Below, piece by piece: positions 1 to 64,000 of a stretch of DNA of 64,000 bases (position 1 is its first letter; the number at the start of each line of letters is the position of its first letter). The translations under genes and the position numbers were made by a program. The notes under the pieces were generated by a model that had not been told where the DNA came from, made no database searches, and worked only from the letters and a program-made list of their open reading frames with translations. This stretch comes from Pseudolabrys sp. (GTDB lineage Bacteria; Pseudomonadota; Alphaproteobacteria; Rhizobiales; Xanthobacteraceae). The DNA is taken from contig JAFIGS010000005.1 of NCBI GenBank assembly GCA_017849615.1, forward strand, positions 1 to 64,000. Direction: 5' to 3'.

Positions 1-206
1 GGCCCCGGCACGCGGCTGGCGTGCTGGAAACCTGGCGCGGTTTGGACCGCCGGGAGGGGAAACCGCGCCGCATCTCCGACGCCCCGTCCCGGCCACCGCT
101 CCCCGCCCCAGCATCTGAAGATGCTGTACAGACACCCCTCGCTAACAGGGGCGGGATAGTGGGAATATAGGACCAGTAGGAATATGAGTCAAGGGATTAA
201 ATCACG
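1..206. other. Intergenic, structured, unassigned
   Basis: No convincing gene is visible. The stretch contains an inverted repeat with ten-base arms (GGCGCGGTTT at 34-43, AAACCGCGCC at 60-69) and a near-perfect palindrome CAGCATCT-GA-AGATGCTG at 109-126. It could be the leader or 3' end of a gene to the left of the window, or a structured RNA. I could not match it to a known RNA family by eye. Confidence 0.3.
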
Positions 207-306
207 GTCATTCCGGGGCGGCCCGGAGGGCCGACCCGGAATCCAGCTCCGTCCTCATGCAATCGCTGGATTCCTGGTTCGCGCCTTCGGCGCGCCCCGG
301 AATGAC
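207..306. repeat. Dispersed palindromic repeat, copy 1
   Basis: An element of about 100 bp is bounded by GTCATTCCGGGGC on the left and GCCCCGGAATGAC on the right, with shorter hairpins inside. Related elements occur near 10704, 52636 and, more diverged, 54149. This type of GTCATTCCGG intergenic palindrome is common in Hyphomicrobiales genomes. It lies directly upstream of the thioesterase gene. Confidence 0.7.
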
Positions 307-387
307 GAGGAGGAGTATGCGGCTTGAGGCGATGTCTGCCGCCGTCTAGAACCGCCGGCAGAACAGGCTGGTGGAAGGGGAGGCTGC

Positions 388-819
388 ATGCGCGCGTCGG
401 TGATGACCATCGCGGAGATGGGGGCGCTGCTGGAGAAGGAGTTTCCGCAGGCCTTCTATCCGGGCTGCGGGCTGACCATCGAGCGGGCGACTTACGGCGA
501 CGTCCGTGTCCGCAAGGCCTTCCACGAAGACCACCTGCGCCCCGGCGGCACGGTGTCCGGGCCAACCATGATGGAGCTCGCCGATTTCGCCATGTATGTC
601 GCGGTGTTTTCCGCCGCAGGGCCGCAGCCTCTGGCGGTGACCACCAATCTCAACATCAACTTCCTGCGCAAGCCGGCGGCGGCAGACCTGATCGCCGACG
701 CCCGGCTGATGAAGGTCGGCAAAAGGCTGGCCGTGGGGGAGGTGAACCTCTATTCCGACGGCGAATCCGAGCCAGTGGCCCATGTCACCTCCACCTATTC
801 GCTCCCGGTGCAGAAGTGA
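388..819 (+). CDS. PaaI-type hotdog-fold acyl-CoA thioesterase
   Basis: The gene encodes a 143-residue single-domain hotdog protein. The PaaI/4HBT features are the stretch RPGGTVSGPTMMELADFAMY (about residues 51-70), where the usual HxG(G/T)xx(A/G) helix is found, and the following strand with TTNLNINFLRKP. Such enzymes hydrolyse acyl-CoA or aryl-CoA thioesters in the cytoplasm; the substrate here cannot be read from sequence. The ATG at 388 has a strong purine-rich ribosome-binding site (GGAAGGGGAGG) about 6 bases upstream. It stands alone ahead of rplM with a 166-base gap. The family call is firm, the substrate unknown. Confidence 0.8.
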   Translation: MRASVMTIAEMGALLEKEFPQAFYPGCGLTIERATYGDVRVRKAFHEDHLRPGGTVSGPTMMELADFAMYVAVFSAAGPQPLAVTTNLNINFLRKPAAADLIADARLMKVGKRLAVGEVNLYSDGESEPVAHVTSTYSLPVQK

Positions 820-890
820 TTACGTGCGGGTATCAATATACCATTCTCATAAGCCATTGAAAATGCGCTATTAATATTCGCCGGATGACG

Positions 891-919
891 TTGACGGCCC
901 GCGGCGGCTCGTCTACACA
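891..919 (+). promoter_or_regulatory. Possible sigma-70 promoter for rplM-rpsI
   Basis: TTGACG at 891-896 is followed after 17 bases by CTACAC at 914-919. This fits the alphaproteobacterial housekeeping pattern (TTGAC...CTAYAT-like) moderately well, about 65 bases before the rplM start. Inferred by eye only. Confidence 0.4.
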
Positions 920-985
920 CCTGCCCAAGCTGGCGCGGTTCATTCCGCGCCTTTTTCCTTGGATTTTCACTCTTCAGGATTTGTC

Positions 986-1453
986 ATGAAGACCACCCAG
1001 TCGGTCAAAAGCGCCGACGTCGACAAGAAGTGGCTGCTGATCGACGCCTCCGGGCTCGTCGTCGGCCGTCTCGCGACGATCGTTGCCATGCGCCTGCGCG
1101 GCAAGCACAAGGCGAGCTATACCCCGCACATCGACGATGGTGACAACATCATCATCATCAACGCCGCCAAGGTCGTGCTGACCGGCCGCAAGCGGGACCA
1201 GAAGGTTTATCACCACCACACCGGTTACATCGGCGGCATCAAGGAACGGTCGGCCAAGCAGATCATGGACGGCAAGTTCCCCGAGCGCATCGTCGAGAAG
1301 GCCGTGCAGCGCATGCTGCCGCGCGGGCCGCTGGGCCGCGTGCAGTTCGGCAACCTGCGTGTCTATCCGGGCGCCGAACATCCGCATGAAGCGCAGAAGC
1401 CCGAGCCGCTCGATATCGCCGCGATGAACCGCAAGAACGTGAGGAGTGCCTGA
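986..1453 (+). CDS. rplM: 50S ribosomal protein L13
   Basis: L13 binds 23S rRNA early in assembly of the large ribosomal subunit. The 155-residue product is full length for the family and carries the expected core: [16 protein letters not shown] near the N-terminus, GDNIIIINA around residue 50, and the basic [13 protein letters not shown] and MLPRGPLGR segments. The start at 986 was chosen over an in-frame codon 27 bases upstream because L13 proteins begin at this MKT and an AGGA sequence lies about 7 bases before it. rpsI follows after 2 bases, the conserved L13-S9 pair. Confidence 0.97.
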
Positions 1454-1455
1454 TC

Positions 1456-1932
1456 GTGGCCGAGACCGTACAGTCAATGGAAGGCCTGTCGCAGCTCAAG
1501 ACGGCCGCGCCTGACGCTCCTCGTTATGAGAAGAAGGTCGACAAGCAGGGCCGCGCCTATGCCACCGGCAAGCGCAAGAACGCCGTCGCCCGCGTCTGGA
1601 TCAAGCCGGGCTCCGGCAAGATCACCGTCAACACCCGCACGATCGAAGTGTTCTTCGCCCGTCCGGTGCTGCGCATGCTGATCAACCAGCCGCTCGTGGC
1701 CGCCAACCGCGCCACCCAGTTCGACGTGGTCTGCACCGTGTCGGGCGGCGGTCTGTCGGGCCAGGCCGGCGCCGTGCGTCACGGCATCGCCAAGGCGCTG
1801 ACCTACTTCGAACCGGATCTGCGCAGCGTGCTCAAGCGCGGCGGCTTCCTCACCCGCGACAGCCGCGTGGTCGAGCGCAAGAAGTACGGCAAGGCCAAGG
1901 CCCGCCGTTCGTTCCAGTTCTCGAAGCGCTAG
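1456..1932 (+). CDS. rpsI: 30S ribosomal protein S9
   Basis: S9 sits in the head of the small ribosomal subunit, and its C-terminal tail reaches the P-site tRNA. The 158-residue product has the family core [20 protein letters not shown], the [19 protein letters not shown] segment and the diagnostic C-terminal SKR preceded by a Lys/Arg-rich tail. It has the N-terminal extension of about 30 residues usual in Alphaproteobacteria. Translation starts at a GTG two bases after the rplM stop, so the pair is co-transcribed and probably translationally coupled. A strong intrinsic terminator follows. Confidence 0.97.
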
Positions 1933-1953
1933 TTTCGACGTTCAACTTGTTCC

Positions 1954-1983
1954 AAAAGGGCCCGCCAAGCGGGCCCTTTTTTT
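1954..1983 (+). terminator. Intrinsic terminator of rplM-rpsI
   Basis: GGGCCCGC (1958-1965), loop CAA, GCGGGCCC (1969-1976), followed by a run of seven T. A four-base A run on the left extends the stem. Confidence 0.9.
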
Positions 1984-1996
1984 ATGGCGGGCCGAG

Positions 1997-2047
1997 AAAC
2001 CGAATCGCGCTTAAAACCGAATCGCGCTTAAAACCGAATCGCGCTTA
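1997..2047. repeat. Three perfect tandem copies of a 17-bp unit
   Basis: AAACCGAATCGCGCTTA occurs three times head to tail without a mismatch (1997-2013, 2014-2030, 2031-2047). It lies between the rpsI terminator and the first GGDEF gene, so it could contain operator sites for the downstream promoter, or be a small variable-number repeat. Confidence 0.9.
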
Positions 2048-2169
2048 AGTGGATTTCCTCGGTCATGTTTACCGTTCGGCAATGCTGCCGCGCAGAAAAG
2101 CCGGGGACGCTAACGGCTCTCCAACATGTCGCCTCCTAGATACGGCATGGGGCAGGGCGCGGTGGGCAT

Positions 2170-3390
2170 ATGCATCTAGACACTCCGACTTTGGCGATCG
2201 TGACGGTGTTTCTCACCGCACTGCTCGGCGGCCTGCTGGTCTTCGCGGGGCTGCAGAACCGCGCGGTGCGCGCGCCGATGACGTGGGGACTGGCGTTTCT
2301 GCTTTCGGCGGTCGGCCTCGGTCTGGTCACCCTGCGCGGCGTGGTGCCGGACTGGATGTCGATCCAGCTCGCCAATGCGCTGGTGCTGGCCGGCCTTGGG
2401 CTGGTCTGGGTCGGTGCACGCGAATTCGACGGCCGCGCTCCGCGCCTCGCCATGGCGGGCATCGCGCCACTGATCTGGCTCGCGGCCTGCGCCGTTCCCG
2501 CCATCGGCAGCGACATCAACGCGCGCATCATCGTCGCCTCGACGCTGGCGGCAATCCTCGCTGCAGTCGCCGGCGGCGAGGTCTGGCGCGGCCGCGCCGA
2601 GCCGCTGTTGTCGCGCTGGCCGACGGTGGTGACCTTGTTCATCTACGCCGCGCTGATGTTCGCGCGCGTGCCGCTGACCGTGCTCATGCCGCAGCCCAAG
2701 AGCGCCCATCTGCTCACGGCGGGCATGCTCTATCCCTTGCTGGCCTTCGGCACGCTGCTGTTCGCGGTGGTGCTAGCTTTCCTGCTGCTCAACATGACGA
2801 AGGAGCGCAGCGAATTGCGGCACAAGACCGCCGCGCTGGTCGATCCCCTGACCGGCGTCGCCAACCGCCGCGCCTTCTTCGCCGGCGCCGAGCTGATGTC
2901 GGCGCAGGGCCATGGCGACGGCTCGGCTCTGGCCGTGCTGCTGTTCGACCTCGACCACTTCAAGGCGATCAACGACCGGTTCGGCCACGCCGCCGGCGAC
3001 GCGGTGCTGACCACCTTCGCCGAGACGGCGGCGCGCACGCTCGGCGCCCGAGCGCTGTTCGGCCGCATCGGCGGCGAGGAATTCGGCGCGGCGATCCGTG
3101 TCATGCATCTCGGCGAGGCGCTGGCGCATGCCGAGCAGGTGCGGCACGCCTTCGCCGCGACCGCATCGGCTGACGATCTGGTGCCGACCGTCAGCATTGG
3201 CGTGGCGCTGGAGAACGAGACCGCCGGAACGCTGGCCGCGCTCATGGCGGCCGCCGACCACGCGCTCTATCGCGCCAAGGCCAAGGGCCGTAACCGGGTG
3301 GCGAGCGCGGTGTTCGCGGCCATGGAAGACATGCCTCGCGCGGAAGAGGGCGAGCGGCGCGCCTGGCGCAAGCTGTCGGCCAGCGCCTGA
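2170..3390 (+). CDS. Membrane diguanylate cyclase (GGDEF domain)
   Basis: This 406-residue protein has an N-terminal membrane region (about residues 1-205, seven or so hydrophobic helices of MASE/7TM type) and a C-terminal GGDEF domain. The domain shows DPLTGVANRRAFF, LLFDLDHFKAINDRFGH and the active-site variant GGEEF, so it should make cyclic di-GMP from two GTP. The RxxD inhibitory (I) site expected a few residues before GGEEF is absent (GARA instead), so product inhibition is probably lost. The ATG at 2170 is preceded by GGTGGG. A paralogue of the same layout follows 184 bases downstream. The signal sensed is unknown. Confidence 0.9.
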   Translation: MHLDTPTLAIVTVFLTALLGGLLVFAGLQNRAVRAPMTWGLAFLLSAVGLGLVTLRGVVPDWMSIQLANALVLAGLGLVWVGAREFDGRAPRLAMAGIAPLIWLAACAVPAIGSDINARIIVASTLAAILAAVAGGEVWRGRAEPLLSRWPTVVTLFIYAALMFARVPLTVLMPQPKSAHLLTAGMLYPLLAFGTLLFAVVLAFLLLNMTKERSELRHKTAALVDPLTGVANRRAFFAGAELMSAQGHGDGSALAVLLFDLDHFKAINDRFGHAAGDAVLTTFAETAARTLGARALFGRIGGEEFGAAIRVMHLGEALAHAEQVRHAFAATASADDLVPTVSIGVALENETAGTLAALMAAADHALYRAKAKGRNRVASAVFAAMEDMPRAEEGERRAWRKLSASA

Positions 3391-3414
3391 AAGCGGGCGC
3401 AGGCCCCCGGCACG

Positions 3415-3436
3415 GCCCGCCAGCGGCGGGCTTTTT
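3415..3436 (+). terminator. Intrinsic terminator after first GGDEF gene
   Basis: GCCCGCC (3415-3421), loop AGC, GGCGGGC (3425-3431), then five T. Confidence 0.85.
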
Positions 3437-3574
3437 CGTTTCATTTGAAGAGAATTCGAGCCGCTGTTGCTTCAAAGCCGGACGGCGCGCGCAAAGCTTT
3501 CGCATCAATTCAAACGTTATCGTGTGTAAACGCTGAGACGATGAACGCGCGTTAGCTTAAGCGAAAGTTGCGGC

Positions 3575-4849
3575 ATGCACCCGACGGTGTTTCTCGATGC
3601 TCCGACCCTGGTCTTCGCGACCGTCTGCATGGCGGTCTTTGTCGGCGTCATTCTCATCGCCAACTGGTTCATGCAACGCGACATCGGGGCGCTGGCGTGG
3701 TGGGGCTCGGCCTATCTCGTCGGCGGCGCCGCGATCATGCTGTGGAGCGCGCCGCATCAGCTCTTCACGGTGCCGGGGGCCTGCGCCGAGGCGATGATCT
3801 TCCTCGCCTGCGGCATGTTCTGGAACGGCCTGCGGCTGTTCCATGGCCGCAGGCTGCGGCCGCTCGCGCCGCTCGCCGCCGCAGCAGCCTGGTTCATGGT
3901 CACGCTGCTGCCGGGCATGGAGGAGGGCGGCTCGCGCCGGGTCGCGCTCGGCGTCGTCGTCGTCGCCCTCTACACCTTCATCATGGCCTTCGAACTGTCG
4001 CGCGAGCGCCGCCGCTCGCTCTATTCGCGCAGCGCGGCGATCGTGGTGCCGCTGCTGCATGCCGGCATTTTTCTGCTGCCGCTGGCGCTGCGCCATTTCC
4101 AGCCCGACGCTTTCGCGACGCGCTGGCAGGCGGTGTTCGCCATCGAGGTGATGATCTACACGGTCGGCACGGCGTTCATCGTCATCCTGATGGTGAAGGA
4201 CCGCCACGTGCATTTTTACCGGCGGATCGCCACCACCGATCATCTCACCGGCCTGCTCAACCGCGGCGCCTTTCTCGATGCGGCGACGTCCATGCATGCG
4301 GGCCAGGGCGCGCGCGGCGAGCCGGTGACGTTGCTGATCTTCGACCTCGACCGCTTCAAGTCGATCAACGACCGTTTCGGCCACGCCGTCGGCGACAGCG
4401 CGCTCAAGGTGTTCGCGAAAGTGATGCAGGAGAGCACTCGCGCCGGCGACGTCGTCGGCCGCCTCGGCGGCGAGGAGTTCGTCGTCATGGTGCCGGAGGC
4501 GATGGAGGATGCCTGCATCGTCGCCGAGCGCCTGCGCGCCAATTTCGAGAACGCCGGCGTCGTCATCGATCAGATCGCCATCGGCGCGACCGTGAGCATC
4601 GGTCTCGCCACCACCTATCGGGCCGACGCCACCATCGATCAGCTTTTGTTGCGCGCCGACGCCGCGCTGTACCGGGCCAAGAACGGCGGCCGCAATCGCT
4701 TTGTCAGCGCCGACGACGAGCCGGGCAGCGAAGCGGCGCGGGCGCGCTGGGCGGCGCGCGGCAAGCCCGAGGCGGGCCAGCCGTTCCGCTGGGCCGGACG
4801 ACGGGCGAGGCCGCAGGCCGTGCCGGTTCAGCAGGGCGCGTCAGGGTAA
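3575..4849 (+). CDS. Membrane diguanylate cyclase (GGDEF domain), second copy
   Basis: A 424-residue paralogue of the preceding gene: hydrophobic N-terminal region of about seven helices (residues 10-200), then a GGDEF domain with DHLTGLLNRGAFL, LLIFDLDRFKSINDRFGH and GGEEF. Unlike its neighbour it keeps an RxxD motif (RAGD) exactly where the cyclic di-GMP inhibitory site should be, so it is likely feedback-inhibited. A C-terminal tail of about 40 residues rich in Arg, Ala and Gly follows the domain. The separate terminator between the two genes suggests independent expression. The cue detected by the membrane domain is not apparent. Confidence 0.9.
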   Translation: MHPTVFLDAPTLVFATVCMAVFVGVILIANWFMQRDIGALAWWGSAYLVGGAAIMLWSAPHQLFTVPGACAEAMIFLACGMFWNGLRLFHGRRLRPLAPLAAAAAWFMVTLLPGMEEGGSRRVALGVVVVALYTFIMAFELSRERRRSLYSRSAAIVVPLLHAGIFLLPLALRHFQPDAFATRWQAVFAIEVMIYTVGTAFIVILMVKDRHVHFYRRIATTDHLTGLLNRGAFLDAATSMHAGQGARGEPVTLLIFDLDRFKSINDRFGHAVGDSALKVFAKVMQESTRAGDVVGRLGGEEFVVMVPEAMEDACIVAERLRANFENAGVVIDQIAIGATVSIGLATTYRADATIDQLLLRADAALYRAKNGGRNRFVSADDEPGSEAARARWAARGKPEAGQPFRWAGRRARPQAVPVQQGASG

Positions 4850-4884
4850 ATATTCGTTAACCGCGTCGGCGCTAACATCGCCGC

Positions 4885-5145
4885 ATGTCGCGTCTGTCGC
4901 ATCGCATGTGGACTGGTGGCACCGTCGCCGAGACGCCGCTGTCGCTCGAATTGCGGGCGCAACATGCAGGCTACGCCTGGGCCTGCCAGTATTCTTCCTC
5001 TGCCGAATACGACGCGGCCCTGATCGCGGAGCGCCGCGCCGCCGGCGTCTATGGCCCCAGGCGCCGGCGCCGGCAGATCGCGATGACGGCCCTCGGCATT
5101 GCCGCCGGCATCGCGCTGGTCATCGCGGTTATTCAGATCCTGTAG
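4885..5145 (+). CDS. Small hypothetical membrane protein
   Basis: An 86-residue protein of unknown function. The N-terminal two thirds are soluble; a cluster of basic residues (RRRRRQ, residues 60-65) precedes a single C-terminal transmembrane helix (about 67-85), giving a tail-anchored topology with the N-terminus in the cytoplasm. The start lies 36 bases after the GGDEF stop, so it could be read from the same transcript. It converges with rsuA. I do not recognise a domain. The reading frame is intact and its codon use matches the neighbours. Confidence 0.6.
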   Translation: MSRLSHRMWTGGTVAETPLSLELRAQHAGYAWACQYSSSAEYDAALIAERRAAGVYGPRRRRRQIAMTALGIAAGIALVIAVIQIL

Positions 5146-5161
5146 CCCGGATTCGCTCCGC

Positions 5162-5899
5162 TCACCCGGGGTACGAGAAGACCAGCTTCAATTCGGCCTC
5201 GCCGATGACGCGATAGTCGCCGCTCGCCAGATCGTCGGGCAGGGCGAGCCCGCCGATGCGGTCGCGTCTGAGCGCAATGACATGATTGCCGACGGCGGCG
5301 AACATGCGCCGCACCTGGTGATAGCGGCCTTCGGTGATGGTGACGAAGCCGCGCTTCTCCGACACCGCTTCGAAGGTCGCCGGCAAGAGCGGCTTGTCTT
5401 CGCCTTCCAGCATCAAGGTGCCGGCGGCGAACACCTTCGCCTCATCGCCGCGCAAGGGGCGATCGAGCGTCACGTCATAGCGCTTGGCGATGTTGCTCTT
5501 GGGCGAGATGATCCTGTGCAGCAGCGCGCCATCGTCGGTGAGCAGCAGCAGGCCCGAGGTTTCCTTGTCGAGCCGGCCGACGGTCGATATGGCCGGATTG
5601 CGCGCGCGCCAGCGCTCGGGCAGCAGAGAATAGACCAGCGGGCCTTGCTCCTTGTGCGAGCAGGTGACACCCTCCGGCTTGTTCAACATCAGCACCAGGC
5701 CCGGCGGCGGATCGAGCGGCTCATCTTCCACCGTCATGCGCGCCGGCAGGTCGGGCGTAACGGCGATCTTCTCGTCGCTGTCGATCACGGCTTCGCCGTC
5801 GAGCACGACATAGCCGGCTTCGATCAGGTCCTGCACCTCGCGGCGCGAGCCGTAACCGAGATTGGAGAGCAGGCGGTCGAGGCGAATGGACTTGCTCAT
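5162..5899 (-). CDS. Pseudouridine synthase, RsuA/RluB/E/F family
   Basis: The enzyme isomerises a uridine in ribosomal RNA to pseudouridine. The 245-residue product has an N-terminal S4 RNA-binding domain (IRLDRLLSNLGYGSRREVQDLI, residues 5-26) followed by the catalytic domain with the signature GRLDKETSGLLLLTDDG, whose Asp is the nucleophile. Length and layout fit RsuA (16S U516) best, but RluB/E/F cannot be excluded. The ATG at 5899 overlaps the stop of the upstream methyltransferase by 4 bases (ATGA), so the two rRNA-modification genes form a coupled pair. Confidence 0.88.
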   Translation of the reverse strand: MSKSIRLDRLLSNLGYGSRREVQDLIEAGYVVLDGEAVIDSDEKIAVTPDLPARMTVEDEPLDPPPGLVLMLNKPEGVTCSHKEQGPLVYSLLPERWRARNPAISTVGRLDKETSGLLLLTDDGALLHRIISPKSNIAKRYDVTLDRPLRGDEAKVFAAGTLMLEGEDKPLLPATFEAVSEKRGFVTITEGRYHQVRRMFAAVGNHVIALRRDRIGGLALPDDLASGDYRVIGEAELKLVFSYPG

Positions 5900-6810
5900 T
5901 TGCGCGCCTCGTAGATCTTGTAGCCGCCTTGCTCGATGACCGGTTTCACGGCCTTGAACAAGGGCTTCAGCACAGCCTCGTAGGGCAGGTGGCGGTTCGC
6001 GACCATGACGCAGACGCCGCCCTTGCGCAGGCTCTCCGCGGCGCGGCGCACGAAAGCCTGCGCCAGGCCCTTGTCCTCCTGGCCGGCGTCATGGAACGGC
6101 GCGTTCATGACGACGAAATCGAGATTGGTCAGCGCCGGATGCGGATCGCGCAAGTCGGCCCAGATGAATTTGGCGCGCGGCGTATCGAGATTATGCTCGG
6201 CGCATTCGATGGCGCGGCGGTCGATATCGACCAGCGCCAGGTCGGTGACGGTCTCGGAGGCGAGCACCGCGCGCGCCAGAATTCCGATGCCGCAGCCGAA
6301 ATCGGCGCCGCGGCCGGACAGAGCCGGCAAATGCTCGATCAGCATATGGGTGCCGGGATCGAGACGGTCCCAACTGAACACGCCGGGCTGGGTCCACAGC
6401 CCGATCTCGTCGTCGAAACGCGGGCCGCCGTCTTCGATGACCTGCGCGACGATGTCGCCGATACCGGGCGCTCTCGTCGTTGTGACGATGCGGTGATGAC
6501 GCTTGGAGTTTTCGTTGACGTCGAGGCCGAAGGCTTCGAGTTCCTTGCGCAGCCGCGTGCCACCGCGATCGTTGGGCGCCAGCGCGGTGAGCGGCGCGCC
6601 GTCCTTCAGCGCGCGCAGCGCCTGTGCCAGCGCGTAGCGGCGCTCGATGGTGCCGGGCGGGGCGAGCAAAGTCATGGCGTCGAGCGAGGCGGCGGCCTGC
6701 CGGTCGAGCGCGGCGGCGCCGGGCATCAGCGGCGAGAACTGGATCGCATCGCGCGGCACGTCCGCGAGGTCCGCGGGAGGGGCGCCGTAGAGGCCGAATG
6801 ACTCAGGCAT
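5896..6810 (-). CDS. Class I SAM methyltransferase, RsmC-like
   Basis: A 304-residue protein with the layout of RsmC, which makes N2-methylguanine in 16S rRNA: a degenerate N-terminal half and a C-terminal catalytic half with the SAM loop GADFGCGIGILARAVL and the substrate-site motif VMNAPFHD, the NPPF-type motif of N2-guanine and N6-adenine methyltransferases with Ala for the first Pro. The ATG at 6810 is preferred over a TTG one codon upstream because GGAG lies at good spacing. It is coupled to rsuA by an ATGA overlap, which supports an rRNA-modifying role. The exact target base is inferred. Confidence 0.75.
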   Translation of the reverse strand: MPESFGLYGAPPADLADVPRDAIQFSPLMPGAAALDRQAAASLDAMTLLAPPGTIERRYALAQALRALKDGAPLTALAPNDRGGTRLRKELEAFGLDVNENSKRHHRIVTTTRAPGIGDIVAQVIEDGGPRFDDEIGLWTQPGVFSWDRLDPGTHMLIEHLPALSGRGADFGCGIGILARAVLASETVTDLALVDIDRRAIECAEHNLDTPRAKFIWADLRDPHPALTNLDFVVMNAPFHDAGQEDKGLAQAFVRRAAESLRKGGVCVMVANRHLPYEAVLKPLFKAVKPVIEQGGYKIYEARK

Positions 6811-6832
6811 CAATCGAGACTCCGCTGCTCTT

Positions 6833-6946
6833 CACCTCTCCCATGGGGAGAGGTCGGCGAGCGAATGCGAGCCGGGTGAGGGGATATTGCCTCAATTGAA
6901 TCACTTGCCCCCTCACCCCAACCCTCTCCCCCAAGGGGAGAGGGGG
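6833..6946. repeat. Dispersed intergenic palindrome (CTCTCCCC type)
   Basis: Nested inverted repeats fill this gap: CCCTCTCCCC (6922-6931) with GGGGAGAGGG (6935-6944), GGGTGAGGGG (6874-6883) with CCCCTCACCC (6909-6918), and a smaller CCTCTCC/GGAGAGG hairpin at the left. This CCCTCACCC...CCTCTCCCC element is a familiar mobile-looking intergenic repeat in rhizobial genomes. Confidence 0.75.
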
Positions 6947-6978
6947 TATGCTGAGTTCGCCGCTATGCCGAGATAACA

Positions 6979-7845
6979 TCACACCATCACATCGAGCAGC
7001 GCCGGCTTGACGCCGAACTGGTCGATCAGACGATTGAGTTCGCCGCGCGCCTGCGCGTTGGAGCGCTGGTGGCGCTCGGCGAGGATCAGTTCGTTCTTCA
7101 TGGTGTGCTCGAGGCCGGTGAATTCGGTGACGCGCACCTTGTAGCCATGCGCCTCCAGCACCAGGCCGCGAATGACATTGGTGAGATGCGCGCCGAATTC
7201 GCGGCGCTGGATTGGGTGACGCCAGAGCTGGCGCATCGGGCCTTGATGGCCGTCGAGCAGGCGCGCGACCTCGGCCTGGCAGCACGGCACCAGCGCCACC
7301 CATTTGGCCTCATGGCGCAAAGCGAAGCGAATGGCGTCGTCGGTGGCGGTGTCGCAGGCATGCAGCGCGGTGACCATGTCGGCATGACCGCCCGGCAGGT
7401 TGGCTTCGGCGATGGGCGCGGTGATGAAATCGAGGCGATCGAAGCCGGACTGCTGCGCCAACGCGCGCGAAGTCTCGACTAGCTTCTCGCGCGTCTCGAT
7501 GCCGACGACGCGGCCCTTGCCGGCCGGGCCGATGATGAGGTCATAGAGGATGAAGCCGAGATAGGACTTGCCGGCGCCGAGGTCGGCGAGGATCGGATCG
7601 TCCTTCTCCTTCAGCATCGCCTCGATGGCGGGCTTGAGCAACTGGGTGAGGTGCATAACCTGCGTCAGCTTGCGCCGCGAATCCGCGTTCAGCGCGCCGT
7701 CCCGCGTCAGGATATGCAGCGCCTTGAGCAGCGGCTCGGATTTGCGCGGATTGGCGCTCGGCCAGAGCTTGGTCCAGTCGCTCTCGGTGGCGGCGGGCCT
7801 GGCAGCGGCTTTGGCGGGCTTGTCGGCTTTGGCGGTCTGGCTCAT
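6979..7845 (-). CDS. SAM-dependent methyltransferase (Methyltransf_32-like)
   Basis: A 288-residue protein with a Lys/Ala-rich N-terminal 20 residues and a class I SAM-binding core: ILADLGAGKSYLGFILYDL (motif I, about residues 85-103), GIETREKLVETSRALAQ (motif II), and a VPCCQAEVARLL segment. The PCC(Q) motif and spacing resemble Methyltransf_32 proteins, a family with RNA-directed members. The target is unknown. It lies downstream of a glnII terminator and is probably transcribed alone. The start ATG at 7845 gives the full N-terminus. Methyltransferase assignment is firm, substrate not. Confidence 0.75.
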   Translation of the reverse strand: MSQTAKADKPAKAAARPAATESDWTKLWPSANPRKSEPLLKALHILTRDGALNADSRRKLTQVMHLTQLLKPAIEAMLKEKDDPILADLGAGKSYLGFILYDLIIGPAGKGRVVGIETREKLVETSRALAQQSGFDRLDFITAPIAEANLPGGHADMVTALHACDTATDDAIRFALRHEAKWVALVPCCQAEVARLLDGHQGPMRQLWRHPIQRREFGAHLTNVIRGLVLEAHGYKVRVTEFTGLEHTMKNELILAERHQRSNAQARGELNRLIDQFGVKPALLDVMV

Positions 7846-7895
7846 GGCGCCTATCTAGCGGCGCCGGGCCCCCGTTGCCAACGCCGTTCCGCCCC

Positions 7896-7923
7896 AAGAA
7901 AAAGGGCGCCCCGAGGGGCGCCC
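7896..7923 (-). terminator. Intrinsic terminator of glnII
   Basis: GGGCGCCCC (7904-7912) and GGGGCGCCC (7915-7923) form a strong hairpin. The A-rich flank at 7896-7903 becomes the U tract on the minus-strand transcript. It lies 41 bases beyond the glnII stop. Confidence 0.85.
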
Positions 7924-7963
7924 AAAGTCTTGGGAGGAAAGTCGATCGAGATCCGGCAGAGCC

Positions 7964-9001
7964 TCAGGCCGCGACCGACTTCGGCAGCGGGACTTCCGCG
8001 ATGGTCTTCAGGATCTGCGACGCGATCTGGTAGGGGTCCCCTTGCGAGTTCGGGCGGCGGTCTTCGAGATAGCCGCGGTAGAGATCGCCCTTCACGAAGG
8101 AGTGCGGCACGCGGATCGAGGCGCCGCGATCGGCCACGCCGTAGGAGAACTTGTTCCACGGGGCGGTCTCGTGCTTGCCGGTCAGACGCTTGTCGTTGTC
8201 CGGGCCGTACACGTCGATGTGCTCTTTCCAGTTCTTCTCGAAGGCCTTCATCATGGCTTCGAAGTACGCCTTGCCGCCGACCGTGCGCATATACTCGGTC
8301 GAGAAGTTGGCGTGCATGCCCGAGCCGTTCCAGTCGGTGTCGCCGAGCGGCTTGCAGTGCCATTCGATGTCGATGCCGTAGGATTCGCAGAGGCGCATCA
8401 TCAGGTAGCGTGCGACCCACATCTGGTCGGCCGCGGTCCTGGAGCCCTTGCCGAAGATCTGGAATTCCCACTGGCCCTTGGCCACTTCTGCGTTGATGCC
8501 TTCGTGGTTGATGCCGGCCTCGAGGCACAGCTCGAGATGCTCATCGACGATCTTGCGGGCGACCGAGCCGACATTCGCGTAGCCGACGCCGGTGTAGTAG
8601 GGGCCCTGTGGCGCCGGATAGCCGTGCTCCGGGAAGCCGAGCGGGCGGCCGTCCTTGTAGAAGAAGTATTCCTGCTCGAAGCCGAACCAGGCGCCGGGGT
8701 CGTCAAGAACGGTGGCGCGCTTGTTCGAGACATGCGGTGTCACGCCATCCGGCATCATCACTTCGCACATCACCAGCACGCCGTTCTTGCGGGCGCCATC
8801 GGGGAACACCGCGACCGGCTTGAGCACGCAGTCCGACGAGTGGCCTTCGGCCTGCATCGTCGAGGAGCCGTCGAAGCCCCAGAGCGGCAGCTCGGCCAAG
8901 GTCGGGAACGACGAGAATTCCTTGATCTGTGTCTTGCCACGCAGGTTCGGAACCGGCGTGTAGCCATCGAGCCAGATGTACTCGAGCTTGTACTTTGTCA
9001 T
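7964..9001 (-). CDS. glnII: Glutamine synthetase type II (eukaryotic-type)
   Basis: GlnII condenses ammonia and glutamate to glutamine using ATP in the cytoplasm. At 345 residues it is much shorter than type I enzymes and has the type II signatures: KLEYIWLDGY near the N-terminus, WGFDGSSTMQAEGHSSDC (about 41-58), GFEQEYFFY and NGSGMHANFST. The ATG at 8999-9001 was chosen because GlnII proteins begin at this MTKYKLEYIW; frame-open sequence continues upstream but overlaps the promoter. Type II enzymes are not adenylylated and are controlled transcriptionally by NtrC, matching the sigma-54 promoter found upstream. A DUF2735 gene diverges from it, as in many rhizobia. Confidence 0.96.
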   Translation of the reverse strand: MTKYKLEYIWLDGYTPVPNLRGKTQIKEFSSFPTLAELPLWGFDGSSTMQAEGHSSDCVLKPVAVFPDGARKNGVLVMCEVMMPDGVTPHVSNKRATVLDDPGAWFGFEQEYFFYKDGRPLGFPEHGYPAPQGPYYTGVGYANVGSVARKIVDEHLELCLEAGINHEGINAEVAKGQWEFQIFGKGSRTAADQMWVARYLMMRLCESYGIDIEWHCKPLGDTDWNGSGMHANFSTEYMRTVGGKAYFEAMMKAFEKNWKEHIDVYGPDNDKRLTGKHETAPWNKFSYGVADRGASIRVPHSFVKGDLYRGYLEDRRPNSQGDPYQIASQILKTIAEVPLPKSVAA

Positions 9002-9126
9002 TTCGAATCTCTCATGCTGATGACGCCCAGGGCGCCGTAAGTGTGAGGAGCCTTGTTGAAGACCTGCCTGCCGAGGCCGGCGGGCAGAGCCGATCAGGCA
9101 CCCGGCCTCAACGACTGCTATTTCTG

Positions 9127-9146
9127 TAGCATTTTTTGTGCCAACC
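9127..9146 (-). promoter_or_regulatory. Sigma-54 promoter of glnII
   Basis: On the minus strand the sequence reads TTGGCACAAAAAATGCT: a -24 GG (9142-9141) and a -12 GC (9130-9129) with the exact 12-base register of RpoN promoters. Transcription would start near 9117, about 115 bases before the glnII ATG. RpoN-dependent, NtrC-activated glnII is established in rhizobia. Confidence 0.8.
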
Positions 9147-9484
9147 GGGCCGGAAACGGTCGGTGCAGCGGGTATCGGCGGCTCTTGCCTCGGCGACCGG
9201 GTCAAGCGAGCCAGATTCCGCCGGTTTGTTAGGCGGTTGCAGTGCCGAAGAACAAAGAAGCGGCAGGCGCGGTCGGCGAAGTCATTGTTCCGACAAGGTT
9301 ATGCCGCGTCTGCGGGCATCGGTCGAATTGCGCAAATGTTGAGCAAGTGCTGATTTTTTGAGGGCAGCGTGCCCAAAAGGATTTCACTTCCTGCTATAGA
9401 ACCCCATGTGAGTTGTTGCGTTGTTCCCCGAACAACCGTTCTGAGCGTAGCGCCGGGAAGCGCTTGATCAGAGGAGAGACCACA

Positions 9485-9670
9485 ATGCCTACGAACGCGC
9501 CACGCGAGACGGCGACCATCTACCAGTTCCCTGTCGGCGGCCGCGCCGGTCTGGGGCCGCGCCGTGCGCCAGAGCCGACACGTTTCGCCGACCTGCCGGT
9601 CATCACCTACGGCAGCGGCTGGTATCACGACGAAGCCATCCGGGAAGCGGCCGAGCCGCGCAAGAACTGA
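9485..9670 (+). CDS. DUF2735 small protein
   Basis: A 61-residue soluble protein with the DUF2735 pattern: a TATIYQFPVGGR motif near the N-terminus and a C-terminal ...YGSGWYHDEAI. Function is unknown. Genes of this family commonly sit next to glnII in rhizobia, and that arrangement holds here, with divergent transcription from a 483-base intergenic region that contains the glnII sigma-54 promoter. I saw no matching -24/-12 element for this gene. The ATG at 9485 follows GAGGAGAG at good spacing. A role linked to nitrogen status is inference from context. Confidence 0.8.
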   Translation: MPTNAPRETATIYQFPVGGRAGLGPRRAPEPTRFADLPVITYGSGWYHDEAIREAAEPRKN

Positions 9671-9687
9671 CGGCCGTCTTTTCTGAC

Positions 9688-9730
9688 GCGTTTTCTTCGG
9701 CGAACCGGTACCCACTTCGCCTGAAAACGC
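9688..9730. repeat. Short dispersed palindrome (GCGTTTTC type)
   Basis: GCGTTTTC (9688-9695) and GAAAACGC (9723-9730) flank CGAACCGGTACCCACTTCGC. This is a widespread intergenic element of Rhodopseudomonas/Bradyrhizobium-type genomes. Lying between two convergent genes, it may also help end transcription. Confidence 0.65.
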
Positions 9731-9738
9731 TATGCGGC

Positions 9739-10701
9739 CTACGCGCCGAAGATCGACCAGCCCATGCGTTTGGTGAGCGCTTCCAGCGCCACGCGGCCGA
9801 GATGGGAATTGCCGGTGGCGTCGAGCCCCGGCGACCAGACCGCGATCGAGGCCTTGCCCGGCGCGATGCACAAAATGCCGCCGCCGACGCCGCTCTTGCC
9901 GGGCAGGCCGACGCGATAGGCGAATTCTCCCGAGCCATCATAGTGACCGCAGGTGAGCATCACCGCGTTGATGCGGCGTGCGCGCTCGGCCTGGATGACC
10001 TGATACCCGGTGACGGGATTACGCCCCGACATGGCGAGGAACAGTCCGGCATTGGCGAGCTGCAGGCATGACATCGCGATGGCGCATTGGTGGAAATAGA
10101 CGCCGAGCGTCATCTCGACCGGGTTATCGATGACGCCGAACGACTTCATGTAATTGGCGAGCGCGGCGTTGCGGAAGCCGGTGCGCTGTTCGGAGGCCGC
10201 GACCTTCTCGTCGATCGTGATGCTCTGGTCGTCGGCGAGAAAGCGCATGAAGCGCAGGATCTCGCCGAGCGCCTCGCGCGGCTGGTGGCCGGACAGGATC
10301 AGATCGGTCACGGCGATGGCGCCGGGGTTGATGAAGGGATTGCGCGGGATGCCCTTCTCGAACTCGAGCTGCACAATGGAATTGAAGGCGCTGCCCGAGG
10401 GCTCGCGGCCGACGCGGCGCCACAGGCGATCGCCGGCCTTGCCGAGCGCCAGGGTCAGCGTGAACACCTTGGACACGCTCTGGATCGAGAACGGCATGTC
10501 GAAATCGCCGCCGGTCGCGACAGTGCCGTCGACGCCGACCACGGCGATGCCGAAATGCTTCGGATCGACATTGGCGAGTTCCGGAATGTAATGCGCCACC
10601 TCGCCGCGGTCGGGGCGGGCGCGCATTTCATCGGCGATGTCGGCGACGACGGTTTGGAGGTCAGGCACGGTGTTTGATTCCAAAAGCGTACTTATGATCA
10701 C
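9739..10701 (-). CDS. glsA: Glutaminase A
   Basis: Glutaminase hydrolyses glutamine to glutamate and ammonia. The 320-residue product has the serine-beta-lactamase-like glutaminase fold, with the catalytic Ser-x-x-Lys pair in SIQSVSKVF (Ser75, Lys78 from the first start) and conserved [17 protein letters not shown] and GKSGVGGGI segments. It lies between the two glutamine synthetases, which run the opposite reaction. The start is uncertain: a GTG at 10701 abuts a dispersed repeat, and a second GTG at 10668 would remove 11 residues without touching the conserved core. Confidence 0.93.
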
Positions 10702-10703
10702 AC

Positions 10704-10803
10704 GTCATTCCGGGGCGCGCCGCAGGCGCGAACCCGGACTCCAGCCACTGCAGCATCCTGTCTTCCGGATTCCGGATCGCCGCTTCGCGGCGTCCGGAAT
10801 GAC
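10704..10803. repeat. Dispersed palindromic repeat, copy 2
   Basis: GTCATTCCGGGGCGCGCC at the left end and GTCCGGAATGAC at the right end frame an element of about 100 bp of the same family as 207-306, containing the internal CCGGATCGCCGCTTCGCGGCGTCCGG hairpin (two arms of a palindrome). Confidence 0.7.
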
Positions 10804-10820
10804 TGGCAGTGCCTAATAAC

Positions 10821-10848
10821 GAAGGGCGCCCGGTGAGGGGCGCCCTTC
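10821..10848 (-). terminator. Probable terminator hairpin of glnA
   Basis: GAAGGGCGCCC (10821-10831) pairs with GGGCGCCCTTC (10838-10848), 42 bases beyond the glnA stop. The U tract on the minus strand is weak, so this may be a processing or pausing hairpin rather than a full intrinsic terminator. Confidence 0.55.
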
Positions 10849-10889
10849 GATCGATTGCAAAAGCAGGGCCAGCAAGCAGGCCCCCGCTC

Positions 10890-12299
10890 TTACGCCGAGT
10901 AGTACATCTCGAACTCGACCGGGTGCGGCGTGTGCTCGAAGCGGATGACTTCGGTCATCTTCAGTTCGATGTAGGCGTCGATGAAGTCGTCATCGAACAC
11001 GCCGCCCGCCTTGAGGAAGTCGCGGTCCTTGTCGAGGCTCTCGAGCGCTTCGCGCAGCGAGCCGCACACGGTCGGGATCTGCTTGAGTTCGGCCTTGGGC
11101 AGATCGTACAGGTCCTTGTCCATCGCATCGCCGGGGTGGAGCTTGTTCTTGATGCCGTCGAGACCGGCCATCAGGAGCGAGGCGAAGCACAGATACGGAT
11201 TGGCCAGCGGATCGGGGAAGCGCACTTCGACGCGCTTGGCCTTCGGGCTTTCGGTGTACGGGATGCGGCACGAAGCCGAACGGTTGCGCGCCGAGTAGGC
11301 GAGCAGCACCGGCGCCTCGAAGCCCGGCACCAGACGCTTGTAGGAGTTGGTGGTCGGGTTGGTGAAGGCGTTCACCGCCTTGGCGTGCTTGATGACGCCG
11401 GCGATGTAGGAGAGGCACATGTCCGACAGACCGGCATACTTGTCGCCGGCGAACATCGGCTTGCCGTCCTTCCAGATCGACTGGTGGCAGTGCATGCCCG
11501 AGCCGTTGTCGCCGTAGATCGGCTTCGGCATGAAGGTCGCCGACTTGCCGTAGATCTGCGCGACCTGCTGGATGCAATACTTGTAGATCTGGGTGTGGTC
11601 GGCCATCAGCGTCATCGGCGCGAACTTTAGCCCGAGCTCGTGCTGCGCGGAGGCGACTTCGTGGTGGTGCTTTTCGACCTTGGCGCCCATGCGCGCCATC
11701 GCGCCGAGCATTTCCGAGCGCATGTCCTGCGCCGAGTCCTGCGGCGGCACCGGGAAGTAGCCCTTCTTGATGCCGATGCGGTGGCCGAGATTGCCGCCTT
11801 CGTAGTCGGTGTCGGAGTTGGTCGGCAGTTCGATGGAGTCGAGCTTGAAGCCGGTGTTGTAGGGATCGGCCTTGTACTTGACGTCGTCGAACACGAAGAA
11901 CTCGGCTTCCGGTCCGAAGAAGATGGTGTCGCCGAGGCCCTGCGACTTCACGAGGGCTTCCGCCTTCTTGGCGATGCCGCGCGGGTCGCGGTTATAGGGC
12001 TCGCCCGTGGTCGGCTCGAGCACGTCGCAGACGAGGACCAGGGTGGTCTCGGCGAAAAACGGATCGATGCAGGCGGTGGCCGGGTCCGGCATCAGGTTCA
12101 TGTCGGACTCGTTGATGGCCTTCCAGCCGGCGATCGACGAGCCGTCGAACATCTGGCCTTCGACGAAGGTGTCTTCCTCGATCATCGACACGTCGAAGGT
12201 GACGTGCTGCCACTTGCCGCGCGGATCGGTGAAGCGGAAATCGACGTATTTGACGTCGTTGTCCTTGATCATCTTCATGACATTCTTGGCGGTCGTCAT
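10890..12299 (-). CDS. glnA: Glutamine synthetase type I
   Basis: This is the main ammonia-assimilating enzyme, a dodecamer in Proteobacteria. The 469-residue product is full length, with [24 protein letters not shown], the metal-binding EAEFFVFDD, and [15 protein letters not shown]. The adenylylation motif DLYDLP is present with Tyr398, so activity should be switched by GlnE. The ATG at 12297-12299 is chosen because GlnA starts at MTTAKNV and GGGGA lies about 10 bases upstream. glnB is 78 bases upstream on the same strand, giving the classic glnBA operon. Confidence 0.97.
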
Positions 12300-12377
12300 C
12301 AGTAGCGTTCCCCCTGGCTGGAATGGGTCAATCTGGCCGCGACATTTGGCCAAGCGTCAGATGGCGTCAATAGAGGA

Positions 12378-12872
<495 letters not shown>

Positions 12873-13075
12873 TCATTCTACAGCAAGGGCTTGCTGCTTC
12901 GCCTCAGGTTTTGCCGTATCTCTGCCTAAGATTTACTGCCTCGCAATTAAGCATCGTGACTACAAAATGACCATAGGCAGGAAAGGTCATTGCGGTGCAG
13001 CAGCTTGGCGACGAAGGGGCGGGATACGGCGACGCCGAATTGTCGGTCATATTCACGGCGGATAGTGTCGAAGGC

Positions 13076-14590
13076 ATGAACGAACTGCTCACACCCGACG
13101 AGATGGCGGAGGCGGACCGGCTCACCATCGCCGGCGGCACGCCCGGGCTAACGCTCATGGAGAACGCCGGCGCGGCCGTGGCCGATGCGACGGCGGCGCT
13201 GGTGCCGCAAGGGCGCGTCACGGTGGTCGCTGGGCCCGGCAACAACGGCGGCGACGGCTTTGTTGCCGCCCGGCTTTTGGCCGAGCGCGGTTTTGCGGTG
13301 ACGGTGGTTCTGGTCGGTGAGGCCGAGCGCCTCAAGGGCGATGCGCGCGCCGCGTTTGAGCGCTGGCGCGGACCGGTGGAAGCCGCGTCATCGCACGCGC
13401 TCAAGGATTGCGACGTCATCGTCGATGCGCTGTTCGGCGCCGGGCTCGACCGCGATGTCGAAGGCCTGCCGCGGGCGATGATCGACGCGATCAACGCGCG
13501 CGAGGTGCCGGTGATCGCCGTCGACCTGCCAAGCGGCATCAACGGCGCGACCGGCGCGGTGATGGGCGCGGCGGTCAGCGCGACGCAGAGCGTGACGTTT
13601 TTCCGCAAGAAGCCGGGCCACCTGCTGCTGCCGGGGCGGATCCATTGCGGACCCGTGGCGGTGGTCGATATCGGCATTCCCGCCGGCGTGCTCGAGACGG
13701 TGCGGCCGAAGACCGCCGTCAACGGGCCGGCGCTTTGGGCCCCGCATTTTCCGGTGCCGCGCATCGACGGCCACAAATACAGCCGCGGCCACGCCGCGGT
13801 GCTGTCGGGCGGGCTGTCGAGCACCGGCGCGGCCCGGCTCGCCGCACGCGGCGCGCTGCGGGCCGGGGCGGGGCTTGTGACCATCGCCTCGCCGCGCGAG
13901 GCGCTCGCCGTCAACGCCGCCGGCAACCTGGCGGTCATGGTCCGGCCGGTGGACGGCGCCCGGGAACTCGCCGCCTTCCTTGCCGACAAGCGCCGCAACG
14001 CCCTGGTGCTGGGGCCGGGCGGCGGTGTCGGGGCGGCGATGCGAGAAGAGGTGCTCACCGCGCTGGCGACGGAAGCTGCGGTCGTCCTCGATGCCGATGC
14101 GCTGACCAGTTTCGCCGGCGATCCGGAACCGTTGTTTGAGTCCATTCGGGCGCGCTCGGGAGACACCGTCCTGACGCCGCACGAGGGTGAATTCAAAAGA
14201 CTATTCATCGCTATAGATAGCGATGCTGAAGTTAATTCAAAACTTGAGGCGGCGCGGCAAGCGGCCCAGATCAGCGGCGCGGCTGTGCTGTTCAAGGGAC
14301 CGGACACCGTGGTCGCGCCGCCGGACGGACGGGCGTCCATCGCGGACAATGCGCCGCCTTATCTTGCCACCGCCGGAGCCGGAGACGTCCTCGCCGGGAT
14401 GATCGCCGGCCTGCTGGCGCAAGGGATGGCGGGTTTCGAGGCGGCCAGCGCCGCCGTCTGGCTGCACGGCGAGGCGGCGACCGCCTTCGGGCCCGGCCTG
14501 ATCGCCGAGGACCTTCCCGAGGCCCTGCCGGGCGTCTACCGGCGCCTGTTCACCGAACTCGGTACGCCGGCCGGCAAGCGCCCTTTATGA
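13076..14590 (+). CDS. nnr: Bifunctional NAD(P)H-hydrate epimerase/dehydratase
   Basis: This enzyme repairs NADHX and NADPHX, damaged hydrated cofactors: the N-terminal YjeF_N domain epimerises R to S, the C-terminal carbohydrate-kinase-like domain dehydrates using ADP or ATP. The 504-residue product shows LLTPDEMAEADRLTI and VVAGPGNNGGDGFVAARLL in the first half, and TVLTPHEGEFKRLF, KGPDTVVAPPDGR and TAGAGDVLAGMIAGLLAQG in the second. The ATG at 13076 matches the family start; a GTG at 12995 with a better ribosome-binding site would add 27 residues. It converges with the next gene with a 6-base overlap. Confidence 0.93.
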   Translation: MNELLTPDEMAEADRLTIAGGTPGLTLMENAGAAVADATAALVPQGRVTVVAGPGNNGGDGFVAARLLAERGFAVTVVLVGEAERLKGDARAAFERWRGPVEAASSHALKDCDVIVDALFGAGLDRDVEGLPRAMIDAINAREVPVIAVDLPSGINGATGAVMGAAVSATQSVTFFRKKPGHLLLPGRIHCGPVAVVDIGIPAGVLETVRPKTAVNGPALWAPHFPVPRIDGHKYSRGHAAVLSGGLSSTGAARLAARGALRAGAGLVTIASPREALAVNAAGNLAVMVRPVDGARELAAFLADKRRNALVLGPGGGVGAAMREEVLTALATEAAVVLDADALTSFAGDPEPLFESIRARSGDTVLTPHEGEFKRLFIAIDSDAEVNSKLEAARQAAQISGAAVLFKGPDTVVAPPDGRASIADNAPPYLATAGAGDVLAGMIAGLLAQGMAGFEAASAAVWLHGEAATAFGPGLIAEDLPEALPGVYRRLFTELGTPAGKRPL

Positions 14591-16264
14591 CCTCGGCTGA
14601 AACCAGCGCGGGGCGCTGGCATCCGACGCCATCGTAAGGCTCATGGCGAAAGCCAGCGTCGAGAACACGGCCAGTTCCTTAAGGTCCTGCAGGTCGTAGA
14701 TGTTGAACGAGAGGATCGGATCGTAAAGGAACAGGGCGGCGCAGGCGGCGCTGACCGCCGAAGCGATCACCGCGGAAAATTGCCCGAAGCGCCGCGCGAC
14801 AAACAGGATCGGGAGCAGATACGCGAAGATCAGGTGCGGGATCTCGAAGCGCAGATCGACCATGATCAGCATGGCGGTCGCGATCGCCACCAGGTTCAAG
14901 GTCACCGGCAATCCGATATCGGCCAATCCCAATCGCGCCGCCGCGGCCGCACCAGCCTTGCGGGCGATGCAAAGCCCGGCCTTCAGCGACGAAAAGGCGG
15001 CAGCCGGGAGCGCCCTGATCCGGTCCGCGGCCGTGGCACGCGGGCGGAGGATCGGAACGACATTTCCCTCGCGGCGGTTCTGGCCGCCGGCAAGGACCCC
15101 TACCAGCGCGTCGATTTGTTCGCGGGTATGCGCCGCGTTGAGCTGGATGCGCAGCCGCGCCTTGCGCAGCGGCACCGCCGGGAACTTGACGGCATCGACG
15201 TGAATGCGTTCGGCCTCGAGCCGCGCAGCAAAACGATCCGCTTCCGTTTCGTCGCCGACCATGATCGGCACGATCGGCGTCTGCGTCGAGACAAGCGAAT
15301 AGGGCAGTTCGCGCATGCGCTCGACGAAATAGCGCTGATTGTCCCACAGCTGCTGGCGACGCTGAGGTTCGTCCTGCACCGCGTCGATGGCCTCGCTGAC
15401 GGCGAAGGCCTGGTCCGGCGGCAAGGTCGAGGTGAAGCCGTAGGCGGCGCAGGACAGCCGCAGGATGTCGGCGATCGCCTTGTCGGTCGCGACGAAACCG
15501 CCGATGGCGCCGTAGGCCTTGCTGAGCGTGCCCATGTGAATGAGCCGCTCGCTCACGACGCCGAAATGCTCGCTGATGCCGCGGCCATTGGCGCCCAGCA
15601 CGCCGGTGCCGTGCGCGTCATCGACATAGACCATGGCGTCGTAGCGTTCGGCGAGGGCGATCAGGCCCGGCAGGTCGGCGATGTCGCCGTCCTGGCTGAA
15701 GACGCCGTCGGTGACGATGATCTTGTGGTCCTCGTCCGACTTCTTCAGCAGCGTTTCGAGGTGATCGAGATTGGCGTGCTTGAAGGTGTAACTCTCGGCG
15801 CCCGAGGCGCGGATGCCTTCGCGGATGCTGAGGTGATTGAACTGGTCGCTGAAATAGGCATAGCGCGCGGCGCTTTTGGCGCGGTAGCCGTAGATGCGGG
15901 CGTACTGGCCGGCCCGCGGCAGCGACGACAGCACGCCGAGATTGGTGAGGTAGCCCGTCGCGAACAGGACCGAGGCGTCCTTGTCCTTCATCGCCGCGAT
16001 CTTGGCTTCCAGCGCGTCGTAGATTTCGAGATTGCCGCCCAGCAGCCGTGACTCGCAGTTGCCGACGCCGAAGCGTTCGAGGCCGCGGCGCGCCGCGCCG
16101 ATCAGGCGCTTGCTGGAGGCCAGCGCCAGATAATTGTTGCTGCTGAAGGAGACCTGGTACTCGCCGTTGGCATAGAAGTGCGGGGCGGGGAGGCTGTCGA
16201 CGAACTTCAATTCATGCGGGGCGACTTTCGACGCCCAGTTGCTGATCTCGATCAGTTCGCGCAT
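14585..16264 (-). CDS. AONS-family PLP enzyme fused to DUF4118 membrane domain
   Basis: A 559-residue fusion. Residues 1-395 are a complete alpha-oxoamine synthase (the BioF, HemA, Kbl and serine palmitoyltransferase family): FSSNNYLALA, ESRLLGGN, VDDAHGTGVLG and the PLP-lysine motif GTLSKAYGAIGG (Lys249). After a linker of about 55 residues, residues 452-546 form four hydrophobic helices with the DUF4118 pattern of KdpD sensors (LLPILFVARRFGQFSAVIAS, YDLQDLKELAVFSTLA). The family condenses an amino acid with an acyl-CoA; the substrates here are unknown. The ATG at 16264 has GGGGA at usable spacing; another ATG lies 9 bases upstream. No pathway genes adjoin it. Confidence 0.85.
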   Translation of the reverse strand: MRELIEISNWASKVAPHELKFVDSLPAPHFYANGEYQVSFSSNNYLALASSKRLIGAARRGLERFGVGNCESRLLGGNLEIYDALEAKIAAMKDKDASVLFATGYLTNLGVLSSLPRAGQYARIYGYRAKSAARYAYFSDQFNHLSIREGIRASGAESYTFKHANLDHLETLLKKSDEDHKIIVTDGVFSQDGDIADLPGLIALAERYDAMVYVDDAHGTGVLGANGRGISEHFGVVSERLIHMGTLSKAYGAIGGFVATDKAIADILRLSCAAYGFTSTLPPDQAFAVSEAIDAVQDEPQRRQQLWDNQRYFVERMRELPYSLVSTQTPIVPIMVGDETEADRFAARLEAERIHVDAVKFPAVPLRKARLRIQLNAAHTREQIDALVGVLAGGQNRREGNVVPILRPRATAADRIRALPAAAFSSLKAGLCIARKAGAAAAARLGLADIGLPVTLNLVAIATAMLIMVDLRFEIPHLIFAYLLPILFVARRFGQFSAVIASAVSAACAALFLYDPILSFNIYDLQDLKELAVFSTLAFAMSLTMASDASAPRWFQPRS

Positions 16265-16571
16265 CGCGCACATTCCCCAGGTCGCATAAATCCACAGATG
16301 ATGTACGTAGCAGTTTGGCTGCGCACTTGCACTGATATTGAAGCGGGGGTGACCGCCGAATGTCGGCAGCGTTTACCGCCGGCGCGCCGGCCGGCCGTTT
16401 TGCGGCTGTATCGTCCCCCGTACCGCAACTGGACCGATTTGGCGTCGATTTGGCCCAAAACAAGCCTCTGGCGGCAACTTGGCGCGCCCGGTAGCCATGT
16501 CCGGCCTTGCCCTCGCCGGGGCGAGAGGTTATGTCCGCGCGTCGCGGGCGGACAAGATTTTGAGGCCCTTT

Positions 16572-16656
16572 GCGGGCGTGGCGGAATTGGTAGACGCGCC
16601 GGATTTAGGTTCCGGTGGCGAAAGTCGTGGGGGTTCGAGTCCCTCCGCCCGCACCA
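16572..16656 (+). tRNA. tRNA-Leu (UAG)
   Basis: The acceptor arms GCGGGCG (16572-16578) and CGCCCGC (16646-16652) pair fully; discriminator A and an encoded CCA follow. The anticodon stem CCGGA/TCCGG encloses TTTAGGT, giving anticodon TAG at 16606-16608 (codon CUA). A long variable arm, as in class II leucine tRNAs, and the T-arm GGGTTCGAGTCCC are present. tig begins 116 bases downstream; upstream to 16265 (about 300 bases) no gene is seen. Confidence 0.97.
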
Positions 16657-16771
16657 GACAAAGGTTTTGGGTTTGCGTTACGAAGCGCGGGAACGGTCCC
16701 GCATTCCGGACACCATGGTGCGAAACGGTCCTTGCGGGCGGTGGCGCGCGTAAAGAGAAGCAAGAAAGATC

Positions 16772-18124
16772 ATGCAGGTTACCGAGACACTTTCCGAAGG
16801 CCTCAAGCGCGAATACGCGGTCAGCATTCCGATGGCCGAACTGGCGAGCAAGGTCGATGCCCGCATCAACGAGCTCAAGGACAAGGTGAAGCTCAACGGC
16901 TTCCGTCCGGGCAAGGTGCCGGTCTCCCACATCAAGAAGATGTATGGCCGCTCGGCGATGGCCGAGGTCATCGAGGCCTCGGTGCGCGACGCCAACCAGA
17001 AGATCGTCACCGACAACAATTTCAAGCTCGCCGCCGATCCGAAGGTGACGCTGCCGACCGAGGAAGCCGACGTCGAGAAGCTGATCGGCGGCTCGGCCGA
17101 CCTCAACTACACCGTCGGCATCGAGATCGTGCCCGAAATCAAGCTCGGCGACTTCAAGAGCATCAAGCTCGAGAAGCCGGTCGCGGAAGTGTCGGAGGCC
17201 GAGATCGACGAAGCGCTCGGCCGCATCGCGAAGCAGAATACGCCGTTCGCCGACAAGGGCGAGGGCGCCAAGGCCGCGAACGGCGACCGCGTCACCGTCG
17301 ACTTCGTCGGCACCATTGACGGCGTCGCGTTCCAGGGCGGCACCGGCCAGGACATCGCCGTGGATGTCGGCTCGGGCACGTTCATTCCGGGCTTCGAGGA
17401 GCAGCTCATCGGCATCGCCGCCGGCGAGAACCGCACCGTGAAGTCGACGTTCCCGGCGGCCTACGCCAATGCCGAACTCGCCGGCAAGGCCGCCGAATTC
17501 GCCGTCACCGCCAAGAAGGTCGAAGCGCCCGGCGAAGTGAAGATCGACGACGAATTCGCCAAGCAGCTCGGGCTGGAATCGCTCGCCAAGTTGCGCGAGG
17601 CGGTGAAGGAGCAGATCGGCCGCGATTATCTGCGCATGTCGCGCCAGAAGGTGAAGCGCGCGCTGCTCGACGCGCTCGACAAGATGCACAAGTTCGACCT
17701 GCCGCCGACGCTGGCCGAGGAAGAGTTCAACCGCGTCTGGTCGTCGGTGACCGAGGAGCTCAAGTCCGAGAACAAGTCGTTCGAGGACGAGAACACCACC
17801 GAGGACAAGGCCAAGCAGGAATATCGCGAGATCGCGGACCGCCGCGTGCGTCTCGGCCTCGTGCTTGCCGAGATCGGCGAGAAGAACAAGATCACCGTCG
17901 GCGACGAGGAGTTGTCGCGCGCGGTCGCCGAGCGCGCCCGCCAGTTCGCCGGCCAGGAACAGCGCGTGTGGGATTACTACCGCCAGAACCCGGAGGCGAT
18001 CGCCTCGCTGCGCGCGCCGATCTACGAAGAGAAGGTCGTGGACTTCCTGCTCGAGCTTGCCGACGTGACCGAGAAGAAGGTCTCGAAGGACGAACTGATG
18101 AAGGAAGAGGATGAGGCGGCTTAA
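16772..18124 (+). CDS. tig: Trigger factor chaperone
   Basis: Trigger factor binds nascent chains at the ribosome exit and has peptidyl-prolyl isomerase activity. The 450-residue product has the ribosome-binding domain with the signature GFRPGKVP (about residues 44-51), the FKBP-type PPIase domain around residues 165-240 ([24 protein letters not shown]) and a long charged helical C-terminal domain. The ATG at 16772 begins the conserved [14 protein letters not shown]. It opens the tig-clpP-clpX-lon cluster that is conserved across Proteobacteria. Confidence 0.97.
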
Positions 18125-18179
18125 CGAATTCCGTTAGCGCCCCTCCACGATTGCTTAATCGCCTTCTGCTACAAACGAC

Positions 18180-18206
18180 GCCCGGTGGGGAATATCCCCG
18201 CCGGGC
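18180..18206 (+). terminator. Hairpin between tig and clpP
   Basis: GCCCGG-T-GGGGA and TCCCC-G-CCGGGC form a 12-pair stem (one T-G pair) around ATA. No T run follows, so this may be a weak terminator or a transcript-end stabiliser. Confidence 0.5.
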
Positions 18207-18382
18207 GCTCGTGTCTCTGAACGGGCGGCGCGTCAATCCAGTTTGCACCGCTTCTTGAGAGACCTTTCACCATCCTGCGGGCGGCCCTTGCGCTTCGGGG
18301 CAACCGAAAATAGATCGTCGAGGCACGGCGACCGGCTAAGCTGGCCCGTGTGATTCGTGCCGATGTGCCTTTTGGAGCCGTT

Positions 18383-19015
18383 ATGAAAGATCCGGTTGAG
18401 ACCTATATGAACCTGGTGCCGATGGTGGTCGAACAGACCAACCGCGGCGAGCGGGCCTACGACATTTTCTCCCGGCTCCTGAAGGAACGCATCATCTTCA
18501 TTACCGGACCGATCGAGGACGGCATGTCCACCTTGATCGTCGCGCAGCTTCTGTTCCTCGAAGCCGAGAATCCGAAGAAAGAAATCTCGATGTACATCAA
18601 CTCGCCGGGCGGGGTGGTGACGTCTGGCATGGCGATCTACGACACGATGCAGTTCATCCGCCCGGCGGTGTCGACCTTGTGCATCGGCCAGGCCGCCTCG
18701 ATGGGCTCGCTGCTGCTGGCCGCCGGCGAGAAGGACATGCGTTTCGCGCTGCCGAACGCCCGCATCATGGTGCATCAGCCGTCTGGCGGCTTCCAGGGCC
18801 AGGCGACCGATATCATGCTGCACGCTCAGGAGATTTTGAACCTGAAGAAGCGGCTCAACGAAATTTACGTCCACCACACCGGGCAGTCGCTGAAGAAGAT
18901 CGAGGACGCGCTGGAGCGCGATTACTTCCTCACCGCCGAAGCGGCGCGCGATTTCGGCATCGTGGACCAGGTGATCGAGAAGCGGCCGCAGGATCTGGCC
19001 GTGAAGCCCGCCTGA
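18383..19015 (+). CDS. clpP: ATP-dependent Clp protease proteolytic subunit
   Basis: ClpP forms the 14-subunit serine protease chamber that works with ClpX and ClpA. The 210-residue product has the catalytic triad Ser106 ([14 protein letters not shown]), His131 (MVHQPSGG) and Asp180 ([11 protein letters not shown]). The ATG at 18383 was chosen because ClpP starts at M(K/R)[15 protein letters not shown] and GGAG lies 6 bases before it; the frame is open 11 codons further upstream. clpX follows after a 368-base gap, so it probably has its own promoter. Confidence 0.97.
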
Positions 19016-19383
19016 GGCGGCGTTTCGGGGTGCGAAAGTTCCCCGCGATATTGACGCACGAAGCGGGTCGCCTGCGGCCCGGAAAAGCGGTAATTTCGGC
19101 CTGGTTTGTGAACAAAAACGGCCATTGTTATCGTTAATACATTCTTGATCATCCTGCCCGTAGCATGCTTCGCTTAGGGTATGGGAGTGTAAGCGGGAGC
19201 GATCTCCCGAAATGATCGGGCCGCCGGGGCTTAATATCCGGCGCGGAATTTGCTTCGGTGGACAGGCAGCGGACTGATCTGCCTCACGGCGGGGCGACGC
19301 CAGTGGACGATACGAGACCAAGCTGCCTTGAATGACCGTGCTGTCTTTGGTCGCGTAGACGCAAGAGTGATACGGAGAACGGA
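19016..19383. other. Intergenic region between clpP and clpX
   Basis: No gene is seen in these 368 bases. An AT-richer stretch around 19110-19180 is the likely promoter area for clpX. I found no convincing heat-shock or housekeeping promoter match and no terminator with a T run. Confidence 0.5.
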
Positions 19384-20661
19384 ATGAGCAAAGTCGGCGG
19401 CACCGATTCTAAGAACACCCTGTATTGCTCGTTCTGCGGCAAGAGCCAGCACGAAGTCAGGAAACTCATCGCCGGCCCGACCGTGTTCATCTGCGATGAA
19501 TGCGTCGAGCTCTGCATGGACATCATCCGCGAGGAGAACAAGTCCTCGCTGGTGAAGTCGCGCGACGGCATCCCGACGCCGAAGGAAATCTGCAAGGTCC
19601 TCGACGATTACGTGATCGGCCAGTTCCATGCCAAGCGCGTGCTCTCGGTCGCCGTGCACAATCACTACAAGCGCCTCAATCATCAGACCAAGCACCAGGA
19701 CGTCGAACTCGCGAAGTCGAACATCCTGCTGATCGGTCCGACCGGCTCGGGCAAGACGCTGCTGGCGCAGACGCTGGCGCGCATCCTCGACGTGCCGTTC
19801 ACGATGGCGGACGCCACGACGTTGACCGAGGCCGGTTACGTCGGCGAGGATGTCGAGAACATCATCCTCAAGCTGCTGCAGGCCGCCGACTACAATGTAG
19901 AACGCGCCCAGCGCGGCATCGTCTATATCGACGAAATCGACAAGATCAGCCGCAAGTCGGACAACCCGTCGATCACGCGCGACGTGTCGGGCGAGGGCGT
20001 GCAGCAGGCGCTGCTCAAGATCATGGAAGGCACGGTCGCCTCCGTGCCGCCGCAGGGCGGCCGCAAGCATCCGCAGCAGGAGTTCCTGCAGGTGGACACG
20101 ACCAACATCCTGTTCATCTGCGGCGGCGCCTTCTCGGGCCTCGACAAGATCATCTCGGGCCGCGGCAAGTCGACCTCGATCGGCTTCGGCGCCAAGGTGG
20201 CCGCGCCGGAAGATCGCCGTCAGGGCGAGATCTTCCGCGAGGTCGAGCCGGAAGACCTGCTCAAATACGGTCTCATTCCCGAGTTCGTCGGCCGCCTGCC
20301 GGTGGTCGCGACTTTGGAGGACCTCGACGAGGCTTCGCTCAAGAAGATCCTGGTCGAGCCGAAGAACGCGCTGGTCAAGCAGTACCAGCGGCTGTTCGAG
20401 ATGGAACAAATCGACCTGACCCTCGCCGAAGAGGCGCTCGGCGCCATTGCCCGCAAGGCAATCGAGCGCAAGACCGGCGCGCGCGGCCTGCGCTCGATCA
20501 TGGAAGGCATCCTGCTCGACACGATGTTCGACCTGCCGTCGCTCGAGGGCGTCGAAGAGGTGGTGATCTCCAAGGAGGTCGTCGAAGGTACCGCACGGCC
20601 GCTCTACATTTACGCCGACCGCAGCGACCGCACCGCCGACCAGGGGTCGGCCAGCGCCTGA
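19384..20661 (+). CDS. clpX: ATP-dependent Clp protease ATP-binding subunit ClpX
   Basis: ClpX is the AAA+ unfoldase that feeds substrates to ClpP. The 425-residue product starts with a C4 zinc-binding domain (Cys15, Cys18, Cys37, Cys40), followed by Walker A GPTGSGKT (residues 118-125), Walker [10 protein letters not shown], the [13 protein letters not shown] pore-proximal region and the sensor-2 [15 protein letters not shown]. The ATG at 19384 follows CGGAGAACGG. Together with clpP and lon it forms the cytoplasmic proteolysis cluster. Confidence 0.98.
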
Positions 20662-20869
20662 CCCAGGACCCAACCCGCATGCAGGGTTCCGCCGGCGTGC
20701 CATTCGGGACGCCGCCGGTGGGTTCGCGGGCGGCTGCCGGCTACCGCGCCGGCGTTTGGGGGCGGGAGCTGGAAAGCGGTGTCCGGCGCGGCGATTTCGT
20801 CGCCGAATCGACCCTGTTTGTGTTGTCCTGATCCGCGTAGCGTCGTCTTAACTTGAGTTCCGGGCGTTA

Positions 20870-20900
20870 CTTGCGGTGGGGTGGCCGTCATCCTACGTAT
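20870..20900 (+). promoter_or_regulatory. Possible heat-shock (RpoH) promoter of lon
   Basis: CTTG at 20870-20873 is followed after 18 bases by CCTACGTAT at 20892-20900, close to the alphaproteobacterial RpoH pattern CTTG-N17-18-CYTATNT. It sits in the 430-base clpX-lon gap, about 190 bases before the lon start. The rest of that gap (20662-21091) holds no gene I can support. Confidence 0.4.
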
Positions 20901-21091
20901 AGTGCTGTCAGCGAACCGGCGTACCAGATCGTCGTCGTTTCAAGACTTGGATGACACCCGAAAGCGGTTTCGGGCGAAACGCGAAACAGGAGCGCGCATC
21001 CAACGTTCCGCATCCTGACCGGCACTGATCTTGCGATGCCGCTTGAAGCGGGTCCTCGGATCAGGGGCACAACACAAAGGACTGGAAGACA

Positions 21092-23515
<2,424 letters not shown>

Positions 23516-23542
23516 GCGGCGGCCCCTGACAAGAATTGAAAA

Positions 23543-23565
23543 CGGCGCCTTCGGGCGCCGTTTTT
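23543..23565 (+). terminator. Intrinsic terminator of lon
   Basis: CGGCGCC (23543-23549), tetraloop TTCG, GGCGCCG (23554-23560), then five T. Confidence 0.9.
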
Positions 23566-23633
23566 GATTCAGACGGCCACGCGTGGCTTGCGCGATGCGC
23601 TCTAATGGCGATAAACGGGCGGCTGGAAGGGCC

Positions 23634-23708
23634 GGGCAGTTAGCTCAGCGGTAGAGCATCCCGTTTACACCGGGACGGTCGGGAGTTCGATCCTCTCACT
23701 GCCCACCA
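23634..23708 (+). tRNA. tRNA-Val (UAC)
   Basis: GGGCAGT (23634-23640) pairs with ACTGCCC (23698-23704), followed by A and an encoded CCA. The anticodon stem TCCCG/CGGGA encloses TTTACAC, giving anticodon TAC. D-loop TAGCTCAGCGGTAGA and T-arm GGGAGTTCGATCCTCTC are typical. Confidence 0.97.
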
Positions 23709-23742
23709 TCCTTCGCTCGCTTGGCGCCCGCAGCGGCCGGCG

Positions 23743-24021
23743 CTATTTCGGGCGGGCGGCCTTGGTGCCGAGTTTCAGGATACGATCGACATCGGCTTTT
23801 GCGGCGTTCTTGAATGTCGCCGTGATCGGCGTTGCGATCTTTTTCGTCGCGCTCTTGTCGTAGCAAACCGCCACGCACTGCTTGGTGTCCTGGTAGTAGA
23901 CCGCGCTGCAGCCATTGTCGCAGTCGACGCTGCAGCCATTGCCGGCGTCACAGGATTCCGCGGCCGCATACGTGGCCGATGCAATCATCATTCCGGTCGT
24001 CAGCAAGATGGTCCGCAACAT
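23743..24021 (-). CDS. Secreted Cys-rich protein of unknown function
   Basis: A 92-residue protein with a Sec signal peptide (MLRTILLTTGMMIASATYAAAE, cleavage likely after AAA near residue 21) and a mature region with six cysteines in CDAGNGCSVDCDNGC (23-38) and QCVAVC (48-53), which could form disulfides or bind metal in the periplasm. The C-terminal part is basic and helical. I recognise no family. The ATG at 24021 has an excellent ribosome-binding site (GGAGGT, 4 bases away). A FixK/FNR-like box and a TAGAAT -10 lie upstream in class II promoter register, so expression is probably tied to low oxygen. Confidence 0.7.
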   Translation of the reverse strand: MLRTILLTTGMMIASATYAAAESCDAGNGCSVDCDNGCSAVYYQDTKQCVAVCYDKSATKKIATPITATFKNAAKADVDRILKLGTKAARPK

Positions 24022-24051
24022 CTGAACCTCCGGTGTTTGGTGTCACCGGTT

Positions 24052-24094
24052 ATTCTAGGCGGCGCGCACAACCTTCGGTGTTGACCTGCGTCAA
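24052..24094 (-). promoter_or_regulatory. FixK/FNR-type box and -10 element
   Basis: TTGACCTGCGTCAA (24081-24094) is a symmetric anaerobox of the TTGA-N6-TCAA type. On the minus strand a TAGAAT -10 hexamer lies at 24057-24052. The box centre falls about 42 bases before the predicted start of transcription (near 24045), the position used by FNR/FixK activators. It serves the secreted Cys-rich protein gene. Confidence 0.65.
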
Positions 24095-24111
24095 AGGCAA
24101 TCGGCTGTCCG

Positions 24112-25365
24112 TCAGGCCCGTTCTTCCCAGATCGCCGAAAGGTGCACGATGGTCCGCACCGCGGCCTGCATGTCCTGAACGCTGACCCACTCCAGCGGCG
24201 AGTGGAAGGCGTGGCCGCCGGCGAAGATGTTGGGGCAGGGCAGGCCCATGAAGGACAGCCGCGAACCGTCGGTGCCGCCGCGGATGCTGTCCTTCTGCGG
24301 CGTCAATCCGGCGCGGCGCACCGCCTCCATGGCGTGCGCGACGATCTGCGGATGTCTGTCGAGCACGACCTTCATGTTGCGGTATTGCTCCCTGACCTCG
24401 AACTTGCAGGTCGAGCGCGGGAAGTCGCGCATCACATCGCGGACGGTGCGTTCCAGCAGCGCTGACTTGTCGCGCAGGCCGTCCTCGGTGAAGTCGCGGA
24501 TGATGTATTGCAGCTTCGCTTCGCCGAGCTCCGACGCCACCGAGACCGGATGCAGGAAGCCGTCGCGGCCTTCGGTCGTTTCCGGCGTGCAGGTGTCCTT
24601 GGGCAGCGCATCCACGATACGCGCGGCGATCCGGATGGCGTTTTCCATGCGGCCCCTGGCGAAGCCGGGATGCGCGGCGAGGCCGGTAATGGTGATGGTG
24701 GCGGCATCGGCCGAGAAGGTCTCGTCCTCGATGATGCCGGCGGTCGAGCCATCCATCGTGTAGGCGAAGTCGGCGCCGAGACGCTTGAGGTCCGCCTTGT
24801 CGACGCCGCGGCCAATTTCCTCGTCGGGCGTGAACAGCACCTTGATGGCGCCGTGCCGGATCTGGGGATGCGCCTTGAGGAAGCGCATGGCGTCGACGAT
24901 CTCGGCGAGGCCGGCCTTGTCGTCGGCGCCAAGCAAGGTCCGGCCGTCGGAGGTCACGATATCGTTGCCGATCTGGTTCACGAGGGCCGGGTGGTCGGCC
25001 GGGCGGATCACACGGGCCTTGTCGCCGGGCAGGGCGATGTCGCCGCCTTGATAGTTGCGGACGATCTGCGGTTTCACATCGGCGCCGGTGAAATCCGGCG
25101 AGGTGTCCATGTGCGAGCAGAAGCAGATCACCGGCACGGCCTTGTCGGTGTTGGCCGGCAGCGTCGCATAGACATAGCCGTTATCGTCCATAGCGGCGTC
25201 GCTGAGGCCGATTTCGCGCAATTCCGTCACCAGCAGGCGGCCGAGATTTTTCTGCTTCTCCGTGGACGGCGTGGTGGGCGAGGCCGGATCGGACTGCGTG
25301 TCGATCACGACGTAGCGCAGGAAGCGATCGAGCACAGTGTAGTCGAAGGGCGGGAACGCGGGCAT
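24112..25365 (-). CDS. pepT: Peptidase T (tripeptide aminopeptidase)
   Basis: PepT is a cytoplasmic dinuclear zinc M20 peptidase that removes the N-terminal residue of tripeptides. The 417-residue product carries the metal and catalytic motifs in order: CSHMDTSPDF (His and catalytic Asp), LGADDKAG (bridging Asp), TPDEEIG (catalytic and metal Glu), TMDGS, RGGTDGSRLS and the terminal GGHAFHS. The ATG at 25365 fits the family; an in-frame TTG/GTG-type start 10 codons upstream is less likely. It is transcribed alone, towards the Cys-rich gene. Confidence 0.93.
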   Translation of the reverse strand: MPAFPPFDYTVLDRFLRYVVIDTQSDPASPTTPSTEKQKNLGRLLVTELREIGLSDAAMDDNGYVYATLPANTDKAVPVICFCSHMDTSPDFTGADVKPQIVRNYQGGDIALPGDKARVIRPADHPALVNQIGNDIVTSDGRTLLGADDKAGLAEIVDAMRFLKAHPQIRHGAIKVLFTPDEEIGRGVDKADLKRLGADFAYTMDGSTAGIIEDETFSADAATITITGLAAHPGFARGRMENAIRIAARIVDALPKDTCTPETTEGRDGFLHPVSVASELGEAKLQYIIRDFTEDGLRDKSALLERTVRDVMRDFPRSTCKFEVREQYRNMKVVLDRHPQIVAHAMEAVRRAGLTPQKDSIRGGTDGSRLSFMGLPCPNIFAGGHAFHSPLEWVSVQDMQAAVRTIVHLSAIWEERA

Positions 25366-25387
25366 CGTGGGAGTTCCAGTTGGTACC

Positions 25388-25430
25388 CAAAACAAAAACG
25401 GCAGGCTGCGCGATGTGCTGCAGCCTGCCG
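25388..25430 (-). terminator. Intrinsic terminator of hupB
   Basis: CGGCAGGCTGC (25399-25409) pairs with GCAGCCTGCCG (25420-25430). The A-rich flank AAAACAAAAA on the left becomes the U tract on the minus-strand transcript, 37 bases after the HU stop. Confidence 0.85.
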
Positions 25431-25467
25431 TCGATGATGCCGGAGAGTCCAGCGCAGCGAAGAAAGC

Positions 25468-25767
25468 TCAGACGGCTTCCTTGAGCTCCTTGGCGGCGCG
25501 GAAGGCGACCTTCTTCGACGCCTTGATCTGGATCTGCTCGCCGGTGGCGGGATTGCGGCCGATACGGGCGGCACGCTTGCGCACCTGAAGGATGCCGAGG
25601 CCGCCGATGCGGATGCGCTCGCCCTTCTTCAAATGCTTGACGATACTTCCGACGAAATCGCCCAGGACGGTTTCGGCCTGCTTCTTCGACATTTCGTGCG
25701 ACTCAGCGAGCGCCGCCGCGAGATGCTTCAGGGTAACCGTTGCCGGAGCCTTCGTTGCCGTAGCCAT
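25468..25767 (-). CDS. hupB: HU family DNA-binding protein
   Basis: HU is a small dimeric nucleoid protein that bends DNA. The 99-residue product has the HU/IHF fold: helical N-terminal half (LKHLAAALAESHEMSKKQAETVLGDF is the helix-turn-helix region) and the DNA-arm signature GRNPATGEQIQIKASKKVAFRAAKELKEAV. A leading ATATKAPATV extension of about 10 residues is present. The ATG at 25767 follows GAGGGTCCCTG; open frame further upstream is not conserved in the family. hupB downstream of lon is the standard order in Proteobacteria, here separated by tRNA-Val, the Cys-rich gene and pepT. Confidence 0.93.
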   Translation of the reverse strand: MATATKAPATVTLKHLAAALAESHEMSKKQAETVLGDFVGSIVKHLKKGERIRIGGLGILQVRKRAARIGRNPATGEQIQIKASKKVAFRAAKELKEAV

Positions 25768-25987
25768 CAGGGACCCTCCTCTTGATCCGCTAGGTGTGGC
25801 GGAGCGCCAGACCAAGTGCCCGCATAGACGATTCGATGCGGGTCTGACCATGATTCTTCCGATAAATAGGGCTTTTTCGCAAATCCCGCGGTGCGAAGAC
25901 GCGGCCTAGCGGCGAGTTGTCCCTGTCTTGTCCGAGACTTGTCCTTGACTTGCGCCAGCCCCCCCTATAACTCACGCCCACGCCCGC

Positions 25988-26064
25988 GGGGGCGTAGCTC
26001 AGTTGGTTAGAGCGCTGCCCTGTCACGGCAGAGGCCGCGGGTTCGAGTCCCGTCGCTCCCGCCA
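25988..26064 (+). tRNA. tRNA-Asp (GUC)
   Basis: GGGGGCG (25988-25994) pairs with CGCTCCC (26054-26060) with one G-T pair; discriminator G and an encoded CCA follow. The anticodon stem CTGCC/GGCAG encloses CTGTCAC, giving anticodon GTC. G73 is the expected aspartate identity base. Confidence 0.97.
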
Positions 26065-26089
26065 TTTCTCCGATGAAAATCAGAGACTT

Positions 26090-26119
26090 AAAAAGGCTCG
26101 CCATTTGGCGAGCCTTTTT
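26090..26119 (+). terminator. Intrinsic terminator of tRNA-Asp
   Basis: AAAAAGGCTCGCC (26090-26102), loop ATTT, GGCGAGCCTTTTT (26107-26119). It is symmetric and could work on both strands. Confidence 0.9.
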
Positions 26120-26209
26120 CGTTGTGCGATACTGTTCGGGATCTTGGCCTGGAAATCGGCCGAGCCCGGCCGCGGCGCCTCGGCGCCGCCATCAGGAGAT
26201 CAGCCGACT

Positions 26210-26926
26210 ATGCCCAGCCCGGAACTTGGCGTCAGAGCTCTGTTTTTTGACGTTTTTGGAACTCTGGTCGATTGGCGGACTTCGGTCGCCCGGGAATCCG
26301 AACTGATCCTGGGGACTCTCGGTTTCGAACTTGACTGGCTGGCCTTCGCCGACGCCTGGCGCGGGGAATATCAGCCGGGCATGGAGGAGGTCCGCGCCGG
26401 GCGGCTGCCGTTCAGCAAGCTCGACGTCCTGCACCGGGCCAATCTCGTGCGCATGGCGCCGCGCTTCGGCCTGGACAACCTGTCCGACGAGGTGCTCGAC
26501 GACCTGACACTGGTCTGGCACCGGCTCGACGCCTGGCCTGAAGTTCCCGCGGCCCTGACGCGGCTGAAAGCGCGGTTCCGCATCGCGCCGGTGTCGAACG
26601 GCAATATCTCGCTGATGGTCGATCTGGCGCGGCGCAACGGCCTGCCGTGGGACGCCATTCTCGGCGCCGAGATCGCGGGCGACTACAAGCCGAAGCCGCG
26701 GGTCTATCTCGCTGCCTGCGCGGCCCTCGATCTGGCGCCGTCGCAATGCATGATGGTGGCCGCGCATTCGAACGATCTGGCTGCCGCGGCGGCGCAGGGC
26801 CTTCGCACCGGCCATATAGCGCGTCCGAATGAGCACGGCCCCGGCACGGGCGAGACGTCGCCGAGCATTGAGGTCGATGTGGCCGGCCGTGACCTTGCCG
26901 ACCTCGCAACCAAGCTCGGACTTTAG
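26210..26926 (+). CDS. Haloacid dehalogenase type II
   Basis: A 238-residue HAD-superfamily hydrolase of the (S)-2-haloacid dehalogenase type: FFDVFGTLVDWRTSVARE places the nucleophile Asp14, then an insert cap with WRGEYQPGMEEVRAGR, the Ser/Asn motif APVSNGNISLM, Lys in DYKPKPRVYLAA and a final MVAAHSNDLAAAAAQGLRT motif. These match haloacid dehalogenases, which release halide by an aspartyl ester; a phosphatase role is possible. The ATG at 26210 has AGGAGA 10 bases upstream; the frame is open back into the tRNA but that is not coding. Its last 4 bases overlap the convergent membrane gene. Confidence 0.85.
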   Translation: MPSPELGVRALFFDVFGTLVDWRTSVARESELILGTLGFELDWLAFADAWRGEYQPGMEEVRAGRLPFSKLDVLHRANLVRMAPRFGLDNLSDEVLDDLTLVWHRLDAWPEVPAALTRLKARFRIAPVSNGNISLMVDLARRNGLPWDAILGAEIAGDYKPKPRVYLAACAALDLAPSQCMMVAAHSNDLAAAAAQGLRTGHIARPNEHGPGTGETSPSIEVDVAGRDLADLATKLGL

Positions 26927-29145
26927 GTGCTTTCCCGGACCGGCGCAGGCTGCGCTGCGCCGGCCAGCCCCGGCACCACCGCCAGCGATGCCCCCAGCAG
27001 CAGCCAGAAGGCGCGCTGATACGACAGTTCGTGCGCCAGCGACATCACCGCCAATGCGGCAATGCTCAGCACCAGCAGACGGCCGGCGTCGTCGGTCGAT
27101 CGCCAGCGTAAGGCCTCGGCGTGGAAGACCCGGATCAACGGCGCCGCAAGCAGGATGAAGCCGACAATGCCGAATTCCGCGAGCAGCCACAGCGGTGTCG
27201 AGTGAATGACCAGCAGCTTGCCCTCGCGCATCGTTTCATCGACGTAGGCGCCCAGGCCGGCGCCGAAGATGGGATGCGAGGTGAAAAGCTGCCAGCCGCC
27301 GGTCAGGCTTTTCAGCCGCTCCACATTGGACGCATCGGTGGAGTTGAGGCTATTGACCACGCTGCTTAGCACAGAGAAGCCGCTCGTGCCGGCATTGTGC
27401 GGTATGACCGGCGTGGTCATGATCGTGTCAGGCAGAATCTGCGACACCGCCACCATGGCCATTGGCAGCCCATGCGACACGGCCATGATCGTGCCGGCGA
27501 CGGCCGCCGCGCCGGCAAGCCTCCGCCACGGCAACGGCGCGACGAAAGCGGCGAGCAGCACGACGACGGCGAACGCAATATAGCCGGCGCGAGACCCCGT
27601 CGCCGCCAGGCCCGCCACCGCGATGCCAAGCCAAATCGTCTGGTAAGGCCAGCGCGTCGCCAGGATGACGCAGATCACCAGCAGGATCTGAAGGGCAAAC
27701 GTGTTGCGGTTCTGCGCGAACCCCTCGATCGGCATGACGACGATATCCCGCAGGATCACCGCCCCGGAAACATAGGCGGTCGCCGCTGTCGCCGCGAAAA
27801 CGAAGATGGCGAGACCGGTCGCCACGAATGTACGGAGCAGCATGTCGTATCCGGCATGGCCCATGCGCTGCACGATCAGGGCGCCAACCGCGCCGTATGA
27901 CAGCAGGATGGGCCAGCCGAGCAGGCGGTTGGCGAAAGCCCAGTTGGTATAGCCGAAGCGCGCGAGGCCGATGAGATAGGCGGCGGCGAGCGCGGCCGTG
28001 GCAACAAGCACGAGGACGTTGAAGTTCGGCACCCGCCACTGTGGCAAGGCCCGGCGGCCGACGTGATGCAGCACGAACAGGCTACCGCCCAGAATGACAA
28101 TCGGATCGGCCAAATTGGCGGAGATGACGCTCCCTCGCACCGGCAGGAACACCTGGAAAAATACAGCGGTTGCCGCGGCGAGCGGCACGAGGATGTCGAG
28201 CAGGGCGACGTAACCTTGCGAGCGCGGCGTGGCATTCTGTCCAGCAGGAACGGCGACCGGCGCATGTCGGAATGCCGATAATGCCATGATGGCGGCGACG
28301 ACCATGGACAGTACGCCGATCGTGAGCGCGACCGTCAACGCCGCCTGAGACGAAACGCCAAGGATACTGAGCACGGAGAGGGCGCCCATCTCGCGCAAGC
28401 CCCAGCCGGCAAGGCTGATCGGAATGCTGGCGGCCAGCATGATCAAGGCCGCCGCCGCCGCCGCCGTGCCGAGCGGAATTCCCGGCGCCAGCACATGAAT
28501 CAGCGACATGTAGGCGGCCATGGTCGTGAGCTGAATGAGCAGCGAGATGACGGCGCTGCGCGCCAGGCCGACGAGGATTCGCGGCGTCAGCGGTGGCAGG
28601 TTGGCGGTCAGGGCCTTGCCCCAGGCGAATACGGCGCCGGCGATGACGACCAGAACCAGACCGATGATGAGCTTGATGAGCGCGGCCCCGCCTTTCTGGT
28701 AGTCGATGGAAATCGAGCCGAACAGATAAGCGGTCGCGGTCAGTGCCAACGTCAGCGAAATGCCAAGCGCCAGAAATCGCTCATAGCCGGTGATGATGAC
28801 TGTGGCCGACGGCGGTACCTGCCGCCGGGACAGGATCGTACTGCGCGCCAGAAGCTGGCCGGCGATCTGGAAGAAAACCGCTCCCATGAGCTGGCCGAGG
28901 CTGAGCGCGGCCATCGAATCCAGGAACGTGAGGCGATAGCCGAGATCGCTGGCGATCCATTGCAGGCGGAGCGTGGCCAGCAGAGATCCCGCCAGCAGAA
29001 AAAACGCAACGATGCCGAGCGTGCCGCGCGACAACTGCGAAAATGTCGCCACGACCGCGCCCCATTCGGTCTGGCGTACAACTATGGCAATAGCGGCAAG
29101 CAACAGAAGCGATGACACCGCGAGGCGGATATACTTGATCGGCAT
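26923..29145 (-). CDS. UPF0104/flippase-like membrane domain fused to O-antigen-ligase-like domain
   Basis: A 740-residue, roughly 20-helix inner-membrane protein. Residues 1-310 look like the lysylphosphatidylglycerol-synthetase TM/UPF0104 family, a flippase-like domain, with the signature ASIPISLAGWGLREMGALS. Residues about 335-735 look like O-antigen ligase/polymerase (Wzy_C): SRAGYIAF, then the periplasmic loop with LFTSHPIFGAGLGAYVD and HSTPLWLLAEFGIVGFILL. Such enzymes move or join lipid-linked glycans at the periplasmic face. The ATG at 29145 fits the UPF0104 start, but its ribosome-binding site is poor. No glycosyltransferases adjoin it, so its substrate is unknown. Confidence 0.8.
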   Translation of the reverse strand: MPIKYIRLAVSSLLLLAAIAIVVRQTEWGAVVATFSQLSRGTLGIVAFFLLAGSLLATLRLQWIASDLGYRLTFLDSMAALSLGQLMGAVFFQIAGQLLARSTILSRRQVPPSATVIITGYERFLALGISLTLALTATAYLFGSISIDYQKGGAALIKLIIGLVLVVIAGAVFAWGKALTANLPPLTPRILVGLARSAVISLLIQLTTMAAYMSLIHVLAPGIPLGTAAAAAALIMLAASIPISLAGWGLREMGALSVLSILGVSSQAALTVALTIGVLSMVVAAIMALSAFRHAPVAVPAGQNATPRSQGYVALLDILVPLAAATAVFFQVFLPVRGSVISANLADPIVILGGSLFVLHHVGRRALPQWRVPNFNVLVLVATAALAAAYLIGLARFGYTNWAFANRLLGWPILLSYGAVGALIVQRMGHAGYDMLLRTFVATGLAIFVFAATAATAYVSGAVILRDIVVMPIEGFAQNRNTFALQILLVICVILATRWPYQTIWLGIAVAGLAATGSRAGYIAFAVVVLLAAFVAPLPWRRLAGAAAVAGTIMAVSHGLPMAMVAVSQILPDTIMTTPVIPHNAGTSGFSVLSSVVNSLNSTDASNVERLKSLTGGWQLFTSHPIFGAGLGAYVDETMREGKLLVIHSTPLWLLAEFGIVGFILLAAPLIRVFHAEALRWRSTDDAGRLLVLSIAALAVMSLAHELSYQRAFWLLLGASLAVVPGLAGAAQPAPVREST

Positions 29146-29681
29146 GTATTTTTTTGGCGTACCGGTTACGTCGAGTGTTCGCCGACAAACATCTACTGGT
29201 AGTGTTGTGCGACACCGCAATCACAGATATAGGAAACTTATACTGGTTACAGGATTCGCGCGAGGGCCATGGGCCCGGTTTTTTGCCACCCGCAGCTTGG
29301 ACGGCAGACGTGGAACCCGCGCGTGCGTTTCGCGCCCGCGCATGCCCGGTATCTCGCCTGCCGCGCGCATGAAGTGTGCGCGTTCGTCGCTGTCTTTCGA
29401 CACGCATGGTAAGGGGTCTGGCGTGGCCCGGCGGCGGTGCGGCCTTCGCGATCCACAGGCCATGTTGCCATGCGGCGGCTGCCATCGAAATGCGGGTAAA
29501 GTTGGCTTGCCAAGGCGTCGCACGCTGGGCTAAGCCTCAGCCGCTTCGTCCTTGCAACGTTTCCAAACAAAGCCTTGGATTTTTGCGGGTTTTGCTGGGG
29601 AACCGGCGCCGAATGCGGCGACTCGCGGGACGACTATGGCCGCCTCGACGGGGCAGGGGCGAAAGACGATAGGGGTCGCCA
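29146..29681. other. Intergenic region upstream of nuoA
   Basis: In these 536 bases I see no convincing gene; short open frames lack ribosome-binding sites and recognisable content. The region separates a minus-strand membrane gene from the nuo operon, so it must hold both promoters. The AT-rich end next to the membrane gene (29146-29260) and the stretch around 29560-29600 are the likeliest promoter zones. Confidence 0.5.
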
Positions 29682-30047
29682 ATGAGCGGTTTGTTGCAGG
29701 ATTATCTGCCCCTCGTGATCTTCATCGGCGTGTCGCTGGTAATCGGGCTGGCGCTGCTGATCGCCCCGTTCATCGTGGCGTTCCAGCAGCCCGATCCGGA
29801 AAAGCTGTCGGCCTACGAATGCGGTTTCAACGCGTTCGACGACGCGCGCATGAAATTCGACGTGCGCTTCTACCTGGTCGCTATCCTCTTCATTATATTC
29901 GACCTTGAAGTGAGCTTCCTGTTCCCGTGGGCGGTCGCGTTCCATGAGGTCGGCGTGTTCGGCTTCTGGTCGATGATGCTGTTCCTCGGTGTGCTTACAA
30001 TCGGTTTCATCTACGAATGGAAGAAGGGCGCGCTCGAATGGGACTGA
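29682..30047 (+). CDS. nuoA: NADH-quinone oxidoreductase subunit A
   Basis: NuoA is a three-helix membrane subunit at the quinone-site end of respiratory complex I. The 121-residue product has the conserved loop [41 protein letters not shown] between the first and second helices. The ATG at 29682 follows AGGGGT. It opens the nuo operon, in which the genes run in the standard order A to N with NuoC and NuoD as separate proteins. Confidence 0.97.
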
Positions 30048-30066
30048 GCGCGCTGAAGGCACCGCA

Positions 30067-30627
30067 ATGACAATGGTCGCTCCCCAGCCTCGCGGCATTC
30101 TGGATCCGAACACCGGCAGGCCGGTCGGTTCGGACGATCCTTTTTTCACGGGCCTCAACAACGAATTGTCCGACAAGGGCTTCATCGTCACGGCAGCGGA
30201 CGATCTCGTCACCTGGGCGCGCACCGGCTCGCTGATGTGGATGACCTTCGGTCTCGCCTGCTGCGCCGTCGAGATGATGCAGGTGTCGATGCCGCGCTAC
30301 GACGTCGAGCGCTTCGGCTTCGCGCCGCGCGCCTCGCCGCGCCAGTCCGACGTCATGATCGTCGCCGGCACGCTGACCAACAAGATGGCGCCGGCCTTGC
30401 GCAAGGTCTACGACCAGATGCCGGAGCCGCGCTACGTGATCTCGATGGGCTCCTGCGCCAATGGCGGCGGCTATTATCACTACTCCTACAGCGTCGTGCG
30501 CGGCTGCGACCGCATCGTGCCGGTCGATATCTACGTGCCGGGCTGCCCGCCGACGGCGGAGGCGCTGCTGTACGGCGTGCTGCTGCTGCAGAGGAAGATC
30601 CGCCGCGTCGGCACGATCGAGCGGTGA
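30067..30627 (+). CDS. nuoB: NADH-quinone oxidoreductase subunit B
   Basis: NuoB binds iron-sulfur cluster N2, the last electron carrier before quinone. The 186-residue product carries the cluster ligands Cys65 and Cys66 ([10 protein letters not shown]), Cys130 ([16 protein letters not shown]) and Cys160 ([14 protein letters not shown]). The ATG at 30067 was preferred to an upstream in-frame codon that overlaps the nuoA end, since NuoB proteins of this group begin with a short Pro-rich tail before [10 protein letters not shown]. Confidence 0.97.
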
Positions 30628-30636
30628 GGGCGGGTC

Positions 30637-31296
30637 ATGGACATTCTTACCACGCTCGACAACCTCGGCGCCTCGATCACGGCCGCGCTTCCCGGCGCCG
30701 TCACCGGTCATGAGATCTCTTTCGGCGAACTCAACGTCACCGCCAAGGCCGCCGACATCGTCAAGGTCGCGAAGTATCTGCGCGACGATCCGTCGTGCCA
30801 GTTCATCTGCATTATCGACATCACGGCGGTTGACTATCCCGGCCGTGACGAGCGTTTCGACGTCGTCTATCACCTCCTGTCGCCGCGGTTGAACCAGCGC
30901 ATTCGCGTCAAGGTGACGACCGACGAGGCGACGCCTGTGCCGTCGATCATCGACCTGTTCCGCGGCGCTGACTGGTTTGAGCGCGAAACCTACGATCTCT
31001 ACGGCGTGCTGTTCACCGGTCATCCCGACATGCGCCGCATCCTCACCGACTACGGTTTCGAGGGCCATCCGCTGCGCAAGGACTTCCCGATGACGGGCTT
31101 CGTCGAAGTACGCTACGACGACGAGCAGAAGCGCGTCGTCTACGACAAGGTTCGGCTCAACCAGGAATTCCGCTCCTTCGATTTCCTCTCGCCCTGGGAA
31201 GGCACCGACTACGTGCTGCCGGGCGACGAGAAAGCCAAGGAGCCGGGGCAGGGCAACAAGCTCACCGGCGAGCCCGAGAAGAAGGCGACGCCATAA
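30637..31296 (+). CDS. nuoC: NADH-quinone oxidoreductase subunit C
   Basis: NuoC (30-kDa subunit) is part of the peripheral connecting arm. The 219-residue product has the signature [37 protein letters not shown] around residues 112-150 and a Lys/Glu/Pro-rich tail. The ATG at 30637 follows GAGGGCGGG. Its stop overlaps the nuoD start by one base (TAATG), indicating coupled translation. Confidence 0.96.
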
Positions 31297-32486
31297 TGGC
31301 CGAAACCTCCGTCCGCAATTTCACGATCAACTTCGGGCCGCAGCATCCGGCGGCGCACGGTGTGCTGCGCCTCGTGCTGGAGCTCGATGGCGAAGTGGTC
31401 GATCGCGTCGATCCGCATATCGGCCTCCTGCATCGCGGCACCGAAAAGCTGATCGAGGCCAAGACCTATCTGCAGGCGATCCCGTATTTCGACCGGCTCG
31501 ATTACGTCGCGCCGATGAATCAGGAGCACGCGTTCTGCCTTGCGGTCGAGAAGCTGCTCGGTCTGCAGGTGCCGAAGCGCGCGCAGCTCATCCGCGTGCT
31601 GTATTCCGAGATCGGCCGCATCCTGTCGCATCTGCTCAACGTCACGACGCAGGCGATGGACGTCGGCGCGCTCACCCCGCCGCTGTGGGGCTTCGAAGAG
31701 CGCGAGAAGCTGATGATGTTCTACGAGCGCGCCTCCGGCTCGCGCATGCACGCGGCCTACTTCCGCGTCGGCGGCGTGCATCAGGACCTGCCGCAGTCGC
31801 TGATCAACGACATCTACGATTGGTGCGATCCCTTCCTAAAGGTTGTCGACGACCTCGACACGCTGCTGACCGGCAACCGCATCTTCAAGCAGCGCAACGT
31901 CGATATCGCGATCGTCAAGATTGAGGACGCCTGGAACTGGGGCTATTCCGGCGTGATGGTGCGCGGCTCGGGCGCCGCCTGGGATCTGCGCAAGTCGCAG
32001 CCTTACGAGTGCTACGCCGAGCTCGATTTCGATATTCCGGTCGGCAAGAACGGCGATTGCTACGATCGCTATCTCATCCGCATGGAAGAGATGCGCCAGT
32101 CGGCCAAGATCATGAAGCAGTGTTGCGACAGACTGCGCGCGGCCGAAGGGCAGGGTCCGGTCTCGGCCGTCGATCAGAAGATCGTGCCGCCCAAGCGCGG
32201 CGAGATGAAGAAGTCGATGGAAGCGCTGATCCATCACTTCAAGCTTTATACTGAAGGCTTCCACGTGCCGGCCGGCGAAGTCTACGCCGCGGTCGAGGCG
32301 CCCAAGGGCGAGTTCGGCGTCTATCTCGTCGCCGACGGCACCAACAAGCCGTACAAGTGCAAGATCCGCGCGCCGGGCTTCGCGCATCTCCAGTCGATGG
32401 ACTGGCTGTGCAAGGGCCACTTGCTGGCCGACGTCTCGGCCATTCTCGGCTCCATCGACATCGTGTTCGGGGAAGTTGATCGATGA
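31296..32486 (+). CDS. nuoD: NADH-quinone oxidoreductase subunit D
   Basis: NuoD (49-kDa subunit) forms most of the quinone-binding chamber with NuoB. The 396-residue product begins with [26 protein letters not shown], which includes the quinone-contacting His, and shows [14 protein letters not shown] and the C-terminal [19 protein letters not shown] and DIVFGEVDR. It descends from the large subunit of NiFe hydrogenase but lacks the metal-binding cysteines, as expected. nuoE overlaps its end by 4 bases. Confidence 0.97.
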
Positions 32487-33241
32487 GCGTTCGCCGCACC
32501 GCGCCCGCTGCAGTTCAGCCGAAGGAATTCGCCTTCACGCCGGAGAATCTGGCCTGGGCCAAGACCATCATCGCGCGCTTCCCGGAAGGCCGTCAGGCTT
32601 CCGCCGTCATCCAATTGATGTGGCGCGCGCAGGAGCAGCATTACGGCTGGCTGCCGGAAGCCGCCATCCGCTACATCGCCGACATGCTCGGCATGGAACA
32701 TATCCGCGCCATGGAAGTGGCGACGTTCTACACGATGTTCCTGCTGCAGCCGGTCGGCAAGAAGGCGCATATCCAGGTGTGCGGCACGACGCCGTGCCGC
32801 CTGCGCGGCGCCGACGACCTGTTCGAGGTTTGCAAGCATCGCATTGCGCATGATCCTTTCGAGGTGTCGGCCGACGGCAACTTCTCGTGGGAAGAGGTCG
32901 AATGTCTCGGCGCTTGCGTGAACGCGCCGATGGCGCTGATCTGGAAGGATACCTACGAGGACCTGACCCCGGAGAGCCTCGAGAAGATCATCGACGGCTT
33001 TGCTTCGGGCAACCCGCCCAAGCCCGGCCCGCAGAACGGCCGCCAGTTTTCGGCGCCGGAAGGCGGCCCGACCACGCTGACCGATGCGGCGATTTACGCG
33101 ACGAAGCCGCAGAACGCCGGCGCCGCGCTGACCGACAGCGACGCCAAGAAGCCGAGCCAGACCGCGAGCAATCGCGAGGCGCCGGAGCCGAAGCCGCCGC
33201 TGTCGAAAGCCAGCGCCGACAAGAAGCCGAAACCGAACTGA
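32483..33241 (+). CDS. nuoE: NADH-quinone oxidoreductase subunit E
   Basis: NuoE (24-kDa subunit) carries the [2Fe-2S] cluster N1a. The 252-residue product has the thioredoxin-like domain with ligands Cys100, Cys105, Cys141 and Cys145 ([23 protein letters not shown]). Past residue 165 it has a tail of about 85 residues rich in Pro, Lys, Ala and Ser, predicted disordered; similar tails occur in other Alphaproteobacteria. It starts at an ATGA overlap with nuoD. Confidence 0.96.
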
Positions 33242-33261
33242 AGATCGCCGGATAGAAGCAC

Positions 33262-34563
33262 ATGCTCGCTGACAAGGATCGCATCTTCAAGAACCTCTAC
33301 GGCCTCCATGACTGGGGCCTGAAGGGCGCGCTGGCGCGCGGCTCCTGGGATGGCACCAAGGCGATCATCGAGAAGGGCCGCGACGGCATCATCAACGAGA
33401 TGAAGGCGTCGGGTCTGCGTGGCCGCGGCGGCGCCGGCTTCCCGACCGGGCTCAAGTGGTCGTTCATGCCGAAGGAGATCGGCGAGCGTCCGCATTACCT
33501 CGTTGTCAACGCCGACGAGTCCGAGCCGGGCACCTGCAAGGATCGCGAGATCATGCGGCACGATCCGCATCTCCTCGTCGAGGGCTGTCTGATCGCCGGC
33601 TTCGCCATGGGCGCGCATGCCGGCTACATCTACGTGCGCGGCGAGTTCATCCGCGAGCGCGAGCATCTGCAGGCGGCGATCGATCATGCCTATGAGGCCA
33701 AGCTGATCGGCAAGAACAACGTCCACGGCTGGGACTTCGACCTTTACGTCGCCCACGGCGCCGGCGCCTATATCTGCGGCGAAGAGACCGCGCTGCTCGA
33801 AAGCCTCGAAGGCAAGAAGGGCCAGCCGCGCCTCAAGCCGCCGTTCCCGGCGAATGTCGGTCTCTATGGCTGCCCGACCACGGTGAACAACGTCGAGTCG
33901 ATCGCGGTGGCGCCGGATATTTTGCGCCGCGGCGCTTCGTGGTTCTCCTCGATCGGCAACCCGAACAATGTCGGCACCAAGCTGTTCTGCATTTCCGGCC
34001 ACGTGAACAAGCCCTGCAACGTCGAAGAGGCGATGGGCATTCCGTTCCGCGAACTGATCGACAAGCACTGCGGCGGCATTCGCGGCGGCTGGGACAACCT
34101 CAAGGCCGTGATCCCCGGCGGCTCGTCGGTGCGTATGGTGCCGGCGGCACAGATCATCGATACGCCGATGGAGTTCGACTCGCTGTCGAAGCTGCGCTCC
34201 GGTCTCGGCACCGCGGCGGTGATCGTCATGGACAAGTCCACCGACCTCATCAAGGCGATCGCGCGCATCTCGTATTTCTACAAGCACGAGAGCTGCGGTC
34301 AGTGCACGCCGTGCCGCGAAGGCACCGGTTGGATGTGGCGCGTGATGACGCGCATGGCCGAAGGCCGCGCGCAGAAGCGCGAAATCGACATGCTGCTCGA
34401 CGTCACCAAGCAGATCGAAGGTCACACCATCTGCGCACTCGGCGATGCCGCGGCCTGGCCGATCCAGGGCCTGATCGCGCATTTCCGTCACGAAATCGAA
34501 GAGCGGATCGACCAGTATTCGGCCAATCCGCACTCTGAACCCGTTCTAGTCGCGGCGGAGTAG
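33262..34563 (+). CDS. nuoF: NADH-quinone oxidoreductase subunit F
   Basis: NuoF (51-kDa subunit) binds NADH, FMN and cluster N3, and is where electrons enter complex I. The 433-residue product has the glycine-rich [15 protein letters not shown] (residues 52-66), [16 protein letters not shown] (83-98), [16 protein letters not shown] (169-184) and the [4Fe-4S] ligands Cys345, Cys348, Cys351 and Cys391. The gene after it is not nuoG but a DUF3291 gene that begins 2 bases later. Confidence 0.97.
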
Positions 34564-34565
34564 AT

Positions 34566-35057
34566 ATGACCGGCGTTCGCCACCTCGCCCAGTTCAACAT
34601 CGCGCGGATCAAGTATCCGCTCGATGATGCGCGCATGGCCGAGTTCGTCGGCAATGTCGATCGCATCAACGGGCTGGCCGAGCGGGTCGAAGGCTTCGTC
34701 TGGCGCCTCAAGGGCGACAGCGGCAACGCGATGGACATGGGCGTGCATGGCGACAAGCGGGTGCTGCCGAACCTGACCGTCTGGGAGAATGTGCAGGCGC
34801 TCGAACGCTTCGTCTGGAAGACGCTGCACTACCGCTTCTACCAGAAGCGCGAAGAGTGGTTCGAGCACATCGAGGTCACCAATGCGCTGTGGTGGGTCGA
34901 TGTCGGCGCGCGTCCGTCGCTGGACGAGGGCATCGCGCGGCTCGATCACCTGACGCAGAACGGACCGACTGACTTCGCCTTCGGCTGGCAACAGATCGCG
35001 GGCGCTCAACATTGGAAAACGGCGCGTTGCCCGGCGCCGAGCGAGCATGCGGCATGA
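34566..35057 (+). CDS. DUF3291 protein inside the nuo operon
   Basis: A 163-residue soluble protein of the DUF3291 type ([18 protein letters not shown] at the start, [31 protein letters not shown], a pattern of the dimeric alpha/beta-barrel or monooxygenase-like fold). Its function is unknown. It starts 2 bases after the nuoF stop and its stop overlaps the nuoG start (ATGA), so it is translated as part of the complex I operon. It has no cysteines in cluster-like spacing and no membrane segment, so if it takes part in complex I, it is more likely an assembly or accessory factor than a redox subunit. That role is inference. Confidence 0.8.
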
Positions 35058-37129
35058 CGAAAGTTGTTATCGACGGCCAGGAAATCGACGTGCCGCCGGA
35101 GTACACGCTGCTCCAGGCGTGCGAAGCGGCGGGCGCGGAAATCCCGCGCTTCTGCTTCCATGAGCGGCTGTCGATCGCCGGCAATTGCCGCATGTGCCTC
35201 ATCGAGGTGAAGGGCGGTCCGCCGAAGCCGGTCGCGTCCTGCGCCCAGAACGTCCGCGACCTGCGGCCAGGCCCCAATGGCGAGCCGCCGCAGATGTTCA
35301 CCAAGTCGCCGATGGTGAAGAAGGCGCGCGAAGGCGTGATGGAATTCCTGCTGATCAACCATCCGCTCGATTGCCCGATCTGCGATCAGGGCGGCGAGTG
35401 CGATCTGCAGGATCAGGCGATGGCGTACGGCGTCGATCACACGCGCTATCACGAGAACAAGCGCGCAGTCGAAGACAAGTATATCGGCGCGCTGGTCAAG
35501 ACCTCGATGAACCGCTGCATCCAGTGCACGCGCTGCATCCGCTTCTCGGCGGAAGTGGCCGGCGTGTCGGAACTCGGCGCCATCGGTCGCGGCGAGGACA
35601 TGGAGATCACGACCTATCTCGAAGCGGCGATGACCTCCGAGCTGCAGTCGAACGTCGTCGATCTGTGTCCGGTCGGCGCGCTGACGTCGAAGCCTTACGC
35701 TTTCGCGGCGCGGCCGTGGGAGTTGTCGAAGACGCCGTCGATCGACGTTATGGATGCGCTCGGCTCGGCGATCCGCGTCGATGCGCGCGGCCGCGAAGTG
35801 ATGCGCATTCTGCCGCGCACCAATGACGACATCAACGAAGAGTGGATCTCCGACAAGACGCGCCACGTCGTCGACGGTCTGCGCACCCAGCGCCTCGACC
35901 AGCCTTACGTGCGCGATAACGGCCGCCTGCGTCAGGCGACCTGGAAGGAAGCCTTCGCCGCCATCGCCGCGAAGACCCGTGGGGTCAAGGGCGCGCGCAT
36001 CGGCGCGCTGGCCGGCCAGCTCGCCGGCGTCGAGGAAATGTTCGCGCTCAAGGGCCTGATGACGGCGCTCGGCTCCGGCAACATCGACGCGCGCTATCCG
36101 GGCTCGCCGCTGCACCCCAAGCACGGCCGCGCCAGCTACATTTTCAACTCGACCATCGCTGGCATCGATCAGGCTGACGCGATCATGCTGATCGGGACCA
36201 ACCCTCGCAAGGAAGCGCCGGTGCTGAACGCGCGCATCCGCAAGCGCTGGCGCCAAGGCAATCTGCCGGTCGGCGTCGTCGGCGAGCAGGCCGATCTGAC
36301 TTACACCTACACCTATCTCGGCGCCGGTCCGGACAGCCTCGCGCCTTTGATCGACCATGCTCCGGCCAAAGCGCAGAAGCCGATGTTCATCATCGGCCAG
36401 GGCGCGCTCAATCGTCCCGATGGCGCGGCCATTCTGGCTCAGGCCGCGAAGGCGGCGAAGTCGCTCGGCGTCATCAAGGACGGCTGGAACGGCTTCAACA
36501 TCCTGCACACCGAAGCCGGCCTCGTCGGCGCGCTCGATATCGGCTTCGTGCCGGGTGAGGGCGGCCTCGACACCGGCGCCATGCTCAAGTCCGATGCGCT
36601 CGACGTCCTGTTCCTGCTGGGCGTCGATGAAGTGGACGTGCCTGCCGGCGCTTTCGTCGTCTATGTCGGCACCCACGGCGATCGCGGCGCGCACCGCGCC
36701 GACGTCATCCTGCCGGGTGCGGCCTATACCGAAAAGTCGGCGACCTACGTCAACACCGAAGGCCGCGTGCAATTGACCACCCGCGCCACGTTCCCGCCGG
36801 GCGATGCCCGCGAGGATTGGGCGATCCTGCGCGCGCTATCCGATGCGCTGGGCGCCAGGCTGCCTTATGACTCGCTGCTCGGCCTGCGTCAGGCGATGTA
36901 TGCGGCGCATCCGCATCTGGCCCGCATTGACCAGATCGCACCGGGCGAAGCGGCGACCATCGAGAAGCTGACAACGCTCGGCGGCACGGCCGAAAAATCG
37001 GCGCTGGTGTCGCCGGTGTCGAATTTCTATTTCACCAATCCGATCGCACGCGCCTCGGCCGTGATGGCCGAGTGTTCGGCGCTCGCTCACGCGGCGGCCG
37101 GCAAGCCGGCGCTGACGGCGGCGGAGTAG
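35054..37129 (+). CDS. nuoG: NADH-quinone oxidoreductase subunit G
   Basis: NuoG (75-kDa subunit) is the largest peripheral subunit and carries three iron-sulfur clusters on the path from NuoF to NuoI. The 691-residue product has an N-terminal [2Fe-2S] ferredoxin domain (Cys in [18 protein letters not shown]), the His/Cys3 cluster region ([20 protein letters not shown]), a [10 protein letters not shown] cluster motif and a C-terminal molybdopterin-oxidoreductase-like domain without cofactor function. The start at 35054 matches the family MTKVVIDGQ and overlaps the DUF3291 stop. Confidence 0.97.
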
Positions 37130-37139
37130 GGACAAGGCC

Positions 37140-38171
37140 ATGGATTTCTTCTGGACCACGCTCTGGCCGCTGATCATCATCCTGGCGCAGTCGCTGCTGC
37201 TGCTGGTGCTGCTGCTCGTCGGCATCGCCTACATCCTGCTCGCCGACCGCAAGATCTGGGCGGCGGTGCAGATGCGTCGCGGCCCGAACGTCGTCGGTCC
37301 CTGGGGCCTGCTGCAGTCCTTCGCCGACCTCCTCAAGTTCATCGTCAAGGAGCCGGTTATTCCGGCCGGCTCGAACAAGGGCGTGTTTCTGCTGGCGCCG
37401 CTCGTCACCTGCGTGCTGGCGCTCGCCGCCTGGGCCGTGATCCCGGTGAATGTCGGCTGGGCCATCGCCGACATCAATGTGGGCGTGCTCTATATCTTCG
37501 CGGTGTCGTCGTTGATGGTCTACGGCGTCATCATGGCCGGCTGGGCGTCGAACTCGAAGTATCCGTTCCTCGCCGCGCTGCGCTCGGCCGCGCAGATGGT
37601 GTCCTACGAGGTCTCGATCGGTTTCGTCATCATCACCGTGCTGCTGTGCGCCGGTTCGCTGAACCTGACCAAGATCGTCGAGGCGCAGAACGGCCCCTAC
37701 GGCATGCTGTCGTGGTACTGGCTGCCGCTGTTCCCGATGTTCATCGTCTTCTTCGTGTCGGCGCTGGCGGAAACCAACCGTCCGCCGTTCGATCTGATTG
37801 AGGCGGAATCGGAACTGGTCGCCGGCTTCATGGTCGAATACGGCTCGTCGCCCTACATGATGTTCATGCTCGGCGAATACGTGGCCATCGCCACGATGTG
37901 CGCCATGGGCACCATCCTGTTCCTCGGCGGCTGGCTGCCGCCGGTGCCTTACGCGCCCTTCACCTGGGTGCCGGGCGTCATCTGGTTCGTACTCAAAGCG
38001 CTGTTCCTGTTCTTCGGCTTCGCCATGGCGAAGGCGATCGTGCCGCGCTACCGCTACGACCAGTTGATGCGTCTGGGCTGGAAGGTGTTTCTGCCGCTGT
38101 CGCTGGCCATGGTCGTTATCGTTGCCGGCGTTCTGCAGTACGGCCATCTCGCCACCTCGGCGATGAAGTGA
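37140..38171 (+). CDS. nuoH: NADH-quinone oxidoreductase subunit H
   Basis: NuoH is the membrane subunit that joins the peripheral arm to the proton-pumping arm and forms part of the quinone entry channel. The 343-residue product has about eight helices and the signatures [26 protein letters not shown] (charged loop), [11 protein letters not shown] and [21 protein letters not shown]. The ATG at 37140 follows the nuoG stop by 10 bases. Confidence 0.97.
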
Positions 38172-38178
38172 GGATGCG

Positions 38179-38667
38179 ATGAGGTTAGTCGGCGCCGCCA
38201 AGGCACTGTTTCTCTGGGAGTTCGTCGTCGGCACCGCGCTGGCGATGCGCTACTTCTTCGCGCCCAAGGCGACCATCAACTATCCGTTCGAGAAGAACCC
38301 GGTGTCCCCGCGCTTCCGCGGCGAGCACGCGCTGCGCCGCTATCCGAACGGCGAAGAGCGCTGCATCGCCTGCAAGCTGTGCGAGGCGATCTGCCCGGCG
38401 CAGGCCATCACCATCGAGGCCGGCCCGCGCCGCAACGACGGCACGCGCCGCACCACGCGCTACGACATCGACATGGTGAAGTGCATCTATTGCGGCCTGT
38501 GTCAGGAAGCCTGCCCGGTGGACGCCATCGTCGAGGGGCCGAATTTCGAGTTCGCCACTGAGACCCGCGAAGAGCTGTACTACGACAAGGAGCGTCTGCT
38601 CGCGAATGGCGACCGCTGGGAGCGGCAGATCGCCAAGAACATCGCGCTCGACGCGCCGTATAGGTAA
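38179..38667 (+). CDS. nuoI: NADH-quinone oxidoreductase subunit I
   Basis: NuoI is an 8Fe ferredoxin-like subunit with clusters N6a and N6b that passes electrons to NuoB. The 162-residue product has an N-terminal amphipathic membrane-contact helix and the two [4Fe-4S] motifs [12 protein letters not shown] and [12 protein letters not shown]. The ATG at 38179 is favoured over another ATG a few bases upstream that is out of frame. Confidence 0.97.
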
Positions 38668-38672
38668 CGCCG

Positions 38673-39323
38673 ATGAACGCCGTCGCCGTATTCTTTTATC
38701 TCTTTGCCTGCGTCCTCGTCGCGAGCGCCTTCATGGTGATCGCGTCGAAGAACCCGGTGCATTCGGTGCTGTATCTCATTCTGGCCTTCGTCAATGCGGC
38801 GGGCCTGTTCGTGATGATGGGCGCCGAATTCCTGGCGATGATCCTGATCGTCGTCTATGTCGGCGCGGTGGCGGTGCTGTTCCTGTTCGTCGTCATGATG
38901 CTCGACGTCGATTTTGCCGAGCTCAAGCAGGGCGTGCTGCAGTATCTGCCGATCGGCATGGTGATCGGCGGCATTTTCCTCGCCGAGATTCTGCTGGTGG
39001 TCGGCACCTGGGCGATCGCCCCGGCGACCAAGGGCGCCATCACGGCGCCGATCCCGGCCGGCGTCACCAACACCGAGGCCATCGGCCTCGTGCTCTATAC
39101 GAAGTATGTCTACTTCTTCCAGATCTCGGGCTTGATCCTCCTGGTCGCCATGATCGGCGCCATCGTGCTGACCTTGCGCCACAAGGAGCGGGTCAAGCGC
39201 CAGTCGATCGCCGATCAGGTCGCGCGCACGCCGGCCATGGCGATGAAGGTCGTCAAGGTGAAGACCGGGCAGGGGCTCGGCTCCAACGAAATCTCCAGCA
39301 AGGACGCGGGGAGCGCGGCATGA
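38673..39323 (+). CDS. nuoJ: NADH-quinone oxidoreductase subunit J
   Basis: NuoJ is a five-helix membrane subunit near the junction of the two arms. The 216-residue product has the motif [20 protein letters not shown] and the conserved [21 protein letters not shown] helix with the pi-bulge region. A soluble C-terminal tail of about 45 residues follows the last helix. Its stop overlaps the nuoK start by 4 bases. Confidence 0.96.
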
Positions 39324-39628
39324 CCATCGGCCTCGGTCACTATCTGTCGGTTGCCGCGATCCTGTTCACGCTCGGCATATTCGGCATCTTCCTGAACCGG
39401 AAGAACGTCATCATCATCCTGATGTCGATCGAGCTCATCCTGCTCGCGGTCAACATCAACCTGGTTGCGTTCTCGACTCATCTCGGCGACATCACCGGGC
39501 AAATCTTCGCGCTGCTGGTGCTCACCGTCGCGGCCGCCGAAGCCGCCATCGGTCTCGCCATTCTCGTCGTTTTCTTCCGCAACCGCGGCACCATCGCGGT
39601 TGAGGACATCAATATGATGAAGGGCTGA
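39320..39628 (+). CDS. nuoK: NADH-quinone oxidoreductase subunit K
   Basis: NuoK is a three-helix subunit related to MrpC, with membrane glutamates needed for proton transfer. The 102-residue product shows [18 protein letters not shown], carrying the first conserved Glu, and [21 protein letters not shown] with the second. It starts at an ATGA overlap with nuoJ and has the normal length. The coding sequence is offset from a long spurious frame that covers the same region. Confidence 0.97.
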
Positions 39629-39636
39629 GCCTCCTC

Positions 39637-41739
39637 ATGTATCAGGCGATTGTCTTTCTTCCGCTGTTCGGGGCCATTCTCGCCGGCCTGATCGCGCTGC
39701 TTGGCGCGCGCGCCCGTTTTCCGGGCGAGGCGCCGCCGCCGGGCGTCGAGGATGAGGCGACGGACGCGCATGCGCACCATGCCCATGCCCACGCGCATGA
39801 TCATTCGCATGACCACGGCCATGGCAGCCACGGCCACGACGACCATGGTCACGGCCCGGTCGAGCCGGCCGCGGCCGGCTCCCGCACGGCCGAACTGATC
39901 ACGACGACGCTTCTCGTGGTGTCGGCGATCCTGTCGTGGATCGCGCTGGTACAGGTTGGCTTCAACGGCCCGGATGTCCGCGTTCCGATCATGGACTGGA
40001 TGATCTCTGGCAACCTCCGCGTCGAGTGGGCGCTGCGCATCGACACGCTGACCGCCGTGATGCTGGTCGTCGTCAATACGGTGTCCGCGCTCGTGCACCT
40101 TTATTCGATCGGCTACATGCACGAGGAGCCGTACCGGCCGCGTTTCTTCGCCTACCTGTCGCTGTTCACTTTCGCCATGCTGATGCTGGTGACCGCCGAC
40201 AACCTGCTGCAGATGTTCTTCGGCTGGGAAGGCGTGGGGCTGGCCAGCTATCTCCTGATCGGCTTCTGGTACTACAAGCCGGAAGCCAATGCTGCCGCCA
40301 TCAAGGCCTTCGTCGTCAACCGCGTCGGCGATTTCGGCTTCTTGATCGGCATCTTCGCGCTGTTCATGATGACCGGCGCCGTCGATTTCGACACCATCTT
40401 TGCCCAGGCGCCGACGCTGGCGGGCAAGACCATCAACTTCTTCGGCTGGCACGCCGATGCGCTGACGCTGATCTGTCTGTTCCTGTTCATGGGCGCCATG
40501 GGCAAGTCGGCGCAGTTCCTGCTGCACACCTGGCTGCCGGACGCGATGGAGGGCCCGACGCCGGTCTCCGCGCTGATCCACGCCGCGACCATGGTCACCG
40601 CCGGCGTGTTCATGGTGGCGCGCATGTCGCCGCTGTTCGAGCTAGCCCCGAATGCGCAGACCGTCGTCACTTTTATTGGCGCCACCACGGCGATTTTCGC
40701 CGCCACGATCGGCCTCGTTCAGAACGACATCAAGCGCATCGTCGCTTACTCGACCTGTTCGCAGCTCGGCTATATGTTCGTGGCGCTGGGCGTCGGCGGC
40801 TACTCGATCGCCATGTTCCACCTGTTCACGCACGCCTTCTTCAAGGCACTGCTGTTCCTGGGCTCCGGCTCGGTCATCCATGCGATGCATCACGAGCAGG
40901 ACATCCGCAACATGGGCGGGCTCAAGGATCGCATCCCGTTCACCTATATCGTGATGCTGATCGGCACCTTGGCGCTGACCGGCTTCCCGCTGACCGCCGG
41001 CTATTTCTCCAAGGACGCCATCATCGAAGCCGCCTTCGTCGGCAAGAACCCGATGGCGCTCTATGCCTTCGTCTGCACCGTCGCCGCGGCGCTGCTGACG
41101 TCGTTCTACTCCTGGCGTCTGGTGTTCAAGACCTTCCACGGCAAGCCGCATGACGTGAAGCACTGGAAGGAAGCGCACGAGAGTCCGCTGGTGATGCTGA
41201 TCCCGCTGGCCGTGCTGGCGGCGGGTTCGATCCTGGCCGGCCTGCCGTTCAAGGAAATCTTCGCCGGCCACGGCGTCGAGCACTTCTTCCGCGAGTCGCT
41301 CAAGTTCGGTCCGAACAACCACATCCTTGAGGAGCTGCACCATGTGCCGACGCACATCGCGCTGCTGCCGACGGTCATGATGGTGATCGGCTTCGCGATC
41401 GCCTGGCAGTTCTATATCCGCCGTCCGGATATCCCGGTCGAACTCGCGCGGCAGCACGAGGCGCTCTACAAGTTCCTGCTCAACAAGTGGTACTTCGACG
41501 AGCTGTACGACTTCATCTTCGTGCGTCCGGCCAAGTGGATCGGTCGCCAGTTGTGGAAGAAGGGCGACGGCTGGCTCATCGACGGCTTCGGCCCCGACGG
41601 CGTCTCGGCCCGCGTCCTCGACGTCACCCGCAACGTGGTGCGGCTGCAGAGCGGCTATCTCTATCACTACGCCTTCGCCATGCTGATCGGGGCGGCCTTG
41701 TTCATCACCTGGTTCATGTTCTCGGCGGGAGTGCACTGA
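39637..41739 (+). CDS. nuoL: NADH-quinone oxidoreductase subunit L with His-rich insert
   Basis: NuoL is the distal antiporter-like proton-pumping subunit, with a long lateral helix along the membrane arm. The 700-residue product has the core motifs [42 protein letters not shown] (with the pumping Lys/His region) and [10 protein letters not shown]. Between the first and second helices lies an insert (residues about 45-72) with 14 His in 28 residues alternating with Ala, Gly and Asp, a likely metal-binding segment that would face the periplasm or cytoplasm at the end of the arm. The remaining length is normal. Confidence 0.97.
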
Positions 41740-41740
41740 G

Positions 41741-43300
41741 ATGGCTTGGCCTGTGCTCTCCGTCGTTACCTTCCTGCCGATCCTCGGCGCGCTGCTCGTG
41801 CTCGTCATGGCGCGCGGCAACGGCCCGATCGCCAAGGGCACCGCGCGCTGGATCGCGCTGTGGACCACGACCATCACCTTCGCGGTGTCGCTGGTGCTGG
41901 TGCGCGGCTTCGACCCGTCGTCGCCGGAATTCCAGTTCACCGAGAAGCACGACTGGCTCGGCGTCGCCTCCTATCACATGGGCGTCGACGGCATTTCGCT
42001 GCCCTTCATCATCCTGACCACGGCGCTGATGCCGATCTGTATCCTGGCGAGCTGGACCTCCGTTCAGCGCCGTGTGAAGGAATACATGATCGCTTTCCTG
42101 GTGCTGGAAGCGCTGATGATCGGCACCTTCGCCGCGCTCGACCTGGTGCTGTTCTATCTGTTCTTCGAAGGCGGCCTGATCCCGATGTTCCTGATCATCG
42201 GCATCTGGGGCGGCCCGCGGCGCGTCTATGCCAGCTTCAAGTTCTTCCTGTACACCTTCGCCGGCTCGGTGCTGATGCTGCTCGCCATCATGGCGATGTA
42301 CTGGCAGGCGGGCACGACCGACATCCCGACGTTGCTGCGTCACGGCTTCCCGGCTGGGCTGCAATACTGGGCATGGCTGGCCTTCTTTGCCTCCTTCGCC
42401 GTGAAGATGCCGATGTGGCCGGTCCATACCTGGCTGCCGGATGCGCACGTCGAGGCACCGACGGCCGGCTCGGTGATCCTGGCCGCGATCCTCCTGAAGA
42501 TGGGCGGCTACGGCTTCCTGCGCTTCTCGCTGCCGATGTTCCCGATCGCGTCGGATTACTTCGCGCCGCTGGTCTGGACCATGTCGGTCATCGCCATCGT
42601 CTACACCTCGCTGGTGGCGCTGATGCAGGAGGACATCAAGAAGCTGATCGCTTACTCCTCCGTCGCGCACATGGGCTACGTCACCATGGGCATCTTCGCC
42701 GCCAACCAGCAGGGCGTTGCGGGCGCGGTGTTCCAGATGATTTCGCACGGCGTCGTTTCCGGCGCGCTGTTCCTCTGCGTCGGCGTCATCTATGACCGCA
42801 TGCACACCCGCGAGATCGCGTTCTACGGCGGCCTCGCGCACCGCATGCCGGTGTTCGCCTTCGTCTTCATGGTCTTCACCATGGCCAATGTCGGCCTGCC
42901 GGGCACGTCCGGCTTCGTCGGCGAATTCCTGACCTTGATCGGGACCTTCAAGGCCAATATCCCGGTCGCGACCCTCGCCACGCTCGGCGTCATCCTGTCG
43001 GCAGCCTACGCGCTGTGGCTGTTCCGCAAGGTCACGTTCGGTACGCTCAAGCCGGCGGTCCAAGGCATCCGCGATACGGGCCTTCGCGAGGCCGTGATCT
43101 TCGCGCCGCTGGTCGTGCTGGCCATCCTGTTCGGCGTCGCGCCGAAGCCCGTGCTCGACATGTCATCGGCCTCGATCGCGCATATGCTGGACGGCTACAG
43201 CAAGGCGGTAAAGACAGCCAAGGAAGAGGGCACCAAGCCGGCGGCCGCGAAAGCGGCCGCTCTTGAGACCAGCGTTACCCCGGTGAGCGCCACGCGATGA
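41741..43300 (+). CDS. nuoM: NADH-quinone oxidoreductase subunit M
   Basis: NuoM is the middle antiporter-like subunit. The 519-residue product has about 14 helices with [24 protein letters not shown] (conserved Glu), [37 protein letters not shown] (Lys and TM8 motif) and [12 protein letters not shown]. The C-terminus has an extra tail of about 25 mostly Ala, Lys and Thr residues. It begins 1 base after the nuoL stop and overlaps nuoN by 4 bases. Confidence 0.97.
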
Positions 43301-44736
43301 ATACGATCACTTCCATAAACGCGCTGCAGCCGATCTTCCCAGAGATCGTGCTCGCGGTCGGCGCCATGGCGCTGCTGATGCTGTCGGTGTTCGCCGGCGA
43401 GCGCTCGGCGCGCTTCGTCAACACGCTCTGCATTCTGCTGCTGATCGGCATCGGCGCACTGATCGTCTGGTTGCCCGCGGGCCGCGCCACCTTGTTCGGC
43501 GGCAGCTTCGTCATCGACGACTTCGCGCGCTTCCTCAAGCTGCTGACGCTCGCCGGTTCGGCCGGCACGCTGATCCTGTCGCTCGATTATCTGACCAAGG
43601 AAAAACTGCAGAAGGCCGAATACGGCGTGCTGGTGCTGCTCGCCACCCTCGGCATGATGGTGCTGATCTCGGCGAACGACCTGATCGCGCTCTATCTCGG
43701 CCTCGAGTTGATGAGCTTGCCGCTCTATGTCATCGCCGCGTCGAACCGCGACAACGCCAGGTCGACCGAAGCGGGCCTCAAGTATTTCGTGCTCGGCGCG
43801 CTGTCATCCGGCATGCTGCTCTACGGCGCCTCGCTGATCTACGGCTTCACCGGCACCGTGAACTTCGCCGGCATCGCCAAGGTGGCGCAGGGCGGCGCCA
43901 ATCTCGGCCTGATCTTCGGCATCGTGTTCCTGTTCGCCGGCTTCTGCTTCAAGATCTCGGCCGTGCCGTTCCACATGTGGACGCCGGACGTCTATGAGGG
44001 CGCGCCGACGCCGGTGACGGCGTTCTTCGCCGCCGCGCCGAAGGTCGCCGGCATCGCCATCTTCGTGCGCGCCACCATTGTCGCGTTCCCGGGCGTTACC
44101 CATTCCTGGCAGCAGATCGTGGTCTTCGTCGCCATCGCCTCGATGGCGCTCGGCGCCTTCGCCGCCATCGGACAGAAGAACATCAAGCGCCTGATGGCCT
44201 ATTCGTCGATCGGCCATATGGGCTTTGCGCTGGTCGGCCTCGCCGCCGGCACCGCCGAGGGCGTGCAGGGCGTTCTCGTCTATATGGCAATCTATGTCGG
44301 CATGACGCTCGGCACCTTCGCCTGCATTCTGGCGATGCGGCGCGACGGCGTCGCCGTCGAGAGCATCAGCGATCTCGCCGGCCTGTCGCGCACCAAACCG
44401 GCCATGGCCTTCATGTTCGCGATGCTGCTGTTCTCGCTCGCCGGTGTGCCGCCGCTCGCCGGTTTCTTCGGCAAATTCTACGTCTTCCTCGCCGCCGTGA
44501 ATGCCGGGCTGTTCACGCTTGCCGTGCTCGGCGTTTTGTCGAGCGTCGTGGGCGCGTTCTACTATCTGGCGATCGTCAAGGTGATGTATTTCGATCAGCC
44601 GGCGCCGGCGTTCCAGCGCATGCCGGCTCTGGTCGGCCTGATGCTCGCCGTGTTCGGCACGCTCAACATCGTCTTCTTCCTGTATCCGAGCCCGCTGGTC
44701 GGCGCGGCGACGGCGGCGGCGAAGTCGCTATTCTAA
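43297..44736 (+). CDS. nuoN: NADH-quinone oxidoreductase subunit N
   Basis: NuoN is the third antiporter-like proton-pumping subunit, next to NuoK. The 479-residue product has [22 protein letters not shown], the [31 protein letters not shown] motif carrying the functional Lys, and [20 protein letters not shown]. It is the last nuo gene; a palindromic repeat 20 bases past the stop may mark the operon end, although birA runs on in the same direction. Confidence 0.97.
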
Positions 44737-44755
44737 AGCGCTGGATGCGCGCAGC

Positions 44756-44800
44756 GCGTGATCCCGAAAAGTGTGAAGCGGTTTTCGGATAGGATCACGC
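44756..44800. repeat. Short dispersed palindrome between nuoN and birA
   Basis: GCGTGATCC (44756-44764) and GGATCACGC (44792-44800) enclose CGAAAA...GGTTTTCGG. This is the common alphaproteobacterial element of the form GATCCCGAAAAGTG..ACCGGTTTTCGG. It forms a long hairpin that could attenuate transcription from nuoN into birA. Confidence 0.7.
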
Positions 44801-44813
44801 GCCGCTAAAACGA

Positions 44814-45569
44814 ATGAACCGCGAAGCCACGGACCTGGCGGGGGTCCGGCACATAGCTTTTGACAGTCTCGGCTCCACCAATGCCGAAGCGCTGGCACGC
44901 GCGCGTGCCGGCGAACGCGGCCCGTTGTGGATCACCGCCGCGGTGCAGGAAACCGGCCGCGGCCGCCGGGGGCGCGAATGGGCGTCGCCCGCCGGCAATC
45001 TCTATTCTTCCTTGCTGCTGACCGATCCGGCGCCGCAGGCCATCGCCGCGCAACTCTCGTTCGTGGCAGCGCTGGCGCTGCATGATGCCGTTGCCGATTG
45101 TGCGCCGCAGCTCGGGCCGCTGCTGGCAGTGAAATGGCCGAACGACGTGCTGCTCGGCGGCGCCAAGATCGCCGGCATCCTGATCGAGGCCGAGAGCGGG
45201 CGGCCATTCGCCGCCGTCATTGGCATGGGCGTCAATTGCGCCAGCCACCCGGGGGACACGGCCTGGCCGGCGACTGACCTGAAGACGGCAGGCGCTCATG
45301 TGACGCCGGAAGCGCTGCTGCAGGCGCTCGCGGAAGCGATGCAGACGCGGCTTGCGCAATGGGATCGCGGGCAGGGCTTCGCCGCCATCCGCGGCGCCTG
45401 GCTCAGGCGCGCGGCCGGGCTCGGGCAGGATATTCGCGTGCGCCTGCCGGAGCGCGAGTTCTCGGGAATTTTCGACGGCCTCGACGAGGCCGGAAGGCTT
45501 CTGGTGCGCGGCGAGGATGGCACCACCGCCGTCACCGCCGGCGAAGTATTCGGATTTGGACAAACATGA
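44814..45569 (+). CDS. birA: Biotin-[acetyl-CoA-carboxylase] ligase
   Basis: BirA activates biotin as biotinyl-AMP and attaches it to the biotin carboxyl carrier protein. The 251-residue product has the catalytic domain only: DSLGSTNAEALARA, the biotin/ATP loop ETGRGRRGREWASPAGNLYSSLL and VKWPNDVLLGGAKIAGILIE, then the C-terminal beta-barrel. The N-terminal helix-turn-helix of the E. coli repressor is missing, so it is a ligase without direct DNA-binding, as is usual after nuoN in Alphaproteobacteria. The stop overlaps rnj by 4 bases. Confidence 0.93.
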   Translation: MNREATDLAGVRHIAFDSLGSTNAEALARARAGERGPLWITAAVQETGRGRRGREWASPAGNLYSSLLLTDPAPQAIAAQLSFVAALALHDAVADCAPQLGPLLAVKWPNDVLLGGAKIAGILIEAESGRPFAAVIGMGVNCASHPGDTAWPATDLKTAGAHVTPEALLQALAEAMQTRLAQWDRGQGFAAIRGAWLRRAAGLGQDIRVRLPEREFSGIFDGLDEAGRLLVRGEDGTTAVTAGEVFGFGQT

Positions 45570-47254
45570 ACAATCAACGGCAAGACAATTCAAAGGACGA
45601 TTTGGTCTACGCGCCGCTCGGCGGCGTCGGCGAAATCGGCATGAACCTGTCGGTCTACGGGCTCGGCAACGACCACAAGCGGAGCTGGCTGGCGGTCGAT
45701 CTCGGCGTTTCCTTCGCGCAGGAAGAGCACCTGCCGGGCGTCGATCTGATCCTGCCGGACATCGGCTATCTCGTCTCCGAGCGCAAGAACCTCGCCGGCA
45801 TCGTCATCACCCACGCGCATGAAGATCACTTCGGCGCGCTGCTCGATCTGTGGCCGAAGCTGAAATGCCCGGTCTATGCGACGCCTTTCACGGCCGCGCT
45901 GCTGGAAAGCAAGCGCGCCGGCGAGGCGGGCGTGGCCGATATTCCGGTGACCATCGTGCGCCCGGGCAGCCGCTTCAACGTCGGCCCGTTCGACGTCGAG
46001 ATGGTGGCGATGGCGCATTCAATTCCGGAAGCGACCGCGCTCATCATCCGCACGCCGGCCGGCACCGTGCTGCACACCGGCGACTGGAAGATCGACAAGA
46101 CGCCGATGCTCGGGCCCGGCACCGATGAAGCCAAGTTGCGCGCGCTCGGCGAGGAGGGCTGTCTGGCCGTGGTCGGCGACTCCACCAATGCGGTGCGCGA
46201 CGGCGTGTCGCCGTCGGAAGCCGATGTCGCCAGGACCATCACGGGCCTGATCAGGGAGGCCAAGGGCCGCGTCGCCGTGACGACCTTCGCCTCCAATGTC
46301 GAGCGTCTGCGCAGCGTGGCGTTGGCCGCCGCCGAAGTCGGACGTGAGGTGGTGGTGGTCGGCCGCGCCATGGACCGCACGGTCTCGATTGCGCGCGAAC
46401 TCGGCCTGCTCGACGGCATCAAGGCGTTTCGCTCGACCGAGGCCTATGGCTATCTGCCGCCGGACAAGGTGGTGGCGCTGTGCACCGGCAGCCAGGGCGA
46501 GCCGCGCGCCGCGCTGGCGCGCATCGCGGAAGACCAGCATCCCGACGTCACATTGTCGCGCGGCGACACCGTGATCTTCTCGGCGCGCACCATTCCGGGC
46601 AACGAGAAGGAGGTCGGCCGCATCATCAACGGCCTGATCGATCAGGGCATCGAGGTCATCACCGACCGCACGCATTTGGTTCACGTCTCCGGCCATCCGC
46701 GCCGCGCGGAAGTCGAGCAATTACTTGGCTGGGTGAAGCCGAAAATCCTCATCCCCGTGCACGGCGAGGCGCTGCATCTCTCCGAGCATGCCAAGCTTGG
46801 CCGCGCCATGGGCATCCCCGAGGTCGTTCAGTGCCGCAACGGCGATCTGGTGCGCCTCGTTGAAGGCAGGGCATCGATCATCGACGAGGTGCCGGCTGGC
46901 CGCACCTACAAGGACGGCCACATCCTGGTGCAGGCCGATGCCCGCACCATCGCCAATCGCAAGCGGCTGGCTTTCGGCGGCGCCATTTCGGTGGCGCTGG
47001 CGGTCACGGAGCGCGGCGAGCTTGCCGCCGATCCGGAATTCGACATGATCGGCATTCCGGAGCGCGATGCCGGCGGCGAACTGATGCACGACGCCGTGCT
47101 AGAGGCGATCGAGTCGACCTGCGAGACGTTGCCGCGCAAACGCCGCGGCGACCCTGACGCGCTGGCCGAGGCGGTGCGACGCGCCGTACGCTCGACGGTG
47201 TCGCAGCGCTGGGGCAAGAAGCCCATGTGCCATGTCCATGTGCTCGTCGTATGA
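45566..47254 (+). CDS. rnj: Ribonuclease J
   Basis: RNase J is a zinc-dependent metallo-beta-lactamase/beta-CASP nuclease with endo- and 5'-to-3' exonuclease activity, used in rRNA maturation and mRNA decay. The 562-residue product has the metal motif THAHEDHFGALLDL (His83, His85, Asp87, His88), GSRFNVGPFDVEMVAMAHSIPEA, LHTGDWKID, GDSTN and the beta-CASP domain with VALCTGSQGEPRAAL and HVSGHPRRAE. The start at 45566 is set by overlap with birA (ATGA) and by the family N-terminus; a longer frame upstream lies inside birA and is not real. Confidence 0.94.
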   Translation: MNNQRQDNSKDDLVYAPLGGVGEIGMNLSVYGLGNDHKRSWLAVDLGVSFAQEEHLPGVDLILPDIGYLVSERKNLAGIVITHAHEDHFGALLDLWPKLKCPVYATPFTAALLESKRAGEAGVADIPVTIVRPGSRFNVGPFDVEMVAMAHSIPEATALIIRTPAGTVLHTGDWKIDKTPMLGPGTDEAKLRALGEEGCLAVVGDSTNAVRDGVSPSEADVARTITGLIREAKGRVAVTTFASNVERLRSVALAAAEVGREVVVVGRAMDRTVSIARELGLLDGIKAFRSTEAYGYLPPDKVVALCTGSQGEPRAALARIAEDQHPDVTLSRGDTVIFSARTIPGNEKEVGRIINGLIDQGIEVITDRTHLVHVSGHPRRAEVEQLLGWVKPKILIPVHGEALHLSEHAKLGRAMGIPEVVQCRNGDLVRLVEGRASIIDEVPAGRTYKDGHILVQADARTIANRKRLAFGGAISVALAVTERGELAADPEFDMIGIPERDAGGELMHDAVLEAIESTCETLPRKRRGDPDALAEAVRRAVRSTVSQRWGKKPMCHVHVLVV

Positions 47255-47284
47255 TGGATCTGAACGAGAGGTAGGGGGAGTGCA

Positions 47285-47689
47285 ATGATCGGTCGTCTCA
47301 ATCACGTCGCCATCGCCGTGCGCGACATCGCCAAGGCTTCGGCCGTCTACCGCGACACGCTGGGCGCCAATGTCACCGGCAAGGTGGCGCAGCCGGACCA
47401 CGGCGTCTTCACCGTGTTCATCAATCTGCCGAACACCAAGATCGAGTTGCTCGAGCCGATGAGCGAGGGTTCGCCGATCGCCAAATTTCTCGACAAGAAC
47501 CCGGACGGCGGCATTCATCACGTCTGTTACGAAGTGGACGACATCATCGCCGCGCGTGACAGGCTCAAGAGCCAGGGCGCGCGCGTCCTCGGTGACGGCG
47601 AGCCGAAGATCGGCGCCCATGGCAAGCCGGTGCTGTTCCTGCACCCCAAGGATTTTTGCGGCACCCTGGTCGAGCTCGAACAGGCCTGA
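47285..47689 (+). CDS. mce: Methylmalonyl-CoA epimerase
   Basis: The enzyme interconverts (S)- and (R)-methylmalonyl-CoA in propionyl-CoA catabolism. The 134-residue product is a vicinal-oxygen-chelate protein with the metal ligands in LNHVAIAVRDI (His), GGIHHVCYEVDDI (His) and FLHPKDFCGTLVELEQA (Glu at the end). The ATG at 47285 follows GGGGGAG. It lies 30 bases after rnj, probably the same transcript, an arrangement conserved in related genomes. No mutase gene is in the window. Confidence 0.94.
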   Translation: MIGRLNHVAIAVRDIAKASAVYRDTLGANVTGKVAQPDHGVFTVFINLPNTKIELLEPMSEGSPIAKFLDKNPDGGIHHVCYEVDDIIAARDRLKSQGARVLGDGEPKIGAHGKPVLFLHPKDFCGTLVELEQA

Positions 47690-47716
47690 GCCGGCGGACC
47701 TGCGTAAGGACGAAAC

Positions 47717-47989
47717 ATGACCGTTACGACCATCATCGCCATCTATGTTCTGATCTGGTGGCTGACGTTCTTTGCCGTGCTGCCGTTCGGCGTGCGCAGC
47801 CAGCACGAGAGCGGCGATTTCGCCCCCGGCACGGATCCCGGCGCGCCGGCGGTCCACCGCGTCTGGAGCAAGGTGTTTTATACGACCGTCGTTTCGGCGG
47901 TGATCTTCGCGGTCCTGTATTTCGTCTACGTCAACGATCTGCTGCCGCTCGAATTCCTCAAGCGCATTTCCCAGCCGCCGGTGTCGTAA
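47717..47989 (+). CDS. DUF1467 family membrane protein
   Basis: A 90-residue protein with two transmembrane helices (about residues 3-22 and 53-72) joined by a loop containing LPFGVRSQHESGDFAPGTDPGAP, the DUF1467 signature. Its function is unknown. In Alphaproteobacteria this gene regularly sits between mce and proS. The ATG at 47717 follows AAGGA. Here proS is displaced by about 4.8 kb of inserted genes. Confidence 0.88.
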   Translation: MTVTTIIAIYVLIWWLTFFAVLPFGVRSQHESGDFAPGTDPGAPAVHRVWSKVFYTTVVSAVIFAVLYFVYVNDLLPLEFLKRISQPPVS

Positions 47990-48005
47990 GCGCGGGCGTT
48001 CGCGC

Positions 48006-48036
48006 AAAAAAAAGAGCAGGGCTCCTTGCCCTGCTC
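48006..48036 (-). terminator. Intrinsic terminator at end of copper block
   Basis: GAGCAGGGC (48014-48022), loop TCCTT, GCCCTGCTC (48028-48036). The run of eight A on the left (48006-48013) is the U tract for minus-strand transcripts, so it best fits the end of the copD transcript. The 175 bases between it and the copD stop hold no gene I can support. Confidence 0.8.
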
Positions 48037-48211
48037 GTCGTTGTATCTGTCTCTCAGCCCCGAGCCTTTTCCGGCTTTTTGATCGGGACGGCTGCGGTTT
48101 TCGCGCCGGAGACTTTCCTCCCAAGACTTGGACCGTTTGTCGGATTGCCGGTCTTGTTGCCGGTTATCCTCTTCGCGGTGTTTGGAATGCTAGTCGAACG
48201 AATCGGGGGTG

Positions 48212-49450
48212 TCACCAGCAATCGTTGCTGCACTGCGCCAATACGACCGTGGCGTCGAGAACGACTGACGTACCGGCTCGTTCGATGGTCATTCGCACGC
48301 GCCACTCGCCGGCGGATTGCATACGCAGATTATCGGCCACCCAGGTTCCATCGCCGGTGAGGGCGCCCTCGCGCGACACCGGCGTGGCGCCGCCGTTTTT
48401 CGATTCGAGCGTCAAACGGACCCGATCGGCCGCGTACGGTCGGTAGTCCTCGTGCCAAAGCTGGATGGTGGCCGTGGTGACGCCTGCGCGGCCCGGATTG
48501 AGCGTGAAATCGGCCATCATCTGCGATGTGTGGATGTGAACGAAAGCTGCCTCGCCATTAATCGCTGCCGCGGTCGTGTGCACATGCGCGGCCGGCGGCT
48601 GAGTGCCGAGGAGGCCGACGACCAGGAGAGCGCCGAGGCCCAGGGCCGTTTCCGCCACCGCGCCGAGCGCGAGCGCTCGCAAGGCGCGGGGCTGGGGCAA
48701 GGCCGGGGTCAGACGGAACCGGTTGATGGCGGCCAGCACCAGCATCGCGGCGAACAGTCCGATTTTCACAGCCAGCGCCTGGGCATAGGTCGTGGCCAAA
48801 GGGTCGGCCGGCCATCCGACCAGGACGGCCGTGTTGACGATGCCGCTGGCGAGCAGGGTGGCGACAGCGGCCAGGGCAATCGTGCCGAAGCGCCGGGTCA
48901 CGACCGCGCCCAGGGCGCCGCGCGCAGGGTCGCTGCGACTCCACAGCAGCAGCGAGGCCAGCGCCGGGAGGGCGCCCAGCCAGATCCCGGCGGCCACGAG
49001 ATGGACCACGTCCGACGCCAGGTGCAGCAGGCCGGTCCACCCCGTCCCGGCGCCGGCATGGCCGGTCCAGGCGATGCTCGCCATCAGCGCCGTGGTGGCC
49101 GCGAAAGCCGGCCAACGCCCCGCCCATAGCAGAAGTCCAGCCGCGGTCACGACCAGTACCAGCCGCAGGCAGGCGATCCGGCCGAAGCGCGTATCCAGCG
49201 CGACCGAGGCCAGGCCGCCATCGTCGAACACCCCGGCGAGGGGGACATCGAGGATGTTGCGCGCGATGAGGCCCAGCCACAGCGCGCCGGAAAGGCCGGC
49301 CACCGCGAGCGCCGAGAGCGCGAGCTGCCGCAAGCGCCGCTCCATCGCAACGCCGGTTCTTTCCAGCAGCGCGAGGACAAGCGTCCCCAGCGCCACCGTG
49401 CAGGCGGCAAAGTGGACGGTGCGGACAATGACCAGCGGATCGAGCAGCAC
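48212..49450 (-). CDS. copD: Copper resistance/uptake membrane protein CopD
   Basis: CopD is an inner-membrane protein that works with CopC in copper handling, thought to import copper. The 412-residue product has about eight helices in residues 1-290, with the family features VRTVHFAACTVALG, HAGAGTGWTGLLHLASDVVHLVAAGIWLGALPAL and the TPALPQPRALRALALGAVAE loop, followed by a periplasmic C-terminal domain (about 300-412) with HVHTTAAAINGEAAFVHIHTS. It starts with GTG at 49450, 13 bases after the copC stop. Confidence 0.88.
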   Translation of the reverse strand: MLLDPLVIVRTVHFAACTVALGTLVLALLERTGVAMERRLRQLALSALAVAGLSGALWLGLIARNILDVPLAGVFDDGGLASVALDTRFGRIACLRLVLVVTAAGLLLWAGRWPAFAATTALMASIAWTGHAGAGTGWTGLLHLASDVVHLVAAGIWLGALPALASLLLWSRSDPARGALGAVVTRRFGTIALAAVATLLASGIVNTAVLVGWPADPLATTYAQALAVKIGLFAAMLVLAAINRFRLTPALPQPRALRALALGAVAETALGLGALLVVGLLGTQPPAAHVHTTAAAINGEAAFVHIHTSQMMADFTLNPGRAGVTTATIQLWHEDYRPYAADRVRLTLESKNGGATPVSREGALTGDGTWVADNLRMQSAGEWRVRMTIERAGTSVVLDATVVLAQCSNDCW

Positions 49451-49463
49451 GCGCGGCGTCTCG

Positions 49464-49823
49464 CTAGGGCGCGACGGTGAAGTTGAAGTTGCCCTGCGTG
49501 CGATGCGTATCGACTGACAGGATCTTCCACGTCACCTTGTAGACGCCGGGCGGCAACGGCTTCACCTTGATCTTGAGGTTGGCCTTGTTGTCCGCCGCGA
49601 CCTCGGCCTTGCCGATCTGCATTGCCGTGCCCTTGGCGTCCTCAACGACGATTGAGGAGAATTTCGCCTCCACCGCCTCGGTGAACCACAGCGACACTTC
49701 CTTCGGCGCGGCGCCGGTCGAACCGACCGCCGGCCGGGCATGATCGAGATGGCCATGCGCAAGCGCCGCAACCGGCGCCAGCGCGAGGGCCACGAGAAGG
49801 CCCGTCATGAATAGCCGCTTCAT
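49464..49823 (-). CDS. copC: Periplasmic copper-binding protein CopC
   Basis: A 119-residue secreted protein. The signal peptide (about residues 1-22) ends in ALA, so the mature protein begins HGHLDHARPAVGS, placing the N-terminal His that CopC uses for Cu(II). The rest is the CopC beta-sandwich with WFTEAVEAKFSSIVVEDAKG and the second ligand region ILSVDTHRTQGNFNFTV. The Met-rich Cu(I) loop is not present, so this is a Cu(II)-only type. The ATG lies 2 bases after the upstream YcnI stop. Confidence 0.9.
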   Translation of the reverse strand: MKRLFMTGLLVALALAPVAALAHGHLDHARPAVGSTGAAPKEVSLWFTEAVEAKFSSIVVEDAKGTAMQIGKAEVAADNKANLKIKVKPLPPGVYKVTWKILSVDTHRTQGNFNFTVAP

Positions 49824-49825
49824 GG

Positions 49826-50383
49826 TCAGTGTGCCTTCGTTGCGGCCGGCAGCAGCATGAGCGCCGGCGCCGGTTCGTCATGCTTGCCGTCCGTCTTCGG
49901 CGCCGGCGATGTTTCGGTCCAGCGATGCTCGCCCTTTTCGCAGGTCTGCACCACCGGGAAGTGGATGGTCGTGTTCGGCGCCAGCTCACCGGCAATGAAA
50001 GCCTGCATCACGAACTCGTCGTAATAGGCATCGGGAATGTTGCCGCCGGACCAGGTGATCTCCTTCGGACCCTGGGTCAGCTTGGCGTCATGCAGATAAC
50101 TGTAAGGCTTTGCGTAGTCGCCGCGCTTCACGTCGAGAGTCCAGCCCGGCTTCACCATCGGCTTCACCGCGACGACGCCGTCGGGAATCTGCACCGAGAT
50201 CTTCACGGTCGCGGTGCCGTCGCAACCATGCGGCACGCTGAGCACGGCCTTGTAGAACGAGCCGACGGCGGCTTCACGCCTCTCCAGCGTGATATGGGCG
50301 AAAGAGACGGCCGGAAAGGCGAGGGCGATCACGGCGACGAGCGCGCATGACGACATGCGGCCGCGCCAACGGGTGTTGGTCAT
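49826..50383 (-). CDS. YcnI/DUF1775 periplasmic copper protein
   Basis: A 185-residue secreted protein. Signal cleavage after SFA would expose HITLERREAAVGSFYKAVLSVPHGCDG, the DUF1775 (YcnI) N-terminal His motif that binds copper. A conserved PGW and a C-terminal His/Pro-rich tail follow. YcnI proteins are found with CopC and CopD in copper acquisition or trafficking operons, and that order holds here. The ATG at 50383 was selected because it opens the signal peptide; the open frame upstream lies across the next gene. Confidence 0.87.
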   Translation of the reverse strand: MTNTRWRGRMSSCALVAVIALAFPAVSFAHITLERREAAVGSFYKAVLSVPHGCDGTATVKISVQIPDGVVAVKPMVKPGWTLDVKRGDYAKPYSYLHDAKLTQGPKEITWSGGNIPDAYYDEFVMQAFIAGELAPNTTIHFPVVQTCEKGEHRWTETSPAPKTDGKHDEPAPALMLLPAATKAH

Positions 50384-50436
50384 GATTTGAAGTCCTTTGT
50401 TTGAGCGATGACGACTGCGGCCTGGCCGCGGGACGG

Positions 50437-50820
50437 TCAGACGCTCAACGGGGGACCGCGGGCGAGACTGGGAGAGAAATCGACGCTTGTCCTGTGCGCG
50501 GCGTCGGAAGGATGCAGGACGCGCAGCAGGCGGCCGGGCTCGAGAATGCCGGCAAGGATGCTGTCGACGCTGTTCGAGGACGACGGCGTCGTGCCGCACA
50601 GGCTGCAATGATCGCAGGCCTTGCTCGGCTTGGCGGGCTGCCCCGTCGTCGTTGCATCGGCCGTACTGTCCGCCGATTGCGAGGCGCTATGGCAGATGAC
50701 GGAGAGCGGATCGAACGAGGCCGCGGCGGGGACGGGAGCTAGGGCGGCCCAGAGAATCGTGTTCAGCGCGATGACGTACATCGCGAGAACCGAAATCCAC
50801 TGTCGCCAGCCGAACCGCAT
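50437..50820 (-). CDS. DUF2946 small copper-block protein
   Basis: A 127-residue protein with one N-terminal hydrophobic helix or signal (about residues 8-34) and a periplasmic CDHCSLCG motif typical of DUF2946, a family that accompanies copper genes. The motif could bind copper or take part in disulfide exchange. It begins the minus-strand copper block (DUF2946, YcnI, CopC, CopD) and lies 53 bases before the YcnI start, so the four genes look like one operon. No metalloregulator gene is next to it. Confidence 0.75.
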   Translation of the reverse strand: MRFGWRQWISVLAMYVIALNTILWAALAPVPAAASFDPLSVICHSASQSADSTADATTTGQPAKPSKACDHCSLCGTTPSSSNSVDSILAGILEPGRLLRVLHPSDAAHRTSVDFSPSLARGPPLSV

Positions 50821-51038
50821 CAGGGTACTCCCGGACGTTCACCTATCATTAACTTCCGGAGGAGGCCAGCCCTCGGGTGTCGCATGTGCATTGCGCCGGC
50901 GTCATCGGCGCGATCGGCGCCGAACTGTTCCGGATTTAACAAGCGGTTAACCGGCCGGCCGTTATCGTAAACGCATCCTAAACAGCGGCTCGACTCATGG
51001 CGAGTTCAAGGGCGCTCGGAGGCGGGGGCTAACGGCTC

Positions 51039-52631
51039 ATGTGCGGATTTGCTGTCGCGATCGGTTGGCCCGATGCCGAATTGACCGTCGCGCGTCTCAT
51101 CGACGGCATCCTGCATCGCGGCGATATCACCGATCCGTTGTTCACACCGTTTGCCGACGTCGCCATGTGCACGCGGCGTCTGCGCATCGTCGATGCCGAG
51201 CACGGCATTCAGCCGCAAATCTCGTTCTTCGGCCGGCTCGCGGTTTCGTACAACGGCGAGATCTACAATCACGTCGAACTTCGCCAGGAACTGGAAGAAC
51301 TCGGCGTCGGCTTCCGGACTCATTCCGACACCGAAGTGCTGGCGAACGCGCTGCAGGTCTGGGGCCATCGCGCGCTCGAGCGCCTCAACGGCATGTATGC
51401 CTTCGTCGCCGTCGATCTGGCCAGTGGCGAATTCCTTGCCGCCCGTGATCCCTTCGGCGTCAAGCCGCTCTATGTGATGCAGCAGGGAGCGCGTTTTCTG
51501 TTCTGCTCGGAAATGAAGCCGTTGCTCGACGCCGTGCCGGTCGGCGACGTGATGCTGCTGCCGCCGGGCTATGCGATGTCGAAAAACGCCGTCGCGCGTT
51601 ATCGCTCGCCGGTTTATCCGCGCGTCGATGTGCCGGTCGAAAACTCGGCGCGGGCTCTCGACGGCATTCTGCGCGGCGCCGTCGAGCGGCGGTTGCCGCC
51701 GGACCTGCCGGTCGCGACATGGTTCTCCGGCGGCATCGATTCAACGCTGGTGGCGCATTACGCACGGCAATGTCGTCCGGAAGCGCCGGGCTATTTCGTC
51801 GGCGGCCCGGACGCGCCGGATTACCGCTTCGCCGCGGCCTATGCCGAGAAAACCGGCTACGACCTTCGCGTCGTGCCGTTCGACGCGCAAAGCTCCGATG
51901 CCTTTGCCGCGATCGACAATGTCGTGACGGCCACGGAATCCTTCGAGCCCAATCTGATCCGTGGCGCGCTGGCCTCGCTGGAGGCCAGCAAGGCCATGTA
52001 CCGCGACGGCTTCCGCGTCGGCCTGTGCGGGGAGGGCGCGGACGAGCTGTTCGCCGGCTATGCTCCGCTCGAAATCGCATTTCATGAAAGCCCGGCCGAT
52101 GGCGCGCAGTGCCGCGACGAGTGTCTGTCGTTGATGCACCGGGTCAGCCTGCAACGCGTCGATCGCTGCTCGATGCGGCACTCGCTGGAAATGCGCGAGC
52201 CGTTCCTCGATCCAGCCGTGGTCAACCACGCGCTCGGTCTCGCGCCCGAGGCCCTTGTCCGCGCCGTGGATGGTCTGCCGACCGGCAAGATGCCGCTGCG
52301 TGAGCTCTACGATCTCTATCCGGATGAATTGCCGGCGGTCATCCGAAACCGCGCCAAGGTCGCTTTCGGCGAGGGCGCCGGCCTCGACCCGGGCCGGGAC
52401 GGCTGGATGAGCCGCTTCGAGGACGTTTACTCGGACAGGGATCTCCATGAGGGCCAGCAGGAATTCGCGGCCTTCAGCGTGCAGTCGAAAGAAGAATTGT
52501 ACTATCTGCGGCGGCTCGCGGCGGTGATCGACGTCTCCCGCGTGCCGCATCTGACCGACCGCGCCTGGATTTCCTTTCCGGTGGTCCAGCACCTCGAAAA
52601 GCTCAAGGCCTACGCGCATTTCAGCCTCTAG
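51039..52631 (+). CDS. AsnB-like glutamine-dependent asparagine synthase
   Basis: A 530-residue class II amidotransferase. Residues 1-180 form the N-terminal glutaminase domain with Cys2 (MCGF), [22 protein letters not shown] and [11 protein letters not shown]. Residues about 210-460 form the synthetase domain with the PP-motif [24 protein letters not shown] and [17 protein letters not shown]. The usual HRGPD of the glutaminase pocket reads HRGDI. It could make asparagine or amidate another carboxylate; nothing around it decides. The ATG encodes the required Met-Cys start. It lies in a block absent from the usual order between the DUF1467 gene and proS. Confidence 0.8.
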
Positions 52632-52635
52632 CTCC

Positions 52636-52719
52636 GTCATTCCGGACGCCGCGAACGCGGCGATCCGGATCCAGCGCCGGATTCCGGGCTCGCGGTCTTC
52701 GACCGCGCCCCGGAATGAC
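52636..52719. repeat. Dispersed palindromic repeat, copy 3
   Basis: GTCATTCCGGACGCCGCG at the left and CGCGCCCCGGAATGAC at the right frame an element of the family seen at 207-306. It lies between asnB and proS, at the right edge of the copper/asnB insertion. Confidence 0.7.
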
Positions 52720-52798
52720 GGAGAAGACTTGTCTTTTCGCCGCCGATCCGCTTTCACTTTCCTCCCTGAAATCCCTCGAAAAGCCGGCTCCAACACCC

Positions 52799-54121
52799 AT
52801 GCGCCTGTCCCGCTATTTCCTGCCCACGCTCCGCGAACCGCCCCGCGAGGCCGAGATCGTCTCGCACCGCCTGATGCTGCGCGCCGGCATGATGCGCCAG
52901 GAGGCGGCCGGCATTTACGCCTTCCTGCCGCTCGGGCTGCGGGTGCTGCGCAAGATCGAGCGGATCGTGCGCGAGGAGCAGGACCGTTCCGGCGCCATCG
53001 AACTGCTGATGCCGACCATCCAGTCGGCCGAGCTGTGGCGCGAGAGCGGCCGCTACGACGCCTACGGCAAGGAGATGCTGCGCATTCAGGACCGCCATGA
53101 GCGCGAGATGCTCTACGGCCCGACCAACGAGGAAATGATCACGGAAATCTTCCGGGCCTCGGTGCGCTCCTACAAGGATCTGCCGAAGAACCTCTATCAC
53201 ATCCAGTGGAAATTCCGCGACGAGGTGCGCCCGCGCTTCGGCCTGATGCGCGGCCGCGAATTCCTGATGAAGGATGCCTATTCGTTCGACGTCGATGAGG
53301 CCGGCGCGCGGCACTCCTACAACAAGATGTTCGTGGCCTATCTGCGCACCTTCAAGCGCCTCGGCCTCACCTCGATCCCGATGCGCGCCGACACCGGCCC
53401 GATCGGCGGCAATCTTTCGCACGAGTTCATCGTGCTGGCCGACACCGGCGAGTCGCAGGTGTTCTGCCACAAGGATTATCTCGGCATGGCGGTGCCGGAT
53501 GCGAACGTGAATTTCGACGACATCGCCGGCCTGCAGCAGACGGTCGATCGGTGGACCTCGCTTTACGCTGCGACCGAAGACATGCACGAGGCCGACAAGT
53601 TCGCCGCCGTGCCGGCCGCCGATCAGGTCTCGGCGCGCGGCATCGAGGTCGGCCATATCTTCTACTTCGGCACCAAGTATTCGGCTCCGATGAAAGCCGT
53701 GGTTGCCACTGCAGACGGCAAGGAAGTGCCGGTGCACATGGGCTCCTACGGAATCGGCCCGTCGCGGCTCGTGGCGGCGATCATCGAGGCCTCGCACGAC
53801 GACGCCGGCATCGTCTGGCCGGAGCCGGTGGCGCCCTTCAAGGTGGCCCTCCTGAACCTCAAGCAGGGCGACGCCGCGACCGATGGCGCCTGCGATCAGC
53901 TTTACGCCGAGCTCAGCGCCAAGGGTGTCGATGTTCTCTACAACGACATCGACGAGCGCGCCGGCGCCAAGTTCGCCAATGCCGATCTGATCGGCCTGCC
54001 GTGGCAGGTCATGGTCGGCCCGCGCGGGCTTGCCGAAGGCAAGGTCGAGATCAAGAACCGGAAGACCGGCGAGAAGGAACAGATGTCGCCGGCCGCCGCG
54101 GTGGATCGGCTCGGCAGCTGA
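52799..54121 (+). CDS. proS: Prolyl-tRNA synthetase
   Basis: This class II aminoacyl-tRNA synthetase charges tRNA-Pro. The 440-residue product shows motif 1 in the N-terminal part, motif 2 in [26 protein letters not shown] and motif 3 in [16 protein letters not shown], then the anticodon-binding domain. It is the short bacterial form common in Alphaproteobacteria, lacking the full editing insertion domain of the E. coli enzyme. The ATG at 52799 starts the conserved [19 protein letters not shown]; open frame upstream runs through a repeat and is not real. Confidence 0.96.
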
Positions 54122-54148
54122 CGGTTCCGCTGCGGGAACCCTGGTCTT

Positions 54149-54229
54149 GTCATCCTCCGCGAAGGCGGAGGATCCAGCTTCGATTTAAAAGCTCTATAGG
54201 GGCTGGATCGCCGCTTTGCGGACGATGAC
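54149..54229. repeat. Dispersed palindromic repeat, diverged copy 4
   Basis: GTCATCCTCCGCGAAGGCGGAGGAT at the left (written as two arms of a hairpin) and a terminal GATGAC at the right enclose GGATCCAGC and GGCTGGATCGCCGC. It is related in layout to the GTCATTCCGG family but with substitutions. It marks the left edge of the YciI-sigma factor pair. Confidence 0.5.
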
Positions 54230-54334
54230 ATTCATTGAAAAATTTTCGCGCGCCGTGTCGAATCCGGCCGGGCCCGTTCGTCGTGGGGACAGGGAGGCCG
54301 GCAGGCGGCTTCCGCAACCAACGGAGATACGAGA

Positions 54335-54757
54335 ATGCGCGTCATGGTGATGGTCAAGGCGACGAAGGACTCCGAACAGGGCGTCATGCCCTCCACGGAA
54401 CTGCTCGAGGCCATGGGCAAGTATAACGAAGAGCTGGTGAAGGCCGGCATCATGCTGTCGGGCGACGGCCTCAAACCGTCGTCGCAGGGCAAGCGTATCG
54501 CCTTCGACGGGCCCAAGCGCAGCGTCATCGACGGGCCGTTCGCCGAGACCCGCGAACTGGTCGCCGGCTACTGGATCTGGGAAGTCAGGGACATGGCCGA
54601 AGCCGTCGAATGGGCCAAGCGCTGCCCGAACCCGATGCCCGGCCCGAGCGAGCTCGAAATCCGTCCGTTCTACGAGATGGCGGATTTCGGCGAGGCCGCG
54701 ACCCCGGAGATCGCCGAACGCTTCGATCGCCTGCGCGAAGACGCCAAGAAGCGCTAA
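54335..54757 (+). CDS. YciI/DGPF-domain protein
   Basis: A 140-residue protein of the YCII/DGPF family, with the defining VIDGPFAETRELVAGYWIWEV motif around residues 63-83. The fold resembles dimeric alpha/beta barrels; the function is unknown. Genes of this type regularly accompany ECF42 sigma factors, and one begins 62 bases downstream, so the pair probably works together as a signalling unit. The ATG at 54335 follows GGAG at 8 bases. Confidence 0.85.
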   Translation: MRVMVMVKATKDSEQGVMPSTELLEAMGKYNEELVKAGIMLSGDGLKPSSQGKRIAFDGPKRSVIDGPFAETRELVAGYWIWEVRDMAEAVEWAKRCPNPMPGPSELEIRPFYEMADFGEAATPEIAERFDRLREDAKKR

Positions 54758-54818
54758 AGCCGTCTTCCCGCTTATCGGCTGCTTGCCACGCACCCCGCTT
54801 GTCACTTAATCCGGGTGC

Positions 54819-56099
54819 GTGGCCTCAACCGATATCAACAGCACCGTCGAGACCGTCTTCCGCATCGAGCAGGCCCGGCTGATTGCCGGCCTGACGCGTA
54901 TGCTGCGCGATGTCGGTCTCGCCGAGGAACTGGCGCAGGACGCGCTGGTCACGGCGCTTTCGGAATGGCCTGCGTCGGGCGTGCCGGACAATCCCGGCGC
55001 ATGGCTTTTGGCGGTCGCGAAGCGCCGCGCCATCGACCGCCTGCGCCGCGCCAAAATGCAGGAGCGCAAGCATGCCGAGATTGGCCGCGATCTTGACGAA
55101 GATCGCGGTGACGACGTCGAACGCCGCGATGCCGCGCTCGACGACGACATCGGCGACGATCTGCTCAACCTCATTTTCATCGCCTGCCATCCGGTGCTGT
55201 CGCCGGAGGCGCGCGCGGCGCTGACCTTGCGGCTGATCGCCGGTCTCACCATCTCGGAGATCGCGCGCGCCTTCCTGAGCACCGAGCCGACCATCGCCCA
55301 ACGCATCACGCGCGCCAAGAAGGTGCTGCAGGAAAGTGGCGTCGCCTATGAGGCGCCGCGAGGCGAGGCGCGGGTGTTGCGGCTCGCCTCGGTGCTTGAG
55401 GTCATCTACCTGATCTTCAACGAGGGCTACGCCGCCACCGCCGGCGACGACCTGGTCCGCGCCGATCTGTGCGGCGAGGCGCGGCGCCTCGGCCGTATCC
55501 TCATCGGCGTCGCGCCGGATGAGCCGGAGGCTTTCGGCTTGCTGGCGCTCATGGAGATCCAGGCCTCGCGTCTCAAGGCGCGCGTCGGCGCGGACGGCGA
55601 GGCGATCCCGCTGCCGGAACAGAACCGCGCGCAATGGGACCGACTGCTGATCCGCCGCGGCCTCGAGGCGCTGGCGCGCGCTGAGGCGCTTGGCGGTGCC
55701 GACGGAGCTTATGCGCTGCAGGCCGCCATCGCGGCCTGTCATGCGCATACGGGGCGTGCCGAGGATACGGATTGGGCCCACATCGCCCGTCTGTACGACC
55801 GGCTTGGCCAGATCGTGCCGTCTCCGGTGATCGAACTCAACCGCGCCGTCGCGCACAGCATGGCCTTCGGCCCGGAGGCCGGACTGGCGCTGCTGGCGCC
55901 ACTCGAGACTGAAGCAACATTGCGCGGCTACCTGCCGCTTTACGCCGCCAAAGGCGACTTCCTGTTCCGCGCCGGCCGCTATGCCGAGGCTCGCGCCGCC
56001 TTCGACAAGGCGGCCGGACTTTCGCGAAATACGGCGGAGCGGAATTTCCTGCTCAAGCGCGCCGCGGCCTGCGGTCCGGCGCGTCCGGTGATGCGGTAA
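54819..56099 (+). CDS. ECF42-type RNA polymerase sigma factor with C-terminal helical extension
   Basis: A 426-residue extracytoplasmic-function sigma factor. Sigma region 2 lies at about residues 15-85 (MLRDVGLAEELAQDALVTAL, AVAKRRAIDRLRR) and region 4 at about 120-180 (LRLIAGLTISEIARAFLSTEPTIAQRITRAKK). The remaining 240 residues form helical TPR-like repeats (AYALQAAIAACHAHTGRA, YAEARAAFDKAAGL), which is the ECF42 layout; in these factors the extension is needed for activity and no anti-sigma factor is encoded. It starts at GTG 54819. The partner YciI/DGPF gene precedes it. Confidence 0.87.
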   Translation: MASTDINSTVETVFRIEQARLIAGLTRMLRDVGLAEELAQDALVTALSEWPASGVPDNPGAWLLAVAKRRAIDRLRRAKMQERKHAEIGRDLDEDRGDDVERRDAALDDDIGDDLLNLIFIACHPVLSPEARAALTLRLIAGLTISEIARAFLSTEPTIAQRITRAKKVLQESGVAYEAPRGEARVLRLASVLEVIYLIFNEGYAATAGDDLVRADLCGEARRLGRILIGVAPDEPEAFGLLALMEIQASRLKARVGADGEAIPLPEQNRAQWDRLLIRRGLEALARAEALGGADGAYALQAAIAACHAHTGRAEDTDWAHIARLYDRLGQIVPSPVIELNRAVAHSMAFGPEAGLALLAPLETEATLRGYLPLYAAKGDFLFRAGRYAEARAAFDKAAGLSRNTAERNFLLKRAAACGPARPVMR

Positions 56100-56183
56100 T
56101 AAACCTGTGGTCCGCCTTGGCTTTTTCGCCCACGAAACTGCCCGAATCGTGTGAAAACCCCATGCCATGGGGATTAGTATCCA

Positions 56184-57452
56184 ATGACCGAGTCCAGCGG
56201 CACGCGGCCGTTCTCCCAATACGAATGGATGCTGTCGCTGCGCTATCTGCGCGCGCGCCGCAAAGAGGGATTCATCTCGGTGATCGCCGGGTTCTCCTTC
56301 CTTGGCATCATGCTGGGCGTCGCCACCCTCATCATCGTCATGGCGGTGATGAACGGCTTCCGCGCCGAACTGCTGGACAAGATCCTCGGCCTCAACGGCC
56401 ATCTTCTGGTGCAGCCGCTGGAAAAGCCGCTCACTGACTGGGACGAGGTCGCCGCCCGGATTTCAAAGGCGCAGGGCGTCAAGCTCGCGGCGCCGATCGT
56501 CGAAGGCCAGGCGCTGGCGTCCTCGCCCTTCAACGCCGGCGGCGTTCTTGTGCGCGGCATCCGCCTCAAGGACATGGAAGGCCTGCCGTCCATCGTCAAC
56601 AACATCAAGCAGGGCTCGCTGGGCGGCTTTGACGACGCGCAGGGCGTCGCCATCGGCCGGCGCCTGGCGGACCAGCTTTCGCTGCGCGCCGGCGACAACA
56701 TCACGCTCGTCGCGCCGAGAGGTGCGGTGACCCCGATGGGCACGACGCCGCGTATCAAGGTCTACAAGATCGCGGCGGTGTTCGAGATCGGCATGTCCGA
56801 ATACGACAGCGCCATGGTCTTCATGCCGCTGAAAGAGGCGCAGGCCTATTTCAACCGCGCCGGCGACGTTACGGCGATCGAGGTCTATACCGACAATCCC
56901 GACCGGGTGGACGTCTACCGCAAGGCGGTGCAGGACGCGGCGCAGCGGCCGATCTTCATCATCGACTGGCGCCAGCGCAACGCCACCTTCTTCAATGCGC
57001 TGCAGGTCGAGCGCAATGTCATGTTCCTTATTCTGACGCTGATCGTGCTGGTGGCGGCGCTCAATATCGTCTCCGGCCTGATCATGCTGGTGAAGGACAA
57101 GGGCCAGGATATCGCCATCCTGCGCACGATGGGGGCGACGCAGGGCGCCATCATGCGGGTGTTCCTCATCACCGGCGCCGCGATCGGCGTGGTCGGCACC
57201 ATTGTCGGCTTCCTGCTCGGCGTCGTGGTGTGCCTGAACATCGAGAGTATCCGCCGCTTCATGTCGTGGCTGACGAATACCGAGCTGTTCTCGCCGGAGC
57301 TGTATTTCCTGTCGCATCTGCCGGCGCGCATGGACACCGGCGAGACCGTGGCGGTGGTGCTGATGGCGCTGATCCTGTCGCTGCTCGCGACGCTGTACCC
57401 GTCCTGGCGCGCGGCGCGCCTCGATCCGGTGGAGGCGCTGCGTTATGAGTGA
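56184..57452 (+). CDS. lolC: Lipoprotein-releasing ABC transporter permease LolC/E
   Basis: This permease is the membrane part of LolCDE, which extracts outer-membrane lipoproteins from the inner membrane. The 422-residue product has the first helix ([35 protein letters not shown]), a large periplasmic domain (about 50-270) and three C-terminal helices, with the MacB/FtsX pattern [16 protein letters not shown]. Alphaproteobacteria use a single LolF-type permease, so lolC here probably acts as a homodimer. lolD begins 8 bases before its stop. Confidence 0.93.
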
Positions 57453-58179
57453 TCTCATCGTCGAGACCGAGACGACGGTCGAAGAGGGCGCGGCGCAGGA
57501 CTATCCGATCCTGTTTCTCCACGACGTCGAACGTCATTACAGTCAGGGCGAATCCACGCTCGACATTCTGCGCGGCGCCGAGCTTGCGGTGTGGCCGGGC
57601 CAGTCGGTGGCGCTGGTGGCGCCGTCGGGCGCCGGCAAATCCACACTGCTGCATCTGGCCGGTCTGCTCGAGCATCCCGATCACGGCGACGTCTATATCG
57701 GCGGCAAGGCGACAGCGAACCTGCCGGACGCCGAGCGCACGCGCATCCGCCGCACCGAGATAGGCTTCGTGTACCAGTCCCACCACCTGCTGCCGGAGTT
57801 CACGGCGCTCGAAAACGTCGTGCTGCCGCAACTGATCCGCGGCCTGGGACGGGCCGAGGCGAAAACGCGGGCGGTTGAGCTCCTTGGCTATCTCGGGCTG
57901 AAGGCCCGCCTCAATCACCGCCCGGCGGAACTGTCCGGCGGCGAGCAGCAGCGCGTGGCGATTGCCCGCGCCGTGGCCAATGCGCCGCGCATCCTGCTGG
58001 CCGACGAGCCGACCGGCAATCTCGACACCAAGACCGCCGAGCACGTCTTCGCCGCCTTTACCCAGTTGGTGCGGGCGTCGGGGCTGGCCACCATCATCGC
58101 CACCCATAACATGGACATCGCCGCGCGCATGGACCGGCGCGTGACCATTCGTGACGGGCTGGCGGTGGAGATGGAGTAG
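57445..58179 (+). CDS. lolD: Lipoprotein-releasing ABC transporter ATP-binding protein LolD
   Basis: LolD is the ATPase that powers lipoprotein release. The 244-residue product has Walker [15 protein letters not shown]-loop, the signature [17 protein letters not shown], Walker [13 protein letters not shown] and the switch His in IIATHNMD. An N-terminal extension of about 20 acidic residues precedes the domain. The ATG at 57445 has GGAGG at 9 bases and lies within the lolC end, so translation is coupled. Confidence 0.96.
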
Positions 58180-58194
58180 ACGAGAAGCCGCGAA

Positions 58195-58359
58195 TTACTT
58201 CAGCTGGCTTGAGATAGAGTCGTAGGTGGTATTCAGCTTCGTTCCAAGGCCGTTGACGACTGCGATGATCGTCACGGAGATGCCCGCCGCGATCAGCGCG
58301 TATTCGATCGCCGTCGCGCCTGTCTCATTCTTCGCGAAAACTATGATCTTTCTGAACAT
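58195..58359 (-). CDS. Flp/Fap-type pilin (copy 1)
   Basis: A 54-residue type IVb pilin precursor. It has the short basic leader MFRKIIVFAKNETG, with prepilin peptidase cleavage expected after Gly14 (next residues ATAIEY, where Glu5 and Tyr6 of the mature form are diagnostic), and one hydrophobic helix. Flp pilins assemble the Tad adhesion pilus. The ATG at 58359 has GGAG at 8 bases. No tad or cpa genes are in the window. A second copy lies 255 bases further on the same strand. Confidence 0.88.
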   Translation of the reverse strand: MFRKIIVFAKNETGATAIEYALIAAGISVTIIAVVNGLGTKLNTTYDSISSQLK

Positions 58360-58551
58360 AGACTTTACTCCACACGATACTGGTGCCCGCGGTTTCTGCG
58401 GTTGGCCTATGCCTAGCGGTTAGCCGTGAATCGTCTGTGAATTAGCGCGAATAAAGAGCGTATACGCGCAACGCGTGCCGTCTTTCGCGGTAACCCGCGC
58501 GTGCGTCAGGGGAGTATCGCCTCGTCATGCGCCGAATGAAGGGCTGTCGCT

Positions 58552-58585
58552 GAAAAACAAAAACCACCCCGCATGGGGGTGGTTT
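58552..58585 (-). terminator. Intrinsic terminator of pilin copy 2
   Basis: AAACCACCCC (58561-58570), loop GCATG, GGGGTGGTTT (58576-58585). The A-rich flank AAAAACAAAA on the left is the U tract for the minus-strand transcript. Confidence 0.85.
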
Positions 58586-58613
58586 CGTTTACGCGGAGCG
58601 CCGGCGTGCGGAG

Positions 58614-58778
58614 CTACTTCAGCTGCGTGGATACCGATTGGAATGCAGTGTTCAGCTGCGTGCCGATGGTGTTGACCAGCCCGATGATCGCCACCGCGAT
58701 ACCGGCGGCGATCAGGCCGTATTCGATGGCCGTCGCGCCGCTTTCGTCCTCGGCGAAAGCAATGAGTTTCTTGAACAT
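58614..58778 (-). CDS. Flp/Fap-type pilin (copy 2)
   Basis: A 54-residue type IVb pilin precursor, about 60 percent identical by eye to the copy at 58195. The leader MFKKLIAFAEDESG, cleavage expected after Gly14, and ATAIEYGLIAAGIAVA helix are all present; the C-terminal STQLK matches copy 1. The ATG at 58778 has GGAG at 8 bases; another ATG 6 bases upstream is too close to it. It has its own terminator, so the two pilins are probably separate transcripts. Confidence 0.88.
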   Translation of the reverse strand: MFKKLIAFAEDESGATAIEYGLIAAGIAVAIIGLVNTIGTQLNTAFQSVSTQLK

Positions 58779-58948
58779 ACGCATGACTCCCAGACGTTGC
58801 CAAAACCCGCCCTGTTCAACGGGTGGCTGTACCGTAAAGGCGCCGTGTAAACGTGGCGTAAATTCTGGTTAGTAAAACCGGGAGTACAATTTTTGCGAGA
58901 TTGTCTGCAAGGCGCCCGGACCGGGCGGACGGGCACGACAAAAGGCTC

Positions 58949-58977
58949 TTGACTTGAGAACAGAAAGCGAACTATGT
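58949..58977 (+). promoter_or_regulatory. Sigma-70 promoter of the 32-residue peptide gene
   Basis: TTGACT (58949-58954), exactly 17 bases, then CTATGT (58972-58977). Transcription would start near 58984, giving a leader of about 20 bases that consists of little more than the GGAGGG ribosome-binding site. Confidence 0.75.
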
Positions 58978-59004
58978 TCCTGCTACGTTCTTCTGGAGGG
59001 TCAC

Positions 59005-59103
59005 ATGTTCAAGATCGTCGTTCAGGAAGCCGCCACGCTCGCCGCTCTGTCGCTGTTCGTCGGCATGGTCGCGATTTGGTCCCAGGTCATCGGGAATCTC
59101 TGA
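59005..59103 (+). CDS. Small single-span membrane peptide (32 residues)
   Basis: A short reading frame, ATG at 59005 to TGA at 59103. The product MFKIVVQEAATLAALSLFVG... is a single transmembrane helix (about residues 10-30) with few polar residues and a short N-terminal amphipathic part. The ribosome-binding site GGAGGG lies 5 bases upstream and a well-formed promoter precedes it. The frame is flanked by the divergent pilin copy 2 and dnaE. I recognise no family; its function is unknown. That it is a real gene is inferred from the promoter and ribosome-binding site. Confidence 0.65.
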   Translation: MFKIVVQEAATLAALSLFVGMVAIWSQVIGNL

Positions 59104-59467
59104 AAGATCGGTTGCCTGTACCGGTCAGTGTCTCGCGTTTGCGTTCCAGTCGAGAGTTTCACGTTTAGCCACGTGTCTGTTGCGTTCGATAGCTGTCTGT
59201 AGCGTAGCCCGCGTCTAGTCATGTCCGGCCGGCGGTCCCCGACGCCTCAAGCCGGCATGACGGGTTCGGTTGGCGCGATAAAGTAACAAGGTTCCGGCTG
59301 TCCATGCCGCCTGGGGATCGGGCGGGAGGACGGGCCGGCGCCGGGTCCCGAGCCCTGTGTAAAATCGGCAGAACCGGCTGCGATGCGCCGGTGAGGGTGG
59401 ACGAGGCGGCCGCGCGTCCCCACTGTGATGGCCTCAAGGATTCGCTTTCAGCCGCCGAACGCACATC
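59104..59467. other. Intergenic region upstream of dnaE
   Basis: These 364 bases contain no gene I can support. They must hold the dnaE promoter and perhaps the end of the small-peptide transcript. No clear terminator with a T run was seen. Confidence 0.4.
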
Positions 59468-62400
59468 ATGGCCGACCTCGCCACCTCTTTGGATTTCGTG
59501 CATCTGCACGTCCATTCCGCCTATTCGCTGCTCGAGGGCGCGCTGCCGATCGGCAAGCTCGCGGATCTGGCCAAGGCGGACAAGCAGGCGGCGCTGGCGC
59601 TCACCGACACCGACAACATGTTCGGGGTGCTCGAATTCTCCGAGAAGATGGCCGGTGCGGGCATTCAACCGATCGTCGGCGTCACCCTCGCGGTGGATTT
59701 CGGCGATACCGAAAATGGCCCGCGCGCCGCGCTCGCCGCCAGCGATCGTCAGCGCCTCGTGCTGCTGGCCGCCAGCGAGGAGGGCTACCGCAGCCTGATG
59801 CGGCTCAATTCGCGCGCCTTCATGGAATCGCCGCCGAACGAGCCGCCACGCGCGAAAATCGAATGGCTCGAGGAGGAGCGTGACGGCATCGCCAAGGGCC
59901 TGCGGGAGGGCATTATCGCCCTGAGCGGCGGCCCGTCGGGGCCGCTCGACCGCGCCATCGCCGCCGGGCAAAGCCAGGTCGCCGCCGCGCGGCTCGACCG
60001 GCTCGCCGCTCTGTTCGGCGACCGCCTCTATATCGAGATCCAGCGCCACGGCACCGCCGTCGAGCGCGGCGTCGAGAAGGTGCTGATCGAGTTCGCCTAT
60101 GAGCGGGGCCTTCCGCTGGTCGCGACCAACGAGCCGTTCTTCGCCTCCAGCGCCGATTATGAGTCGCACGACGCCCTGATCTGCATCGCCGAAGGGCGCT
60201 ACGTCGCCGACGGCGAGCGGCGCCAGCTCACGCCGGAGCATCGCTACAAGACCCGCGCCGAAATGGTGGCGCAGTTTGCCGACCTGCCCGAGGCGATCGC
60301 TTCGACGGTGGAGATCGCGCAGCGCTGCGCCTTCCGGCCGAAGACCCGCAAGCCGATCCTGCCGCGCTTCGCCATGGGCTCCGACGAGGCGACCGAACTG
60401 CGCCAGCAGGCCGAGGCCGGCCTGACCCGGCGCATCGAGACCGCCGGCATTGCCGAAGGCTTCACCGAAAAGGACTACCGGGACCGGCTCGACTTCGAGC
60501 TCAACGTCATCGAGAAGATGAAGTATCCCGGCTACTTCCTTATCGTGTCTGACTTTATCAAGTGGGCGAAGGATCACGGCATTCCGGTCGGCCCGGGCCG
60601 CGGCTCCGGCGCCGGCTCGCTGGTCGCCTATTCGCTGACCATCACCGACCTCGATCCCTTGCGCTTCGGCCTGCTGTTCGAACGCTTCCTCAATCCGGAA
60701 CGCGTGTCGATGCCCGACTTCGACATCGACTTCTGCCAGGACCGCCGCGAGGAAGTGATCCGCTACGTGCAGGAGCGCTACGGCCGCGACCAGGTGGCGC
60801 AGATCATCACCTTCGGCACCTTGCAGGCGCGCGGCGTGCTGCGCGACGTCGGCCGCGTCCTGCAGATGCCCTATGGCCATGTCGACCGGCTGTGCAAGCT
60901 GGTGCCGCAAAATCCGGCCGCGCCGATCAGCCTCGCCAAGGCGATCGAGGATGAGCCCAAGCTGCAGTCCGAGGCCGAGAGCGACCCCACCGTGGCGCGC
61001 GCCTTCGCCATCGCCAAGAAGCTCGAGGGCCTGACCCGACACGCCTCGACCCATGCCGCCGGCATTGTCATCGGCGACCGGCCGCTCAACGAGCTGGTGC
61101 CGCTCTATCGCGATCCCAAGTCCGACATGCCGGTCACCCAGTTCAACATGAAGTGGGTGGAGCAGGCCGGGCTGGTGAAGTTCGACTTCCTCGGCCTCAA
61201 GACGCTGACCACGCTCAAGACCGCGGTCGAGCTTCTGAAGCTGCGCGGCGTCGAGGTCGATCTCGGCGCCATCCCGCTCGACGACCGGAAGACCTACGAA
61301 CTTCTGGCCCGCGCCGAAGCGGTCGGCGTGTTCCAGTTGGAAAGTCAGGGCATGCGCCGGGCGCTGCTCGACATGAAGCCCGACCGTTTCGAGGACATCA
61401 TCGCGCTGGTCGCGCTCTACCGGCCGGGCCCGATGGCGAATATCCCGACCTATTGCGCGCGCAAGCACGGCGACGAGGTCCCCGAATACATTCACCCCAA
61501 GCTGGAGCCGGTGCTGAAGGAGACCTTCGGCGTCATCGTCTATCAGGAGCAGGTGATGCAGGCCGCCCAGCTATTGGCCGGCTACTCGCTCGGCGACGCC
61601 GACCTTCTGCGCCGCGCCATGGGCAAGAAGATCCGCTCTGAGATGCAGAAGCAGGGCTCGATCTTCGTCGAGGGCTGCGCCAGGAACGATATTCCGAAAG
61701 CGCAGGCCGAGGCGATCTTCGAACTGCTCGAGCGCTTCGCCGATTACGGCTTCAACAAATCGCACGCCGCCGCCTACGCGCTGGTCGCCTACCAGACCGC
61801 CTATATGAAGGCGAACTACCCGGTCGAATTCCTCGCCGCGTCGATGACGCTCGACATGGGCAACACCGACAAGCTGTCGGAGTTCCGCGCCGAGGCCGAG
61901 CGCCTCGGCATCAAGGTCGAGCCGCCATCGGTGAACCGTTCCGGCGTCGAATTCGGCGTCGAAGGCAACACCATCATCTACGCGCTCGCCGCGCTCAAGG
62001 GCGTCGGCCGGCAGGCCGTGGAGTCCATCGTCGAGGCGCGGGGCAACAAGCCTTTCGCCGATCTCGCCGACTTCGCCGCGCGCATCAATCCGCGCGCGGT
62101 CAACAAGCGCGTGCTGGAAAGCCTGGCGCAAGCCGGTTCGTTCGACGAGTTCGACAAGCACCGCGCCCGGGTATTCGGCGGTCTCGACAAGGTCATGGGC
62201 GTCGCGCAGCGGAAATACGAGACCACGGCGACAGGTGCGCTCGAATTCTCCTTCGGTGATGTCGGCAAGGCAGAGCCGATCGCCCTGCCGAATGTCGAGC
62301 CGTGGCTGCCGGCCGAGCGCCTCAAGCGCGAATACGAGGCCGTCGGCTTCTTCCTGTCGGGCCATCCGCTCGACGATTACGCCGCCGTGCTCAAGAAGAT

Positions 62401-62941
62401 GCGGGTGCAGAGCTGGGCCGAGTTCTCCCGCGCCGTCAAGAACGGCCAGACCGCGGGCAAGGTCGCCGGCACCGTGGTGTCGCGTCAGGAACGCCGCACC
62501 AAGACCGGCAACAAGATGGGCATTTTCGGCCTGTCGGATGCTTCCGGCGCCTATGAGGCCGTGATCTTCTCCGAAGGGCTGGCCGAGTATCGCGACCTGC
62601 TCGAGCCCGGCAAGGCGGTGCTGATGATGCTGTCGGCGGAAGTGCAGGGCGACGACGTGCGCGCCCGCATTCAGACCGCGGAGCCGCTCGATCAGGCCGC
62701 GGCCAATCTGCAGAAGGGGCTTCGCGTTTTCCTGCGCGAAGAAGCGCCGCTTGAAGGCGTGGCCAGGCGGCTGGAACCGGCGCCACCGCGCACGAGCGGC
62801 GCCGGCGAGGTCTCGATGATCCTTCTGCTGGGGCAGGGCCGCGAGGTCGAGGTCAAGCTCGAAGGGCGCTATAAGGTGTCGCCTCAGATCGCCGGCGCCA
62901 TCAAGGCGGTGCCCGGCGTCGTGCAGGTCGAAGCGCTCTGA
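59468..62941 (+). CDS. dnaE: DNA polymerase III subunit alpha
   Basis: DnaE is the replicative polymerase catalytic subunit. The 1157-residue product has the N-terminal PHP domain (FVHLHVHSAYSLLEGALPI, LTDTDNMFG), the palm with PGRGSGAGSLVAYSL and the catalytic pair Asp419 and Asp421 in MPDFDIDFCQDRR, the third palm region KFDFLGLKTL, the helix-hairpin-helix/beta-binding region and the C-terminal OB fold (VAGTVVSRQERRTKTGNKMGIFGLSD). Length is full for the DnaE1 form. The ATG at 59468 starts MADLATSLDFVHLHVHS. It stands next to lolCD, the common alphaproteobacterial order. Confidence 0.97.
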   Translation: MADLATSLDFVHLHVHSAYSLLEGALPIGKLADLAKADKQAALALTDTDNMFGVLEFSEKMAGAGIQPIVGVTLAVDFGDTENGPRAALAASDRQRLVLLAASEEGYRSLMRLNSRAFMESPPNEPPRAKIEWLEEERDGIAKGLREGIIALSGGPSGPLDRAIAAGQSQVAAARLDRLAALFGDRLYIEIQRHGTAVERGVEKVLIEFAYERGLPLVATNEPFFASSADYESHDALICIAEGRYVADGERRQLTPEHRYKTRAEMVAQFADLPEAIASTVEIAQRCAFRPKTRKPILPRFAMGSDEATELRQQAEAGLTRRIETAGIAEGFTEKDYRDRLDFELNVIEKMKYPGYFLIVSDFIKWAKDHGIPVGPGRGSGAGSLVAYSLTITDLDPLRFGLLFERFLNPERVSMPDFDIDFCQDRREEVIRYVQERYGRDQVAQIITFGTLQARGVLRDVGRVLQMPYGHVDRLCKLVPQNPAAPISLAKAIEDEPKLQSEAESDPTVARAFAIAKKLEGLTRHASTHAAGIVIGDRPLNELVPLYRDPKSDMPVTQFNMKWVEQAGLVKFDFLGLKTLTTLKTAVELLKLRGVEVDLGAIPLDDRKTYELLARAEAVGVFQLESQGMRRALLDMKPDRFEDIIALVALYRPGPMANIPTYCARKHGDEVPEYIHPKLEPVLKETFGVIVYQEQVMQAAQLLAGYSLGDADLLRRAMGKKIRSEMQKQGSIFVEGCARNDIPKAQAEAIFELLERFADYGFNKSHAAAYALVAYQTAYMKANYPVEFLAASMTLDMGNTDKLSEFRAEAERLGIKVEPPSVNRSGVEFGVEGNTIIYALAALKGVGRQAVESIVEARGNKPFADLADFAARINPRAVNKRVLESLAQAGSFDEFDKHRARVFGGLDKVMGVAQRKYETTATGALEFSFGDVGKAEPIALPNVEPWLPAERLKREYEAVGFFLSGHPLDDYAAVLKKMRVQSWAEFSRAVKNGQTAGKVAGTVVSRQERRTKTGNKMGIFGLSDASGAYEAVIFSEGLAEYRDLLEPGKAVLMMLSAEVQGDDVRARIQTAEPLDQAAANLQKGLRVFLREEAPLEGVARRLEPAPPRTSGAGEVSMILLLGQGREVEVKLEGRYKVSPQIAGAIKAVPGVVQVEAL

Positions 62942-62977
62942 CGGCCCTCGGCTCGCCGGTCATTCGATGAAGAGGTC

Positions 62978-64000
62978 ATGCCCTTGACGGTAATCACGGC
63001 CTATCTCGACCGTCAGGTCGATCCCGCCACCGATCATGTGCTCGGCTCGGAAAGGGCGCAGATATCGCTGGTCGAATACGGCAGCTACGCCTGTCCTTAT
63101 TGCCGCGCCGCCAATGAGCGCATCATCGAGGTGCGCGAGCAGCTCAGCGACCGCCTTTGCTACATCTTCCGCCACAAGCCGCTCACCAACAACGATCTGG
63201 CGCTGCGCGCCGCCCGGCTGGTCGAGCGCGGCGATCGGGCGAAGTTCTGGGATGCGCACGAGCTGCTGATGACGCGTTCGGGCGAACTGACCGAGGACGA
63301 CCTGCGCGCCGCCGCCGATCTTCTCGGCATTCCCCTCGAAGACGAGAACAGCGAATCCGCGGAGAAGGCGGTCGCGCATGTGCAGCGCGACGTCGACAGC
63401 GCCAAGGAGAGCGGCGTGTTCGTGACGCCGACCTTCTTCATCAACAACCGCCGCTATGACGGGCCGTGGGACGAAAGCTCGTTCCTCGATGCGCTGCTCA
63501 ATCGTCTCGGCCATCGCTTCCGCATCGCGGCGCTGGATTTCGCCGGCTGGGCGCCGTCGGCCGGCATCCTCTTGCTGCTCACCACGGTGCTCGCCGTCGC
63601 GCTCACCAACTCGATGGTGGGCGAGGCCTTCGAGCATTTCTGGCACCTGCCGCTCGGCTTCTCCTTCGGCGCCGTGTCGTTCGACCTGTCGCTGCTGCAC
63701 TGGATCAATGACGGCCTGCTGACCATCTTCTTTCTGGTCGTCGGCCTCGAGATCAAACGCGAATTCACCGTCGGCCATCTGTCGAGCCCGCGGCTCGCGG
63801 CGCTGCCGATCGCCGCCGCCATCGGCGGCATGGTGGTGCCGGCCTTGCTCTATCTCGTCATCATTCCGGACGGGCCGTGGCTGCACGGCTGGGGCACGTC
63901 GATGGCGACCGATACGGCCTTCGCCGTTGCGCTCATCGCCATGATGGGCAGCCGCGTGCCGGTCGAACTGCGCATCTTCCTGACCGCCGCGGCGATCGTC
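62978..64000 (+). CDS. Thioredoxin-fold domain fused to NhaA Na+/H+ antiporter (partial)
   Basis: The first 341 codons of a gene that continues past the window. Residues about 1-185 form a DsbA/thioredoxin-like domain: ERAQISLVEYGSYACPYCRAAN with a CPYC active site, and a FVTPTFFINNRRYDG cis-proline-type loop. From about residue 190 it is a typical NhaA antiporter: SLLHWINDGLLTIFFLVVGLEIKREF and the MATDTAFAVALIAMMGSRVP segment with the ion-binding Asp region. NhaA pumps Na+ out in exchange for protons. The ATG at 62978 follows AGAGG; a nearby ATG at 62967 meets a stop at once. Confidence 0.88.
   Translation, partial: MPLTVITAYLDRQVDPATDHVLGSERAQISLVEYGSYACPYCRAANERIIEVREQLSDRLCYIFRHKPLTNNDLALRAARLVERGDRAKFWDAHELLMTRSGELTEDDLRAAADLLGIPLEDENSESAEKAVAHVQRDVDSAKESGVFVTPTFFINNRRYDGPWDESSFLDALLNRLGHRFRIAALDFAGWAPSAGILLLLTTVLAVALTNSMVGEAFEHFWHLPLGFSFGAVSFDLSLLHWINDGLLTIFFLVVGLEIKREFTVGHLSSPRLAALPIAAAIGGMVVPALLYLVIIPDGPWLHGWGTSMATDTAFAVALIAMMGSRVPVELRIFLTAAAIV

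Follow-up and report, generated by a model that had tools for sequence, protein, structure and literature searches.

Alpha-oxoamine synthases (AONS) make precursors of heme, biotin and sphingolipids, as well as some bacterial signals. JqsA, a homolog of CqsA/LqsA, is linked to jqsS and jqsR (PMC3566124), and the genes for serine palmitoyltransferase (SPT), ACP and ACS co-occur in Rhodobacteria (PMC9386255). The SPT of Sphingobacterium is described as membrane-associated in the title of a cited work, and PMC10196870 places the SPT pocket position aligned to residue 71 of the protein described here in contact with the amino-acid substrate. BioWF is a natural fusion of an AONS with BioW, a pimeloyl-CoA synthetase (PMC9544090), and in KdpD four helices come after a hydrophilic region that takes up the first 400 or so residues (PMC2440551).

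The window, which is the whole stretch of 64,000 nucleotides that was analyzed, encodes a protein that resembles each of these systems in part. Like BioWF, it holds an AONS within a natural two-domain protein, but its partner is a membrane domain, whereas BioW is an enzyme. As in KdpD, four helices stand behind a hydrophilic N-terminal part; however, an AONS replaces that part and no histidine kinase follows the DUF4118 domain. BioF shares the fold and the catalytic residues and gives the top NCBIfam score, yet the window protein scores below the BioF cut-off, falls in a separate clade (hereafter the subfamily) and has an insertion, an acidic pocket residue and a membrane tail. SPT likewise has the AONS fold, but its models score far below cut-off, and SPT Gly80 is replaced by an acid in the subfamily. 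Kbl leads the list of fold matches (1fc4), although its NCBIfam score is far below cut-off and the aligned Kbl rows lack both the insertion and the acidic residue 71. CqsA, LqsA and JqsA share the AONS fold with the subfamily, some of whose members also adjoin a two-component system; the window AONS is 24-25% identical to two JqsA-type proteins, and CqsA is remote in the tree. The closest solved sequence to the AONS half is ThAOS (8s1y). Our literature search, which took in few subscription papers, met no description of an AONS paired with DUF4118.

A single reading frame joins an AONS enzyme to DUF4118

The minus-strand frame at 14588-16264 is uninterrupted, running from an ATG at 16264 to a stop codon at 14585-14587 and encoding 559 aa, while the plus strand of the interval contains stops. 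The features of the locus are as follows.

14585..16264, minus strand: gene fusing AONS to DUF4118, coding for 559 aa plus the stop (open frame, Pfam, conserved start, second copy)
15095..16156, minus strand: AONS domain, a fold-type I PLP enzyme (PF00155 in Pfam, residues 37-390)
14903..15094, minus strand: linker, residues 391-454 (low conservation, low-confidence helix)
14630..14902, minus strand: DUF4118 membrane domain of four helices (PF13493 in Pfam, residues 455-545)
16037..16060, minus strand: putative pocket loop N69-C70-E71-S72-R73-L74-L75-G76, aligned to SPT Ala79-Gly80-Ser81
15863..15907, minus strand: insertion of 15 residues particular to the subfamily (120-134), holding the Arg123 and Gly126 columns
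15518..15520, minus strand: PLP lysine codon, Lys249 in GTLSKAYG (alignment)
16572..16656, plus strand: tRNA-Leu (anticodon tag), flanking the site that holds the fusion gene

PF00155 matches residues 37-390 (E 6.6e-44; 151 bits against a cut-off of 19.7), PF13493 (DUF4118) matches residues 455-545 (E 1.4e-12; 47.8 bits against a gathering score of 28.4), and the GTLSKAYGAIGG motif, containing Lys249, and DDAHGTGVLG are both present. The frame, the Pfam matches and the motifs thus bear out the original prediction of a complete AONS joined to DUF4118 in one 559-residue frame; the membrane domain lies within residues 452-546, where it had been placed, and the linker is free of stops and frameshifts. 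A congeneric genome also encodes the fusion, with 569 aa (PF00155 1.2e-45, DUF4118 3.4e-12). Because this second copy is also in one frame, it is very improbable that the fusion stems from an assembly error or a frameshift. The start codon occupies the same column as that of the window gene in 25 of 27 relatives (L030-L056); in L040 a start two codons above the match corresponds to the same residue, and L055 is cut by a contig end. A further in-frame ATG is found at 16273.

The AONS half falls in a separate clade

Every NCBIfam model tested scored the AONS half below its cut-off. The highest score came from the BioF model TIGR00858 (366.6 bits vs 426.45); the other models tested were TIGR01825, a BioF/Kbl family of PLP-dependent acyltransferases (353.6 vs 535.4), the Kbl models NF005394 (335.3 vs 460) and TIGR01822 (276.9 vs 493), the SPT models NF047599, NF047600 and NF047603 (251.1, 290.8 and 201.1 vs 500, 640 and 670), the HemA model TIGR01821 (247.8 vs 338.55; the host has its own HemA) and the CqsA/LqsA model NF005526 (171.3 vs 428). 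A phylogeny against BioF, HemA, Kbl, SPT and CqsA, proposed along with the original prediction, puts the AONS half outside all of them in a separate clade with support of 100/100. Judged by sequence, then, the AONS half is a clade that none of the named models tested covers. The window protein has the AONS fold, and its fold list is led by Kbl 1fc4 and by 8s1y; structures of BioF, SPT and HemA differ from these by less than 1 Z unit and count as tied.

The clade is marked by an insertion and by an acidic pocket residue; like the clade itself, these go beyond what had been predicted. They were read from an alignment of 32 subfamily members and 94 other AONS, from which duplicate genes (L106-L115, L133, L134, L137-L146, and L176 and L179 as the counterparts of L030 and L040) were excluded, as were the incomplete genes L097, L100, L101 and L102. 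The scan for members required one of six patterns of 8 residues to match exactly and would miss remoter ones. Arg123 and Gly126 are present in 32/32 members and fall in gaps in 94/94 other AONS; the insertion length of 15 residues was taken from 15 alignment rows. Residue 71, which aligns with SPT Gly80 in the SPT amino-acid pocket, is acidic in all 32 members and in none of the 94 others, and a fixed acid at a position of amino-acid contact suggests a substrate other than the usual Gly, Ala or Ser. Confidence in the full model is low at residues 11-50 and 61-80 (block means 47-67), a part that includes the pocket loop, so that this reading of Glu71 comes solely from the sequence alignment to SPT; alternatively, Glu71 might pair with Arg123 or be structural. 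By alignment, the AONS catalytic set is intact, with His144, Ser190, Asp215, His218, Thr246 and Lys249 in 32/32 members and Arg372 in 31/32, the remaining row being truncated.

The membrane tail

When the C-terminal 126 residues were compared with PDB sequences, a single chain came up at E <=1, KdpD 2ksf (E 9e-5). The KdpD model NF007793 scored the window protein at 21.2 bits (vs 1123), and the protein has no kinase domain. Helices are predicted by two models, at low confidence, at residues 452-473, 478-493, 495-513 and 525-546; hydropathy exceeds 1.5 in three stretches (445-476, 471-491 and 493-518), and the fourth helix lies under this threshold. The TM2-TM3 loop is basic and the TM1-TM2 and TM3-TM4 loops are acidic. 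The positive-inside rule relates basic loops to membrane topology, and this pattern fits an N-in arrangement. Tail pLDDT is about 35-53 in the full model and averages 71.4 when the tail is modeled alone. A Foldseek search of the tail model found no hit at E 0.001, a null that, given the weakness of the model, says nothing against a relation to KdpD.

Between the two fused copies, dN/dS is 0.23 in the AONS half, 0.67 in the linker and 0.33 in DUF4118. The lower value in DUF4118 than in the linker suggests that the membrane domain is kept under purifying selection. Linker identity is 19/55 aligned residues over 392-451 (35%), with a low-confidence helix predicted at 412-445; such poor conservation is more in keeping with a tether than with a coupler that transmits a signal.

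Occurrence and genomic setting of the fusion

Among the 31 members whose C-terminus can be seen, two are fused, both sure fusions being in one genus, and the other 29 have no tail; L056, whose gene runs to the contig edge, was left out of this count. A third congener (G028) has a 58-59% DUF4118 match that is cut off by a contig end, and the positions of its rows L147 and L157 in the DUF4118 tree carry no meaning because these two were mistranslated; the match itself is independent of the tree. The nearest sequence to the fused domains in that tree, which is small and has no support values, is a stand-alone DUF4118 protein of 137 aa from the genome of an unfused subfamily member.

The second fused copy sits at another genomic place than the window gene, on a different contig from its own nnr-to-tig gap of about 375 bp. 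No AONS occupies the nnr to tRNA-Leu/tig gap in the 12 congeners examined, which were chosen from those with both genes located. Base composition was tried as evidence for horizontal gain and rejected: the GC3 of the gene (0.86) lies within the range of its neighbors (0.83-0.91), and composition therefore gives a foreign origin no support. A plasmid search returned 359 records at E 1e-40, all of them below 60% identity and none a near relative, with a best identity of 40% among the 15 matches listed. Inspection of the subfamily loci, with domain scans of 19 neighbor proteins, showed no lipid or pathway gene cluster common to them.

Two-component genes adjoin some unfused relatives

A two-component gene lies no more than 500 bp away at 13/29 loci of the subfamily and at 0/47 of other AONS, and within 3 kb at 14/29 and 1/47, respectively (L177, L178 and L180 excluded). 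The nine kinases and regulators used as queries themselves came from loci of the subfamily, two lineages (9 and 4) account for all 13 positives, and 1.5 kb was available on both sides at 25/29 subfamily and 34/47 other loci, so the contrast of 13/29 with 0/47 is no test of independent events. Eight Massilia-type loci have the order AONS-RR-HK, and Duganella radicis has RR-HK-AONS with a regulator/kinase pair like that of the Massilia type (63% and 49% identity). Four Zoogloea-type loci adjoin an unrelated hybrid kinase (weak dCache, PAS, HisKA, HATPase, REC), and in Sulfuricella (L037) the nearest two-component gene is 754 bp away on the other strand. The stretches examined contain no two-component gene in L035, L036, L040, L159, Rugamonas (L041/L050/L056), Janthinobacterium (L052/L053), Verrucomicrobiota (L042/L044/L048) or Planctomycetota (L054), and no two-component homolog around the window gene or L030, so both fused loci are negative.

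Possible roles of the fusion protein

The explanation we favor, with moderate confidence, is a membrane-anchored AONS that builds an amphiphilic aminoketone from an acyl thioester and an unusual amino acid. The AONS half would be cytoplasmic and dimeric and would join the acyl thioester to an amino acid with a polar or cationic side chain, which Glu71 may read; CO2 would be lost and an amphiphilic alpha-aminoketone formed. DUF4118, which no kinase follows, would anchor the enzyme on the inner membrane and might hand over or sense the product or a membrane condition. The fusion gene may have been acquired as single-gene cargo. The earlier proposal that the product is membrane-delivered or lipid-like, or that activity answers to a membrane cue, we likewise infer only. 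It gains some indirect support, on its signaling side, from the two-component linkage of unfused relatives: because some of these lie beside sensor-kinase genes, the fused enzyme may, at the membrane, make a lipid-like or signal molecule. A signaling role is possible, ranking below simple membrane delivery.

In its fullest form, that role would be a new AONS-type signal system, with a subfamily autoinducer read by the neighboring two-component system and the fused DUF4118 acting as a receptor or release module. The similar pair in Massilia-type loci and, in rearranged order, in Duganella radicis, the unrelated kinase beside Zoogloea-type genes and the jqsS/jqsR linkage of JqsA (PMC3566124) all fit such a system; it is nonetheless unlikely, as kinase linkage is limited to two lineages and absent from both fused loci, the clade is far from CqsA and the fused protein has no kinase output. 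Distinctly more doubtful is the proposal that the product of the clade is a new aminoketone signal derived from an amino acid, with synthase and membrane receptor or release module forming one polypeptide in this genus; if true, it would describe a single-gene signaling device that is bound to the membrane and separate from CqsA, LqsA and LuxI. We consider a regulatory input about as probable as a signal system. Here DUF4118 would sense K+ or membrane state as in KdpD and alter AONS activity, in keeping with its conservation, with KdpD as the closest PDB sequence to the tail and with helices that likewise follow a hydrophilic region of some 400 residues (PMC2440551), but the poorly conserved linker (35%) argues for a tether.

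An SPT-like synthase of sphingoid or other lipid bases, tethered because its substrate or product is lipid, would suit AONS chemistry, the AMP-binding enzyme gene upstream in Bradyrhizobium L036 and the membrane association in the Sphingobacterium title. Against it stand the three SPT models far below cut-off, the sole SPT row outside the clade and the co-occurrence of SPT, ACP and ACS genes in Rhodobacteria (PMC9386255), where no ACP gene came to notice in passing beside the subfamily genes, making this reading somewhat less probable than a signal system or a regulatory input. Chance fusion to a tail without a role would explain why fusions are seen in one genus alone while 29/31 members have no tail, yet the tail is kept in two species at different places with a dN/dS of 0.33, and the truncated match in the third congener also speaks against an accident, which we regard as improbable. 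Least credible by far is a biotin-pathway BioF with an incidental tail. BioF is the best-scoring model, but its 366.6 bits are below cut-off and no gene of the host genome passes the curated cut-off for bioB or for bioF, which makes biotin synthesis unlikely; bioB is present in the second genome with the fusion, as is a BioF-like gene apart from it (426.1 bits vs 426.45). On the model score and the host's lack of a bioB over cut-off, we rejected this role.

The fusion and the kinase linkage offer direct, testable leads to where the product of the clade acts. Janthinobacterium S3T4 and Duganella radicis each encode a JqsA-type enzyme as well as one of the subfamily.

The fusion gene and a second example

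To the window gene, a PLP-dependent alpha-oxoamine synthase (AONS), Pfam assigns PF00155 at residues 37-390 (6.6e-44) and the KdpD-type membrane domain DUF4118 at residues 455-545 (1.4e-12), both above the curated score, and the DUF4118 previously proposed for the C-terminal part is thereby confirmed. One gene fills the interval, reading away from tRNA-Leu and from tig, which encodes trigger factor.

14585-16264, minus strand: AONS-DUF4118 fusion gene, ATG at 16264, stop at 14585-14587, 559 residues
12995-14590: nnr, NAD(P)H-hydrate epimerase/dehydratase, tail to tail with the fusion gene

The original prediction also held that the two domains share one unbroken frame. The same fusion occurs as a single 569-aa frame in locus L030 of uncultured Rhizobiales bin-0224; thus, the window fusion is not an assembly accident. 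This genome, identical to G794, belongs to the genus of the window, and a 500-base stretch of the G794 locus is present in L030 at the same contig coordinates. Upstream of the fused L030 gene, on the opposite strand, is a methyl-accepting chemotaxis protein gene (L030:3606-5417); a DctM TRAP gene also lies nearby.

Between the two fused genes, 291/391 residues are identical in the AONS part (dN/dS 0.23), 19/55 in the linker (0.67), and 51/94 in DUF4118 (0.33), the ratios being rough at a dS of 0.8-1.2. In G028, a third congener, a DUF4118 fragment 58-59% identical to the fused domain (L157:3728-3982) lies in a frame that runs off the end of a 3,983-base contig. G436, the genome of the unfused subfamily member L040, encodes a 137-aa protein consisting of DUF4118 by itself (L148:1441-1854), on a separate contig from L040 and beside genes we take to be formate-dehydrogenase-like and TRAP-transporter-like. 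In a small FastTree tree with two bad rows and no support values read, this protein clusters with the fused domains and not with the DUF4118 domains found in four longer proteins. That DUF4118 occurs both fused to this enzyme and apart from it is at most a hint of a functional tie. A natural AONS fusion, BioWF, is described in PMC9544090; none to a sensor-type membrane domain was met in the literature searched.

Assignment within the AONS family

The window gene scored below the cut-off of every named NCBIfam AONS model listed, and for six unfused relatives (L033, L036, L037, L039, L042, and L054) the models matching at E 1e-70 were likewise below cut-off.

NCBIfam scores of the window gene (model: score, cut-off)
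BioF: 366.6, 426.45
TIGR01825: 353.6, 535.4
Kbl, two models: 335.3, 460; 276.9, 493
HemA: 247.8, 338.55
Serine palmitoyltransferase (SPT) models: 201-291, 500-670
CqsA/LqsA: 171.3, 428

In a tree of 74 rows, where long branches elsewhere are flagged and the deep order is not readable, a single branch (100/100) separates the 15 subfamily rows entered from the rest, and the BioF, Kbl, HemA, SPT, and CqsA rows fall outside. The window gene and L030 are sisters (100/96), neighbored by L040 and Bradyrhizobium L036.

Subfamily members carry an insertion at residues 120-134, 15 residues long in the 15 rows inspected, and a loop reading N69-[CS]70-[ED]71-S72-R73-L74-L75-G76, with Ser for Gly76 in one row. 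Residue 71 is acidic in 32/32 aligned subfamily rows (30 Glu, 2 Asp) versus 0/94 other AONS; Arg123 and Gly126 are likewise present in 32/32, with gaps there in 94/94 others. C70-E71-S72 aligns to Ala79-Gly80-Ser81 of Sphingobacterium SPT, for which PMC10196870 gives water-mediated contacts from Ala79 to the substrate side chain, from the Gly80 amide to the serine hydroxyl, and from Ser81 to the carboxyl group. From this alignment we infer that the subfamily may use an amino acid other than Gly, Ala, or Ser, although the predicted structure is weak over this loop.

Distribution and a variable cargo site

Six 8-residue patterns, required to match exactly, picked out 76 loci in 84,980 species genomes: 27 (L030-L056) whose AONS halves show 55-74% identity, two further end pieces (L101 and L102), and 47 other AONS at about 40% identity or less. 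Subfamily hosts are Rhizobiales, Zoogloea-type, Sulfuricella, Oxalobacteraceae, Verrucomicrobiota, and Planctomycetota. Whole-genome searches, counting the window's own genome, matched 6/391 family genomes at E 1e-85 (two of the six fused) and 2/398 phylum genomes at E 1e-100; among 397 order genomes the sole near match was the window's own, with nine others at E 1e-63 and at most 41% identical. The distribution is patchy. One genome of the same order, G045, has an AONS-like stretch (C6:1415360-1416451) within an open frame of 2716 aa, perhaps a megasynthase.

The fusion is the cargo of the window's gap between nnr and tRNA-Leu/tig (14590-16571). Among the corresponding gaps of 12 congeners (L160-L171), three are short (210-389 bp) and cargo-free, six hold what we presume to be a multicopper-oxidase-like gene, and four a presumed small secreted-protein-like gene, one of these with the oxidase-like gene too. 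The cargo of this site thus varies across the genus. In the L030 genome it spans about 375 bp, and the fusion sits on a different contig. Since gap content differs among congeners and the L030 fusion lies elsewhere, the fusion has apparently changed position, although its base composition bears no foreign mark.

Genes near unfused members

In eight Massilia-type loci, the AONS gene is followed codirectionally by a regulator, 11-86 bp on, and then a kinase. Duganella radicis has the order regulator, kinase, AONS, with a pair resembling the Massilia-type one (63% and 49% identity), and in four Zoogloea-type loci a hybrid kinase lies 81 bp upstream. Domain scans of one or two loci of each kind identified OmpR-type regulators and HAMP kinases, as well as a weak dCache, below its cut-off, in company with PAS, HisKA, HATPase, and REC domains. 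A two-component gene lies within 500 bp in 13/29 subfamily loci versus 0/47 other AONS loci, and within 3 kb in 14 versus 1, counts that are non-independent, as the positives represent two lineages and the query genes were drawn from the same loci. Counting against the link, Sulfuricella has two-component genes only at 754 bp or more, on the other strand. None was found in the flanking stretches examined of the window, L030, L035, L040, L159, Bradyrhizobium L036, Rugamonas, Janthinobacterium, Verrucomicrobiota, or the Planctomycetota locus. In Verrucomicrobiota L042, L044, and L048 the subfamily gene is preceded by what we take to be TCA-cycle-like genes, and in Rugamonas it adjoins the gene of a presumed exported protein, small and ending in a PEP-CTERM-like motif (L041:7345-7902).

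In Janthinobacterium, the CqsA/LqsA homologue JqsA is reported to have jqsS and jqsR linked to it (PMC3566124). JqsA is distinct from the subfamily enzyme, because two of the 10 genomes searched, Janthinobacterium S3T4 and Duganella radicis, carry both; their JqsA-type genes were the only two in the 10 genomes to pass the CqsA/LqsA cut-off. A bioB over cut-off was absent from the window's host (G000) and from G004, G033, G029, and G027, and present in congener G003 and the L030 genome; biotin auxotrophy is possible in part of the genus.
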